Positions 1 through 50,711 of a DNA stretch of 50,711 nucleotides are shown here, in pieces (the stretch's first letter is position 1; the number at the start of each line of letters is the position of its first letter). Source of the stretch: Flavipsychrobacter sp. GTDB lineage: Bacteria; Bacteroidota; Bacteroidia; Chitinophagales; Chitinophagaceae. The notes under the pieces are model-generated. The model did no database searches. It was not told the origin of the DNA and was given only the letters and a program-made list of their open reading frames with translations. Position numbers and translations under genes: made by a program. The DNA lies in assembly GCA_021155965.1 (NCBI GenBank), contig JAJNBJ010000027.1, forward strand, positions 1 to 50,711, given 5' to 3'.

Positions 1-452
1 GCCCAACAAATGTAAAGCGTATTTAGGATTAACTTATTTTTGTAAACACAGGCTAGGATTAGCCGTAAACAGTGTCAACTTTTTTCAGGACGATACAGAC
101 TTGCGCATCCTGCTAATTCTTAAATCCTTAAATCATGATCAAAAACACGCTTAAAAAAAATTCCACAAATTCCGGCCATTCTGGAAATCCGGGTTCAGGC
201 CTCAACGCCACGCCTGGCAGGCGTTACAACCAAAACACAAAAAAACCATGACGGTACTGAAACTGTACCGTCACGGTACAGTTTCAGTACCGTCATGGAT
301 ATTCAATTTTTTGCTTACACTAAACCATTGGAATTTTACATCGTTCAGGCCCCGGTATGGAGATCATCCTCTTGCCGAAGGGTGCGGCAAAATAAAAAAC
401 TATCAATTATGATAAACAAATTTCAGGCTGCAAAGCCACTCGGAATATTTTA
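1..452. other. Repeat-rich intergenic region
   Basis: No convincing gene is seen here. The stretch holds an AT-rich word array at about 107-138 built on aatcct/aaatcctt, a GC-rich block at about 190-230 with a small inverted repeat (cgcct at 211-215 pairing with aggcg at 219-223), and the large palindrome at 246-298 listed separately. The only open frame (295-597, plus strand) overlaps the palindrome and runs antisense to the lipoprotein gene at 453-728, so I read it as chance. Confidence 0.6.
246..298. repeat. 53-bp perfect palindrome made of two inverted 21-bp hairpin units
   Basis: Arms 246-271 and 273-298 are exact reverse complements around a single central C at 272. Each arm contains its own smaller hairpin: ACGGTAC and GTACCGT separated by a 7-base spacer (units 251-271 and 273-293). 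The second unit is the reverse complement of the first. The same unit occurs twice, in direct orientation, at 49948-49990, and both loci are preceded by nearly the same AAAAACC(A/T)TG sequence, so this is a dispersed element rather than a one-off terminator. No transcript is evident that would need to end here. Confidence 0.85.
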
Positions 453-728
453 CTACTGCATTATGATGGTACAAACAGTAGATGTTGCCTCTTCGCCATG
501 GTTCACATTGCGGATGGTATTGGTCCGCTCATACTCATTGGCTTCTTTTGTAGTGGCGTCGTTTAAATATGTGGTATCGGTCCTCAGGAAAGAATAATCG
601 TCCCAGGCGTTCACATAAGAAACCGTAGTACAGCACTTATAATTATACCTTTTTTTCTTGCATGAAAATAAAAGCGTACACAACAATATTAATATGCACA
701 ACGATCGAAGCCCATTGGTAAACTTCAT
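453..728 (-). CDS. Small putative lipoprotein (91 aa)
   Basis: I chose the ATG at 728 because it places a lipoprotein signal at the N-terminus: Lys/Arg-containing start, a hydrophobic core rich in Leu/Ile, then the lipobox-like LLFSC followed by KKK. The longer frame from 770 would add an unneeded extension. The mature part has no recognised domain; it has a paired Cys (KCC) and many polar and aromatic residues. It would be anchored in a membrane facing the periplasm, by analogy with other Bacteroidota lipoproteins. It stands alone, divergent from the DUF3857 operon that starts at 996. Function unknown. It could be a chance frame, but the clean signal sequence argues against that. Confidence 0.6.
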   Translation of the reverse strand: MKFTNGLRSLCILILLCTLLFSCKKKRYNYKCCTTVSYVNAWDDYSFLRTDTTYLNDATTKEANEYERTNTIRNVNHGEEATSTVCTIIMQ

Positions 729-852
729 AAACAGGGGTTTTATGAAAAATAATATGCTCAAATATATCACACTTTTCTATAAACACAAGCTATCACCGGT
801 GGCAATGCAGGAAAAATTAATGAAAACAACTTATTATGTTATACGATTATTG

Positions 853-860
853 TACCTTTG
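853..860 (+). promoter_or_regulatory. Bacteroidota-type -7 box (TACCTTTG)
   Basis: TACCTTTG fits the TAnnTTTG -7 consensus. It lies 135 bases before the ATG at 996 and would give a long leader for the DUF3857 operon. No good -33 TTTG is seen at the usual distance, so the assignment is tentative. Confidence 0.4.
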
Positions 861-995
861 CAGCCTTCCAAACAGGGGGCGGTGGAAATAGAGGGGTGGG
901 GAACAGAATAATTGGGCAAAAACCTTTTTACTTCCGGGATTTGCTTTTATATTTATACTTGCTTTTTTAATTTGTTTATTATTAATACATGCAGA

Positions 996-2963
996 ATGAA
1001 AACATCATCAGGATGTAAGGGGCGGCGTTTTATACCAGCCGGGTTTTTGGCAATGGGGCTGCTGCTTTCGGGCAGCATAATGGGGCAGGACCGTGAAAAA
1101 TATGACGGCATAGCCGCGAAGAACAAGGGCCAGCATGCCGTGTACACTCAAATAAAGAAGCAGTTGGTTATTGAGGATGAAGGCGGTGTGCTAACAGCGC
1201 AAAGTAATGTGGTGATGGAAAAGCTCTTCCTAACCGACTACTCAACGGCAAATAATAATGTGGACCTTTTTGGCTACAGCGATTTTCACCGGCCCGTGAA
1301 CTATTCGGGGTATTCTTACATCCCGGTATCGCAAAAAAAATATAAAAAAGTAGAGTGCGAGGCCTTTGTCAGCGGAAAGCCATCCAGTTATGTGTTCTAT
1401 GACGATAACCGTTTGGCAGGGGCATACTATTCCGGCCTGTGCAAAAATGCTATAACAGAAACTAAGTATTCTATATGGCATACAGATGTACATATGCTGC
1501 CCGACTTCGATTTTCAGAGGCACCTGCCCGTAGCTGAGGCCGTGTTTGAAGTAGTGGCCCCCGATTATGTGAAAATGAAATTTGTGCTGAAAGGGCAAAA
1601 TACTGCTGCTATAAAGGAAACAAAGGAAGAAAAGAACGGCAAGGTATATTACCGCTTCACGGCAACCAATATGCCTGCGGCTAAATCTTTTTCCAACGTG
1701 CCGTCAACAAACTATTATGTGCCGCATGTGATACCATACATTGCATCGTACCGCATACCCGGCGCAAAAAAAGATTCGGTACTTGCCAACAGCCCTGCCG
1801 ATCTGTACAAATATCTCTATAACTATGTGCGTGGCAAGAACATCAGGCAGGATACATTCCTGAACAATACCGCCATGCGTATTACCCAAGATGCTGCAAC
1901 AGACAGGGAAAAAGCTGCACGTATATATAAATGGGTACAGGATAACATTCACTACATAGCAATTGAGAATGGCCTGGAAGGTTTTGTGCCCCGCTCAGCC
2001 GATACTGTGTACAAGCGCAAATATGGTGATTGTAAAGACATGAGCAGTATCCTTATGGCTATGTGCCGCAAGGTGGGGCTTAAGGCATACTTTGTATGGA
2101 TAGGCTCAAACGAATTGCCATATACGCACGAAGAAACCCCGCTCAGTTGTATTTCAGACCATATGATAGCCGTGGTGAAACTGGGCGATGAATGGGTGTT
2201 CATGGATGGCACGCACTCTTCTATCCCGTTTGGCTATAACCCTGCATTCATACAGGGTAAGGAAGCGATGATAGCCATTGATGAGAATAATTATGAGATA
2301 GTGACCATACCTGTAACGCCAGCAAGTAAAAATGTGACGATAGACAGTACATACCTAACCCTGGATGGCAAAAAAATTGCAGGTTCATTAAACCGGCAGT
2401 ATAAAGGTTATTATGCCTGGGAACTGGGCATGTGGCTTGCCGGAAACCGCGACCAGGAAGACAGGCGGAAAATGGTTCGCTCGCTTACCAGCAGGGGAGC
2501 CAGTAACTACGACATGAAAAAGTACACCATAAATGCCGGTAAAGATGGTGATAAAGATGTGTCGGTAGATGCGGATTTTGTGGTAGATGACTATGTGCAG
2601 TATGCAGGAAAAGAATGTATAGTGAACATGAACATGCTGCGCACAGGTATGGGCAGGATAGACACTAAAGACCGCAACGTGGCCAATTATTTTAAAAACA
2701 CCGGGAAGTATAAAGAAGTGGTGGTGATGAATATACCAAAAGGCTATAAACTGAAATACCTGCCACAGCCTGCCAAAGGTTCGCTGGGTGACCAGTGGAA
2801 ATATTCAGTGTCGTATAAAGCGGATAAGAACAGCATCACACTTACCAAAGAATATGAGCTGAATACATTAGCGATCGCAACAGACAAATTTGCTGATAAC
2901 AATAAACTGGTTGACGAACTTAAAAAAGTATACAGGGAATCAATAGTGTTGACCACCAACTAA
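996..2963 (+). CDS. DUF3857 / transglutaminase-like protein, intact triad
   Basis: A 655-aa secreted protein. The ATG at 996 is preferred over the TTG at 912 because it begins a normal Sec signal (MKTSSGCKGRR, then a hydrophobic stretch ending GSIMGQ). An N-terminal DUF3857-like part is followed by a transglutaminase-like domain with the full triad: Cys346 in YGDCKD, His389 in SDHMIAV and Asp404 in FMDGTHS. Such proteins are common in Bacteroidota envelopes; their substrates are mostly unknown, and the fold supports either crosslinking or proteolysis. The C-terminal third is beta-rich with no named domain. The next gene starts 6 bases after its stop and encodes a second DUF3857 protein, so the two are probably co-transcribed and may work as a pair. 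Confidence 0.85.
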   Translation: MKTSSGCKGRRFIPAGFLAMGLLLSGSIMGQDREKYDGIAAKNKGQHAVYTQIKKQLVIEDEGGVLTAQSNVVMEKLFLTDYSTANNNVDLFGYSDFHRPVNYSGYSYIPVSQKKYKKVECEAFVSGKPSSYVFYDDNRLAGAYYSGLCKNAITETKYSIWHTDVHMLPDFDFQRHLPVAEAVFEVVAPDYVKMKFVLKGQNTAAIKETKEEKNGKVYYRFTATNMPAAKSFSNVPSTNYYVPHVIPYIASYRIPGAKKDSVLANSPADLYKYLYNYVRGKNIRQDTFLNNTAMRITQDAATDREKAARIYKWVQDNIHYIAIENGLEGFVPRSADTVYKRKYGDCKDMSSILMAMCRKVGLKAYFVWIGSNELPYTHEETPLSCISDHMIAVVKLGDEWVFMDGTHSSIPFGYNPAFIQGKEAMIAIDENNYEIVTIPVTPASKNVTIDSTYLTLDGKKIAGSLNRQYKGYYAWELGMWLAGNRDQEDRRKMVRSLTSRGASNYDMKKYTINAGKDGDKDVSVDADFVVDDYVQYAGKECIVNMNMLRTGMGRIDTKDRNVANYFKNTGKYKEVVVMNIPKGYKLKYLPQPAKGSLGDQWKYSVSYKADKNSITLTKEYELNTLAIATDKFADNNKLVDELKKVYRESIVLTTN

Positions 2964-2969
2964 GAAGGT

Positions 2970-5012
2970 ATGAAAAGATTTAGCGCAATAATATTCATTT
3001 TGTTTGTTGCAGCAACGGCTGTAACAGCGCAATACGCACAAAAGAAGCTGAGTGCGAAGCCAAAATTCATTGATTTTGCAGATAATCCCAAACCGGGGTT
3101 GCACTCCGTGCCCCCGGAGTATATGAATGAATCAGTCTACATTATCCAGGACGATGTATCGCTTGATTATAAGGAAGAGGGCAGGGACCTGAATGCCTAC
3201 TATGTGACGCACACGATATGGAAAGTGCTGGATGTGGGCGGGGTAGAGGAGAGCAGTTCTATCAGGTTGCGTGTGGACGGGCAGACCAGGTTCCAATACA
3301 TACGCGCCAGGACGATAAGCCCGAACGGTCATGTGCAGGAGGTGCCTCAAAGTATGATAAAAGTAACAGCAGATGGGGGCGGCAGGATAATTGCTATTGC
3401 ACCTGAAGGGCTGGAGAAAAACTCGGAAGTGGAGTTGCTGTTAAAAGAAATTATTCCGGGCGGAACGTTTGGGTCGCGCTATTTCCAGTATACTGTACCG
3501 GTTCAGAGTGCCCGCTGGGATGTTTCTTATCCAAGGGAATATGTGTTCGAAGCAAAAGGTTACAATGGCCTGCCGGATATGCAGGACGTGCTGATGGGCA
3601 ACAGGAGGCATATGCGTATAGAAGTGAGCAATGTACCTGCTTTGAAACCGGAATTGTTCAGCTTCTGGGAGTTGCACCTGATGAGGGCGGAGTATAAACT
3701 GCACCATTATGATATGGTGAACTACAACGACAGGTCGGAGGTGAATACATGGGATAAGCTGGGACGGGTATTGTTTGATGAGTACTACAAAATAAGCCAG
3801 AAAGAACGGGCTGCTGTCAACAAATACCTTACAGACCTGGGCGTGAGATCCGGCGGCAAAGAAGAAGATAACATCAGGAAGATAGAGAACGGGATCAAGA
3901 ATAGTATTGTTCTTTATGATTATGTACAGGGCGATAGCACTGAACAACTGGATAGTATAATAGCAAAGAAGCAGGCAACACATGATGGCTATATAAAGTT
4001 GTTTGCTGCGTGTTTTACACAGGCGCTGGTGAGCCATGAACTGGGCAAAGCATGCGATAAAAGTGAACGCCAGGTGCGCAAAGATGTGGAGAACTGGCAT
4101 AGCCTTGATTATACATTGTTCTATTTTCCTAAACAGCAAAAATTCCTGTACCCGCTTGGCGAAAGCTACCGTTATCCTGTTGTACCGGCTGCAATTGCCG
4201 GGGGCAAGGGTGTTTTCTGCCTGATCCCACCGAAGGGCATTGTTACTGGTATGCTGGCTGAAGTGAGAAGGATAACGCCATTATCTGCGAATGAGACACA
4301 GCGCAACATTGCAGCAGGGGTTACCTTTAATGATGATATGGAAGCAACAGTAGATGTATCTTATTCTTTTACCGGGTATGCTGCCGCAGGTATAAGGAAT
4401 GACCTGCGTGAAGAAACCAAAGAAGATGAGAAGGACATTGTGAAGAATGTGGTGGCATTTGCAGAAACACGTGAGGATATACAGAAGTACTACATATCGA
4501 ACGACCAACCTGAGAGTTATAATGAGAATAAGCCACTGGTGATAACTGCCAGTGTTGCCGCACCGTTCCTCACCGGGAAAGCCGGGCAGAAATATGTGTT
4601 CAGCATTGGGGAACTGATCGGAGCGCAGCCATCTTTGTATGATAAAGCAGAACGCAAACTGCCTGTTGATATGTCATACCCGGTAACCCTTAACCGTTCT
4701 ATTACTGTGAATATACCCAAGGGGCATAAAGTAGTGAACCCCGAAGTGCTGAAGAAGAATGCTGAATTTGTGAACCGTGACCTGAAGACATTGTGCAGCT
4801 TTAGCTCGGACTATGTGCTGATAACCGATAAGAAGAATGGTGATAAGTTGGTGGTGACCGTGAAAGAGTCTTACCCGGTTACCCATTTTGCCGTAACAGA
4901 TTTTGAGCGCTTCAGGGAAGTGATCAATGCATCATACGATTTCAGCAGGACATCTATACTACTGGAAAGGAAACCAGGCTATGTGAAACCGAAAACAGTA
5001 GCGAAAAACTGA
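2970..5012 (+). CDS. DUF3857 protein with a degenerate transglutaminase domain
   Basis: A 680-aa secreted protein with a signal peptide (MKRFSAIIFILF to VTAQ). Residues of about 60-230 look like DUF3857 (conserved RARTISPNG, then EGLEKNSEVEL). In the transglutaminase-like region the place where the active Cys should stand reads QATHDGYIKLF, with no Cys, while downstream landmarks such as ENWHSLDYTLFYFP are kept. I infer a non-catalytic binding or partner protein. It is translated 6 bases after the catalytic paralogue and is followed by a strong hairpin terminator at 5030-5068, so the operon is these two genes. Secreted or outer-membrane-associated location is inferred from the signal only. 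Confidence 0.8.
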   Translation: MKRFSAIIFILFVAATAVTAQYAQKKLSAKPKFIDFADNPKPGLHSVPPEYMNESVYIIQDDVSLDYKEEGRDLNAYYVTHTIWKVLDVGGVEESSSIRLRVDGQTRFQYIRARTISPNGHVQEVPQSMIKVTADGGGRIIAIAPEGLEKNSEVELLLKEIIPGGTFGSRYFQYTVPVQSARWDVSYPREYVFEAKGYNGLPDMQDVLMGNRRHMRIEVSNVPALKPELFSFWELHLMRAEYKLHHYDMVNYNDRSEVNTWDKLGRVLFDEYYKISQKERAAVNKYLTDLGVRSGGKEEDNIRKIENGIKNSIVLYDYVQGDSTEQLDSIIAKKQATHDGYIKLFAACFTQALVSHELGKACDKSERQVRKDVENWHSLDYTLFYFPKQQKFLYPLGESYRYPVVPAAIAGGKGVFCLIPPKGIVTGMLAEVRRITPLSANETQRNIAAGVTFNDDMEATVDVSYSFTGYAAAGIRNDLREETKEDEKDIVKNVVAFAETREDIQKYYISNDQPESYNENKPLVITASVAAPFLTGKAGQKYVFSIGELIGAQPSLYDKAERKLPVDMSYPVTLNRSITVNIPKGHKVVNPEVLKKNAEFVNRDLKTLCSFSSDYVLITDKKNGDKLVVTVKESYPVTHFAVTDFERFREVINASYDFSRTSILLERKPGYVKPKTVAKN

Positions 5013-5029
5013 GAAATGTAAGAATATTA

Positions 5030-5068
5030 AACGCCCCGCATAGCAAGTGCGGGGCGTTCCATTTTTTT
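5030..5068. terminator. Intrinsic terminator of the DUF3857 operon
   Basis: Arms 5030-5040 and 5048-5058 form an 11-bp GC-rich stem (AACGCCCCGCA) with a 7-base loop; a run of seven T at 5062-5068 follows on the plus strand. It lies between convergent genes and may also stop the minus-strand transcript ending at 5084. Confidence 0.9.
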
Positions 5069-5083
5069 GACCTATTAACCGGC

Positions 5084-5743
5084 CTATTTTTTCATCTCTA
5101 TTACTTTATCTATTTCGCCATCGAACTGGCGGCTTTCGAATAGCTCATCCCAGTTGAAAATATAGGGCTGTTCTTTATTGATAACTTTATTTTGTGCCAG
5201 GTGCTTCCGTGCATCGGGATAATAGATCCAGAATGCCGGTTGTTCTTTAGCAATGCCGTTGGCATCTTTTACTTCCGCCACAGGTGCTATCCCCACAATA
5301 CGAACTTCCACGGCGCCGCTGCTTTTCAGGTATAACCAGTCTTCTTTGATACGGTATTTTGTAACAACTGCAGGATTGAAGCCACCGGATCCGGGTGTAA
5401 GCAGTTTAATAAATTCTTCTCTTGTGAGCGGAGTTGTGAAGCGGTCATTAACAGCGCTGTAGGCTTTATAGGATCCATTAAAGAACCCTTCCGTAAGTAT
5501 TATTGCTAATTGCGAATTTGCAGCGAGCAGTCTGTTGCGTTCATCATGTATATCAATATCCCGCCATATGCGTTGTATTACGCGTATATCTCTCTCGGCT
5601 ATATAGTTCCATGGTATGGGCTGCGTTTGGTTGGGTTTTACACATCCTGCAGTCATTGGTGGTAATCCCGCAATGTTGGATTGTGCAAAAACAAAATTAC
5701 CGGCGAGCAGGCACAAGGCAGCACTGAAAATAGCTTTCTTCAT
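5084..5743 (-). CDS. GldN-like protein (type IX secretion/gliding), paralogue 1
   Basis: A 219-aa protein with a signal peptide (ending VFAQ). It shows the GldN/PorN pattern in order: PIPWNYIAERDI, RIWRDIDIHDERN, YRIKEDWLY, VEVRIVGIAPV, FWIYYPDARKHLA, and DELFESRQF near the C-terminus. GldN in known systems forms a periplasmic ring with the lipoprotein GldK at the outer membrane, as part of the type IX secretion and gliding motor. Here there is no gldK, gldL or gldM nearby, so it is a stand-alone paralogue. It is the last gene of a minus-strand series that starts with another GldN paralogue (8391-9071) and includes a sigma/anti-sigma pair and a beta-barrel protein. Confidence 0.85.
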   Translation of the reverse strand: MKKAIFSAALCLLAGNFVFAQSNIAGLPPMTAGCVKPNQTQPIPWNYIAERDIRVIQRIWRDIDIHDERNRLLAANSQLAIILTEGFFNGSYKAYSAVNDRFTTPLTREEFIKLLTPGSGGFNPAVVTKYRIKEDWLYLKSSGAVEVRIVGIAPVAEVKDANGIAKEQPAFWIYYPDARKHLAQNKVINKEQPYIFNWDELFESRQFDGEIDKVIEMKK

Positions 5744-5760
5744 ATAGGTGCGTTTTTATA

Positions 5761-5790
5761 TAAAGTTAGCACACTTTGTGGGAAATACAA
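5761..5790 (-). promoter_or_regulatory. Possible promoter for GldN paralogue 1
   Basis: Read on the minus strand: TTG (5790-5788), a 19-base spacer, then TAACTTTA (5768-5761), one base off TAnnTTTG. The ATG follows 17 bases later at 5743. This would let the last gene of the locus be expressed apart from the sigma operon. Confidence 0.4.
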
Positions 5791-5799
5791 TGCCTGCGA

Positions 5800-6966
5800 T
5801 CAAAACCGTAGTGTTACGCCGGGATATGCCTGCTTGAAATTGTTGGTGAAGATGATCTCTGGGCACAATGAAACGCGCTTGCTTAAGGTGTAGATCGCGA
5901 ATACTTTACCCGTTGCATTCTGGAAATAGTTTCCTTTTTCAGCGAATAAATAGCCGATGCCGACAGAACTCCGTTTATCGCCTTTTTGGGTGCCGAATTC
6001 AAGTGTGGCAAACCAATTGTCGTTGACAATAATCTTGTTGCCCAGACCTTTTTCGAAGAAGAAATAAGGTGTTGCAGATGCCCTGATGAAGCTACGCTTA
6101 TTTGGTACCCAGTTCCACCTGTCGTTAATTTCTATCCCCATCTCTGCCATGGGAGCAAACATGCTGCGGATAACTCCTAAGCCAAGTGAACCATCGATAG
6201 TGAGAATGCCATGCGTTGTATTCATATCGTTCTCATTCTCCCACAGGTTGTTTAATTTTTTGAAACGATACCTTTCTGAGTGGTTGCCGGTATCGAAAGG
6301 GCGGTATGCAATAGAGGTAGTGTTAAAAAATGGGAAGGCTTTTTTATTCTTTGGGTTAGATGCAATGATCAGGGTATCGATGATATGGTTGAGTGTGCCT
6401 TTGTTCGCCAATAACCCGTTCAGGTCTTCGTAATTGTTGAGGCAGAAAGTGATCTGGGCAGGTATATCCCTATGAACCACTCGTGCACCTGCTTTCGAAT
6501 CCCAACTGGTTGGCTGATCGTTAGAGTTTTCGAAGACGATCCTGATGGTATCCTGTTCAATTTTGAGTTTTGCCAGATCATTGCGATGAACTACGAACAG
6601 GTCGCCATCCGGGGCATATTTTTTAAACCGTATTTTGTTCAGTGGTTGGTAGGTAGCGTAGGCATAATCTATCCGTACATTACCGGCTGCGTTTAGAGAG
6701 TCCTTATAAAAGGCAATATTCTTCATCATCTCATTGAGTATCGGTTCAAGGCTGCTGAGCATAGTGTAGTTATGCGTATTATGCAATTCTATGATCATTT
6801 TCCCGTCCTTAGGAAGATAAACCCAGTGCCGGTTATTTACCTGGCTAGGCTGCATGTTGAAGTTGCTTTCCGTTTTAGTGAGGGAGGTGATTTTGCTTTC
6901 CTGGGCAAAAGTTTTCCCGGTCAGGCTTATCAGGATAAGCGCTGCAGATAAAAACTGTCTTTTCAT
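5800..6966 (-). CDS. Secreted beta-barrel-like outer-membrane protein, unknown family
   Basis: A 388-aa protein with a signal peptide (MKRQFLSAALILISL to TFAQ). The N-terminal half is polar and shows no domain I recognise. The C-terminal part (about residue 255 on) alternates polar and hydrophobic residues, with turns typical of an outer-membrane barrel (GILTIDGSLGLGV, SSVGIGYLFAEKG, VFAIYTLSKRVSL), and the chain ends in PGVTLRF with a terminal Phe, as expected for BAM substrates. It begins 12 bases after the anti-sigma stop, so it is very likely in the sigma/anti-sigma operon and may be part of its output. The mixed architecture, soluble domain plus barrel, is unusual for a plain PorT-type protein. 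Function unknown. Confidence 0.65.
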   Translation of the reverse strand: MKRQFLSAALILISLTGKTFAQESKITSLTKTESNFNMQPSQVNNRHWVYLPKDGKMIIELHNTHNYTMLSSLEPILNEMMKNIAFYKDSLNAAGNVRIDYAYATYQPLNKIRFKKYAPDGDLFVVHRNDLAKLKIEQDTIRIVFENSNDQPTSWDSKAGARVVHRDIPAQITFCLNNYEDLNGLLANKGTLNHIIDTLIIASNPKNKKAFPFFNTTSIAYRPFDTGNHSERYRFKKLNNLWENENDMNTTHGILTIDGSLGLGVIRSMFAPMAEMGIEINDRWNWVPNKRSFIRASATPYFFFEKGLGNKIIVNDNWFATLEFGTQKGDKRSSVGIGYLFAEKGNYFQNATGKVFAIYTLSKRVSLCPEIIFTNNFKQAYPGVTLRF

Positions 6967-6978
6967 TTTTGTTAGATT

Positions 6979-7746
6979 TTAGTTGATCTTAAATTTTAGA
7001 ACGTTAAGAGGCGTGTAATTTTCGTCGCTTGGGGTTGATGTGTTTGTTTGCTCCGAAGAGGAATTGAAAAGCGGAATACTAACCACAAAGTCTTTTTGTT
7101 GCTTCAGGTAATTACTAACCCTGGCCTGGTGATCGGTAATGTCATTTAAATGGATCACCTGTCCGTTCATAATTTTGAATAATGGTTTGTTTGAAGCCAT
7201 TGTTGCTTCTGATCCTGCAGGCTCGTTAACAAGGTCGTTGATATGCACTACTTTGGTTGGTATTTTTGAAGCCGTTGCCACTGGTGTATTTACTACAGAA
7301 GCCGTGGTCTCTGTAACAGGTATTTCTACAGCGGGGGCTTGAACGATCTGTATCTCTTCTCGTTTGGGCTGTATGGATTGCTTTTCCTCGTTTATAGTAG
7401 TGCGTTTTATTGCTTTGTGGGTTATAGCAGGGGTATTTTTCTCTGCTGTTACCGGGCGTTGCTCTAGTGACGTTGTTACAGTATTATTCACCGGCAATAT
7501 TTGTTGGGGTGTATTGCTCTTTACTACTTCATTTACAGGAATACTATTGTTAAAAGCAAGGAATATGGTCACCATCAGTAACAATATAGCTGCGGCTGCC
7601 ATCCAGTATTTTAACGAGATGACTTTTGCCGGTTTGTCCATACGTACCTGGAGTTTATCCCATGCTTCCTCTTTCCCAAACACTATACCAGTGGATAGTG
7701 TATCCAGCGAATTTATTTTTTCCTTCAGCACTTTATCCTGTTTCAT
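6979..7746 (-). CDS. Putative anti-sigma factor, single membrane span
   Basis: A 255-aa protein. A cytoplasmic N-terminus of about 45 residues (with KEEAWDKLQVRM, the kind of helix seen in Bacteroidota anti-sigma factors) is followed by one membrane span at about residues 48-66 (YWMAAAAILLLMVTIFLAF), then a long Thr/Val/Pro-rich extracytoplasmic part. Its ATG overlaps the sigma-factor stop by four bases (ATGA at 7743-7746), so the two are translationally coupled. Position and topology make it the regulator of the ECF sigma factor next to it; there is no zinc-binding ZAS motif (HxxxCxxC). The signal it senses is unknown, but the extracytoplasmic region and downstream barrel gene point to an envelope cue. 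Confidence 0.75.
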   Translation of the reverse strand: MKQDKVLKEKINSLDTLSTGIVFGKEEAWDKLQVRMDKPAKVISLKYWMAAAAILLLMVTIFLAFNNSIPVNEVVKSNTPQQILPVNNTVTTSLEQRPVTAEKNTPAITHKAIKRTTINEEKQSIQPKREEIQIVQAPAVEIPVTETTASVVNTPVATASKIPTKVVHINDLVNEPAGSEATMASNKPLFKIMNGQVIHLNDITDHQARVSNYLKQQKDFVVSIPLFNSSSEQTNTSTPSDENYTPLNVLKFKIN

Positions 7747-8276
7747 AGCACTATTTGTTTTTCTTTCAACATTTTTTGCAGCATCAATCTCGCTTTGTTC
7801 AACTGAGATTTTGAAGTTCCCTCAGTTATGCCCAGCATCTTCGCAATTTCCTTATGAGTGTATTCTTCCAGGCAGAACAGGTTGAATACCGTTCGGTAAC
7901 CTGAAGGTAGTGTCATTACCAGTTGGAATATCTCCCGCGCGTTTATTTTACTGAGATCGCCATCTACACCTATTTCTTCTGCATGCCCTTCGTCCACCAT
8001 CCTCAGTTCATTCTTCTTGCGCAGGAACATGAGGCACTCGTTCACCATTATCTTTTTCAGCCATGCACCTATGCTGCCTTTATCGTTATATACAAACCGG
8101 TCTATCGACTTAAAGAAGCTATAGAACCCATTCAGCATCAGTTCCTCGGCATCGGGCAGGTTTTTTACATAACGCAGGCACACCATCAGCATCCCATCGG
8201 AATAGGTATCGAACAGGTATTTCTGCGAGATACGGTCCTGCCGTTTACATCCTTCTATGGCTTTTTGTTCGGTCAA
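7743..8276 (-). CDS. ECF-type RNA polymerase sigma factor
   Basis: A 177-aa sigma-70 family protein. Region 2 covers about residues 20-90 (DTYSDGMLMVCLRYVKN, DAEELMLNGFYSFFKSI, GAWLKKIMVNECLMFLRKK); region 4 covers about 115-170 (LPSGYRTVFNLFCLEEYTHKEIA, then MLGITEGTSKSQLNKARLMLQKML). The start is TTG at 8276: the upstream in-frame codons run into a stop within five codons without an ATG, and the N-terminus beginning IEGCKRQDR matches the family's usual start. TTG use may keep expression low. It heads an operon with an anti-sigma factor and a barrel protein, with GldN paralogues on both sides. A 114-base gap separates it from the upstream GldN gene. Confidence 0.9.
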   Translation of the reverse strand: MTEQKAIEGCKRQDRISQKYLFDTYSDGMLMVCLRYVKNLPDAEELMLNGFYSFFKSIDRFVYNDKGSIGAWLKKIMVNECLMFLRKKNELRMVDEGHAEEIGVDGDLSKINAREIFQLVMTLPSGYRTVFNLFCLEEYTHKEIAKMLGITEGTSKSQLNKARLMLQKMLKEKQIVL

Positions 8277-8390
8277 TGCGTGTGGTTGTTACATTATATA
8301 TGCAGGATCGGGGGGAAAGGTTGCCTAGGGGAGAAAAATTAATAGACCCATTGATCTTTTTTACTATCAAATATGTTACCTTCTTTTATC

Positions 8391-9071
8391 TCAATTTTTT
8401 TCTTTTCGTTTTTTCTTTTTGTGTTTTTTGTTGGACCCATTTTCCTGTATTTCCTGTACCTGAGACGGTTCTACCTTGATTATTTTTGAGCTAAACTGCC
8501 GGGATTCAAAGTATTCATCCCATGTGTAGCGGGCAATATCATCACGTGGGTTAAACACCTCATACTGCGCAAACAGGTTGCGGCAATCAGGATAATATAA
8601 CCAGAATAAAGGTTTTATATTTCCGTTAACATTGACCGCAGGGGCAATCGCTAATATCCGCACTACCATCACGCCCTTCTCCTTATCGAATATCCAATCT
8701 TCTATTATCTTATAATACCCAACTTGTTTAGGATAGACACATCCTTCGCCGCATGGTATAATGGAATCTATTTTCTGTACTGATATTGGGTTTTTAAAAC
8801 CGGTGTCTTCATCTGCATAAGCTTTTATTGTACCATTTTTGAGTCCGAACAGTAATAGATTGGCAAATACATATTCTTTAGGTATGAGCGAATCATTGCT
8901 CATTGGGGCATTATTTTTTTCACGCAGGTCTATTTGTCGCCATACCCGTTTTTTCCAGAGTATATCCTGAGGAGCTATATATTCCCAAGGGATAGGTGTA
9001 GGAGTATTTGTTTGTGCATGCGAGCATGACCAGACGCAAGAAAAGAATATGAGGTACATTATGTATTTCAT
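8391..9071 (-). CDS. GldN-like protein (type IX secretion/gliding), paralogue 2
   Basis: A 226-aa protein with a short hydrophobic N-terminus ending SCSHAQ (the VWSC could also act as a lipobox). It fits GldN even better than the copy at 5084-5743: PIPWEYIAPQDILWKKRVWR, QIDLREKNN, YKIIEDWIFDKEKGVMVVRI, PLFWLYYPDCRNLFAQYEVF and YFESRQFSSKIIKV. An unusual CGEGC pair sits in the middle, and the C-terminus is a highly basic Lys-rich tail. Known GldN proteins act in the periplasm with GldK. This gene is the first of the minus-strand series, divergent from gpmI with 66 bases between them. Two GldN copies without the rest of the gldKLMN operon suggest a specialised or alternative secretion assembly. 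Confidence 0.88.
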   Translation of the reverse strand: MKYIMYLIFFSCVWSCSHAQTNTPTPIPWEYIAPQDILWKKRVWRQIDLREKNNAPMSNDSLIPKEYVFANLLLFGLKNGTIKAYADEDTGFKNPISVQKIDSIIPCGEGCVYPKQVGYYKIIEDWIFDKEKGVMVVRILAIAPAVNVNGNIKPLFWLYYPDCRNLFAQYEVFNPRDDIARYTWDEYFESRQFSSKIIKVEPSQVQEIQENGSNKKHKKKKRKEKN

Positions 9072-9124
9072 AACACAGGTTTCAATTGTAATATACTCAT
9101 TTTCAATGATAGGCGGGCTTTTCG

Positions 9125-9132
9125 TACCTTTG
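9125..9132 (+). promoter_or_regulatory. -7 box (TACCTTTG) of gpmI
   Basis: A perfect TAnnTTTG box ends six bases before the gpmI ATG. With the usual start site five to seven bases downstream, the mRNA would have almost no 5' leader. No clear -33 TTTG is seen. Confidence 0.5.
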
Positions 9133-9137
9133 CGCCC

Positions 9138-10667
9138 ATGTCAAAGAAAGCGATGCTCATTATTATGGACGGCTGGGGACATGGAAAAATTCCATCAGCC
9201 GATGCTATTGCCAATGCTCATGTTCCGTTTGTAAAGTCGTTATACAGCAAATATCCCAATACAGAGTTAATTACCTGCGGTGAAGCAGTGGGGCTGCCCG
9301 ATGGGCAGATGGGCAATTCGGAGGTAGGGCACCTGAACATAGGTGCAGGGCGTATAGTCTACCAGGACCTGCAAAAAATAAATGTTGCCATAAGAAATGG
9401 GGAACTGGAGCGCTGTGCCATACTTAATGCTGCCTTTAATGCTGCAAAAGCTGAAGGAAAAACATTGCACCTTATAGGGCTGGTGAGCGATGGCGGAGTG
9501 CATTCCCATATCAACCACCTGAAAGAGTTATGCACGCTGGCGCAAAAAAACCACGTGCCGAATGTAGCAGTGCATGCGTTCACCGACGGGCGTGACTGCG
9601 ACCCCAACAGCGGGCTGGGATTTATTAGGGAATTAAATGAGCATTTGAAAAGTACAGGCGGAAAGCTGGCGTCTGTTACCGGGCGCTTTTACGCAATGGA
9701 CAGGGACAAGCGTTGGGAGCGGGTGAAAGTGGCCTATGATGCATTGACGAAAGGCATAGGCTTGCATACGCAGGATGCAATAGCAGCTATTGAAGATTCT
9801 TACACCCATAATGTAACGGATGAGTTCATAAAACCTATAATAGTATGTGACGCTGCTGGTGTGCCTGTAACGGTTATCAGGGATGGGGACGTGGTGGTGT
9901 GCTTTAACTTCCGGACGGACAGGTGCAGGGAGATCACTACTGTGCTCACACAACAGAACTTTGAAGCACAGGATATGCACACGTTGAAACTGCATTATGT
10001 GACGATGTCGGAATACGATAAGAGTTATGATGGTGTAGGCGTTATATTTGATAATAGAGACCTGACCAATACACTGGGAGAAGTATTGGAAACGAATGGT
10101 AAAAGCCAGATACGTATTGCCGAGACTGAAAAATATCCACACGTTACGTTTTTCTTTTCGGGTGGAAGGGAACAACCTTTCAAAGATGAGAAACGCATCA
10201 TGATACCATCGCCCCGCACAGTGACCACTTATGACCAGAAGCCGGAGATGAGTGCTTATGAACTGGCAGAAGCAATATTGTCTGAAATAAATGCACAAAG
10301 CGCAGATTTTATTTGCCTGAACTTTGCTAACCCTGATATGGTAGGGCATACCGGTGTATGGAGTGCTGTGGTGAAAGCTGTGGAAACGGTGGATAACTGC
10401 GTAAGCAGGATAGTGCCTGCTGCGCTCGCCAATGGTTATGCAGTGTTCCTTACGGCTGATCATGGCAATGCTGATTATCTTGTTAACGAAGATGGATCGC
10501 CCAATACAGCACATACATTGAACCCGGTGCCATTCTTTTTGATCTCGAATGATTACAAAGGAGCATTAAAGCCCGGTAAGCTTGGCGACCTTGCCCCTAC
10601 TATACTTCACTACATGGGTATTACCATACCGGCAGATATGACAGGGGAGATACTCACCGTTAACTAG
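9138..10667 (+). CDS. gpmI: 2,3-bisphosphoglycerate-independent phosphoglycerate mutase
   Basis: A 509-aa cytosolic glycolytic/gluconeogenic enzyme that interconverts 3- and 2-phosphoglycerate with a phosphoserine intermediate and two metal ions. Visible signatures: LIIMDGWG at the start (first metal Asp11), the catalytic serine Ser61 in GQMGNSEVGHLN, the substrate-binding HAFTDGRDCDP, GRFYAMDRD, and the second metal site NFANPDMVGHTG plus LTADHGNAD near the C-terminus. Length is normal for the family. It ends in overlap with the convergent TonB receptor gene: the CTAG at 10664-10667 provides stops on both strands, leaving no room for a separate terminator. Confidence 0.97.
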   Translation: MSKKAMLIIMDGWGHGKIPSADAIANAHVPFVKSLYSKYPNTELITCGEAVGLPDGQMGNSEVGHLNIGAGRIVYQDLQKINVAIRNGELERCAILNAAFNAAKAEGKTLHLIGLVSDGGVHSHINHLKELCTLAQKNHVPNVAVHAFTDGRDCDPNSGLGFIRELNEHLKSTGGKLASVTGRFYAMDRDKRWERVKVAYDALTKGIGLHTQDAIAAIEDSYTHNVTDEFIKPIIVCDAAGVPVTVIRDGDVVVCFNFRTDRCREITTVLTQQNFEAQDMHTLKLHYVTMSEYDKSYDGVGVIFDNRDLTNTLGEVLETNGKSQIRIAETEKYPHVTFFFSGGREQPFKDEKRIMIPSPRTVTTYDQKPEMSAYELAEAILSEINAQSADFICLNFANPDMVGHTGVWSAVVKAVETVDNCVSRIVPAALANGYAVFLTADHGNADYLVNEDGSPNTAHTLNPVPFFLISNDYKGALKPGKLGDLAPTILHYMGITIPADMTGEILTVN

Positions 10668-13030
10668 AACGTGTACCTGATAAGCGGCACAGGGAAGAAG
10701 CCCTGCTGGTAATTGTTGACTATACGGTTGGTACGCTTATCATAGGTTTGGTTAAAGATGTTCTTGTTGTTGGTGATGTTTTGCAGGTCTATAGACACTT
10801 CCAGTGTACTTCTTTTGTACTCTTTACGGTAAGCGATTTTAATATCGGTGCGGAAGTAGTCTTTTTGTTTTTCGGAGAATGCTTTATCCCATTGATAAAC
10901 AGCAGAGCCTTGCATGCGCGAAGCTGCGGTATCTATCGGAGTAAGATAACGACCGCCGATGTTCGACAATTTGATGTTTAGCGCCAATACCGAACCTTTC
11001 TTTCCTAGTTTAAATTCTTTCCCAGCAAGCAGGTTAACTACATGGCCGGTATTAAATGCTGTATTACGCTCAACGCCATCGCTGCCTTTATATTTTGAAT
11101 TGATAAGTGATGCAGTTGCAAGTAAGTAAAAACCATTTTTGAGGAAGTGCTCTACGGTCAGCTCTGCGCCTGTGTTGGTGCCGGAGCCGGTATTAGTGAG
11201 ACTATCATAGTTATCCAGGCCAAAATCGGCACCGGAGTTGAGGGCAGAATAGGAAGAGGCATAATTGGTTACGGGTACTTGGTCTAACATTTGATAATAT
11301 GCTTCCAGTTTAACGCGCATAGATGATGATATGTTATAATCGTACCCGGCAATAACATGCTGGCTGCGGGTGAAATTAAGATCTTGATTGGTGTGCAGTA
11401 CACCAGTAGGTGTAGGTGTGCGCACGAAATAATTGTAAACATTCTGCGTTTGGCTATGCATGCCGTAGCCGATATTAAATGCATTGCGGCTATTGAAGCT
11501 GTAGCGCAGGGCTGCGCGTGGCTCAAGCGCAAAGCTACTGTTCATGTCGAGTAATTGTGCGTGCAGGCCAGTAACAACCGATAGACCCTGGCTGAAGCGG
11601 TGTTTCCATTGCACAAAAGCCTGTTCAAGTCCCATAGAGCCGGTTTGGTCTTCATATATCTTATCAGGCTGGCCGGGATGCATTTCTTTATAGATGGTCT
11701 TAAATGAAGTGTTCTCATAAAAGAAACCTGCCTGTATGTTGTCCTTTGCACTGAACTTATGGGAATAGGTGCCTTGCAGCGACATTTTTCCTGTTTCGAA
11801 GTTGACGTATTGATAAGGATATGTAGACGCATCTATATTACTGATGGAGTCATTAGTAAAGTGTTGGTAGGTTGTTGTATAACCTGCAATTAATTTTACA
11901 GATGATCTTTCGGAAAGCTGGTGATCGAAGATAAGCCCATTAATAGTACTCCGGAACTGGCTGCGTTGGTTCTGGTATATGTTGCCGCCGTAAAGGTCGG
12001 GCTTGGTAGTGTCTATATCCTTGCCAAGAAAATCTGCCTTGCTGTCGCCAAGTATGCCGAAGAAGGATAGCTTGCTTTTTTTGCTAAGGTTTGAAACCAG
12101 TTTATAGTTCGCATCCTGGTAAACAGGCACAGCAGTGCCGGTGCCAAGGTTAAGGCCAAGCGCTTTGAATACGCCAAGCGTACTATAACGGTAATTGATG
12201 AGGTAAGAAGTTTGCTTCTTCTTACCAATTGGGCCTTCTGCGCCACCTTCAAAACCGTTGAAGCCTATCTGTGCCACATATTCGCCTTTATTCATGTTGC
12301 CGTTGCGCAGTTTCATGTCGAATACACCCGCCATCGCATTGCCATATTGCGCAGGGAATGCGCCTGTGAAGAAGTCTGACTTATCTATGTTGTTATTATT
12401 AAGCATGCTCACAGGGCCGCCTGTGCTGTTGAGCGTGCCAAAGTGATTAGGGTTGGGCACATTCATACCTTCTATCCGCCACAGCATGCCCAGCGGCGAA
12501 TTGCCACGTACCACTATATCGTTACGGCTGTCGTTGCCGGCAACAATGCCTGCAAAGTTGGCCACCATTCGCGATGGGTCGCCCAGTGATCCGGCGTAAC
12601 GTTTGGTTTCGTCTACATTGAAAGATCGCGCACTTATCAGCGCCATATCGTTAATAGTATGGTTTTTATCCTTGCTGCGGTCGTAGCTGATGGTATATTC
12701 TTTCAATTTATGCACAGCCTCCTGCATATTTATGTTCAGGTTCACTTCCTTTCCGGCTGTTACTACTATATCGTGCACTACCTGGTCTTCGTAAGAGAGA
12801 TAAGAGAATTTTAGTGAAACCCTACCCAATTTCACGCTGTCAATCCTGAAGTGGCCGTTATCGTCTGTGGCTGTTCCGAGCGCAGGGATGCTGTTTACTA
12901 CTACCACAGTAACACCCGGCAGCGGGGCTTTAGAGGCTTCGTCATAAACGTTGCCGGTGATGGATTGGGTTTGGGCATAGGTATTAATATGACATAGTGC
13001 TATTAAAATAAACAATACAATGCGCTTCAT
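10664..13030 (-). CDS. TonB-dependent outer-membrane receptor with carboxypeptidase-regulatory-like domain
   Basis: A 788-aa protein. The ATG at 13030 is chosen because MKRIVLFILIALCHINTYAQ is a clear signal peptide; the frame extends to 13057 without need. Order: a carboxypeptidase-regulatory-like beta-sandwich (about 22-100, with GNVYDEASKAPLPGV), a plug domain (about 115-235, including DIVVRGNSPLGMLWRIEG and GAFPAQYGNAMAG), then the barrel ending in PVPLIRYTF. It fits the large Bacteroidota receptor group that takes up ligands with energy from TonB-ExbBD. No SusD partner is next to it, so it is not a typical polysaccharide utilisation pair, and the ligand cannot be read from sequence. The Crp-type regulator lies just upstream on the same strand. 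Confidence 0.92.
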   Translation of the reverse strand: MKRIVLFILIALCHINTYAQTQSITGNVYDEASKAPLPGVTVVVVNSIPALGTATDDNGHFRIDSVKLGRVSLKFSYLSYEDQVVHDIVVTAGKEVNLNINMQEAVHKLKEYTISYDRSKDKNHTINDMALISARSFNVDETKRYAGSLGDPSRMVANFAGIVAGNDSRNDIVVRGNSPLGMLWRIEGMNVPNPNHFGTLNSTGGPVSMLNNNNIDKSDFFTGAFPAQYGNAMAGVFDMKLRNGNMNKGEYVAQIGFNGFEGGAEGPIGKKKQTSYLINYRYSTLGVFKALGLNLGTGTAVPVYQDANYKLVSNLSKKSKLSFFGILGDSKADFLGKDIDTTKPDLYGGNIYQNQRSQFRSTINGLIFDHQLSERSSVKLIAGYTTTYQHFTNDSISNIDASTYPYQYVNFETGKMSLQGTYSHKFSAKDNIQAGFFYENTSFKTIYKEMHPGQPDKIYEDQTGSMGLEQAFVQWKHRFSQGLSVVTGLHAQLLDMNSSFALEPRAALRYSFNSRNAFNIGYGMHSQTQNVYNYFVRTPTPTGVLHTNQDLNFTRSQHVIAGYDYNISSSMRVKLEAYYQMLDQVPVTNYASSYSALNSGADFGLDNYDSLTNTGSGTNTGAELTVEHFLKNGFYLLATASLINSKYKGSDGVERNTAFNTGHVVNLLAGKEFKLGKKGSVLALNIKLSNIGGRYLTPIDTAASRMQGSAVYQWDKAFSEKQKDYFRTDIKIAYRKEYKRSTLEVSIDLQNITNNKNIFNQTYDKRTNRIVNNYQQGFFPVPLIRYTF

Positions 13031-13077
13031 GTGTGTGTTATTTACCGCAAATTTCATATGGGAAATGCTATCCGTTA

Positions 13078-13118
13078 TTGATCAGGGTTAAGATTTCAGA
13101 TTTCTTAACCTGGATCAA
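13078..13118. promoter_or_regulatory. Long inverted repeat between crp-like gene and TonB receptor
   Basis: Arms 13078-13093 and 13103-13118 pair with one mismatch and one G-U; the outer parts are TTGATC and GATCAA. It overlaps the stop of the Crp/Fnr gene and lies about 50 bases before the receptor start. There is no T-run on the minus strand, so it looks more like an operator or a transcript-processing hairpin than a standard terminator. Confidence 0.5.
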
Positions 13119-13723
13119 TTTACCAGCACCGCATCTTTTTTCTGTATGCGTGATCTCACCCTGCTCAATGCCTCGGGGGTGATGCCCATATAAGAGGCGA
13201 TCATATACTGCGGTACACGCTGCAAAAGCCACGGCTGCTGAGCTATAAGATTGGTATAACGTTCCGAAATTGATTCCTTAATTCCTGCTCGGTTGGAGTT
13301 GCACATGAAAATGAATAACTGCTCGGCTATCATTCTCCCCAGTACATTGGCTTCCGGAACTTTTTGATAGAGCATCTGGAGGTCAGGGTAAGAAATGTCA
13401 ACAACCTCGGTATCTTCCATTGCCTGTACGAATGTGAGTGCAGGCCGGCGGGTAAGGAAGCTTTCATAATCTGATACATAATTGATCTCATTGGAGAACC
13501 GGACTATCTTTTCCTTACCATCTACCAGGTAATAAACCCGGATGAGGCCGTTGTTTATAAAAGATACGTAATTACACACATCACCTTCCCGTACCAGGAA
13601 ATCCCCTTTACGATATGACCGCACAGTTAATACGCGCCTGGTTACTTCCCAGCTTTCTTCGGTAATGGGGAACAGTTGAGTGTAAAAAGCTTTCAGCTTC
13701 TCTAATTTATCCTTCGGGGGCAT
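13115..13723 (-). CDS. Crp/Fnr-family transcriptional regulator
   Basis: A 202-aa regulator. The ATG at 13723 (MPPKDKLEKLKAFY) is preferred; the longer frame begins with TTG at 13804 and would overlap the divergent ABC gene. The N-terminal cyclic-nucleotide-binding fold spans about 25-115 (RKGDFLVREGDVCNYVSFIN, GLIRVYYLVDGKEKIVRF), and the C-terminal helix-turn-helix is at about 165-195 (VPQYMIASYMGITPEALSRV). The phosphate-binding cassette typical of true cAMP sensors is not obvious, so the effector is uncertain; many Bacteroidota members of this group do not bind cAMP. It is divergent from the ABC exporter genes, an arrangement that suggests it controls them or the TonB receptor downstream. 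Confidence 0.88.
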   Translation of the reverse strand: MPPKDKLEKLKAFYTQLFPITEESWEVTRRVLTVRSYRKGDFLVREGDVCNYVSFINNGLIRVYYLVDGKEKIVRFSNEINYVSDYESFLTRRPALTFVQAMEDTEVVDISYPDLQMLYQKVPEANVLGRMIAEQLFIFMCNSNRAGIKESISERYTNLIAQQPWLLQRVPQYMIASYMGITPEALSRVRSRIQKKDAVLVN

Positions 13724-13803
13724 AAACAGGCCTTTATACAAAGTTCTGTATTTCCGCGAATAATGGGGAACTTTTTCTATTTTTCCACTATAATTACCAG
13801 CCA

Positions 13804-14709
13804 ATGATCAGTATCCGGAATATTGTAAAGCAGTATGCCAGTCACCGCGCCCTCGACGATGTGAGCATGGAGATAGAAAAAGGTAAAATTTTTGGTTTGC
13901 TGGGGCCCAATGGTGCAGGCAAAACTTCCCTGATCCGTATTATCAACCAGATCACGGCACCTGATTCAGGAGAGGTGCTATTCAATGGACAAAAATTGAG
14001 CCAATTCCACATCGGGAAAATAGGTTATTTGCCTGAGGAGCGTGGTTTGTACAAGAAGATGGAGATAGGTGAGCAGGTGCTTTATCTTGCACAACTGAAA
14101 GGGTTGAGCAAGAGTGAGGCAAGCAGGAGGATAAAGTATTGGTTCGGAAAAATGGAGATATCTGGCTGGCTGAACAAAAAAATTGAAGACCTCTCAAAAG
14201 GAATGCAGCAGAAAGTGCAATTTATTGCCACGGTACTACACGAGCCTGAACTGCTGATACTTGATGAGCCATTTACAGGATTTGACCCTGTGAATGCTGA
14301 TCTGATAAAGAACGAGATACTGGAGCTTAACAGGAAAGGGGCTACGGTCATTTTCTCTACACACAGAATGGAGTCTGTTGAAGAATTGTGTGATTCAATT
14401 GCACTATTGAATTTATCTCATAAGATACTCGAAGGAAAAGTAAAAGACATAAGGAACAGTCACCGCGATGGTACTTATGTGCTGGAGTATGAAGGTGCAA
14501 AGTTCAGTGTTAATGGTAATGCACCGTTCACTATTGTATCAGAAACAGATATGGATGGCAGCACACAACTGATGCTGAAACTAAACGATGGAAGCAAGAT
14601 CAACGATGTATTGCAATATATGCTCCCGCATGTGAGTATCAACAGGCTTGAAGAGAAGGTACCTACCATGAACGAAATTTTTATCCAAACAGTAAGTAAA
14701 CCACAATAA
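13804..14709 (+). CDS. ABC transporter ATP-binding protein (NatA-like)
   Basis: A 301-aa ATPase with Walker A GPNGAGKT (Lys40), the signature LSKGMQQKVQF and Walker B LLILDEPFTGFDP, followed by the H-loop STHRM. The last 90 residues form a C-terminal extension of the DUF4162 type common in this exporter group. It powers the permease that begins three bases after its stop. The pair resembles NatAB, a family of sodium or drug exporters, but the substrate cannot be deduced. Divergent from the Crp/Fnr gene with 80 bases between their starts. Confidence 0.93.
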   Translation: MISIRNIVKQYASHRALDDVSMEIEKGKIFGLLGPNGAGKTSLIRIINQITAPDSGEVLFNGQKLSQFHIGKIGYLPEERGLYKKMEIGEQVLYLAQLKGLSKSEASRRIKYWFGKMEISGWLNKKIEDLSKGMQQKVQFIATVLHEPELLILDEPFTGFDPVNADLIKNEILELNRKGATVIFSTHRMESVEELCDSIALLNLSHKILEGKVKDIRNSHRDGTYVLEYEGAKFSVNGNAPFTIVSETDMDGSTQLMLKLNDGSKINDVLQYMLPHVSINRLEEKVPTMNEIFIQTVSKPQ

Positions 14710-14712
14710 GTT

Positions 14713-16026
14713 ATGCATAAGATCTGGCTAATTGTACAGAGGGAGTATCTATCGAGAGTAAAAAAGAAGTCGTTCCTGTTAATGACATTTTTAGTGCCGA
14801 TACTGATCATTGGTATGTCTGTGCTGGCGGCATTGATCGTGTCAAAACAAAATGAATTTGGGGATGTAAAAAAGGTAGAAGTTGTGGACGAAAGCGGTGC
14901 ATTCATAAATACGTTAAGCAACAGCAATACGCTTCAATTCAGCTTTACAACTGATGGCTATGCAAAGGCTAAGTCAGGCTTTTTAAAGTCTGGGTATGAT
15001 TACCTGTTGTACATCCCGCCATCAATGACAGGCGTACTCTTATTCAGCGAAAAGAAAGCCAGTGCCCTCACCTTACAGGCAATAGAGAACCGGTTAAGTA
15101 AGATAGCACAAACGCAAAGGATGATAGCATCAGGAATCGATACTGCGCTGTTGACAAAAGCACAGAAGCCTGTTTCGGTTGATGCCAAGCAAATATCTGA
15201 AGAAGGCGAGGCCGATGCACAAACAGCAGCGGCGTATATTGTTGGTTTCGCCAGTGCGTTTCTTATTTACCTGTCTATTTTTCTTTATGGTGTGCAGGTA
15301 ATGCGCGGGGTAATAGAGGAGAAAGTGAGCCGGATTATTGAAGTAATTATTTCGTCTGTAAAACCCTTTCAGTTAATGATGGGCAAGATAATTGGTATCG
15401 GAATGGTGGGCCTTACGCAGTTTTTATTATGGATCATACTTTCGCTGGTACTGTCTACATTTGCCGGGGCTGCCTTTCTTAAATCCGGCGGCATAAAAAC
15501 GGAGCAGGTAGCACAGATACAAAGTGGCCCCGAAGCGGCTGCTGCACAGAGCGCTGCAAATGAAGGCTTGGGCATGGTACTGCAGTCTTTAAGCAGCATT
15601 CCTGTAGGCTACACCATTGGCTGTTTCCTGTTCTATTTTCTTCTGGGGTACCTGCTATATAGTTCCATATTTGCTATGATAGGCTCCGCTGTTGACAACG
15701 AGACCGAAACACAGCAATTCATGTTCCCGGTTACACTGCCGCTGATATTCACTTTTATACTTTCCATGAATTTTGTTATTCATAATCCCGACAGCGCTTT
15801 GTCGGTCTGGTTGTCTATGATACCGTTTACTTCGCCTATTGCTATGATGATACGGATACCATTCGGTGTGCCAGGCTGGCAACTGGCACTGTCTATGCTG
15901 CTGATGATATTGGGTTTTTTGTTTACTGCGTGGGTGGCCGCGCGCATATACCGCGTTGGTATACTGATGTACGGCAAGAAGGCCAGTTACAAAGAGCTTG
16001 CCAAATGGTTTATGTATAAAGAATAG
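14713..16026 (+). CDS. ABC-2 type exporter permease (NatB-like)
   Basis: A 437-aa membrane protein. One span lies near the N-terminus (FLLMTFLVPILIIGMSVLAA), a long extracytoplasmic domain follows (about 50-175), then five or six spans from about 177 to 425 (YIVGFASAFLIYLSIFLYGV, MVGLTQFLLWIILSLVL, FLFYFLLGYLLYSSIF and others). The motif GVIEEKVSRIIEVIISSVKP is characteristic of the ABC-2 permeases related to NatB. It is co-transcribed with the ATPase three bases upstream and works with it in the inner membrane to export an unknown substrate. Confidence 0.92.
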   Translation: MHKIWLIVQREYLSRVKKKSFLLMTFLVPILIIGMSVLAALIVSKQNEFGDVKKVEVVDESGAFINTLSNSNTLQFSFTTDGYAKAKSGFLKSGYDYLLYIPPSMTGVLLFSEKKASALTLQAIENRLSKIAQTQRMIASGIDTALLTKAQKPVSVDAKQISEEGEADAQTAAAYIVGFASAFLIYLSIFLYGVQVMRGVIEEKVSRIIEVIISSVKPFQLMMGKIIGIGMVGLTQFLLWIILSLVLSTFAGAAFLKSGGIKTEQVAQIQSGPEAAAAQSAANEGLGMVLQSLSSIPVGYTIGCFLFYFLLGYLLYSSIFAMIGSAVDNETETQQFMFPVTLPLIFTFILSMNFVIHNPDSALSVWLSMIPFTSPIAMMIRIPFGVPGWQLALSMLLMILGFLFTAWVAARIYRVGILMYGKKASYKELAKWFMYKE

Positions 16027-16050
16027 ATACTATTATGCCTGTTAAAGCGT

Positions 16051-16058
16051 TAGTTTTG
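16051..16058 (+). promoter_or_regulatory. -7 box (TAGTTTTG) before the 16065 gene
   Basis: Matches TAnnTTTG and ends six bases before the ATG at 16065, so the transcript would be close to leaderless. It suggests the outer-membrane gene has its own promoter rather than depending on the ABC operon. Confidence 0.45.
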
Positions 16059-16064
16059 TAACAA

Positions 16065-16757
16065 ATGAATTACCGGTATTTAATTTTATTGGTTTGTTTC
16101 TTTTCTCCTGCATCTGCCAATGCCCAGGTAGAAGTTTCAGCGGGTATTGACGTTCTCTACCCCGTATTGATGAACAGCTACAACTCCAAATTACATTACG
16201 GGCAGCTTGGTTTTGGTATGTGCCTGGGTGTGGCGTATAAACCCGAGGAGACTCAGTTCTTTCCTATCCTTAAAACATCATTTGGCAGAACGCGGTTGCC
16301 ATTAAAGGAAATAGGTAAAAATGTAATGGCAATGAATTTTAACTATCTGAATGTAATGCTCAATGAGAATATCGTTCTGCGTTTTCCGCAAAGCGAGTTG
16401 TTTGTATATGGTGGTATTGGGTTCTCAAATCTTTCGGCAAAAGGTATGAAACTTGCAGGCCCCACTGGGGAAATGATAAAGCACGGCATAGATTCAACAA
16501 GGGACGTCTCTAAATTTTTCCCGGCTGTGAATATCGGCTTTGAATATAACTACGGGGAATCAGCTGGTAAGGACCTGTACCTTACGCTCGGGCTTAACTT
16601 CCAGTATATCATGCTGCTAAGTAACCGAAACAATTACTATTTCTACACCAATGAGCCCGGCGTTGGCGTCACAAGACATTTCGCAAGTCTTTCAGGCGGC
16701 GCAATTGTGCCCAACTTTTATGTGGCGCTGCACTATATGCTGCGGCTGAAGAAGTAG
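16065..16757 (+). CDS. Putative outer-membrane beta-barrel protein
   Basis: A 230-aa secreted protein with a signal peptide (MNYRYLILLVCFFSP to SANAQ). The mature chain alternates in the manner of a small eight- to ten-strand barrel (VEVSAGIDVLYPV, GFGMCLGVAYKPEE, ELFVYGGIGFSNLS, FPAVNIGFEYNYGES, YLTLGLNFQYIML), resembling the PorT/OmpA-barrel type. It ends in MLRLKK rather than an aromatic residue, so the usual C-terminal Phe signal is absent. It lies behind the ABC exporter but with its own likely promoter. Function unknown; it converges with the cyclophilin gene with 9 bases between them. Confidence 0.65.
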   Translation: MNYRYLILLVCFFSPASANAQVEVSAGIDVLYPVLMNSYNSKLHYGQLGFGMCLGVAYKPEETQFFPILKTSFGRTRLPLKEIGKNVMAMNFNYLNVMLNENIVLRFPQSELFVYGGIGFSNLSAKGMKLAGPTGEMIKHGIDSTRDVSKFFPAVNIGFEYNYGESAGKDLYLTLGLNFQYIMLLSNRNNYYFYTNEPGVGVTRHFASLSGGAIVPNFYVALHYMLRLKK

Positions 16758-16766
16758 CCGGGCCTC

Positions 16767-17435
16767 TTAGAAAAATAAGAACTTCTTTTTCTTTTTTGTT
16801 TTCACTACGGTCACCTTCATGCGTATGTCCTTATTGGGCCGGTCTTGCCCGTTGCGTGGTTCTGCAGATATTTTATCTACGACATCCATACCTTCAACTA
16901 CCTCACCAAATACTGTATAGCCGCCATCAAGGTGCGGAGCTCCGCCCTTGGTCTTATACATTTCGCGTTGCTCTGGGGTCAGTTTGCGGTTGGAGCGTTG
17001 TGCCAGCATATCCAGGTCGGCATCGGTGAAGGTTTTGCCGGTAACAATATAGAACTGTGTAGCAGAACCTGCTTTTGCCGGATTGCCATCGTGGGCAACA
17101 CCCAGCGCTCCACGCTTATGGTAGTTTGTGTCATTTATTTCTGCCGGAATGGTATATTTTAAGCCGCCCATGCCCAATGCTTGTCCTGGCGTGGCACGTT
17201 TTGAATCAGGGTCTCCGCCCTGTATCATGAATTGGGGTATGCAGCGATGAAACAATGTGCTGTCGTAAGTATGCTCATTGGCCTGCTTGATCATGTTGGC
17301 AGTATTGAGTGGCGTATTATCATACAGCATGATGATGATGTTGCCATATTCTGTTTCGATCTTTACTTTGTTTTTCTGGGCGTAGGCAGATAAGGTAATT
17401 ACACATACGGCCAGTAACAGAAACATTTTTTTCAT
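16767..17435 (-). CDS. Secreted cyclophilin-type peptidyl-prolyl cis-trans isomerase
   Basis: A 222-aa enzyme; the ATG at 17435 gives a signal peptide (MKKMFLLLAVCVITLSAYAQ), while the frame's longer start is unsupported. The cyclophilin core is clear: NTANMIKQANEHTYDSTLFH, then RCIPQFMIQGGDPDS with the catalytic Arg, Phe, Met and Gln, then GSATQFYIVT and GGYTVFGEVVEGMDVV. It would speed prolyl isomerisation during folding of exported proteins in the periplasm. An insertion between the core strands (LDMLAQRSNRKLTPEQREMY) is common in Bacteroidota members. It lies 50 bases after the methylmalonyl-CoA epimerase gene on the same strand, but the two have no known functional link. Confidence 0.92.
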   Translation of the reverse strand: MKKMFLLLAVCVITLSAYAQKNKVKIETEYGNIIIMLYDNTPLNTANMIKQANEHTYDSTLFHRCIPQFMIQGGDPDSKRATPGQALGMGGLKYTIPAEINDTNYHKRGALGVAHDGNPAKAGSATQFYIVTGKTFTDADLDMLAQRSNRKLTPEQREMYKTKGGAPHLDGGYTVFGEVVEGMDVVDKISAEPRNGQDRPNKDIRMKVTVVKTKKKKKFLFF

Positions 17436-17485
17436 ATCAATTGTGATTATGTGACGCAATATAAATAAAAAGTCTTTTTGGTGAT

Positions 17486-17887
17486 TTATGGTTTCTCCTG
17501 GCATAGCTCTATCAATACCCCGTTAGTAGTTTTAGGATGTAGAAAACAAACCAGCTTATTATCCGCCCCATTTTTAGGAGTTTCATTGAGTAACTCAAAA
17601 CCGAGGGCAGCCAATCGCTTCATTTCTGCTTCTATATTTTCCACCTCAAATGCTATATGATGAATGCCCTCACCTTTTTTAACAACGTATTTAGCTATGG
17701 GGCTATGCTCATTGGTAGCTTCCAGCAATTCTATTTTCGAATCACCGGTTTTAAAGAATGCAGTACTTACTCCTTCTGATTCAACTATCTCGGTTTTATA
17801 GCATGGTGTATTCAATAATTGCTCAAATACGGGTATAGATGTTGTTAATTCTTTTACAGCAATGCCAAGATGCTCTATTTTCATCAT
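17486..17887 (-). CDS. mce: Methylmalonyl-CoA epimerase
   Basis: A 133-aa enzyme of the glyoxalase/VOC fold that interconverts the (R) and (S) epimers of methylmalonyl-CoA, next to the B12-dependent mutase in propionate metabolism. Metal-ligand landmarks are visible: His6 in EHLGIAV, Glu in KIELLEA, His in GIHHIAFEV and Glu near the C-terminus in VLIELCQ. Length is normal. Two adjacent ATG codons (17887 and 17884) are equally possible starts. The mutase is not in this window. It is divergent from iscS. Confidence 0.92.
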   Translation of the reverse strand: MMKIEHLGIAVKELTTSIPVFEQLLNTPCYKTEIVESEGVSTAFFKTGDSKIELLEATNEHSPIAKYVVKKGEGIHHIAFEVENIEAEMKRLAALGFELLNETPKNGADNKLVCFLHPKTTNGVLIELCQEKP

Positions 17888-17935
17888 TCCTAATAGTTTT
17901 TATAAATGGGAACATTTAAAGCTACAATAAGCTTT

Positions 17936-17969
17936 TTTGCCTAAAGTAGCCACTTTTCACGTAATTTTG
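17936..17969 (+). promoter_or_regulatory. Promoter of the isc cluster
   Basis: TTTG at 17936-17939, a 22-base spacer and TAATTTTG at 17962-17969 fit both halves of the Bacteroidota housekeeping promoter. The iscS ATG lies 26 bases further on. No IscR-type operator was recognised. Confidence 0.6.
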
Positions 17970-17995
17970 TAGGTTACTACACGATTTACAAATTT

Positions 17996-19216
17996 ATGGA
18001 ATTAAAATTGCCGATATATTTAGATAACAACGCTACCACGCCAATGGATCCGCGTGTACTGGATGCGATGATACCTTATTTCACAGAGAAATTTGGTAAT
18101 GCTGCAAGCCGTAATCACTCGTTCGGCTGGGTAGCTGAAGAAGCTGTGGATTATGCCCGTGAGCAGGTTGCAAAACTGATAGGTGCTGACCCAAAGGAAA
18201 TTATATTCACTTCTGGCGCTACAGAAGGGGACAACCTGGCTATAAAGGGTGTTTATGAGATGTATGCTTCTAAAGGCAATCACATCATAACATGCACAAC
18301 AGAGCATAAAGCTGTCCTGGATACCTGCAAGCATATAGAAAAAGAAGGCGGCCAGGTTACTTACCTGCCGGTGCAGGCTGATGGTTTGATAGACCTGAAA
18401 GAGCTGGAAGCTGCTATTACCGATAAGACCATTCTTATCACCATCATGTATGGCAATAATGAGACGGGTGTAGTTCAGCCTATCCGTGAAATAAGCAAGA
18501 TCGCCCGCAAGCATGGTGTCTTGTTCTTTACAGATGGTACGCAGGCAGTGGGTAAGATACCGGTTGATGTAAATGCCGATGGTATAGACCTGATGGCGTT
18601 CAGCGGGCATAAAATGTACGGCCCTAAGGGTGTGGGTGCATTATACGTTCGCCGTAAAAATCCACGTGTGAAGGTAACTGCACAAATGGACGGAGGCGGC
18701 CACGAGCGCGGCATGCGCAGCGGTACGCTGAATGTACCTGCCATTGTTGGTTTTGGAAAAGCATGCGAACTGTGCATGAATGAAATGGAAAGCGAAGCAA
18801 AACGTCTCAGCGTTATGCGCGACAGGCTGGAAAGTGCTTTGCTGGAACTGGAAGAAGCCTATGTGAACGGTAACCGCGAACACCGCTTACCTCATGTAAC
18901 GAACATCTCTTTCAAATATGTGGAGGGTGAGGGCCTGATGATGGGTTTTAATAAGAACATTGCGCTGTCAAGTGGTTCAGCTTGTACCTCGGCATCGCTG
19001 GAGCCTTCTTATGTACTGAAAGCGCTTGGTTTGGGTGATGACCTGGCTCATAGCTCATTGCGCTTCGGGCTTGGACGGTTTACTACTGATGAGCAAATAG
19101 ACTTTACTATAAACGCGGTAAAAACTACGGTTTTAAAGCTGCGTGAGATGAGCCCGTTGTGGGAGATGTTCAAAGAAGGTATTGACCTGAACTCGATAGA
19201 ATGGGCGCACCATTAA
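17996..19216 (+). CDS. iscS: Cysteine desulfurase
   Basis: A 406-aa PLP enzyme that takes sulfur from cysteine and hands it to the scaffold IscU for Fe-S cluster assembly. Landmarks: [14 protein letters not shown] at the start, [20 protein letters not shown], the PLP lysine Lys206 in [11 protein letters not shown], and the mobile catalytic Cys330 in [16 protein letters not shown]. The C-terminus SIEWAHH matches the end of E. coli IscS, a region involved in contact with IscU, which places it in the IscS rather than the SufS group. It heads the iscS-iscU-iscA cluster; hscA, hscB and ferredoxin genes are not seen here. Confidence 0.97.
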
Positions 19217-19295
19217 CCCCCGCCCCCTAAAGGGGAGGGATGTAGAAACACTAACTATTCAAAATAAAACACTCCCTTTAGGGAGAAGGAGGGTA
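19217..19295. repeat. Inverted CCCCTAAAGGGG-type intergenic repeat
   Basis: The iscS-iscU gap is filled by two facing copies of a short element: CCCCCGCCCCCTAAAGGGGA at about 19217-19236 and CTCCCTTTAGGGAG at about 19272-19285 followed by AAGGAGGG. They can fold into one long hairpin. A related fragment, GCCCCTGACCCCTAAAG, occurs at 48811-48827. Confidence 0.7.
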
Positions 19296-19301
19296 AAAAA
19301 C

Positions 19302-19718
19302 ATGGCATACTCAGAAAAAGTGATCGACCATTACTCTAATCCAAAGAATGTGGGCACGCTTGATAAATCGAAAAACAATGTGGGCACCGGCCTTGTTGGC
19401 GCTCCGGAATGTGGCGACGTTATGCGCCTGCAGATAGAAGTGGACCAGGAAAGCGGACTGATAAAGGATGCCAAATTCAAGACCTTTGGTTGCGGTTCGG
19501 CTATCGCATCATCGTCATTGGCTACAGAGTGGCTGAAAGGGAAGACCGTTGATCAGGCTTTGTCTATAGACAATATGGATATTGTTGAGGAACTGAACCT
19601 GCCACCTGTTAAGATACACTGCTCGGTACTGGCCGAAGATGCTATCAAGGCAGCTATCAACGATTACCGTGTGAAGAACGGATTACCTGAATTAGTGGCA
19701 GAGAAAAAAGCACATTAA
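19302..19718 (+). CDS. iscU: Fe-S cluster scaffold protein IscU
   Basis: A 138-aa scaffold on which Fe-S clusters are built using sulfur from IscS. The three conserved cysteines are all present: Cys37 in PECGD (with Asp39), Cys64 in TFGCGSA and Cys107 in the motif LPPVKIHCS, the segment recognised by the HscA chaperone in systems that have it. Length is normal for IscU. It is separated from iscS by repeat DNA and from iscA by another repeat, but the order suggests one functional cluster. Confidence 0.97.
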   Translation: MAYSEKVIDHYSNPKNVGTLDKSKNNVGTGLVGAPECGDVMRLQIEVDQESGLIKDAKFKTFGCGSAIASSSLATEWLKGKTVDQALSIDNMDIVEELNLPPVKIHCSVLAEDAIKAAINDYRVKNGLPELVAEKKAH

Positions 19719-19720
19719 CA

Positions 19721-19795
19721 GTCATAAGCCGTAAGTCATAAGTCGTATGATAATATCACGGACTCATGACTTACGACTTATGACTTACGACTATA
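19721..19795. repeat. Heptamer repeat array folding as a long imperfect hairpin
   Basis: Left arm 19721-19748 is four heptamers (GTCATAA, GCCGTAA, GTCATAA, GTCGTAT); right arm 19761-19795 is five (GACTCAT, GACTTAC, GACTTAT, GACTTAC, GACTATA). The arms are imperfect reverse complements, with about 22 of 24 core bases matching. A partial copy, GACTCATGACTTACGACTAT, is present at 43617-43636. It fills the iscU-iscA gap. Confidence 0.85.
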
Positions 19796-19798
19796 GTT

Positions 19799-20125
19799 AT
19801 GATCTACGTAAGTGATAAAGCAAAGGAGAAAGTAACAAAGCTGAAGCAGGATTCTGGCTTGGGCGATGATTACTTTCTTCGTGTGAGCGTGGTAGGCGGA
19901 GGTTGTTCCGGCTTATCTTACAAGCTGGATTTTGATAATGAACCCCAGCCCCGCGACCAGGTATTTGAAGACCAGGGCGTAAAAGTAGTTACCGACCTGA
20001 AGAGCTTTTTATACCTCTGCGATACTACGCTTGATTTCTCAGACGGACTTAATGGGAAAGGATTTCACTTCAGCAATCCCAACGCCAGCAGGAGTTGTGG
20101 GTGCGGGGAGAGTTTTGCGGTGTAA
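19799..20125 (+). CDS. iscA: Iron-sulfur cluster assembly/carrier protein IscA
   Basis: A 108-aa A-type carrier that accepts clusters and passes them to target proteins. The three conserved cysteines are present: Cys36 in VGGGCSGLSY, and Cys100 and Cys102 in SRSCGCGESF. The length and the AKEKVTKL start fit the IscA/HesB family. It is the last gene of the isc cluster; a very strong palindromic terminator follows within 20 bases. Confidence 0.95.
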   Translation: MIYVSDKAKEKVTKLKQDSGLGDDYFLRVSVVGGGCSGLSYKLDFDNEPQPRDQVFEDQGVKVVTDLKSFLYLCDTTLDFSDGLNGKGFHFSNPNASRSCGCGESFAV

Positions 20126-20144
20126 AAATAATTAGTCCGTAAGT

Positions 20145-20198
20145 AAAATATTACAAAATAAGAGACCGGTATACCGGTCTCTTATTTTGTAATATTTT
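20145..20198. terminator. 54-bp perfect palindrome, isc terminator
   Basis: Every base from 20145 to 20171 pairs with 20172 to 20198 without mismatch or spacer; the centre is GAGACCGGTATACCGGTCTC. The GC core is flanked by A-rich and T-rich arms, so the transcript ends in a U-rich tail in either direction. A two-base apex cannot fully close, so a few central bases will form the loop. Confidence 0.85.
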
Positions 20199-20270
20199 CT
20201 ATAAATCTTCCTCTCGTTGGGCCTGTTTGCTTTGTTTATGCAGCCCTTGTTATTTTAGCAGAACGTTTCA

Positions 20271-21482
20271 CTACTTAGTGGATATTTGCACACTCGTTTC
20301 ACAAAATGTAGTATTATCAGCTTGGAATTCTTTAAGATATACTACATAGTTGGTTGCCGGCTGGAGGCCATCGGTGGTAATAGATTGTGCAGGCCAATAA
20401 ACCGTGTCGGAGAAAGTAATATCCTGTGAGGGCGACGGGCCCAGCCGCCCTTGCAGCACATAGAACAAGCATTGACGTGCATTGGCAAGGTTCACTGAAA
20501 TGGAACTGGTGGTACTTGTTACCATACAGCCGTTTGCGCCCTCGGTAACTAGTGTATCGGGTGTGCAGGCAAACCCATACCTGATATGTATAGTATCCCA
20601 TCCGCCACCCGAAGTAAACCAGTTATTCTGAGGATTGCCAGCCATAGCCGGGCTTGCATTATATGGCAGTTTGAGGCCGGCAAAATCGGGGCCATTCAAT
20701 GCAAACATATTGAAGGAGTAATTTGTGTTGTTGTTTGGCGGGATAGTATTTTTTGGCGGGAAATATATTTGCTGTAGCGGTTGTGCATTTAAAGACACGA
20801 TCCTGAAATATGCAAGCAGTTGGGTAGCGTCGCCGGGCTGAAGGGCGAAATAGATGGGGAACGACGCAGGTACGGTATCGCCGGGAGATCTTACCTGTTT
20901 ACCACGTGGCTGTTTGCCACAATAATATATTCCGTTTATTGAGCCCTCAAATTTGCCACTTGCTGCGATACCCCCGAATATGATATTTAAGGGTTCCGGT
21001 TGGGATAATGTATTGGCCCCTATCGGCACAGTAACCGTTACAATGCCATGCTCAAGAGACATGGGGAATTCAATTCCCGAAGGTATGACTGTACCCTTGG
21101 CAAGTGGCCAATCTGGCCCGAGTGCAGCGTTTGAGGATGAAATGTCATAAGGTATATCAAAAGTAAAAGATGTTTTCCCCTCGCCGAAAAATTTTGCCTG
21201 GTTAGGGTTCATTTCAATACATTTTGCCAGGCTGAAAAACATTTGAAATGAATCTTTGAGTGTATTTACCCAAAAGGTATCTGGCATGGCGCTGCCCCCT
21301 GCCGAGCATATCCCCCTTCCGATACAGCCACCTGAAGATAAGGCGCCGAACATTGCTGTTGTGGATACGGAGGTTCCCCCTGTTCTGGTATCACCATCCT
21401 TGTGTATGCCGCCACAGCCAATATTTAAGCAAGTGGCAATAAGCGCCGGTAGCAGCACCGTTAACAATAACTTGTTTTTCAT
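20271..21482 (-). CDS. Putative secreted lipoprotein of unknown function
   Basis: A 403-aa protein. The N-terminus (MKNKLLLTVLLPALIATC, then LNIGCGG) fits a lipoprotein signal with the lipid Cys in NIGC. The mature part is rich in Gly, Ser, Thr, Asn and Pro and contains about ten Cys, with a glycine/cysteine cluster near residues 50-65 (SGGCIGRGICSAGGS). The last 100 residues look like a beta-sandwich domain (SSISVNLANARQCLFYVLQG, TTDGLQPATNYVVYLKEF), similar in feel to fibronectin type III. No catalytic motif is seen. It is divergent from the cyclase gene by 120 bases. A surface-exposed or extracellular role is inferred only from the signal and composition. Confidence 0.65.
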   Translation of the reverse strand: MKNKLLLTVLLPALIATCLNIGCGGIHKDGDTRTGGTSVSTTAMFGALSSGGCIGRGICSAGGSAMPDTFWVNTLKDSFQMFFSLAKCIEMNPNQAKFFGEGKTSFTFDIPYDISSSNAALGPDWPLAKGTVIPSGIEFPMSLEHGIVTVTVPIGANTLSQPEPLNIIFGGIAASGKFEGSINGIYYCGKQPRGKQVRSPGDTVPASFPIYFALQPGDATQLLAYFRIVSLNAQPLQQIYFPPKNTIPPNNNTNYSFNMFALNGPDFAGLKLPYNASPAMAGNPQNNWFTSGGGWDTIHIRYGFACTPDTLVTEGANGCMVTSTTSSISVNLANARQCLFYVLQGRLGPSPSQDITFSDTVYWPAQSITTDGLQPATNYVVYLKEFQADNTTFCETSVQISTK

Positions 21483-21602
21483 AAGTGTATTTTAAAATGG
21501 TTAATTGAAAAAGTGTTCCATTTCATTGTTTTAATTATTATTTTTGATTAGTATCTGCACATAAAGAAACAAATATTTCTATTATTTTTATAGTAATAAC
21601 AA

Positions 21603-23735
21603 ATGAATAACAGTGTAATATATAGGCTCTCTATTTCATTTGTATGCTTTGTTATCGGTATGCCTCTTAGTGTTTATGGGCAGCAGGCACAGCGCAAGAT
21701 CGATTCCCTGATACAGGCAGTGAACTTTGCAAAGTCGGATACTGATAAGATAAATGTACTTCTCGCTCTTTCAGATGCCTATAAATGGTCTGATATACTG
21801 TATAAAACACGCTACGCCAAAGAAGCACTTCAACTTGCTGACCGAGTAAAATGGGATAAGGGCATTATCGCTGCAAATATTCAGTTGAGCGGGGTATGCG
21901 CGGTATGTAACAGAGATTATACCCAATCAATAAAGTATGCTGAAAAGGCCGCATCGGTAGCTAAAATGAGTGGGAACAAAATAAGTGAGGCTCATGCTAT
22001 TAACCAGATAGGTAATAATTACATGCAATTATCGCAGTATGAAAAGGCTATAGAAAGTTATAGGGAAGTGCTGGCGTTAACATCGGACCCAAACGTGGAA
22101 CTGAGTGTATTGGCTAATATGGGGGTCATTTATACCCAGATAGCAGATTTCCCAAAGGCGATAGCTTGTTATGACAGCTCATTACTGCTATTGGAGACAT
22201 TAGTGAGGGAATCAGGACAGGCTAATATTAATGATACGCTGCAGGAAGCATTGCTGCTTATTACTATTGCGGACTTATACAGGGAGATGGAAGATAGGGA
22301 TAAAGCGTTGGCAAACTACAATAAGGTGTTGCAACTCATCAAGAAAGTAAGCGCAAGGCAATTGTATTTAGAAATACTTGCTTTAAAGGGTATTGCAACT
22401 GCTTATTACCAGATGCATAACTATGATAAAGCTATTGAATACTATAATGCCGCACTGAACATATGTATAGAGACCGATGATATAATAAACAAAATAAAAG
22501 AAGAGACACACATCAATAACCAGCTTGGTCTCGTATATCTGGAAATGGGAGACGTGGCAAAGGCAATGACTTATGCCCAGAGGTCGCTGCAACAGGCAGA
22601 AGCCAATAATTACCAGGACCTGCTGCCGCAAAATTACCTGAACATGGGCAGGATATATACTGCCTTGAAGGACAATAAGAAAGCAATTGGCTATTTAAAA
22701 AAAGCCATAGATCACTGTAAACAATCAGGTGCTTTGGTTTTTGAAAAAGACGCTCTTAAAGCACTTAGTGATGCTTATGAACAGGCTGACGAACCCGCTC
22801 TCGCACTAGATGCCTTTAGGCAGTATAAAGCGATAGGGGATAGTTTATACAGCCTCAACAGAGTTAATGAGATCACGCGTATCGACCTAAAATATGAATA
22901 CGATAGCAAGAAATTTGCTGATAGCGTGAGTCAGGCGGGTAATTATCAATTGAAGATACAGAAACAACGGGTGTTTACTTATAGCGGTTTTGCGGGGCTG
23001 GCTGTAGTATTGGTGCTTGCGTTTTTCATTTACAGAAACTATAGCCATCAAAAGAAAGCCAACATACTCATCAGCAAAGCGAAGGATGCTGTAGATGAAG
23101 AGAAAGAGAAATCGGATGCACTGCTGCTGAACATTCTGCCTGTGGATGTGGCAATGGAGTTAAAGCAACACGGTGATGTGCGGCCTAAATTGTTTGACAA
23201 TGTAACCGTGTTGTTCACCGATTTTGTGAGCTTTACCGTTGCCGGCGATCGACTTACTCCACAGCAACTGGTAGCCGAATTGCATGCCTGCTTTAAAGCA
23301 TTTGATGTGATTATCGGGAAATATAAAATAGAAAAAATTAAAACGGTGGGGGATGCTTACCTGGCTGTATCGGGCTTGCCGCAATCGAACGCCAACCATG
23401 CGGAAGACATTGTAAAAGCAGCTTTGGAGATAAGGGATTTTATGGCGGCAAGGAGAAAACAATTTCCCGAGAACACTTTTGAAATAAGGTTAGGTATCAA
23501 TTCGGGCCCGGTAGTTGCCGGTATAGTGGGTGTGAAAAAATTCGCGTACGATATTTGGGGCGATACAGTGAATGTTGCTGCCAGGATGGAGCAGTATAGT
23601 CAGGAAGGGAAAGTGAATATATCAGAAAAGACATACGCACTGGTAAAAGATAAGTTCCATTGCACCGACAGGGGTGTCCTGAATGTAAAGAATAAAGGGC
23701 ACATGAATATGTACTTTGTGGAAGCAATAAGCTAA
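21603..23735 (+). CDS. TPR-domain class III adenylate cyclase
   Basis: A 710-aa membrane protein: signal-like N-terminus (to VYGQ), about seven tetratricopeptide-type repeats (residues 40-430; for example YEKAIESYREVLAL, YDKAIEYYNAALNI), one membrane span at about 460-480, a short coiled segment, and a class III cyclase domain (about 505-710). All catalytic positions are present: metal ligands Asp540 (FTDFVSF) and Asp584 (VGDAYLA), adenine-selecting Lys580 and Asp650 (YDIWGD), and transition-state Asn657 and Arg661 (NVAARME). The Lys/Asp pair predicts ATP, so cAMP, as product. The TPR part would sit outside the cytoplasm as a sensor. It converges on the SPFH gene with 6 bases between. Confidence 0.92.
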   Translation: MNNSVIYRLSISFVCFVIGMPLSVYGQQAQRKIDSLIQAVNFAKSDTDKINVLLALSDAYKWSDILYKTRYAKEALQLADRVKWDKGIIAANIQLSGVCAVCNRDYTQSIKYAEKAASVAKMSGNKISEAHAINQIGNNYMQLSQYEKAIESYREVLALTSDPNVELSVLANMGVIYTQIADFPKAIACYDSSLLLLETLVRESGQANINDTLQEALLLITIADLYREMEDRDKALANYNKVLQLIKKVSARQLYLEILALKGIATAYYQMHNYDKAIEYYNAALNICIETDDIINKIKEETHINNQLGLVYLEMGDVAKAMTYAQRSLQQAEANNYQDLLPQNYLNMGRIYTALKDNKKAIGYLKKAIDHCKQSGALVFEKDALKALSDAYEQADEPALALDAFRQYKAIGDSLYSLNRVNEITRIDLKYEYDSKKFADSVSQAGNYQLKIQKQRVFTYSGFAGLAVVLVLAFFIYRNYSHQKKANILISKAKDAVDEEKEKSDALLLNILPVDVAMELKQHGDVRPKLFDNVTVLFTDFVSFTVAGDRLTPQQLVAELHACFKAFDVIIGKYKIEKIKTVGDAYLAVSGLPQSNANHAEDIVKAALEIRDFMAARRKQFPENTFEIRLGINSGPVVAGIVGVKKFAYDIWGDTVNVAARMEQYSQEGKVNISEKTYALVKDKFHCTDRGVLNVKNKGHMNMYFVEAIS

Positions 23736-23741
23736 GTGGTC

Positions 23742-26063
23742 CTACTTCACTGCATCGGGATCTTTCTTGCTGTTATCTATATCGAACTTCTTGCCGCTCA
23801 TTTTTTCCATCAGCATAATGCCCATCATATTTTCCAGGTTGCTGCTGCCTTGCCCGCCACCGCCGGTTATCAGCATATCGGGTATAAGTTTCATGTTGCT
23901 GGCAGCTATTTTTTCTACTACCTGTATCTGGCCAAAAACATCCTTGCCCATCGCTTCGGTTTGCAGCTTATAAGACTCTGCCGTCGATTTACCTTTTGCC
24001 AGTATTACTTCCGCTTCTGCAAGGCCCACCTTCGATGTGGCTTCAGCTTGTGCTACCGCTGTTACCCTTGTCGCTTCCGCTTCCGCGTTAGCTTTCAGTT
24101 TGGTTGCTTTTGCAGCACCTTCTGCAGCCAGCTCCACTGCCTTTGCAGCGCCTATTGCTTTTTCCACTTCGCTGTTTGCTATGTTCTTCGATATTTCAAC
24201 ACCACGTTCAGAATCCACTACCTTGGGCTGCATATCTGCCTGCGCTGTCATATTGGCAAGCATTTTTCGTTGTTCTTCAGCTTCTGTTTGTGTTTTGTAG
24301 GTTATTTTTTCCTGCTCGGCTATCTGTTTGTCAGAAACTATTTTGGTCAATTGTTGTGGCAGTACCACATCTGCAATAAGGGTGTCTTTGGAATCAATAA
24401 AATGTTCTTTAAGCACCTCTATAATGTGCGTTTTAGCCGTTGCCTGCAGTTCCTTACGCTGTGTATACAGGTCAAGCGCTTTTATATACTGTGCTGCATT
24501 ACGGAAGTGCGAAGAAATTGCTGGCTCCAATACCTGCGAGATAAGGCTTTGTATAGAGCCTTGGTTAGCGATAACCTTGGGTGCATTTGCCATAGGTATA
24601 TGAATGATCACATTCACATCCATATTTACACTGAAGGCATCTGCTGTTCGTAGCGTTATGGTTTTCAGATTAGAATCCAGGTCGTGTGCATTCGTTCTGC
24701 TGTCGGCCCAGCTCAATGTTATCTGGTTGGTAGGCACCATATCCACTTTATAAGTCTTGGTATTAATAGGGTGCTTGCCGGGTCCTAATGGTTCCTGCCA
24801 GATCCCTTTGAACCCATTCTCTACTATCTTGGCATTTACTTTAGAGTCGGTGGTGTCTTCTCCCTTTTCACCAACATAACTTGTTACTACGCCACATTTT
24901 CCAATTTCCACCAGAGTCATTTTCACTTTCTCTATTGATGCAAACCATGGATTGATTGCATAGTTTCCGGAGCGTAAAACTGGTATCTGTAAACCCTTTT
25001 GTCCGTTGGCAGCGAGGAATGCAGCGGGATCCTGGAAGTTGTTATGTTTATTCAGCGGCACCTCATCGGCTGCGATCTTCGCAGCATCAAGGATCGGCAG
25101 GCCTTCATTTACCGTCACTATTCCTATTTCGTCAGCGCTGATGCTTGTCCACGACTGCGACGTATCAACCCTGAATAAAGAAGTGTTGATACGGTATTGG
25201 CCCGGCATCAGTACATCCAGCTGCCGGCCTTTTTCACCGCCATTAGTAATAAATGCCTCACCGTCCACAAAATTGAGATGGCCTTCCGTCTTGCGGCCCA
25301 GCAGCCTGCCTTCAGGAATGGCGGCGCCATCCATTGCTGTAACAAGCCCGATATAACCGCCTGAAACGCTGATGATCCTTTCAACAGATACTTTGAATAA
25401 CATGGTATTGATACGGTAATTGCCGGGGCCCAATATCCTGATCTGTGGCCCTTTTTGCCCTTTATTGGCAAGAAACTTTTCCGCATTCTGGTAATCTTCA
25501 CAATCAACCGGTTTGCCAAATATGCGTCCCTTATCACAAGGCTCTCCTGCTATCGATTCTACATTGCCTACTTCATCTTCGCCAATAACCACTACATTCA
25601 CTATTTCAACCTGGAACAGGTAGGGGTTGATGCGGTGTTCACCATCAGGCAATATAGCTACCTGTGGCCCTTTTTGTCCGCCATTGGTCAGGAAGGCTTC
25701 ACCATCCTGGTACAAATTACACTCCACCGGGCGCGCAAACAATTGCCCTGATTCCAAAGGTTCGCCAGTTATAGCTGTTACTAATCCTACCTCTCCTTTT
25801 TTGATTGTAATAAACTTGTATTTCCTGCGCTTATAAATGAATGGTATAAGCAGGCGCAAGCCGGGGCCAAGTATACGAGCCTGTACACCTACTTCGTTTT
25901 TTTTGGCAACTGTGCGTGTCTCCGGCATGGAGGCGCCAAACCATCGGCGTTCCAAAACAACCACCTCATCTCCTTTTGCGTTTACGATCGACTTAAAAAG
26001 AAGGAACAATAAAACAACAACTGAGATCACAATTATCGGGTTGGCTAACAATAGATTTATCAT
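23742..26063 (-). CDS. SPFH/flotillin-like protein with vault-like tandem repeats
   Basis: A 773-aa protein: membrane span at about 8-25; a half repeat (57-90); five tandem repeats of about 63-78 residues (about 91-163, 164-236, 237-311, 312-388, 389-450), each with GxVxxxxGxP, an acidic FL(T/A)NxGQKGxQ segment and an LxxGxYxIN signature (N at 146, 219, 293, 371, 434); an SPFH/band 7 domain (about 455-590); an Ala/Glu-rich coiled coil (about 590-715); and a Gly/Met-rich tail. Flotillins normally lack such repeats. The order repeats-SPFH-like shoulder-long helix is that of the eukaryotic major vault protein, though the N-terminal span is not. A membrane-attached oligomeric shell or ring is inferred. 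No NfeD partner is next to it. Confidence 0.85.
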   Translation of the reverse strand: MINLLLANPIIVISVVVLLFLLFKSIVNAKGDEVVVLERRWFGASMPETRTVAKKNEVGVQARILGPGLRLLIPFIYKRRKYKFITIKKGEVGLVTAITGEPLESGQLFARPVECNLYQDGEAFLTNGGQKGPQVAILPDGEHRINPYLFQVEIVNVVVIGEDEVGNVESIAGEPCDKGRIFGKPVDCEDYQNAEKFLANKGQKGPQIRILGPGNYRINTMLFKVSVERIISVSGGYIGLVTAMDGAAIPEGRLLGRKTEGHLNFVDGEAFITNGGEKGRQLDVLMPGQYRINTSLFRVDTSQSWTSISADEIGIVTVNEGLPILDAAKIAADEVPLNKHNNFQDPAAFLAANGQKGLQIPVLRSGNYAINPWFASIEKVKMTLVEIGKCGVVTSYVGEKGEDTTDSKVNAKIVENGFKGIWQEPLGPGKHPINTKTYKVDMVPTNQITLSWADSRTNAHDLDSNLKTITLRTADAFSVNMDVNVIIHIPMANAPKVIANQGSIQSLISQVLEPAISSHFRNAAQYIKALDLYTQRKELQATAKTHIIEVLKEHFIDSKDTLIADVVLPQQLTKIVSDKQIAEQEKITYKTQTEAEEQRKMLANMTAQADMQPKVVDSERGVEISKNIANSEVEKAIGAAKAVELAAEGAAKATKLKANAEAEATRVTAVAQAEATSKVGLAEAEVILAKGKSTAESYKLQTEAMGKDVFGQIQVVEKIAASNMKLIPDMLITGGGGQGSSNLENMMGIMLMEKMSGKKFDIDNSKKDPDAVK

Positions 26064-26070
26064 AAGGCAT

Positions 26071-26087
26071 TAACCCTGTAGGGGTTA
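26071..26087 (-). other. Small hairpin in the SPFH gene leader
   Basis: TAACCC (26071-26076) pairs with GGGTTA (26082-26087) just upstream of the SPFH start at 26063 on the minus strand. It could influence translation, but the stem is only six base pairs. Confidence 0.3.
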
Positions 26088-26203
26088 CATCTGCAGGGAA
26101 AGTAAAAATACATTTTATTTCATTGTACAACTTATGGTTTTTTGAAAAATAATATAGCGTAACATGCCTGTACTGCAGGTTCATTTTTTTCTTACCTTGC
26201 CAT

Positions 26204-26998
26204 ATGTTTTTCCGGTTATTTGGTAAAAAGAAAAAAGATGAAGATGGTGCATTGCAGCATCACAACAGCGAGGTACCCGGTAATGCAGATTGGTCTTTTT
26301 TGGGTGCAGATATGCATTCCCATTTTATTCCTGGTATAGATGATGGTGCAAAAGACATGGCTGAAAGTATAGCCATGCTGCGTGCTATGGAAGGCCTTGG
26401 GTATAATACCATCGTCACTACCCCACATGTGATGAGCGACTTTTACCCTAACACCCGTCAAACAATAGAGGCAGGGTTAAAGCAGGTGCAGGATGCACTA
26501 AAGGAAAATAATATTAATATAACACTAAGGGCAGCAGCAGAATATTATATAGACGAATATTTTATACAACTGATAGACCAGGAACCACTGCTCACCATCA
26601 GGAATAAAGAGGTATTAGTGGAATTTTCTATGATGTATGAGCCTCCAATGCTCAACGATGTACTCTATAAATTACAAAGCAATGGCTATCAGCCAATTAT
26701 AGCTCATCCCGAGCGTTATTTATTTTTCCACAAAGAGCTCCAGCGTTATCGCCAGTTCAAAGACCGCGGCTGTCTGCTGCAAATGAATATGCTGTCTGTA
26801 ACCGGGCACTACGGCAAGGGCATAAAACAAGTGGCTGAACAGCTTTTGGCTAAGGGTCTCTACGACTACTGCGGCAGCGATATGCACCACGAAAGGCATG
26901 TTGGCGTGTTAAAAGCCATTACAAACACAAAAGATTATCTTACCTTTGTTAACTATCCGTTTTTAAATTCAAGATTGTGTAATGTAAGTGAGGGGTAG
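26204..26998 (+). CDS. CpsB/YwqE-type tyrosine-protein phosphatase (PHP fold)
   Basis: A 264-aa metal-dependent phosphatase of the PHP family. Motifs in order: [16 protein letters not shown] (His38, His40), TTPHVM, the metal-bridging [17 protein letters not shown] and [10 protein letters not shown]. Such enzymes dephosphorylate the tyrosine tail of Wzc/CapB-type kinases and so control polysaccharide chain length or export. The matching Wzc-like kinase with its tyrosine-rich tail lies three genes downstream, which supports the call. It is the first gene of the polysaccharide block and divergent from the SPFH gene. Confidence 0.92.
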
Positions 26999-27078
26999 GC
27001 TTAGAATATTTGCAGTTATTTAATTATTTGTGCAAGTATGCTTTCGCTCCGCTCATAAAAAGTTATTTTAATTATTTG

Positions 27079-28413
27079 ATGGGAAATTCACCTTACTGTA
27101 TTGGCGTTATTGGGTTAGGGTATGTAGGCTTGCCATTGGCTGTGGAATTCAGCAAGTATTACCCGGTTGTGGGCTTCGACATTAATAAGCAACGTATAGG
27201 CGAGCTGCAAAAATGTAATGATGCAACCCTTGAGGTTGAAAAGGAGTTATTGAAGCAGGTAATGAAACAGCCGAAGCCTGTATTACACGGAGAAACTGAT
27301 GATGATGCAAAATGGCTGAATGAAGATAAAGGCCTTCATTGCTCTAATGCTATAGAAGATATAGCAGGCTGCAATGTTTACTTCGTTACAGTGCCCACAC
27401 CGGTTGACAAAAACAACCGGCCAGACCTTAATCCGTTATACCGCGCAAGCGAAACTGTGGGTAAGGTGCTGAAGAAAGGAGACATTGTAGTGTACGAGTC
27501 AACAGTATACCCTGGTGTAACAGAGGATGAGTGCGTACCGGTGCTGGAAAAATTCTCAGGACTGAAATTCAACAAAGATTTTTATTGCGGTTATTCCCCG
27601 GAGCGTATCAATCCAGGTGATAAAGTGCATACCATATCCAAGATCAAAAAGATCACATCAGGCTCTACGCCTGAGATCGCGGATAAAGTAGATAACCTGT
27701 ACAGGACCATTGTTACCGCAGGCACGCATAAAGCACCGAGTATAAAAGTTGCAGAAGCCGCGAAGGTGATAGAAAACGCCCAGCGTGATATAAATATCGC
27801 ATTCGTGAATGAGCTGGCGAAAATATTTAACCGCCTGGGTATAGATACCAACGATGTGCTGGAAGCATCGGCAACCAAGTGGAACTTCCTGCCATTCAAG
27901 CCGGGGCTTGTGGGCGGGCACTGCATAAGTGTTGACCCGTATTACCTTGCCCAGAAAGCACAGGAGGTGGGTTATCATCCCGAAATAATTCTGGCAGGGC
28001 GCAGGCTCAACGATGGCATGGGCTCATATGTAGCCAATGAAGTGGTAAAACTGATGGTAAAGAATGATGTACCGGTAAAGAACGCAAATGTGCTGTTGCT
28101 TGGCATTACTTTCAAAGAGAATTGCCCTGATGTGAGAAATACCCGCGTGGTAGATATTATTACAGAATTACGCTCTTACGAGATAAACCTGACCATATAC
28201 GACCCATGGGCAAACCCGGAAGATGTTGCGCATGAGTACGGTATAAACATCATCAATAAACTGCCGGAAGGAAAATTGTTCGATTCGTTGGTGCTGGCAG
28301 TGGCGCATAAAGATTTCCTGGAGAAAGATTGGAGCAAAACAGTGAAACCCGGAGGGATAATCTATGATGTGAAAGGTTGCCTCGGCAAGGGCAAAGTGCA
28401 TGCAAGATTATAA
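27079..28413 (+). CDS. UDP-N-acetylhexosamine dehydrogenase (nucleotide-sugar dehydrogenase)
   Basis: A 444-aa enzyme that oxidises the C6 of a UDP-sugar twice with NAD to a uronic acid. The ATG at 27079 puts the NAD-binding [17 protein letters not shown] at the N-terminus; the longer frame starts with TTG at 27010 and is not needed. Other landmarks: [28 protein letters not shown], the catalytic Cys282 in [13 protein letters not shown], and the C-terminal [16 protein letters not shown]. It groups with WbpO/TviB-like rather than UDP-glucose dehydrogenases by its motifs, so UDP-GalNAc or UDP-GlcNAc is the likely substrate (inference). It provides acidic sugar for the capsule made by this block. 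Confidence 0.9.
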
Positions 28414-28460
28414 TAAGAAGGACCAGATACATAATCTTTAATCCTTATCCTTTTTTAAAC

Positions 28461-28468
28461 TATTTTTG
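28461..28468 (+). promoter_or_regulatory. -7 box (TATTTTTG) of the export genes
   Basis: The box fits TAnnTTTG and ends 9 bases before the ATG at 28478, so export genes wza-wzc-wzm may have their own promoter. The upstream 28430-28455 stretch is a pyrimidine-rich aatcctt-type array. Confidence 0.45.
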
Positions 28469-28477
28469 AAAAAAATT

Positions 28478-29275
28478 ATGGGCATGTTAAAACCGACCAG
28501 CCAGCGTTCATACCGGTTAAGCCTTTTATTGCTTTTTTTTGTATATGCCATGAGTACCTCATGTGTGAATACTAAGAACCTTTTATATTTCCAGGATATA
28601 CCCGATACTCTGTCTGCACCTGTAACTATGGCAAATGTTACCCCATTTACCGAACCCAAGATAGAGTGCAATGATATCCTTGCCATTACCGTTCAAACGG
28701 TAGTCCAAAACCCCGGCAACTCACCAATTACTTCCACTTCCACAGGAACATTTAACCTGTTGAACGGCTTCCTGGTTGACAAGAATGGCTACGTTGAGCT
28801 TTCATTGATAGGTTTTGTGAAAGTTGCAGGGTTGACTACAGCAGAAGCACGTGAACTGATCAAGCAAAAAGCGAAGGAGTTCTATAAAGAGCCTGTAGTA
28901 AATGTGCGCATAGCGAATTTTGACGTTGCAATTTTGGGCGACGTAGCCCGCCCGGGGCTGGTGAATATACCAAGTGAGAAAGCTACGCTGATGGATGCCA
29001 TTGCAATGGCAGGTGACCTGAATATTACTGCAAAGCGTGGTAATGTACTGCTGGTGAGAAGCGAAGGTGACGAGAAGAAATTTGTGCGTTTCGACCTGCG
29101 TTCGAGCAATGTATACCATTCGCCCTACCTCTGGCTGAAGCAGCGTGACCAGATAATTGTTGAGCCAAATAAGTTTAAAGTGCAAAGCAGCGACCAGACC
29201 TTTCTCAGGAATCTGGGGATAATATCCGCACTCATTTCAACTTTATCTTTGGCACTGTTATTCAGGAATATATAA
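28478..29275 (+). CDS. Wza-like polysaccharide export lipoprotein
   Basis: A 265-aa outer-membrane lipoprotein. The ATG at 28478 is preferred to the TTG at 28466, which lies within the promoter box. Signal core LSLLLLFFVYAM is followed by the lipobox STSC (Cys29). The polysaccharide export domain follows (IECNDILAITVQT, then GYVELSLIGFVKVAGLTTAE), then an SLBB-like domain (DVAILGDVARPGLVNIPSEK, LMDAIAMAGDLN). A C-terminal hydrophobic stretch (LGIISALISTLSLALLF) may cross the outer membrane like the Wza helix barrel. Its stop abuts the Wzc-like start directly. It would form the outer channel for capsule or exopolysaccharide. Confidence 0.92.
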   Translation: MGMLKPTSQRSYRLSLLLLFFVYAMSTSCVNTKNLLYFQDIPDTLSAPVTMANVTPFTEPKIECNDILAITVQTVVQNPGNSPITSTSTGTFNLLNGFLVDKNGYVELSLIGFVKVAGLTTAEARELIKQKAKEFYKEPVVNVRIANFDVAILGDVARPGLVNIPSEKATLMDAIAMAGDLNITAKRGNVLLVRSEGDEKKFVRFDLRSSNVYHSPYLWLKQRDQIIVEPNKFKVQSSDQTFLRNLGIISALISTLSLALLFRNI

Positions 29276-31723
29276 ATGGATAGAATGGAAGATAAGAAAC
29301 CACCGGTTGTGGTTGAGGAGAAACATAAGATTGAAGATACGGCTACATTTAATTTAAAATGGCTTGTCTCTACTGTATTGGCCATATGGCCATGGCTGCT
29401 GGCAAGCATCAGCATTTCGCTCATTATTGCCCACTTGTACCTGCGTTATACAACACCCCGTTATAAATCATTTGCTGAACTCCTGATCATAGACTCCAAG
29501 AAAGGAAGCACCTCATCGGGCGACGACATCATGAAGATGCTCAACATGAACAGCAAAAATATTAATCTTGAGAATGAGATGCAGGTTTTGAAGAGCCGTG
29601 GCCTTATGGCGAAAGTGGTGAAAAAACTGAACCTCAATGTTAACTATTCTGTGGCAGGCAGGTTCAAGGTTACGAAAGTATATGGGTTAAAGCCGTTTGA
29701 AGTAATAATTGCAGATACTACAGATGACTTTTTTATGTGCAAAGTGGACCATATAGCTGCTGCCACATATAAGCTCACAGAAAATAACGGCCAGGAGGTG
29801 AATGCACGCTGGGGTGACACCATAACTGTATCGAACGGGCGGAAATTTGTATTGAAGAAAACAGCTGTGTTTGGCCCAACTGACCTGCAATATACTGTGA
29901 ATATATGGCCGGTAATGTACACAGCAGGCGCATATGGCGTTGATGCTGCCGCTAATACCAAATCGGCGAGTTATGTGACCATCTCTATGCAGGATGCATT
30001 GCCTGAAAGATCTGTGGACATTATTAATGCGCTGATGAAAGCTTACATGGAAAGCAATGTAGAAACAAGGAACAGGATTTCAGATAGCACTATCAGCTTC
30101 ATCAATCGCCGTATAGAAAATGTTTTCGCTGAGTTGAGCCAGGTTGAAGGGGATATTGAAGGGTATAAGAAGAGTAACAAGATCGCCGACATGTCGGCAC
30201 AGGCAGTGCAACTGGTAAATGCAAGCGCGGGTACGGTTGAAAAACTGGCAAATGCGGAAGTGGAATTGTACGAAATGCAGGCTATCAGCAAGAACCTGCT
30301 GTATGCACCTGATGACAAATCTATTATCCTGCCCGCATCCCTTATGAGCAATGCGGGTCTTGCCGCATTAATGGATAAGTTCAATTCACTTCAGGTGCAG
30401 ATCGAGAACAGCGAAATATCCAACACAAAAAATAACCCCATCACCAAAACACTGATCAACCAGAAAAACGAAATAAAACGCAACATCATTGCTTCGCTCG
30501 TATCATCTGCTAAAGAAGTTGAGCTGAAGCGCGATAAAATAAAGGAAGAACTCGAGAATATTAACCGGCACATAGCTAAGGTGCCCGAAGTGGAAAGGAA
30601 GTACCTTGACTTTGCACGCGTGCAGCAGATCAAGCAGGACCTTTACGTTTTCCTGTTAAAAAGGCGGGAAGAGACCGAAATAACCAAGGCGTCTACGGTG
30701 GCGGATGCAGACATAATTAACTATGCATCGTCCTATGGGCCGGTATACCCGAACCATTCGCGCATATTAATGATGGCAATGCTGCTTGGTACGGTAATTC
30801 CATTCGGCATCATTATTCTGCGTAAGGCGTTGAACATAAAGATCATCAGCAAAGGAGATATTTTAAAGATATCTACAATACCTGTTATTGGAGAGATAGG
30901 CAACAACCAGGATGGCGAAAATATTGCTGTGAAAAAGAACAGTCGTACCATTATATCTGAACAGTTCAGGGCATTGCGCACAAACCTGCAATACCTCCTC
31001 ACCAATAAAAGCGATAAAGTGCTGATGATCACATCGAGCATGAGCGGTGAGGGTAAATCATTTATCGCTGTGAACTTGTCTATTGCCCTGGCGATGTCGG
31101 GCAAAAAAGTGGTGCTGATGGAGATGGACTTGAGAAAGCCGAAGATCTCGAAAATGCTGGGGCATGAGAATACCACGGGTTTTTCTACATATGCTATTGG
31201 TAAGGCAGAGTTGAAAGATATTATTGTTCCATCGGGTGTGGAACCTAATTTATTCCTTATACCATCAGGGCCAATACCACCAAACCCCGCGGAACTTATA
31301 CTGTTACCACGTTCTGAGGAACTCTTCCATAAGCTGAAGGAGCAATTCGATTATGTGATCATAGATACCTCGCCTGTGGGGCTGGTAACAGATGCGCAGC
31401 TGATAAACCGCTATGCCGATACCGCGCTCTATATCATCAGGCAGGGGCATACTTACAAGCAGCAGCTTAATATCCCCAACGAGCTGTATTACAGCGGCAA
31501 AATACCCCGGCTGAGCTTTATCGTTAACGATGTAATTGCCAACCGTGGTTTTGCTTATGGCTATGGTTATGAAGAGGGTTATGGCTACGGCTATGGTTAT
31601 GGCTACGGTTATGGTTACGGCTATGGTTATGGTTACGGCTATGGATCATATGGTTCAGGTTACTATGGCGAAAGCAAAAAGAAGGGACTGAGGAAATGGC
31701 TGAGCAGGAAGAAAGCAGACTAA
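29276..31723 (+). CDS. Wzc-like polysaccharide co-polymerase and tyrosine autokinase
   Basis: An 815-aa inner-membrane protein. N-terminal Wzz domain (about 20-150, first span WLVSTVLAIWPWLLASISIS), a periplasmic coiled-coil region, the second span at about 500-520 (ILMMAMLLGTVIPFGIIIL), and a cytoplasmic BY-kinase domain: Walker A SSMSGEGKS (Lys594), Walker A' VVLMEMDLRKP and Walker B YVIIDTSPVG. The C-terminal tail has 17 tyrosines in a Tyr-Gly repeat (DNA 31556-31669), then a basic end. Tail phosphorylation in trans and removal by the CpsB-type phosphatase would cycle export. It pairs with the Wza-like channel that ends at the base before its start. Confidence 0.93.
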   Translation: MDRMEDKKPPVVVEEKHKIEDTATFNLKWLVSTVLAIWPWLLASISISLIIAHLYLRYTTPRYKSFAELLIIDSKKGSTSSGDDIMKMLNMNSKNINLENEMQVLKSRGLMAKVVKKLNLNVNYSVAGRFKVTKVYGLKPFEVIIADTTDDFFMCKVDHIAAATYKLTENNGQEVNARWGDTITVSNGRKFVLKKTAVFGPTDLQYTVNIWPVMYTAGAYGVDAAANTKSASYVTISMQDALPERSVDIINALMKAYMESNVETRNRISDSTISFINRRIENVFAELSQVEGDIEGYKKSNKIADMSAQAVQLVNASAGTVEKLANAEVELYEMQAISKNLLYAPDDKSIILPASLMSNAGLAALMDKFNSLQVQIENSEISNTKNNPITKTLINQKNEIKRNIIASLVSSAKEVELKRDKIKEELENINRHIAKVPEVERKYLDFARVQQIKQDLYVFLLKRREETEITKASTVADADIINYASSYGPVYPNHSRILMMAMLLGTVIPFGIIILRKALNIKIISKGDILKISTIPVIGEIGNNQDGENIAVKKNSRTIISEQFRALRTNLQYLLTNKSDKVLMITSSMSGEGKSFIAVNLSIALAMSGKKVVLMEMDLRKPKISKMLGHENTTGFSTYAIGKAELKDIIVPSGVEPNLFLIPSGPIPPNPAELILLPRSEELFHKLKEQFDYVIIDTSPVGLVTDAQLINRYADTALYIIRQGHTYKQQLNIPNELYYSGKIPRLSFIVNDVIANRGFAYGYGYEEGYGYGYGYGYGYGYGYGYGYGYGSYGSGYYGESKKKGLRKWLSRKKAD
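31556..31669 (+). repeat. Tyr-Gly-coding hexanucleotide microsatellite
   Basis: In-frame repeats of GG(T/C)TA(T/C) encode the Tyr-Gly tail of the Wzc-like kinase; 17 Tyr codons are present. Codons alternate between TAT and TAC and between GGT and GGC, so units are similar but not identical. Length change in steps of six bases would keep the frame and vary the number of phosphorylatable tyrosines. Confidence 0.9.
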
Positions 31724-31743
31724 TACGAGCAAAGTAAACAATA

Positions 31744-32601
31744 ATGGCTGATTCGCGAGATCATAAGCAATGGGACATAACGATAACGCCCGGCCGTGGA
31801 AACCTGAACTTTAACGTTAAGGAGCTTTGGCGCTACCGCGACCTGCTGATGATGTTTGTCAAAAAAGACATCATCACCGTTTACAAGCAAACCATACTGG
31901 GTCCTATATGGTTTGTTGTTCAGCCAGTACTTACTTCGCTTATGTTCCTCTTAGTATTTAATGGCATAGCTAAAATCTCTACAGGTGCTGTTCCTGCCAT
32001 TCTGTTTTACCTGTTGGGCAATGTGCTGTGGAGCTATTTTTCTGAGACGCTCAGCACCACTTCCAGGACATTTACCGATAATGCTTCCGTTTTTGGCAAA
32101 GTGTATTTTCCCCGGCTTGTGCTGCCGCTGTCTAAAACAGTTTCTGGGCTTGTAAAATTTTTGATACAGTTTGGCCTGTTTGCCGTGTTCCTGTTGTACT
32201 ATGTATTTGTTGAGCGATCTGTAACACCTAATTGGTACATGCTTCTTGCCCCTGTGTGGCTGTTTATAATTGTGTTGATGAGCCTGGGTTTCGGTATTAT
32301 TATTACTTCGCTGACCACCAAGTACAGGGACCTTACCTTTCTCATCAGTTTTGGTATTCAGTTAGCGATGTTTATCACTCCTGTAATTATTCCCTTGTCG
32401 GAAGTACAGGGAGAGAAAAGAATCTTCTTCCTGCTTAATCCGCTCACGTCGTTATTTGAAGCATTTAAATACGGGTTTTTCGGCACCGGTACCCTTAACT
32501 GGAGCTGGTTGATCTATAGTGTGGTATTTACAGCTGTATTGCTGCTATCGGGTATCCTCATTTTCAACAGGGTTGAAAAAAAGTTCATAGATACGGTATA
32601 G
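31744..32601 (+). CDS. ABC-2 polysaccharide export permease (Wzm/TagG-like)
   Basis: A 285-aa inner-membrane protein with about six spans. Family landmarks: an amphipathic N-terminus (NVKELWRYRDLLMMFVKKDI), then YKQTILGPIWFVVQPVLTSL, a segment with NASVFGKVYFPRLVLPLS, and a C-terminal LLNPLTSLFEAFKYGFFG. It belongs to the group that moves O-antigen, teichoic acid or capsule across the inner membrane with an ATPase partner (Wzt/TagH). No such ATPase gene follows; the next gene is a helicase, 91 bases on. Either the ATPase is elsewhere or has been lost. Twenty bases separate it from the Wzc gene, so the two are likely in one operon. Confidence 0.92.
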   Translation: MADSRDHKQWDITITPGRGNLNFNVKELWRYRDLLMMFVKKDIITVYKQTILGPIWFVVQPVLTSLMFLLVFNGIAKISTGAVPAILFYLLGNVLWSYFSETLSTTSRTFTDNASVFGKVYFPRLVLPLSKTVSGLVKFLIQFGLFAVFLLYYVFVERSVTPNWYMLLAPVWLFIIVLMSLGFGIIITSLTTKYRDLTFLISFGIQLAMFITPVIIPLSEVQGEKRIFFLLNPLTSLFEAFKYGFFGTGTLNWSWLIYSVVFTAVLLLSGILIFNRVEKKFIDTV

Positions 32602-32680
32602 CAACCTGTTACGAATTTCTTCAAACTGTAATTTTATCCACAATCAGGATCACGGCTCCACCAATTCGGAATTCCCAACT

Positions 32681-32688
32681 TAAATTTG
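32681..32688 (+). promoter_or_regulatory. -7 box (TAAATTTG) of the helicase gene
   Basis: Fits TAnnTTTG and ends four bases before the ATG at 32693, again predicting a near-leaderless mRNA and showing that the helicase has its own promoter apart from the polysaccharide genes. Confidence 0.45.
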
Positions 32689-32692
32689 CTGT

Positions 32693-34966
32693 ATGCAGAA
32701 TTATTTGGTGGGCTTGAATGAACAGCAGCGTATTGCGGTGGAACATATTGATGGCCCGCTGATGATAGTGGCCGGTGCAGGTAGTGGTAAGACAAAAGTC
32801 CTCACCACACGCATAGCACATCTGATGCACAGGGGTGTAGACCCGTTCAATATACTTGCGCTTACATTTACCAATAAGGCTGCAGCAGAGATGAAAGAGC
32901 GTATAGAAAAGACGCTCGGCAATACTGATGCACGCAACCTGTATATAGGTACTTTCCACTCGGTTTTTGCCAGGGTGTTGCGCGCAGAGGCCAATAAGCT
33001 TGGTTATCCAAACAACTTCACTATTTACGATACGGATGATGCGAAGAGTGTGATCAAGGATATAGTGAAGGATATGAACCTGGACGAAAAACACTATAAG
33101 CCTGCATACGTTTACAACAGGATATCGGCTGCAAAGAACAGCCTGATAGACCCTGTAATGTATAAGAATGATACCCTGATACAGCAGGAAGATGCACGTA
33201 CCACTCGCCCGCTGATAGGTGATATTTATGATGCCTATGCAAAACGTTGTTTCAAGAATGGGGCGATGGATTTTGACGACCTGCTGTTCAAGATGTATGT
33301 ACTGCTTACCCATTTTCCTGATGCGCTGGCGAAGTACCAGGGCAGGTTCCATTATATACTGATAGATGAGTACCAGGATACCAACCTGGCACAGTATGCC
33401 ATTATAAAAATGCTGGGTGCGCGGCATGAGAATATATGCGTAGTGGGAGATGATGCGCAGAGCATCTACTCATTCCGTGGGGCAACGGTACAGAATATTT
33501 TGCAGTTCCAGGATGATTATGAGGATGTGAAGGTTGTGAAGCTCGAACAGAATTACCGCAGTACTCAAACTATACTGAATGTTGCCAACAATGTAATAGG
33601 CAACAACAAGAACCAGATACCCAAGGAACTATGGACCAGCAATAAGGAAGGCGAGAAGATAATGCTGGTGCGCACCATGACGGATAATGATGAGGGGAAG
33701 TTTGTGGCTGATGCGATAAAGGAGCAGCAGATGCGCAATCATTATGCCAATAAGGATTTTGCAGTGTTGTATCGCACCAACGCTCAGAGCCGCTCCTTTG
33801 AGGAAGGTTTGCGAAGAATGAACATACCTTACAAACTGGTGGGAGGTACATCATTCTACCAGCGTAAGGAGATAAAAGACTACCTGGCCTATCTGCGGGT
33901 TATTGTTAATTCACAGGATGAGGAGAACATAAAGCGCATCATTAATTATCCTACGCGCGGCATTGGTAAAACGAGTATAGAGAAGATAATTATTCGCTCT
34001 AATGAACTGAACAAAACCTTCTGGGAAGTTATATCACAGCCCGAAATGAGTGGCATACACTCATCGAACATAGAAGGGTTTGTGACCATGATCAGGAGCT
34101 TCAGGGCATTGATAGATCAGGGTAAGAATGCTTACGACCTGGCATATGCGGTTGGCAAGCATACCGGGCTGGTGCAGGAATTGTACAACGATAAAAGTGT
34201 GGAGGGCCTTGCGCGTTATGAGAATGTGCAGGAACTCTTGAACTCAATAAAAGAATTTACAGAAACACCTGATGAAGAAGGAGAGCTTCGTGATAAAAGC
34301 CTTGGCAGCTACCTGCAGCAGATAACCTTGCTTACAGATGCTGATGAGGGCGATAATGACCCAGATAAAGTGAAGCTGATGACCATACATGCCGCAAAGG
34401 GGTTGGAGTTTCCCTGTGTGTTTTTGGTAGGGTTGGAGGAAAATCTATTCCCAAGTTCTATGAGCTTGTACGACCGTGCTGATCTTGAGGAAGAACGCCG
34501 TCTGTTTTATGTAGCTATTACACGTGCAAAAGAGCGCCTTTGGATAACACATGCCAACAGCCGTTACCGCTTTGGCCAACTGGTGCAGAATGACCCCAGC
34601 AGGTTTATTGAAGAGGTACCCGCAGCGCATCTTGACAGGACATTTACCGGTGCCAGCAACCGCCCGCAGGTAGGCGGTTTCCAGGGCATGCTGAATAATT
34701 CATTCGAGAAAATGCCGTCGTTGAAGAAGCTGGCAGATAAGCTGGCAACGCCTGCTCCGCCAACACATACACCCACCGCGAATTTTATAGCAGATGACCC
34801 GATGGCAATGGAGATAGGTATGCAGGTGGAACACCAGAAGTTTGGCTTTGGCAACATACTTTCTTTAGAAGGTGGCGTGAATAACCGTATTGCGGAGATT
34901 GACTTCGGCAGTCATGGCAAAAAGAAGATCATGCTGAACTTTGCAAAGCTGAGGATAGTGAGGTGA
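32693..34966 (+). CDS. UvrD/PcrA-type DNA helicase
   Basis: A 757-aa superfamily 1A 3'-5' helicase used in repair and in removing proteins or stalled complexes from DNA. All motifs are readable: LNEQQRIAVEH (Q motif), AGAGSGKTKVL (Walker A, Lys33), TFTNKAAAEMKER, YILIDEYQDTN (Walker B), GDDAQSIYSFRGA, LEQNYRSTQTIL, TIHAAKGLEFPCVFLVG and YVAITRAKERLWI. A C-terminal linker leads to a small Tudor-like end (GMQVEHQKFGFGNILSLEGG), as in PcrA, where it binds RNA polymerase. Length is typical. Its stop lies four bases from the stop of the convergent VanZ gene. Confidence 0.95.
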   Translation: MQNYLVGLNEQQRIAVEHIDGPLMIVAGAGSGKTKVLTTRIAHLMHRGVDPFNILALTFTNKAAAEMKERIEKTLGNTDARNLYIGTFHSVFARVLRAEANKLGYPNNFTIYDTDDAKSVIKDIVKDMNLDEKHYKPAYVYNRISAAKNSLIDPVMYKNDTLIQQEDARTTRPLIGDIYDAYAKRCFKNGAMDFDDLLFKMYVLLTHFPDALAKYQGRFHYILIDEYQDTNLAQYAIIKMLGARHENICVVGDDAQSIYSFRGATVQNILQFQDDYEDVKVVKLEQNYRSTQTILNVANNVIGNNKNQIPKELWTSNKEGEKIMLVRTMTDNDEGKFVADAIKEQQMRNHYANKDFAVLYRTNAQSRSFEEGLRRMNIPYKLVGGTSFYQRKEIKDYLAYLRVIVNSQDEENIKRIINYPTRGIGKTSIEKIIIRSNELNKTFWEVISQPEMSGIHSSNIEGFVTMIRSFRALIDQGKNAYDLAYAVGKHTGLVQELYNDKSVEGLARYENVQELLNSIKEFTETPDEEGELRDKSLGSYLQQITLLTDADEGDNDPDKVKLMTIHAAKGLEFPCVFLVGLEENLFPSSMSLYDRADLEEERRLFYVAITRAKERLWITHANSRYRFGQLVQNDPSRFIEEVPAAHLDRTFTGASNRPQVGGFQGMLNNSFEKMPSLKKLADKLATPAPPTHTPTANFIADDPMAMEIGMQVEHQKFGFGNILSLEGGVNNRIAEIDFGSHGKKKIMLNFAKLRIVR

Positions 34967-34970
34967 TTAG

Positions 34971-35375
34971 CTAATTAGCTGAAGAACTCCTCTTTGAAAA
35001 ATAAGCAAAAAGACAAAACAACCCCACACCAATAATCCCGCCAATTCCATCTGCAACAGCATCCACTAATTCTGCACTACGGCCAAGAAAGGTGGCTGCA
35101 TCCTGTACAATTTCTACAAAGGCGCCAAAAGCAATAGAAATGATGAGCAAGCGTACTACCCATTTGGTTGTAAGGGCAGGCTTTGCACAAAGCCAAAGGA
35201 AACTAAAGATGCCGAAGAGCACACAATGTGTCCATTTGTCAATAAGCGGAATATCAACCTTGGGTATTTCGGCAGAAGGGGTGAGGCAGGCAATAAAAAT
35301 GAGCAAGGTCCACAGCCACGCCAGGAACCTTGCCCGTTTTGTATAAGGTGAATCCGGACTGAATATCCGTATCAT
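34971..35375 (-). CDS. VanZ-family membrane protein
   Basis: A 134-aa protein with about four spans (FLAWLWTLLIFIACLTPS, CVLFGIFSFLWLCA, WVVRLLIISIAFGAFVEIVQ, GIGGIIGVGLFCLFAYF). VanZ-family signatures are the early CLTPS, the KWTHCVLFGIFS segment and the AFVEIVQ..GRSAELVDAVADGIG stretch. Members named for teicoplanin resistance have no proven biochemical role; most in Bacteroidota are not resistance genes. It starts two bases after the gcvH stop and is likely co-transcribed with it. Confidence 0.85.
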   Translation of the reverse strand: MIRIFSPDSPYTKRARFLAWLWTLLIFIACLTPSAEIPKVDIPLIDKWTHCVLFGIFSFLWLCAKPALTTKWVVRLLIISIAFGAFVEIVQDAATFLGRSAELVDAVADGIGGIIGVGLFCLFAYFSKRSSSAN

Positions 35376-35377
35376 TT

Positions 35378-35755
35378 TTAGCCTACTAATGCGGTATAAC
35401 CGGCAGCATCCAGCAGCGCATCTACATCTGCGGGATTGTTTACCGTCATTTTCACCATCCAGCCATTGCCGTATGGGTCATTGTTTACGTGTTGTGGGTT
35501 ATCATTAAGCGCGCTGTTCACTTCGGTAATAGTACCGCTGATAGGCAGGAAAAGATCAGAAACTGTCTTTACTGCTTCTACAGTGCCAAATACATCGTGT
35601 TGGTTCAATGCTTTACCTACTGAAGGTACATCTACATACACTATATCTCCCAGTTCGTGCTGTGCGAAATCGGTAATGCCTATTGTTGCTACGTTACCCG
35701 TTAGTGATATCCATTCGTGGTCTTTTGTGTAACGTAAGTTTGCCGGAATATTCAT
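35378..35755 (-). CDS. gcvH: Glycine cleavage system H protein
   Basis: A 125-aa lipoyl carrier that moves the aminomethyl group between the P, T and L proteins of glycine cleavage. The lipoylated lysine is Lys63 in [12 protein letters not shown]-terminal RYTKDHEWI and the C-terminal [11 protein letters not shown] are typical. It is not next to gcvP or gcvT. The vanZ gene follows two bases downstream. Confidence 0.96.
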
Positions 35756-35837
35756 ACTTCAAAAAATTTAGCGTAAAAATAGGCGAAAACCCTGAAAGTT
35801 AATAGGTGCGAACTAAAGCGAAATAAATTATAATATG

Positions 35838-36317
35838 TTACATGCTTTGTTTGCGTTCATTTGCAACTTGTTGTAGCATGTCAATATCTGCCTTGTCTTT
35901 TGAACGCCCTGTGTTAATTTTTGATAAAATAAGGTCGTTCAGGTGAAGAAAAGGAATTTGTAATTCATCCACTTCGGCGACGACCTTGTTATTATCTGCT
36001 TCATCGTATTGAACAAGATTTATCCGTGTCAGAAAATCTATTTTTTCAGGTTCTTCACCCATACTGAAAACGGTATGTTGTGTAAAATCAATATTGCTCA
36101 CTGCATTGACCTCATCATCTTCAAAACCAAATTGTTTTAAAACGGGAAGTAATTTTTTCTTGTTGTCATTGTCAGGTTTAAGCCAAATGTCTATATCGCC
36201 TGTAGTGCGCTTATAACCGTGGAAAATAACGGAATAACCCCCTATGATGATAAAATTAACGTTTGCATCCAGCAACATCTTTATAAGCCGTTGGTGCAAC
36301 TCTATGAACAGGTTCAT
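35838..36317 (-). CDS. Nucleotidyltransferase-fold protein, possible toxin
   Basis: A 159-aa protein with the start of a minimal nucleotidyltransferase fold: IIIGGYSVIFHGYKRTTGDIDIWL, where Gly26-Gly27 and the metal-binding pair Asp41/Asp43 match family positions. The C-terminal half includes LHLNDLILSKINTGRSKDKADIDML, the helical part seen in the AbiEii/DUF6036-like group. Its start overlaps the stop of the small upstream gene by four bases (ATGA, 36314-36317). Such two-gene sets are common in Bacteroidota; some relatives in the AbiE and MNT families are toxins that modify tRNA or their partner, but no activity is shown for this one. Confidence 0.75.
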   Translation of the reverse strand: MNLFIELHQRLIKMLLDANVNFIIIGGYSVIFHGYKRTTGDIDIWLKPDNDNKKKLLPVLKQFGFEDDEVNAVSNIDFTQHTVFSMGEEPEKIDFLTRINLVQYDEADNNKVVAEVDELQIPFLHLNDLILSKINTGRSKDKADIDMLQQVANERKQSM

Positions 36318-36529
36318 TTTGGAGCAATGATATTTATGTGTAATTTTTTGCGCCTCGCTTTAAGGCTTTCCTGTGTTACGCCATAAACCCGTAATATAAG
36401 GTCTACCGTTTCTTTTAAACCCGTTAATGGAGATTTATTAGCTGCATCGGCAGCCTCGCTGCGTGCAGCTTCTTCAAAAGAACTGTAAATACGCAGTTTT
36501 GGCTTACATGGGTTACTTTTTTCTTCCAT
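36314..36529 (-). CDS. Small partner of the nucleotidyltransferase, possible antitoxin
   Basis: A 71-aa protein with a basic C-terminus (SLKARRKKLHINIIAPK) and a central acidic/alanine-rich helix (SSFEEAARSEAADAANKSP). No DNA-binding domain can be named. It is translationally coupled to the nucleotidyltransferase gene through an ATGA overlap, which is the usual layout for an antitoxin or regulator made before its partner. Upstream, 36530-36819, no gene is seen before the divergent nrdJ. Confidence 0.6.
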   Translation of the reverse strand: MEEKSNPCKPKLRIYSSFEEAARSEAADAANKSPLTGLKETVDLILRVYGVTQESLKARRKKLHINIIAPK

Positions 36530-36819
36530 TATGCAGTGGACTTAATTGTGCTGCAAAGATACCGTTAAAACGGGTTATTACAGTGTTTTTGGCCCGATAA
36601 ATCCCCTTAAAATGTAGTAATTTTATAAAATAAAACAAGGGGAAAATTGTTAATAGTATTATATAAAAATTAATTTGAGTTTACCCGCTTGTGGTCTGTG
36701 GGTTTTCCACAGGTGTGTTAGTTTCTTTCTCTCACAGGCGTGGTTGTTTTAAATAATTTAGCTGTCCCCCTACATACTTTTCTAAACAACAATAATTAAC
36801 TGTTAAATAATATTTGCTC
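36530..36819. other. AT-rich leader region of nrdJ
   Basis: No gene is seen. A short hairpin, CTGTGG (36697-36702) with CCACAG (36707-36712), lies in the middle of an AT-rich stretch, and TTTTCCACA there resembles a single DnaA-box-like word. I looked for a cobalamin riboswitch and an NrdR box in front of the B12-dependent reductase and recognised neither. Confidence 0.5.
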
Positions 36820-39800
36820 ATGAGTGCCACAACTAAAAAAGGTCTTTCGTTCGACCGCCAGTACACCCGCGATGGAGTGAGCCCATACGACATGTTCGAG
36901 TACGATTATCGTACCTCTGTGATCCGTAATCCGAATGGAGAAAAGGTATTTGAAATGACAAAAGTGGAAGTGCCAAAACATTGGTCGCAGATTGCTACCG
37001 ATATCCTGGCGCAAAAGTATTTCCGCAAGGCAGGTGTGCCTCAGCCTGATGGCACCACCGGCAGGGAAACTTCCATTAAAGAAGTAGCCCACCGCCTGGC
37101 ACATTGCTGGCGTAGCTGGGGCGAGGAGTATGGCTACTTTGCCAGCAAGAAGGACGCACAGGTGTTCTACGAAGAACTGGTGTATAGCATCATGATACAA
37201 AGCTGCGCGCCCAACTCACCGCAGTGGTTCAATACCGGGCTGTTCAGCAGCTATGGTATAGATGGCAAGGCGCAGGGTCACTATTATGTAGACCCTAAGA
37301 GCGGTAAACTGGAGCGTTCTAAGAATGCTTACGAGCGTCCTCAGCCACATGCCTGCTTTATATTAAGCGTGGATGACGACCTGGTGAATGATGGTGGTAT
37401 CATGGACCTGTGGGTTCGTGAGGCGCGCATCTTCAAATATGGCTCGGGTGTAGGTACCAATTACTCCAACATCCGTGCGGAAGGTGAAAAACTGAGCGGT
37501 GGCGGTACATCTAGCGGGCTGATGAGCTTCCTGAAAATAGGCGACCGTGCTGCAGGTGCTATTAAGAGCGGTGGCACTACACGCCGTGCTGCTAAAATGG
37601 TGTGTCTCGACCTTGATCACCCGGAAGTGGTGAATTTTATTGACTGGAAAGTAGAAGAAGAAAAGAAAGTGGCCGCACTGATAGCTGCCGGTTACGCATC
37701 TGATTACGAAGGTGAGGCATACAGGACAGTATCAGGCCAGAACTCTAATAACTCTGTTCGCGTGCCTAACTCTTTCTTCCATGCACTGGATAACAATGCA
37801 GACTGGGAAATGACCGCACGTAGCACCGGTAAGGTGATGAAGACGATACCTGCCAAGGAAATGTGGGAGAAAATATCCTATGCTGCTTGGCGTTGCGCTG
37901 ATCCCGGTACGCAATACGATACTACCATCAACGAATGGCACACATGCCCTGAAGGTGGCCGTATCCGCGCTTCCAACCCATGCTCTGAGTATATGTTCCT
38001 CGATAACACGGCATGTAACCTGGCATCGCTGAACCTGCGCCGCTTCTTTGACGAAGAGACCAGCACATTTGACGTGCAGGGCTTTGAATACATGACTCGC
38101 CTGTGGACAGTGGTGCTGGAAGTATCTGTGCTGATGGCACAGTTCCCATCGCCGGAAGTAGCACAACTGAGCTATGACTACCGTACGCTGGGCCTTGGCT
38201 ACGCAAACCTCGGTTCTATGCTGATGGTAAGCGGTATAGCATACGACAGCGAAGAAGCCCGCGCAATAGCAGGTGCGATAACTGCCATAATGAATGGTAT
38301 ATCGTACAAGACATCGGCTGAAATGGCTAAGGCATTAGGTGCGTTCCCTAAATACCAGGAGAACAAAAAGCACATGTTGCGCGTAATGCGCAACCACCGT
38401 GCTGCAGCATACGATGCGGCTGATGCATATGAAGGCATAGAGCTGAAGCCAATGGGCATCAATGCTAAGTACTGCCCCAACTACCTGTTGAAAGCAGCTA
38501 CCAAGGCATGGGATGATGCAGTGCAACTGGGCGAAAAATATGGTTACCGCAACGCACAGGCAACTGTGATAGCACCTACAGGTACTATCGGCCTTGTGAT
38601 GGATTGCGATACTACAGGTGTTGAACCTGATTTCGCACTGGTGAAATTCAAAAAACTTTCCGGTGGTGGTTACTTTAAGATCATCAACCAATCTATACCT
38701 GCTGCACTGAAGAAACTGGGCTACACACCAGAGCAGCAGGATGCAATAGTGAAGTTTGCGAAAGGGCATGGCACATTTGCCGGCGCTCCTTTCATCAACC
38801 ACCAAAGCCTGAGTGAGAAAGGCTTTATTGCTGATGAGCTGAAGAAACTGGATACATTGGTAGAGAGTGCATTCGAGATAGGGTTCGTATTCAACCACTA
38901 CAACCTGGGCGAAGAGTGCATGAAACGCCTGGGCTTTACACCTGAGCAATACCTGGCATCTGATTTCAGCCTGCTGGAAGAACTTGGCTTCTCTGATGCA
39001 GAGATAGACGCAGCCAACGATTATGTATGCGGTACGATGACTGTAGAAGGTGCGCCATTCCTGAAAGACGAACACCTTTCTGTGTTCGATTGCGCTAACA
39101 AATGTGGCAAGAAAGGCCAGCGGTTTATACATGCTCACGGCCACATACGCATGATGGGCGCTGTGCAGCCGTTCATCAGCGGTGCGATATCAAAAACGAT
39201 CAACCTGCCGAATGAGGCTACTATAGAAGAAATAAAAGACTGCTACTACCTGAGCTGGAAACTGGCATTGAAAGCATGTGCATTGTACCGCGATGGTTCT
39301 AAATTGAGCCAGCCGCTGAGCAATAAGAGTGATAAGAAGAAGAAAGATGAAGTGAAAGAAGAGGCTGCACCGGCAGATTCTGGCCTGATAGTGGACATGA
39401 GCAAGCTTACTGTTGACGAGCTGCTGGAAGAAGTGAACAGGCGCATGCAGGCGAGCCCTGACACCAGTCTGAAACGCGCACTCAGCAATATTGTTGAGCG
39501 CAAGCAGCTGCCTGCAAAACGCCGTGGTTATACCATAAAAGGCAAAGTAGGCGGCCAGGCAATGTTCCTGCGCACAGGTGAATATAGTGATGGTACACTG
39601 GGCGAGATATTCATAGATATGGCGAAAGAAGGTGCTACCATGCGCAGCATGCTGAACAGCTTCGCAATAGCTATATCCATAGGCCTGCAGTACGGTGTGC
39701 CGCTGGAAGAGTACGTGGACAAATTCATCTTCTCCAGGTTTGAGCCTGCGGGAATTGTGGATCACCCGAATATCAAAACAGCAACCTCGGTGCTCGACTA

Positions 39801-40143
39801 TGTGTTCCGTCTGCTGGCATATGAATACCTCGACCGCGATGACCTGGTACACGTACCGGATCCCAACAGGGTAACAAAGGCGCAGGAAACAGAAACCCTG
39901 CAGCAGGAGCTCTCGCAAGTGCGTGTTACTGCACCGCAAACACAAGCTCCACAGGCACAGAAACCAAAAGCAGCTATGGCACCGCAGGCAGTAGGTGTGA
40001 GTGCACAGAACAGTGCAGACATCAAGAAACTGATGGGCACCAGCGCTGATGCACCTGTATGCCGCAACTGTGGCAACATTACCCTCCGTAACGGCACCTG
40101 CTATATGTGCCCCAACTGCGGAACAACTACCGGATGCAGTTAG
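36820..40143 (+). CDS. nrdJ: Class II (adenosylcobalamin-dependent) ribonucleoside-diphosphate reductase
   Basis: A 1107-aa enzyme that makes deoxyribonucleotides using B12 to generate the thiyl radical, without oxygen need. The ATG at 36820 is used; TTG at 36814 is the frame's formal start. The reductase core has the paired redox Cys (HACFILSVDDDL), the finger-loop NPCSEYMFLDNTACNLASLNL-type motif with radical Cys388 and Glu390, and GTIGLVMDCDTTGVEPDF, a typical class II element. A C-terminal tail carries a zinc-finger-like end with four Cys (CRNCG and CPNCG) plus a final Cys, expected to deliver electrons to the active site. Length fits the long type II enzymes. A clear terminator follows. 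Confidence 0.95.
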   Translation: MSATTKKGLSFDRQYTRDGVSPYDMFEYDYRTSVIRNPNGEKVFEMTKVEVPKHWSQIATDILAQKYFRKAGVPQPDGTTGRETSIKEVAHRLAHCWRSWGEEYGYFASKKDAQVFYEELVYSIMIQSCAPNSPQWFNTGLFSSYGIDGKAQGHYYVDPKSGKLERSKNAYERPQPHACFILSVDDDLVNDGGIMDLWVREARIFKYGSGVGTNYSNIRAEGEKLSGGGTSSGLMSFLKIGDRAAGAIKSGGTTRRAAKMVCLDLDHPEVVNFIDWKVEEEKKVAALIAAGYASDYEGEAYRTVSGQNSNNSVRVPNSFFHALDNNADWEMTARSTGKVMKTIPAKEMWEKISYAAWRCADPGTQYDTTINEWHTCPEGGRIRASNPCSEYMFLDNTACNLASLNLRRFFDEETSTFDVQGFEYMTRLWTVVLEVSVLMAQFPSPEVAQLSYDYRTLGLGYANLGSMLMVSGIAYDSEEARAIAGAITAIMNGISYKTSAEMAKALGAFPKYQENKKHMLRVMRNHRAAAYDAADAYEGIELKPMGINAKYCPNYLLKAATKAWDDAVQLGEKYGYRNAQATVIAPTGTIGLVMDCDTTGVEPDFALVKFKKLSGGGYFKIINQSIPAALKKLGYTPEQQDAIVKFAKGHGTFAGAPFINHQSLSEKGFIADELKKLDTLVESAFEIGFVFNHYNLGEECMKRLGFTPEQYLASDFSLLEELGFSDAEIDAANDYVCGTMTVEGAPFLKDEHLSVFDCANKCGKKGQRFIHAHGHIRMMGAVQPFISGAISKTINLPNEATIEEIKDCYYLSWKLALKACALYRDGSKLSQPLSNKSDKKKKDEVKEEAAPADSGLIVDMSKLTVDELLEEVNRRMQASPDTSLKRALSNIVERKQLPAKRRGYTIKGKVGGQAMFLRTGEYSDGTLGEIFIDMAKEGATMRSMLNSFAIAISIGLQYGVPLEEYVDKFIFSRFEPAGIVDHPNIKTATSVLDYVFRLLAYEYLDRDDLVHVPDPNRVTKAQETETLQQELSQVRVTAPQTQAPQAQKPKAAMAPQAVGVSAQNSADIKKLMGTSADAPVCRNCGNITLRNGTCYMCPNCGTTTGCS

Positions 40144-40165
40144 TAAGTTTTTATAAAAATGACAG

Positions 40166-40193
40166 AAAACATCCCGCTGTTGCGGGATGTTTT
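40166..40193. terminator. Intrinsic terminator of nrdJ
   Basis: Arms 40166-40177 and 40182-40193 make a 12-bp stem (core CATCCCGC) with a four-base loop and end in a T-rich tail. Confidence 0.9.
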
Positions 40194-40209
40194 ATTATAC
40201 CTAAATAGA

Positions 40210-40217
40210 TACCTTTG
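40210..40217 (+). promoter_or_regulatory. -7 box (TACCTTTG) before the DUF3298 gene
   Basis: Fits TAnnTTTG; the ATG at 40234 follows 16 bases later, directly after the nrdJ terminator. Confidence 0.45.
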
Positions 40218-40233
40218 AGCCACAATTGATACC

Positions 40234-41418
40234 ATGTACCGCATACTCTCCCTGTTAGCATTCATTCCATTATTCTTCATTGCCTGCAACGATAGTACTA
40301 ACAATGGTAATTCAAAAAGCACAGAGCAGCATACTGCCACCGGTAAAGCAGGCTCCTGGTATAAAAGATACGTAGGCACAGTGGCGGGTCAACCCGTTGT
40401 GGTGAACCTCTATTTTGGTGGTGACAGCAGCGATGCAGGCACAATAACTGTTACAGGTAATTATTACAACCGCGGTAAAAGCCAGTTGATAGACCTATCG
40501 GCAGATGGGAAGAAAGATGGAGAGCTGCACCTTACCGAATATGTACAGACAGAGCGCGATGTGGATGAGGACAAGAAATACCCTCAATGGGAGATAACAA
40601 TAGATAAGTCTGGCATAAAAGGTAAATGGTATAGTGGCGATAGGAAGGCTGTGCAGGAAATTATACTGCACGAAAATTATGACGATGCATACCGGTTTGA
40701 TGTGATAACAGCGAGCGACTCTGCATCTTTTAAAGGGAACAAGGATGAGTACTGGATACGCGCGGAGCATATGATGCTCATACCATCAGGTAAGATGAAC
40801 AAAGAAGAAGCAGCATTTATTACCTGCACACTGCTGCATGAACTGGAGGGAGATTCCTTAGGCGCAAATGACTTTTACAGCTTTATTCAGGCAGCAAACA
40901 ACACCAGGTTTGCCGAATACAAAAAGTTGCTGGCTAATGATATTAAGGCGTACGATGGGGCAGATGAGAACGCAAGCTACAACTGGGAGTCGGATATGAG
41001 CAGCCTGTGTGTGTATAATGATAAGGGGCTGGTAGTGTTTAATATAAATGAGTATGCCTACACAGGCGGTGCACACGGCAATACATTTGGTGCTTATATA
41101 TGCCTGGATGTAAGAGAAAAGAAAGTCTGGCGGCTGGAAGACATAGTAACTGTGGACAGCGCAAAACTCAGCGCTATGCTGGAAGCAGCAGTACGCAAAA
41201 CCTTTAAAATAAAACCCGGCGAGCCATTGAATGAGCACCTGCTGGTAGATACCATTCCCGTTACAGGCAATGTGATCGTATCAGATGCCGGCCTTACCTT
41301 TTTTTACAACCAATACGAGATAGCCTCTTATGCCAATGGGCAGTTGGCTTTCTTCTTATCTTACACTCAATTGAGCGATATGCTGAGGCCGGAGTTTAAG
41401 AAGAGGGTGGGGTTATGA
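40234..41418 (+). CDS. DUF3298 (RsiV-like) lipoprotein
   Basis: A 394-aa protein with a lipoprotein signal (MYRILSLLAFIPLFFIAC, lipid Cys18). The N-terminal half is a beta-rich domain without a name. The C-terminal half fits DUF3298: FNINEYAYTGGAHGNTFG, then RLEDIVTVDSAKLSAMLE and GLTFFYNQYEIASYANG. That domain is the extracellular sensing part of the lysozyme receptor RsiV in Bacillus; here there is no membrane span or sigma-binding part, so it is only an envelope protein with the same fold. Ligand unknown. The abortive-infection gene starts 22 bases downstream. Confidence 0.8.
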   Translation: MYRILSLLAFIPLFFIACNDSTNNGNSKSTEQHTATGKAGSWYKRYVGTVAGQPVVVNLYFGGDSSDAGTITVTGNYYNRGKSQLIDLSADGKKDGELHLTEYVQTERDVDEDKKYPQWEITIDKSGIKGKWYSGDRKAVQEIILHENYDDAYRFDVITASDSASFKGNKDEYWIRAEHMMLIPSGKMNKEEAAFITCTLLHELEGDSLGANDFYSFIQAANNTRFAEYKKLLANDIKAYDGADENASYNWESDMSSLCVYNDKGLVVFNINEYAYTGGAHGNTFGAYICLDVREKKVWRLEDIVTVDSAKLSAMLEAAVRKTFKIKPGEPLNEHLLVDTIPVTGNVIVSDAGLTFFYNQYEIASYANGQLAFFLSYTQLSDMLRPEFKKRVGL

Positions 41419-41440
41419 GATTTTAATAAAAAATATCAAT

Positions 41441-42253
41441 ATGTCTGATATAAGTAACATTGAAAGGATCAAGCTTGAAAAGTTATTAGTGAATAGTGGC
41501 TACGTACTTGATTTTTCCAATCGCACATTTGCTGACTTTATACAAGAGAATATCGGAATTGATATCTATAGTGAGAAGTATTCAGATGTAGGTGAATCAA
41601 AGGCCAATCGATTACGAACATTATGGAAAAAAGAAGGTAACCCGATAGTCGCTAAATTATTGTTTGCATTATTGGAGTATTGTAAAGAAATATACATTCC
41701 AAATACTAGTGGATGGACAGATGAAATGCAAGAGTTATATAAATATGGAATAAGTATAGCTAAGCGACTTCATGGAGAGATAGGTGAACATGTTGAAGCG
41801 ATTAAAGTCATTTCTGAAGATAAATGTTTTGAAACAGTAGGTAAATCTGTAAGACAATTGATAAATGAAAATAAGCCGGAAGAAGCAATAGATAGATTAC
41901 ATACCTATTTTGTAATGTTTATTCGAAATTTATGTACGAAGCATCGTATTCCTTTTGATAGTAATAAAGCGATTCATAGTTTGCTGGGAGAGTATATAAA
42001 GCTTATTGCTGGAAAAGGGTTATTGGAGTCAGTTATGGGAGAGCGCATTTTGAAAAATTCTATTAGTATAATAGATGCATTCAATGATGTTAGAAACAAT
42101 AAGAGTTTAGCACATGCTAATAAATTGTTAGGGTATGATGAAAGTTTATTGATTTTTAGAACCGTATCAAGTGTAATAGCATTTATTAATTCTATTGAGT
42201 TAAAGTTTGATCCACAGAACAAACAACCATCAGTAGACGATTTGCCATTTTAA
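41441..42253 (+). CDS. Abortive-infection (Abi C-terminal, HEPN-like) defence protein
   Basis: A 270-aa protein. The N-terminal part (about 10-110: FADFIQENIGIDIYSEKY, SKANRLRTLWKKEGNP) resembles the N-terminal domain of AbiJ-type proteins. The C-terminal part (about 140-260) fits the Abi-C domain: RLHTYFVMFIRNLCTKHRI, then SIIDAFNDVRNNKSLAHANKLL. Arg218 and His225 (RNNKSLAH) make an R-x6-H motif as in HEPN ribonucleases. Such proteins are thought to sense phage and kill or arrest the cell by cutting RNA. The gene is plainly AT-rich beside its neighbours, with many AAA, ATA and TTA codons, which suggests recent acquisition. It sits alone between housekeeping-type genes. Confidence 0.82.
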   Translation: MSDISNIERIKLEKLLVNSGYVLDFSNRTFADFIQENIGIDIYSEKYSDVGESKANRLRTLWKKEGNPIVAKLLFALLEYCKEIYIPNTSGWTDEMQELYKYGISIAKRLHGEIGEHVEAIKVISEDKCFETVGKSVRQLINENKPEEAIDRLHTYFVMFIRNLCTKHRIPFDSNKAIHSLLGEYIKLIAGKGLLESVMGERILKNSISIIDAFNDVRNNKSLAHANKLLGYDESLLIFRTVSSVIAFINSIELKFDPQNKQPSVDDLPF

Positions 42254-42263
42254 TTTTACGAAA

Positions 42264-42818
42264 ATGCAATACACAGATGGCCTCCAATCTCCCCGTCTCA
42301 TCACCCGCTTTGTTACGCAGGCTGATGTCCCTGTGTGGCTGGAATATTGCAAAGACCCTGTAGCTACGAAGTTTACAGCCATACCCGGCAAAACACCCGA
42401 AGAGTTAGCACAGTTCTTTATAGACCGTACAATGCAACGCTATGCAGAAGGCAGGTATGGCTTGCAGGCGCTTATCAGTAAAGAAACAGGCGAGTTTGTT
42501 GGCAAATGTGGCTTGCTGCTGCAAAATGTAAACGGTGTGGATGAGGTGGAGATCGGTTATCACCTGTTGCCACGCTTCTGGGGCAAGGGCTATGCTGTAG
42601 AGGGTGCACAACTTTTCCGCGACTATGGTTTTGAAAACAATGTTGCACCATCTATCATATCCATCATAGACCCGGACAATGTTTCATCATCGAAGGTGGC
42701 AGAACGTAACGGCATGACGTTGGCAGAAAAAAATGTATTCTTCCACGATACGCACTACAACATCTTCCGCATTACAAGAAAAGAATGGGAAACGCTTAAG
42801 AAGAATAATACCATTTAA
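42264..42818 (+). CDS. GNAT-family N-acetyltransferase 1
   Basis: A 184-aa protein of the RimJ/RimL-like acetyltransferase group: SPRLITRFVTQADVPVWLEY at the start, acceptor loop region GLQALISKETGEFVGKCGLL, then VEIGYHLLPRFWGKGYAVEG with the acetyl-CoA-binding RFWGKGYA, and NVSSSKVAERNGM. It transfers acetyl from acetyl-CoA to an amino group on an unknown substrate. Its composition is back to the genome average, unlike the defence gene 10 bases upstream. Confidence 0.9.
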   Translation: MQYTDGLQSPRLITRFVTQADVPVWLEYCKDPVATKFTAIPGKTPEELAQFFIDRTMQRYAEGRYGLQALISKETGEFVGKCGLLLQNVNGVDEVEIGYHLLPRFWGKGYAVEGAQLFRDYGFENNVAPSIISIIDPDNVSSSKVAERNGMTLAEKNVFFHDTHYNIFRITRKEWETLKKNNTI

Positions 42819-42840
42819 ACTTTAAAAAATGGTATGGACT

Positions 42841-42875
42841 TTTGCGTGCTTTGCGTATCCTTTGCGCCTTTGCGT
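42841..42875. repeat. TTTGCG-type short repeat cluster
   Basis: Four TTTGCG words at 42841, 42850, 42861 and 42869 lie between the two convergent acetyltransferase genes. A similar cluster of TTGCGCA words is found at 49725-49785. Confidence 0.6.
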
Positions 42876-42902
42876 GAAAATTTAAATGCCGGTTTTTGAT
42901 GG

Positions 42903-43460
42903 TTACTCGGTATAAGGCTTCAGCAGCGAATAAATAACAGTGTCCCTGAAACTCCCTTCCCAGTAAAAGTTCTCTTTAAAATAAGCTTCCTGTTTAAAGT
43001 TGTTGGCTTCCAGCAATTTGCGTGATGCAGTATTTTCAGGGTTTACATGCGCCTCTACCGAATGCAGGCCCATAATATTGAATCCATATTGCAGCACTGC
43101 TTTCAGTGCTTCGCTCACCAGCCCTTTACCCTGGTGTCGGGTATCCATCATATAGCCCACCTCTGCACGGTAGTGGGCTTTCATTAGTATATGAAAGCTC
43201 ATGTGGCCTATCATCGTGGGGGCATCTTTTAAAGTTATTGCCCATGCAATGCCCTCATTGTTATTCACCATGTTAGTTATCTTCTCTATGAATGGGAAGG
43301 TCTCTTCAATGCTCTTGGGTCTTGGCCGGTCTATATATCTCATTATCGCTTCGTCGGTTCGCATCCGGTACATTTCGTTTACATCATCATTGGTAAAAGC
43401 TCTTAATACCAATCGTTCCGTTGCTAAGACAGGGAATGGGTTGAAATTTACTTGCAGCAT
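42903..43460 (-). CDS. GNAT-family N-acetyltransferase 2
   Basis: A 185-aa acetyltransferase with TERLVLRAFTNDDVNEMYRM at the start, IGHMSFHILMKAHYRAEVGY, the acetyl-CoA-binding segment DTRHQGKGLVSEALKAVL and the downstream HVNPENTASRKLLEANNF, all typical of the RimJ-like group. The substrate is not deducible. It converges on the first acetyltransferase gene; the two are not close copies. Confidence 0.9.
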   Translation of the reverse strand: MLQVNFNPFPVLATERLVLRAFTNDDVNEMYRMRTDEAIMRYIDRPRPKSIEETFPFIEKITNMVNNNEGIAWAITLKDAPTMIGHMSFHILMKAHYRAEVGYMMDTRHQGKGLVSEALKAVLQYGFNIMGLHSVEAHVNPENTASRKLLEANNFKQEAYFKENFYWEGSFRDTVIYSLLKPYTE

Positions 43461-43616
43461 AATTTATTGTAACTTTTTTGCAATACTAATCGATTTGGTG
43501 CATTTCAGATATTCACGCAGGGCTGCCCATAAAAATTCACTTTGTGATAGGTTTATTTGGCACAGATTTTGCAGCATTTAACTCCCGAAGTTCTTTGAAA
43601 TATTGCATTGTTAACT

Positions 43617-43636
43617 GACTCATGACTTACGACTAT
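43617..43636. repeat. Partial copy of the heptamer repeat
   Basis: GACTCATGACTTACGACTAT is the same heptamer series as the right arm in the iscU-iscA gap (19761-19795), here without the facing arm. Confidence 0.75.
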
Positions 43637-43844
43637 TATACCCAAAATGCCGTTTATTAGACCCTTTTATACCCTTTTAGACATGAGCACAAAAACACAT
43701 AACATTTGCCCATAGCGCATTTCACCTGTACCCGCTAAAAATTATTAACCGAAAACAGGCACCTCCCGAAAATTATACCCCCGTACGGGAAGATTTGAAA
43801 TACATCCATTGATTTACATCAGAATAGTTATAAGCTAAATGTAT

Positions 43845-43852
43845 TATTTTTG
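43845..43852 (+). promoter_or_regulatory. -7 box (TATTTTTG) before the DUF4476 gene
   Basis: Fits TAnnTTTG and lies 19 bases before the ATG at 43872. No strong -33 element is recognised. Confidence 0.45.
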
Positions 43853-43871
43853 CACGCACAAAACATAGATT

Positions 43872-44810
43872 ATGAAATTAAAATTATTATTATCGTTTAT
43901 TGCTTTCATGCCATTGCTTGCTTTCGGACAGGGTGCAAGCCTTACTATTTTCTCTGAAGACGGAGATAAATTTATCCTTTACCTGAATGGCCAGCAGCAA
44001 AACAACATAGGCCAGACCAACCTGCGTCTCGATGGTCTTAGCCAGCCTTATTACCAGGCAAAGATCGTTTTCGAGGATAAAGCTAAAGCAGCAATAAGCA
44101 AAAATATCCCCGTTAATGACCCATCTACCAACGAGCCTGCTGATGTTGTGTATAAGATAAAGAACAAAGACGGCGAGATGAAGCTGCGTTATTTCTCGGC
44201 ACAGCCCGTTCAGCCAAATTATGTTCCACCTGCTGATGTGTATGTGGTACATTATGGCCAGCCAGACCGTGGTACAACAACCGTAACACAAACTACTACC
44301 ACCACAACTACAGGTGGCAACGGCGGCGGCGGCAGCGTTACTATTGGTTTTGATGCCGGTCCTGGTGATGGCAGCGGTAACGGCGGTGTGAATATCAACA
44401 TGAATGTTAGCGACCCTAACATGAATACCAGGCAGACAACCACCACAACTACTACCAGCTATTCCAGCACATCCACAAGCAGCAACTACGACAACCAGCC
44501 CGCTAATACTGGCTGCCAGTACGCAATGAATACCCGCGATTTTGCAGCAGCGAAGCAAACCGTAGCAGATGCCAGCTTTGAGGAAACAAAACTCTCTACT
44601 GCAAAAACCATATTAACATCTAATTGCTTCAATACAAACCAGGTGATAGAGATCTGCAAATTGTTTGGGTTTGAGCAATCAAAACTTGATTTTGCAAAAT
44701 TTGCCTTTGGCAAAACAACTGACCCTGGTAATTACTTCAAAGTAAACAATGTTTTCAGCTTCGATGCCAGCAAAACCGAACTGAACAACTATACAAGCGG
44801 TCATAGATAA
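43872..44810 (+). CDS. DUF4476-domain secreted protein
   Basis: A 312-aa protein with a signal peptide (MKLKLLLSFIAFMPLLAFGQ). A beta-rich N-terminal domain (to about 120) is followed by a long Thr/Gly/Asn/Ser-rich linker (about 135-210, with TTTTTTTGGNGGGGS and a second Thr run) and the C-terminal DUF4476 domain (about 218-300: DFAAAKQTVADASFEETKLS, NQVIEICKLFGFEQSKLDF). DUF4476 proteins are common in Bacteroidota, with no known biochemical role. It has its own promoter box and a likely terminator, so it is probably monocistronic. Confidence 0.85.
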   Translation: MKLKLLLSFIAFMPLLAFGQGASLTIFSEDGDKFILYLNGQQQNNIGQTNLRLDGLSQPYYQAKIVFEDKAKAAISKNIPVNDPSTNEPADVVYKIKNKDGEMKLRYFSAQPVQPNYVPPADVYVVHYGQPDRGTTTVTQTTTTTTTGGNGGGGSVTIGFDAGPGDGSGNGGVNINMNVSDPNMNTRQTTTTTTTSYSSTSTSSNYDNQPANTGCQYAMNTRDFAAAKQTVADASFEETKLSTAKTILTSNCFNTNQVIEICKLFGFEQSKLDFAKFAFGKTTDPGNYFKVNNVFSFDASKTELNNYTSGHR

Positions 44811-44832
44811 TGGTGGCTGCCAGAGAAATATT

Positions 44833-44863
44833 GGTGCCCTCGCAATTTTGTGGGGGCACTTTC
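44833..44863. terminator. Possible terminator after the DUF4476 gene
   Basis: GTGCCC (44834-44839) pairs with GGGCAC (44854-44859), and the helix can extend to about 12 pairs with two G-U pairs towards a small loop; a short TTTC follows. Weaker than the terminators at 5030 and 40166. Confidence 0.5.
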
Positions 44864-44939
44864 ATATAAACCCAGGCATTTAACTTTTGAATGTAACTGA
44901 AGTCAAATAACAAAAGATACCGGAATTAAAGCTATCAGG

Positions 44940-46190
44940 TTGGGAAGTGTAAAATGTCTTTGGGTATTGGTTTGCATGTTTTTCTGCTGTGCCGCTATGG
45001 CGCAGGAAAAACACGTTATACCCCTGCCTCTTTCCGATTCTGCAGAGCATGCAGATGTGATCATAGCATCAAAATATAACAATCAGCTTGACCTGGTGGA
45101 TATTTGCCGGAATTTATTGCACCCCGGCACAGGCAAACGCATGGAGACGGGACAATTAAAATCAAACAAGCTGCGCATGTCTGTAGTGCCTGCGGCTGGC
45201 TATACATTACAGACCAATTTTGCAGGGCTCATCGCTGCCAATGCAACATTTTTCACAGACAGTACGGCCAGTGCATCAACCATATTGACCAGCATCACCT
45301 ATACGGTACGCAACCAGGTAATACTGCCGTACCAAACCAGCATCTGGACAAAGCACAATAAGTATAACATTATTGTAGACTGGCGCTATTTCTATTTCCC
45401 TTCGTTTACCTATGGGTTGGGTGGATACACCTCGCTCAATGATGGTTATATCGTCAATTATTCGTCCATTAATCTTGCTCAGGCATTGCTCCGCAGGGTG
45501 GCGAATAATATGTATGCAGGTCTGGGGTATAATTTTAACTACTACTGGGGTATTAAGGAATTGAACCCTCCTGTAAGCACACTTACAGACTTTAATCAAT
45601 ACGGCTATTCTGAACAGGAAATTGCTTCTGGGCTTACTTTAAATTTTCTTTACGATACCCGCGATAACCCTGTGAATGCGGAGAGTGGGAATTTTGTAAA
45701 GGCGATCTACAGGTCAAACCTGGCTTTCATGGGTAATAAAGCAGACTGGCACTCGTTGATTATTGACCTGCGTAAGTACATTCGTTTTCCTGCCCGGTCG
45801 AACAACGTGATTGCCTTGTGGAGCTATGAATGGCTTACGCTTGATGGCAGGCCGCCTTTCCTTATGCTGCCCTGCACCGGCGGTGACCCATACATGAATA
45901 CTGGCAGGGGTTATATTCAAGGAAGGTTCAGGGGCAAGAATATGCTTTATGCAGAAGGGGAATATCGTTTCAGACTCATGCGTAACGGATTATTAGGCGG
46001 TGTTGTTTTTGCAAATGCACAGTCATTTACAGAACAGGTATCGAAGAAATTTGAGGTTATTGCCCCCGGCTATGGCTTCGGGTTAAGGTTCAAGTTCAAT
46101 AAGTTCTCACGCACTAATGTGGCTATAGATTATGGCTTTGGTATGGGTGGCTCGCATGGGTTGTTTGTGAATGTAGGCGAAGTGTTTTAG
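44940..46190 (+). CDS. Omp85/BamA-TamA-like outer-membrane barrel without POTRA domains
   Basis: A 416-aa secreted protein. The only usable start is TTG at 44940: no upstream ATG exists in frame after the stop at 44898-44900, and from TTG a normal signal sequence follows (GSVKCLWVLVCMFFCCAAMAQ). The mature part is nearly all barrel, with D15-type landmarks LTLNFLYDTRDNPVNAESGN and GRGYIQGRFRGKNMLYAEGEYRF, the latter the RGF/VRGF-like strand region of Omp85 barrels. POTRA domains are missing, so it is unlikely to be the main BamA; short Omp85-like proteins exist as lipases' partners or of unknown use. It ends in FVNVGEVF with a terminal Phe. The TIGR02757 gene starts 14 bases on. Confidence 0.82.
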   Translation: MGSVKCLWVLVCMFFCCAAMAQEKHVIPLPLSDSAEHADVIIASKYNNQLDLVDICRNLLHPGTGKRMETGQLKSNKLRMSVVPAAGYTLQTNFAGLIAANATFFTDSTASASTILTSITYTVRNQVILPYQTSIWTKHNKYNIIVDWRYFYFPSFTYGLGGYTSLNDGYIVNYSSINLAQALLRRVANNMYAGLGYNFNYYWGIKELNPPVSTLTDFNQYGYSEQEIASGLTLNFLYDTRDNPVNAESGNFVKAIYRSNLAFMGNKADWHSLIIDLRKYIRFPARSNNVIALWSYEWLTLDGRPPFLMLPCTGGDPYMNTGRGYIQGRFRGKNMLYAEGEYRFRLMRNGLLGGVVFANAQSFTEQVSKKFEVIAPGYGFGLRFKFNKFSRTNVAIDYGFGMGGSHGLFVNVGEVF

Positions 46191-46204
46191 TTTATCTTTA
46201 CCTA

Positions 46205-46978
46205 ATGGAGAATATAGTGCAGCTGAAAAAATTTCTTGATGCCAAAGTACTGCTCTATAACCAGCCGTCATTTATAGAAAAAGATCCTGTTTCCATACCT
46301 CATTCGTTCATTAAAAAACAAGATATTGAAATTGCAGGTTTATTTGCGGCTGTACTGGCTTGGGGCAACCGAACTACCATCATCAACAATTGCAAAAAGC
46401 TGATGGGGTGGATGGATAACAGCCCTCATGATTTTATCCTGCACCATAAGGATACGCAACTAAAGTCTTTCATCGGGTTTGTACATCGTACCTTTAACGC
46501 TACAGACCTTTTGTACTTCCTGCACTTTCTTCAACACCATTACCGCAAATACGATTCGCTGGAAGATGCATTTGTACCGGGTAGGAATTATAAAGAGAAT
46601 AGTGTGGAGCAGGCGCTCATTCATTTTCACCATTACTTTTTCTCTATAGAGCACCCGCAACGCACCCGCAAACATATTTCCACACCCGAGCGAAACTCTG
46701 CCTGCAAACGAATAAACATGTACTTGCGCTGGATGGTAAGAAAAGATAAAAACGGGGTAGATTTTGGCATATGGACGAAGATAAAACCGCATCAATTGGT
46801 ATGCCCGTTGGATGTGCATGTAGCCCGTGTGGCCGAAAGGCTGGAACTGATAGATAACGACAAATCGAACTGGGCAAATGCGTTGGAGCTTACGAACCGG
46901 CTTAAAGAGCTGAACCCGCAGGATCCCGCCATCTACGATTTTGCATTATTTGGTATTGGTATGGCTGAGCGGTTTTAA
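46205..46978 (+). CDS. TIGR02757 family protein
   Basis: A 257-aa soluble protein of the TIGR02757 (DUF2400) family, found mainly in Bacteroidota and a few other groups. Landmarks: DIEIAGLFAAVLAWGNRTTI, RTFNATDLLYFLHFL, CKRINMYLRWMVRKDKNGVD, and CPLDVHVARVAERL, the last recalling the helix-hairpin DNA glycosylase fold. It has no proven function; a nucleic-acid role is only inferred from that resemblance. It lies between an Omp85-like gene and glycyl-tRNA synthetase. Confidence 0.9.
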   Translation: MENIVQLKKFLDAKVLLYNQPSFIEKDPVSIPHSFIKKQDIEIAGLFAAVLAWGNRTTIINNCKKLMGWMDNSPHDFILHHKDTQLKSFIGFVHRTFNATDLLYFLHFLQHHYRKYDSLEDAFVPGRNYKENSVEQALIHFHHYFFSIEHPQRTRKHISTPERNSACKRINMYLRWMVRKDKNGVDFGIWTKIKPHQLVCPLDVHVARVAERLELIDNDKSNWANALELTNRLKELNPQDPAIYDFALFGIGMAERF

Positions 46979-46990
46979 TCGGGTTTTACC

Positions 46991-46998
46991 TATTTTTG
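46991..46998 (+). promoter_or_regulatory. -7 box (TATTTTTG) of the glycyl-tRNA synthetase gene
   Basis: Fits TAnnTTTG and ends six bases before the ATG at 47005, predicting a nearly leaderless mRNA. Confidence 0.5.
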
Positions 46999-47004
46999 CG
47001 CCCT

Positions 47005-48435
47005 ATGGCAAATGATAATAAATTACAAAATATTATAGGGCATTGTAAGGAGTACGGTTTTGTCTTTCAATCAAGCGAGATATATGATGGGTTAAGTGCT
47101 GTATATGACTACGGCCAACTGGGCGCGGAACTGAAAAGAAATATACGCGACTACTGGTGGCGCAGCATGACGCAGATGCATGATAACATAGTGGGCATCG
47201 ATGCAGCCATATTCATGCACCCTACAGTATGGAAAGCAAGCGGGCACGTTGACAACTTCAGCGACCCGATGATAGATAATAAAGACAGCCAGAAACGTTA
47301 CCGCGTCGATCACCTGATAGAGGGTTTTGTAGAAACACTTGATAAGGAGAAAGGTGACGCAATGTTGCAGCAAATGGACCAGTTGCTGGCAGCAAACGAT
47401 TTTGCCGGGTTAAAGAAGCTGATAGAAGACAACAAAATAAGCTGTGCTATAAGCGGCACCTGCAACTGGACAGATGTGCGCCAGTTCAACCTGATGTTCT
47501 CAACAGAAATTGGCTCTGTGGCTGAAGAAGCGAATGTGATTTACCTGCGACCGGAAACGGCTCAGGGGATATTTGTAAACTTCCTGAATGTGCAGAAGAC
47601 AGGGAGGATGAAAATACCTTTTGGTATAGCGCAGACAGGTAAGGCTTTCAGGAATGAGATAGTAGCGCGTGGCTTCATCTTTCGTATGCGGGAGTTTGAG
47701 CAGATGGAGATGCAGTTTTTCATCAAGCCCGGTACGCAGAAGGAGTGGTATGAATACTGGAAAGAAGCCCGTATGAAGTGGCATATGACCCTCGGCATAG
47801 CACCTGAACGCTACCGTTTTCATGATCATGTGAAGCTGGCGCACTATGCTGATGCTGCATGCGACATTGAGTACGATTTCCCGATGGGCTTTAAGGAGGT
47901 TGAAGGCATACACAGCCGCACCGACTTCGACCTGAAAAACCACCAGGAATTCAGTGGCAAGAAGCTTACTTACTTTGATACGGACATTAACCAGCACTAC
48001 ATCCCTTATGTAATAGAAACATCGATAGGGCTTGACAGAACGGTGATGATGATATTGAGTGACTCTTATAAGGAGGAAGACCTGAGCACCGCTGAGAAGC
48101 AGGATAGCCGCGTGGTGCTGAGTTTCCCGCCGATGCTGGCGCCTGTGAAGCTGGCTGTGCTGCCGCTGACCAAGAAGGATGGGCTACCGGAAATAGCACG
48201 CGAACTGATTGACCAATGCAAGCCACACTTCAAGTGTTTTTATGAAGAGAAGGACAGCATTGGTAAGCGCTACCGCAGGCAGGATGCAATTGGTACGCCG
48301 TTCTGCGTGACGATAGACCACCAGACCAAGGAAGACCAGACAGTGACCATCCGTTTCCGGGATAGTATGCTGCAGGAGCGCATAAACATTGCCGATGTGC
48401 GGCAGCTAGTGTCTGAAAAGGTAAAAATGTTTTAA
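47005..48435 (+). CDS. glyS: Glycyl-tRNA synthetase (alpha2 type)
   Basis: A 476-aa class II synthetase that charges tRNA-Gly. The ATG at 47005 is used; TTG at 46996 overlaps the promoter box. Class II motif 2 is RPETAQGIFVNFLNVQK plus FRNEIVARGFIFRMREFEQM, motif 3 is TSIGLDRTVMMIL, and the C-terminal anticodon-binding domain follows (APVKLAVLPLTKKDGLPEIA). This is the single-chain archaeal/eukaryotic-like form, not the GlyQ/GlyS heterotetramer; bacteria of this phylum commonly carry it. A hairpin terminator follows at 48459-48488. Confidence 0.96.
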   Translation: MANDNKLQNIIGHCKEYGFVFQSSEIYDGLSAVYDYGQLGAELKRNIRDYWWRSMTQMHDNIVGIDAAIFMHPTVWKASGHVDNFSDPMIDNKDSQKRYRVDHLIEGFVETLDKEKGDAMLQQMDQLLAANDFAGLKKLIEDNKISCAISGTCNWTDVRQFNLMFSTEIGSVAEEANVIYLRPETAQGIFVNFLNVQKTGRMKIPFGIAQTGKAFRNEIVARGFIFRMREFEQMEMQFFIKPGTQKEWYEYWKEARMKWHMTLGIAPERYRFHDHVKLAHYADAACDIEYDFPMGFKEVEGIHSRTDFDLKNHQEFSGKKLTYFDTDINQHYIPYVIETSIGLDRTVMMILSDSYKEEDLSTAEKQDSRVVLSFPPMLAPVKLAVLPLTKKDGLPEIARELIDQCKPHFKCFYEEKDSIGKRYRRQDAIGTPFCVTIDHQTKEDQTVTIRFRDSMLQERINIADVRQLVSEKVKMF

Positions 48436-48458
48436 TGATACTGCTGTAAAAATTGACT

Positions 48459-48488
48459 AAATTGCTGCTAACCGGCAGCAATTTTTTT
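48459..48488. terminator. Intrinsic terminator touching the next start codon
   Basis: Arms 48459-48468 and 48475-48484 form a 10-bp stem (core TTGCTGC) with a six-base loop; T-run 48482-48488 runs straight into the ATG at 48489. It ends the synthetase transcript and could act as an attenuator for the small downstream gene. Confidence 0.85.
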
Positions 48489-48809
48489 ATGGCAGATGTA
48501 TTACAGGAAGCAGCACAGGCCCTGAAGAATGACTGGGGCCTGCAATTACCCGATACGCTTTCGGAAGAGGCGATATTGCAGTTGCTGGCTGAACGTATTG
48601 TTACCATACTTGAGCGAGGCTCCGAGACGTTCTTCCAGCTGATGTACAGGCTGGATATTTCTGAAAAGAAGCTGAATATTGTATTGCAGCAAGATGATGT
48701 GCCTGCAAAAATTGCCCGCCTGATATATGACCGCCAGTTGCAGAAAATACAAAGCAGGCACGAGCACAGAGTGAACAGGGAGAGCAAGGATGAGGATCTG
48801 AAGTGGTAA
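48489..48809 (+). CDS. Small conserved helical protein (106 aa)
   Basis: The ATG at 48489 gives MADVLQEAAQALKNDW; the frame is open to 48453 but that extension overlaps the terminator. The chain is nearly all helix, with LAERIVTILERGSETFFQLMY, then RLDISEKKLNIVLQ and a basic C-terminus. I do not recognise a named domain; the pattern resembles a small conserved family in this phylum, from memory only. It starts directly after a hairpin terminator with no room for a leader, so its expression depends on read-through or on a promoter inside the synthetase gene. Confidence 0.65.
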   Translation: MADVLQEAAQALKNDWGLQLPDTLSEEAILQLLAERIVTILERGSETFFQLMYRLDISEKKLNIVLQQDDVPAKIARLIYDRQLQKIQSRHEHRVNRESKDEDLKW

Positions 48810-48810
48810 A

Positions 48811-48830
48811 GCCCCTGACCCCTAAAGTGG
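48811..48830. repeat. CCCCTAAA-type repeat fragment
   Basis: GCCCCTGACCCCTAAAGTGG is a degenerate copy of the element in the iscS-iscU gap. Confidence 0.5.
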
Positions 48831-48905
48831 AACCAACTATTTAGGTGAATAGTATTATTGGGCTGTGTAAAAGCATTGGGTTGCATAGGTTTTGGCTTTG
48901 TTTTT

Positions 48906-49616
48906 CTATTTGGTGAACTTGTAGCCGATGCCTCTTATTGAATGAAAGTGCCTTGGGTTGCGGCTGTCTTTCTCGAAGAATTTGCGGAAGTTGAGGATGA
49001 AGTTATCTATGGTGCGGGTGGTGGGGTAAACGTTGTAGCCCCATACTATCTGCAGTATCTGCTCGCGGCTTACTACTTCGCCTTCGTGCTCTATGAGCAG
49101 TTTTAGCAGCGCTGCTTCTTTTTTACTGAGCTCCTGTGTTTTTTTGTTTTTGTCTATACACTCGTGTGCAGCGAAATCTATTTTGCCGCCTTCAAATTCG
49201 TATATATCGCTGATGGCCTGGGGCTCTTTTATTTTTTTGTTCTTGGTAACGAGCTTGTCAACGCGCAGCAACAGTTCTTCCAGGTTGAAGGGTTTGGTGA
49301 GGTAATCGTCGCCACCTTTTTTGAGGCCGAGGACACGGTCGGCACCGGAGTTGCGGGCTGAGAGGAAGAGGATAGGCACATCGTTATGCTGCATGCGGAT
49401 GGTCTCGCAAACGGTGATGCCATCCATCTCGGGCAGCATGATATCGAGGATGATGAGGTCGAAGTATTCGTTCTTCACGGTTTTGATAACTGCGGGACCG
49501 TTATCAACTGTTGTCACTTCATAGCCTTCCAGCTCAAGATTGAGCCTGAGGGCTTCGCGAAGGCTTTCTTCATCTTCGGCTACCAGTAATGAGGCTTTGG
49601 TTTGTTTGGCTACCAT
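48906..49616 (-). CDS. OmpR/PhoB-type response regulator
   Basis: A 236-aa DNA-binding regulator. The receiver domain (about 9-125) has the acidic pair in LLVAEDEE, phospho-acceptor Asp58 in LIILDIMLPEMDG, Ser/Thr switch in FLSARNS and Lys108 in YLTKPF. The C-terminal winged helix (about 140-235) has LSKKEAALLKLLIEHEGEVV, SREQILQIVWG and RTIDNFILNFRKFFE. No histidine kinase gene is adjacent in this window, so the partner must be elsewhere or just beyond it. Targets unknown. Confidence 0.94.
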   Translation of the reverse strand: MVAKQTKASLLVAEDEESLREALRLNLELEGYEVTTVDNGPAVIKTVKNEYFDLIILDIMLPEMDGITVCETIRMQHNDVPILFLSARNSGADRVLGLKKGGDDYLTKPFNLEELLLRVDKLVTKNKKIKEPQAISDIYEFEGGKIDFAAHECIDKNKKTQELSKKEAALLKLLIEHEGEVVSREQILQIVWGYNVYPTTRTIDNFILNFRKFFEKDSRNPRHFHSIRGIGYKFTK

Positions 49617-49724
49617 AGGTTGAAATTACATTGTTTTTTTATTTTGCCCACTTTTACCATTTTTTTTGTGGGGAAACCGTTTTTCATATAAACAGTTGTT
49701 TTTCATTGGTTTATTAATTTTTTA

Positions 49725-49785
49725 TTGCGCACTATTTGCGCATTTCTTGCGCATTCTTTGCGCACTTTGTTACGAATTTTGCGCA
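49725..49785. repeat. TTGCGCA short repeat cluster
   Basis: Five TTGCGCA words lie within about 60 bases, spaced irregularly; related to the TTTGCG cluster at 42841-42875. Confidence 0.6.
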
Positions 49786-49947
49786 CTTTGTTTGCCGTGC
49801 CTGTTTTAAAATTCTAACCACAAAGGGCCTGCCAAGCAGAAGCGGGGCGCCAGCCGGGTTATAACCCCTCCTTCGCAGTAATAGCCCCGGGGAGCAAGTG
49901 TGTAAAGTTCTGTATGCTTTTTTTGCAAAAAAAATTGAAAAACCTTG

Positions 49948-49990
49948 ACGGTACTGAAACAGTACCGTGGCGGTACTGAAACAGTACCGT
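49948..49990. repeat. Two direct copies of a 21-bp hairpin unit
   Basis: Units at 49948-49968 and 49970-49990 each pair CGGTAC with GTACCG around TGAAACA, with a 22-base period. The left flank AAAAACCTTG is almost the same as that before the palindrome at 246-298. Here both units point the same way, whereas at the first locus the second is inverted. Confidence 0.85.
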
Positions 49991-50114
49991 GAAGGAAAAT
50001 AGTTGCCGCTACCAGTGTGGGTTTTGGCGGTTTTTGAAAATTTTTTATTGAAAACTTTTTGTGACAAACCAGTACATGTATTACCACATTATCAATTAAC
50101 AGGTCATTAGTTAA

Positions 50115-50134
50115 ATACCGTTGTTTAACGGTAT
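50115..50134. other. Hairpin ATACCGTT / AACGGTAT
   Basis: An 8-bp stem (50115-50122 and 50127-50134) with loop GTTT, followed by a T-run at about 50146. No plus-strand gene ends before it, so it is probably part of the repeat region or a leader structure for the gene at 50234. Confidence 0.4.
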
Positions 50135-50233
50135 GCCGGCTATTATTTTTTCACCACCTTTGATGCGATACCCAAGCCACTACTATTTTTTTACGTCTGT
50201 AATATGTAGTAGCTTAGTATAAAACAGGAAACC

Positions 50234-50626
50234 ATGAAAAACGCTTTACTGCTTGTACTGTTTATACTTACGGTTTTGCCCGTAGCCTATGCACAAAACA
50301 TAGTGCCCAACTACAGCTTTGAGCAAGCAGATTCTTGCCCTGTTAAGCTTAATACAAATACCTACAAATATTCGTTAGGCTGTGTTGGGTGGGGGCAGGC
50401 TACAACGGCAACTTCTGATTATTATAACGCTTGCGATACGGCAGCATTATCAATTGGAAGATTACATCCTATCGCCGGTATTCTGCATAACACATGGGGG
50501 TATCAATATGCCAATATTGGGAGTGCATACACTGGTATATGTATGTATTATGCAAGCCTTCCATTTTATAAAGAATATTTAATAGCCACTATTCCACCTT
50601 TGCAAAAAGATACCCGTTCTCCGTAG
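50234..50626 (+). pseudogene. N-terminal fragment of a secreted surface protein, probably truncated
   Basis: A 130-aa frame with a good signal peptide (MKNALLLVLFILTVLPVAYAQ) and a start like the N-terminal domain of large type IX-secreted surface proteins of this phylum (NIVPNYSFEQADSCP, CVGWGQATTATSDYYNAC, GYQYANIGSAYTGICMYY, YKEYLIAT). Such domains normally continue for 100 or more residues and end in a sorting domain, but this frame stops at 50626 after KDTRSP. The other two plus-strand frames do not clearly continue the homology; they pass into hairpin repeats at 50654-50703. I infer a truncation or repeat insertion; a sequence error is possible, and the window ends 85 bases later. Confidence 0.55.
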
Positions 50627-50653
50627 TGTTCCCAAAATAAAAACAAAAATGTT

Positions 50654-50703
50654 AACCGTATGTCTCCGACTACGGTTGGGTGGATGCCAGTCTCCTGACT
50701 GGC
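50654..50703. repeat. Two adjacent hairpins sharing a GTCTCC-GAC motif
   Basis: First hairpin: AACCGTA (50654-50660) and TACGGTT (50671-50677), loop TGTCTCCGAC. Second: GCCAGTC (50686-50692) and GACTGGC (50697-50703), loop TCCT. Both carry GTCTCC followed by GAC, like a REP-type paired palindrome. Confidence 0.65.
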
Positions 50704-50711
50704 GAATGTAA

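Follow-up and report, generated by a model that had tools for sequence, protein, structure and literature searches.

The locus described here raises the question of whether two GldN-family genes found on either side of an ECF sigma/anti-sigma/outer-membrane barrel triad have anything to do with that triad, or merely stand next to it. The window, that is, the whole 50,711-nucleotide stretch analysed, is contig 31 of a 4.25-Mb genome rated 99.78% complete, whose type IX genes point to the phylum Bacteroidota. Reading the open reading frames in the window gives the transcription order GldN-up, sigma, anti-sigma, barrel and GldN-down, all on the minus strand and in the order proposed by an initial annotation made from the sequence. 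The features are, in that order:

9088-9095, minus strand: TATATTAC element, probable promoter box of GldN-up, 16 bases before its start
9071-8391, minus strand: GldN-up (GldN-2 of the initial annotation), annotated frame of 226 aa, secreted PorN/GldN-family protein
8339-8400, minus strand: conserved C-terminal tail of the GldN-up type, ending W-x-Y, in another frame after an A-run
8295-8326, minus strand: promoter-like element of ECF type, AGGCAACCTTT-N12-TGCATATATA, in the interval that separates the sigma gene from the GldN-up tail, matrix score 39.9
8276-7743, minus strand: ECF sigma factor, 177 aa, TTG start
7746-6979, minus strand: anti-sigma-like protein, 255 aa
6966-5800, minus strand: outer-membrane barrel protein, 388 aa
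5761-5790, minus strand: promoter-like TTG-N19-TAACTTTA before GldN-down, resembling the TAnnTTTG box of the main sigma factor
5743-5084, minus strand: GldN-down (GldN-1 of the initial annotation), 219-aa PorN/GldN core
5029-5059, found on both strands: terminator-like hairpin of 12 pairs, 3' of GldN-down

The sigma and anti-sigma genes overlap by ATGA (a gap of -4) and the barrel gene follows after 12 bases, both as first described; GldN-down starts 56 bases past the barrel gene. Neither GldN belongs to a canonical gldKLMN operon, there being no gldK, gldL or gldM among the locus genes. Assignment of both flanking proteins to the PorN/GldN family holds: PF19841 is matched at 167 bits by GldN-up and at 136.6 bits by GldN-down (cut-off 23), and the PorN core fold is predicted. 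GldN-up also exceeds the cut-off of the NCBI equivalog TIGR03523 (112.8 bits against 85.9), which GldN-down narrowly misses with 83.4 bits. Two features are additions to the gene list as it was originally given, namely the out-of-frame tail of GldN-up and the promoter-like element between GldN-up and sigma. An Rfam scan of the window gave no match at gathering score.

The sigma, anti-sigma and barrel triad and its promoter-like motif

The sigma factor carries Sigma70_r2 and Sigma70_r4_2 domains (Pfam) and starts at a position common to its relatives. The anti-sigma-like protein matches nothing above Pfam cut-off; it has a short N-terminal part, one hydrophobic segment at about residues 47-65 and a long remainder, and the consensus of 30 relatives shows an N-terminal block, the hydrophobic segment and a VVHIN motif. 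Regions 2 and 4 of the sigma factor, an adjacent predicted membrane anti-sigma and a common promoter motif point together to an ECF sigma/anti-sigma pair. For the barrel protein a signal peptide, an N-terminal domain (about residues 30-205) and a C-terminal eight-stranded barrel (about 250-388) are predicted, the structure comparison applying mainly to residues 250-388. In support of the initial reading, the regulator resembles an autoregulated ECF system that includes an outer-membrane component. We also considered cell-surface signalling of the FecIRA type, in which the outer-membrane part is a TonB-dependent receptor with a plug, and rejected it: the barrel protein has 388 aa, eight predicted strands and no Pfam plug or receptor match.

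All 31 loci in which the sigma gene is labelled have the common form of the motif, AGGCAACCTTT-N12-TGCATATAT, ahead of it, 27 by direct match and four (L117, L121, L126 and L156) by matrix scan, the start codon assigned there being too far upstream or downstream. The core of the motif, GGCAACC-N15-GCATATA, has a single exact match in the window's own genome. When one mismatch was allowed, eight genomes yielded 4 to 9 sites each, compared with 0 to 3 for a backward control, the sites being inspected through fetched loci only. The motif is also found ahead of paralogous ECF sigma genes in other genomes and therefore marks a group of sigma factors. Judged by gene content and motif across relatives, the triad is the stable unit and GldN the labile part.

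How the motif relates to the GldN genes differs between the two sides of the triad. It begins 11-30 bases after the end of the upstream GldN in the nine loci measured (for the window, counting from the tail end at 8339) and, lying downstream of GldN-up, cannot drive it; on its predicted position GldN-up is outside the control of the triad's promoter. More probably these genes have a promoter box of their own, TATATTAC, which is exact in seven of the ten GldN-up upstream sequences compared, with a near match in one more, and absent from those of L118 and the second L116 copy.

GldN-down is the last gene before the hairpin at 5059-5029, and from sigma to GldN-down the scan lists no terminator-like site for the minus strand. 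Transcription from the sigma promoter could run on into GldN-down, and the gene may be co-induced with the triad. The terminator scan of the window gave four sites against a shuffle mean of 4.7, that is, no excess; since shuffles match the total, we use only the long hairpin, and with caution. Counting against co-control is the separate promoter-like site of GldN-down. Its likeness is to the main sigma factor's box as given in the available text of PMC9723704; counting both strands, the relaxed TTG-N19-TAACTTTA pattern has 19 occurrences in the 50.7-kb window, and promoter-like sites in a sigma-70 consensus scan are no commoner than in shuffles.

General control of GldN genes by the sigma factor is not supported by a regulon test in which the 450 bases before the GldN domain start were scored with the matrix. 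Values were obtained for 115 of 116 domains, a set that covers part of the genus's stand-alone GldN genes, among the matches listed; with this placement second domains score coding sequence, and the G172 site ahead of a 354-aa gene falls outside. The motif is absent from 114 of the 115 regions, including those of both window copies (best scores -2.8 and -3.9). The exception comes from G152, where a stand-alone GldN gene at a distance from the sigma locus has a site of 23.2 located 18 bases before the ATG. The next-best score is 12.3, and the maximum of a reversed-sequence control is 19.1 (256 partly overlapping loci, 3.25 million positions); the site exceeds it, which makes control of a GldN by an ECF factor likely in this one relative; such control is not general. 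Given that the motif also precedes paralogous sigma genes, the G152 site need not belong to the triad sigma. In G172 a site of 17.0 stands before the 354-aa gene, which is followed by GldN-up, and two control positions also reach 17. A promoter-model search of ten genomes (150 candidates scored per genome) did not have the G152 site among the matches listed and does not define the regulon. Envelope-signal control, another element of the original proposal, finds backing in a distant GldN of one relative and is not supported for GldN-up.

Linkage of GldN genes to the sigma locus

The genome has seven GldN domains in six genes. These are the canonical gldN within a gldKLMN operon on another contig (G000:C6), a stand-alone 332-aa copy (C44), a tandem pair (C16) of which one protein has two GldN domains, and the two window genes. 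They are accompanied by one full-length GldM, one full-length GldK and two GldK-like proteins of about 300 aa; a 518-aa relative of GldK appears from its match pattern to be GldJ. With six GldN genes to one GldK and one full-length GldM, any ring function would mean sharing. In a family sample of 147 genomes GldN is found in 146, with one match in 128 and more in 18, while all 35 genomes of the window's genus have 2 to 10 GldN domain matches per genome among the matches listed. Extra GldN is therefore typical of the lineage and unusual in the family.

Among the matches listed, GldN lies directly upstream of sigma in nine of the 25 barrel-bearing genomes of the genus (the window's, G162, G165, G166, G170, G172, G173, G174 and G176). 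This may be an undercount, because four of the 25 barrel loci (G155, G159, G164 and G175) were judged from coordinates alone and some loci, L134, L157 and L164 among them, reach the edge of their contig. A profile search of 34 triad or barrel loci, the window included, found GldN at the same nine only. The other 25, some of which are truncated by a contig end, comprise 12 of the 20 other loci from the genus and all 13 from other genera. The initial annotation named a gene order conserved no further than close relatives as grounds for refutation; a triad with GldN on either side is seen only in the window and G172, two of the 35 genus genomes, and the five-gene unit is no conserved module. Between gpmI and the DUF3857/transglutaminase genes, the window and G165 have the triad together with GldN, and G171 has it without GldN; syntenic loci such as L131 have the triad and no GldN.

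We asked what two phylogenies say about this patchy distribution. On a sigma plus barrel tree the GldN-upstream state needs six changes, at least four of them forced by well-supported branches; shuffled labels need 8.0 on average and equally few in 37 of 500 shuffles. The GldN tree, a quick tree with many weak forks, comprises 101 of the 116 domains: those of at least 140 residues, with the first domain alone taken from any protein that has two. All ten sigma-upstream genes, from nine genomes, fall inside one clade of 14 rows (SH-aLRT 91). The remaining four rows of the clade comprise a copy from G161 that is found elsewhere in that genome, one from G156, whose genome has no barrel match, and copies from G105 and G159, where the contig ends close to the gene. 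A separate, mixed clade of 25 rows (SH-aLRT 90) includes GldN-down. It follows from the position of the upstream genes that the link between one subfamily of GldN and the sigma locus is real, even if it is often missing. The association put forward at the outset survives as a non-random upstream link, but not at the 25 of 34 loci that have no GldN.

The reading that we prefer, though tentatively and at somewhat less than even odds, sees in the locus an envelope-signalling triad that regulates itself, with accessory GldN subunits retained next to it in one lineage; that these GldN copies and the triad have a job in common is possible. Against it count the triads without GldN at syntenic loci such as L131, the six changes of state, the position of the motif downstream of GldN-up and the motif-free regions ahead of 114 of 115 GldN domains. 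Nearly as likely is that the genes are neighbours only, with the triad working alone and the GldN genes being lineage-specific paralogues inherited or lost with their neighbourhood. The 25 loci without GldN and the six changes fit this account readily, as do the separate promoter-like sites of GldN-up and GldN-down and the general expansion of GldN in the genus. It has more difficulty with the ten of 14 rows of the GldN-up clade that lie directly upstream of sigma, 11-30 bases before the motif at the nine loci measured: random placement would not put ten rows beside one sigma locus.

The accessory GldN proteins and how they may act

The annotated 226-aa GldN-up stops early, and the window encodes the tail from the A-run near 8400 to 8339 in a different frame; the shift at the A-run may be an assembly error or a real change. 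In many GldN-up relatives the protein is longer and finishes with the conserved W-x-Y, the tail being in frame in P0002 and P0003 (242 aa) and in L117, L118, L122, L123 and L149. It is absent in L116, L119, L120 and L121, and five of the ten sigma-linked GldN genes lack it entirely. Alignment position, together with PMC12421860, suggests that W-x-Y may be the equivalent of PorN W278, the Trp by which PorN anchors on PorK. GldN-down has no such tail, nor does it end any of the 25 rows in its clade.

If accessory GldN subunits are indeed kept beside a signalling triad, as we favour, the locus could work as follows. The barrel would relay a sensed signal, leading to release of sigma from the anti-sigma, and the freed sigma would fire its own promoter at 8326-8295. 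The resulting transcript would run through sigma, anti-sigma and barrel and, in this genome, through GldN-down to the hairpin at 5059-5029. GldN-up would be made from its own promoter, and its transcript could run into sigma. By analogy with Flavobacterium GldO, the GldN products would most likely enter the ordinary type IX GldK ring as minority subunits; docking on GldK could be achieved by those GldN-up types that have the W-x-Y tail, and GldN-down, devoid of this anchor, would bind weakly or differently. The five tailless genes among the ten linked to sigma count against this scheme.

The solved PorKN ring is built from one K and one N protein in equal numbers. Six GldN genes to one GldK in this genome, and the 2 to 10 matches listed per genome in the genus, raise the question of whether rings are mixed and whether mixing is regulated. 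The question is testable because the common motif predicts which GldN genes may respond to sigma: GldN-down by read-through and the G152 copy directly, but not GldN-up. We consider it unlikely that the ECF system goes so far as to swap or dope specialised GldN into the single GldK ring, with the GldN-up transcript feeding sigma and so closing a loop between ring and signal; if true, type IX secretion or gliding would be retuned under outer-membrane stress.

Improbable, too, is a role for GldN as signal partner, whereby the periplasmic protein contacts the N-terminal domain of the barrel protein or the anti-sigma and reports the state of the ring or outer membrane to sigma, without being a ring subunit. 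The tight GldN-sigma gene linkage, the sizeable predicted periplasmic parts of both barrel protein and anti-sigma, and the absence from GldN-down of the tail thought to anchor on GldK all speak for such contacts, but most loci read keep the triad without GldN. We give slightly less credence still to decay, with GldN-up frame-broken, GldN-down truncated and neither functional in this strain: the out-of-frame tail and the tailless, sub-equivalog GldN-down would suit it, but the core of each protein is an unbroken reading frame that scores well in Pfam, the frame change sits at an A-run, where assemblies can err, and the whole clade of GldN-down is tailless.

Comparison with known systems

Our searches of the literature on gldN copies in Chitinophaga and on GldN together with sigma factor, anti-sigma and operon did not bring up any account of an ECF triad with GldN genes on its flanks. 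The closest parallel to extra GldN is GldO, since the window too has GldN-family proteins beyond gldN. The GldO gene adjoins gldN, whereas the window copies lie far from gldKLMN and beside an ECF triad. In Flavobacterium johnsoniae the ring proposed as GldKN/O has GldO as a further protein of the GldN family, according to the text available of PMC8986121, and partial redundancy of GldN and GldO appears there in the title of a cited work.

ECF-type promoters before gldN are already known from Flavobacterium psychrophilum: the accessible part of PMC9723704 places SM6/ECF-type promoters ahead of gldN, porU, a PorM/PorN-associated outer-membrane protein and a sigma/anti-sigma pair. The gldN listed there is named a core component and the promoter box is CGT, whereas in the window the GldN copies are accessory, the box is of GCATAT type and there is a barrel gene in addition. 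In Porphyromonas gingivalis the ECF sigma factor SigP is tied to type IX secretion genes and, in the portion of PMC4800418 available, bound the porT, porV, ruvA and porP regions and not those of sov or porK. SigP acts with the PorXY two-component system, while the window sigma adjoins anti-sigma and barrel genes.

Finally, P. gingivalis PorN holds PorK with its N- and C-terminal helices, as described in the available portion of PMC12421860. Compared with PorN (PDB 9mzu, 9ots, 9myj and 7pvh), GldN-down ends before the C-terminal helix and GldN-up has a Lys-rich linker in the region of that helix.

Genes adjoining the sigma/anti-sigma/barrel triad

Secreted proteins of about 354–378 aa are recurrent neighbours of the triad of ECF sigma factor, anti-sigma factor and outer-membrane barrel genes, as at these loci:

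L116, 9632-11877: secreted proteins
L117, 4077-5141: secreted protein
L132, 5771-6907: secreted protein

For the three secreted proteins of L116 and L117, a Pfam search with an E-value limit of 0.1 found nothing. In genome G172 the gene for the secreted triad neighbour is preceded by an ECF-like site.

In genome G136 the promoter motif has another strong copy, its second (matrix score 33.2; L166, 8685), before a gene for a 326-aa protein that is itself immediately upstream of the sigma operon. At L126, L127, L129, L130 and L156 the barrel gene after the anti-sigma gene is present as two or three tandem copies:

L127, 6904-10677: tandem barrel copies, 3' of anti-sigma

A second gldKLMN operon and related GldN genes

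We observe a distinct second gldKLMN operon at L136, L139, L142, L145 and L175. Of the 35 genus genomes, 31 have a match to its GldM, with 59% or higher identity to the L139 protein; the window's genome, G155, G148 and G149, the last two incomplete, have no such match. In the GldN tree, the stand-alone GldN on contig C44 of the window's genome clusters with the GldN of this second operon.

Tandem stand-alone GldN genes also occur in the window's genome:

L010 (G000:C16), 8751-10645: tandem pair, the second gene's protein comprising two GldN domains

Many genus genomes carry tandem or two-domain GldN genes related to this pair.

GldM C-terminal stretches near stand-alone GldN

On three contigs, stretches that match GldM in its C-terminal parts only are found about 5 kb or less from stand-alone GldN genes:

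G159:C519, 12183-17451
G163:C66, 47605-49231
G166:C231, 4053-8808

In PorM it is the last domain that makes the PorN contact (PMC12421860).
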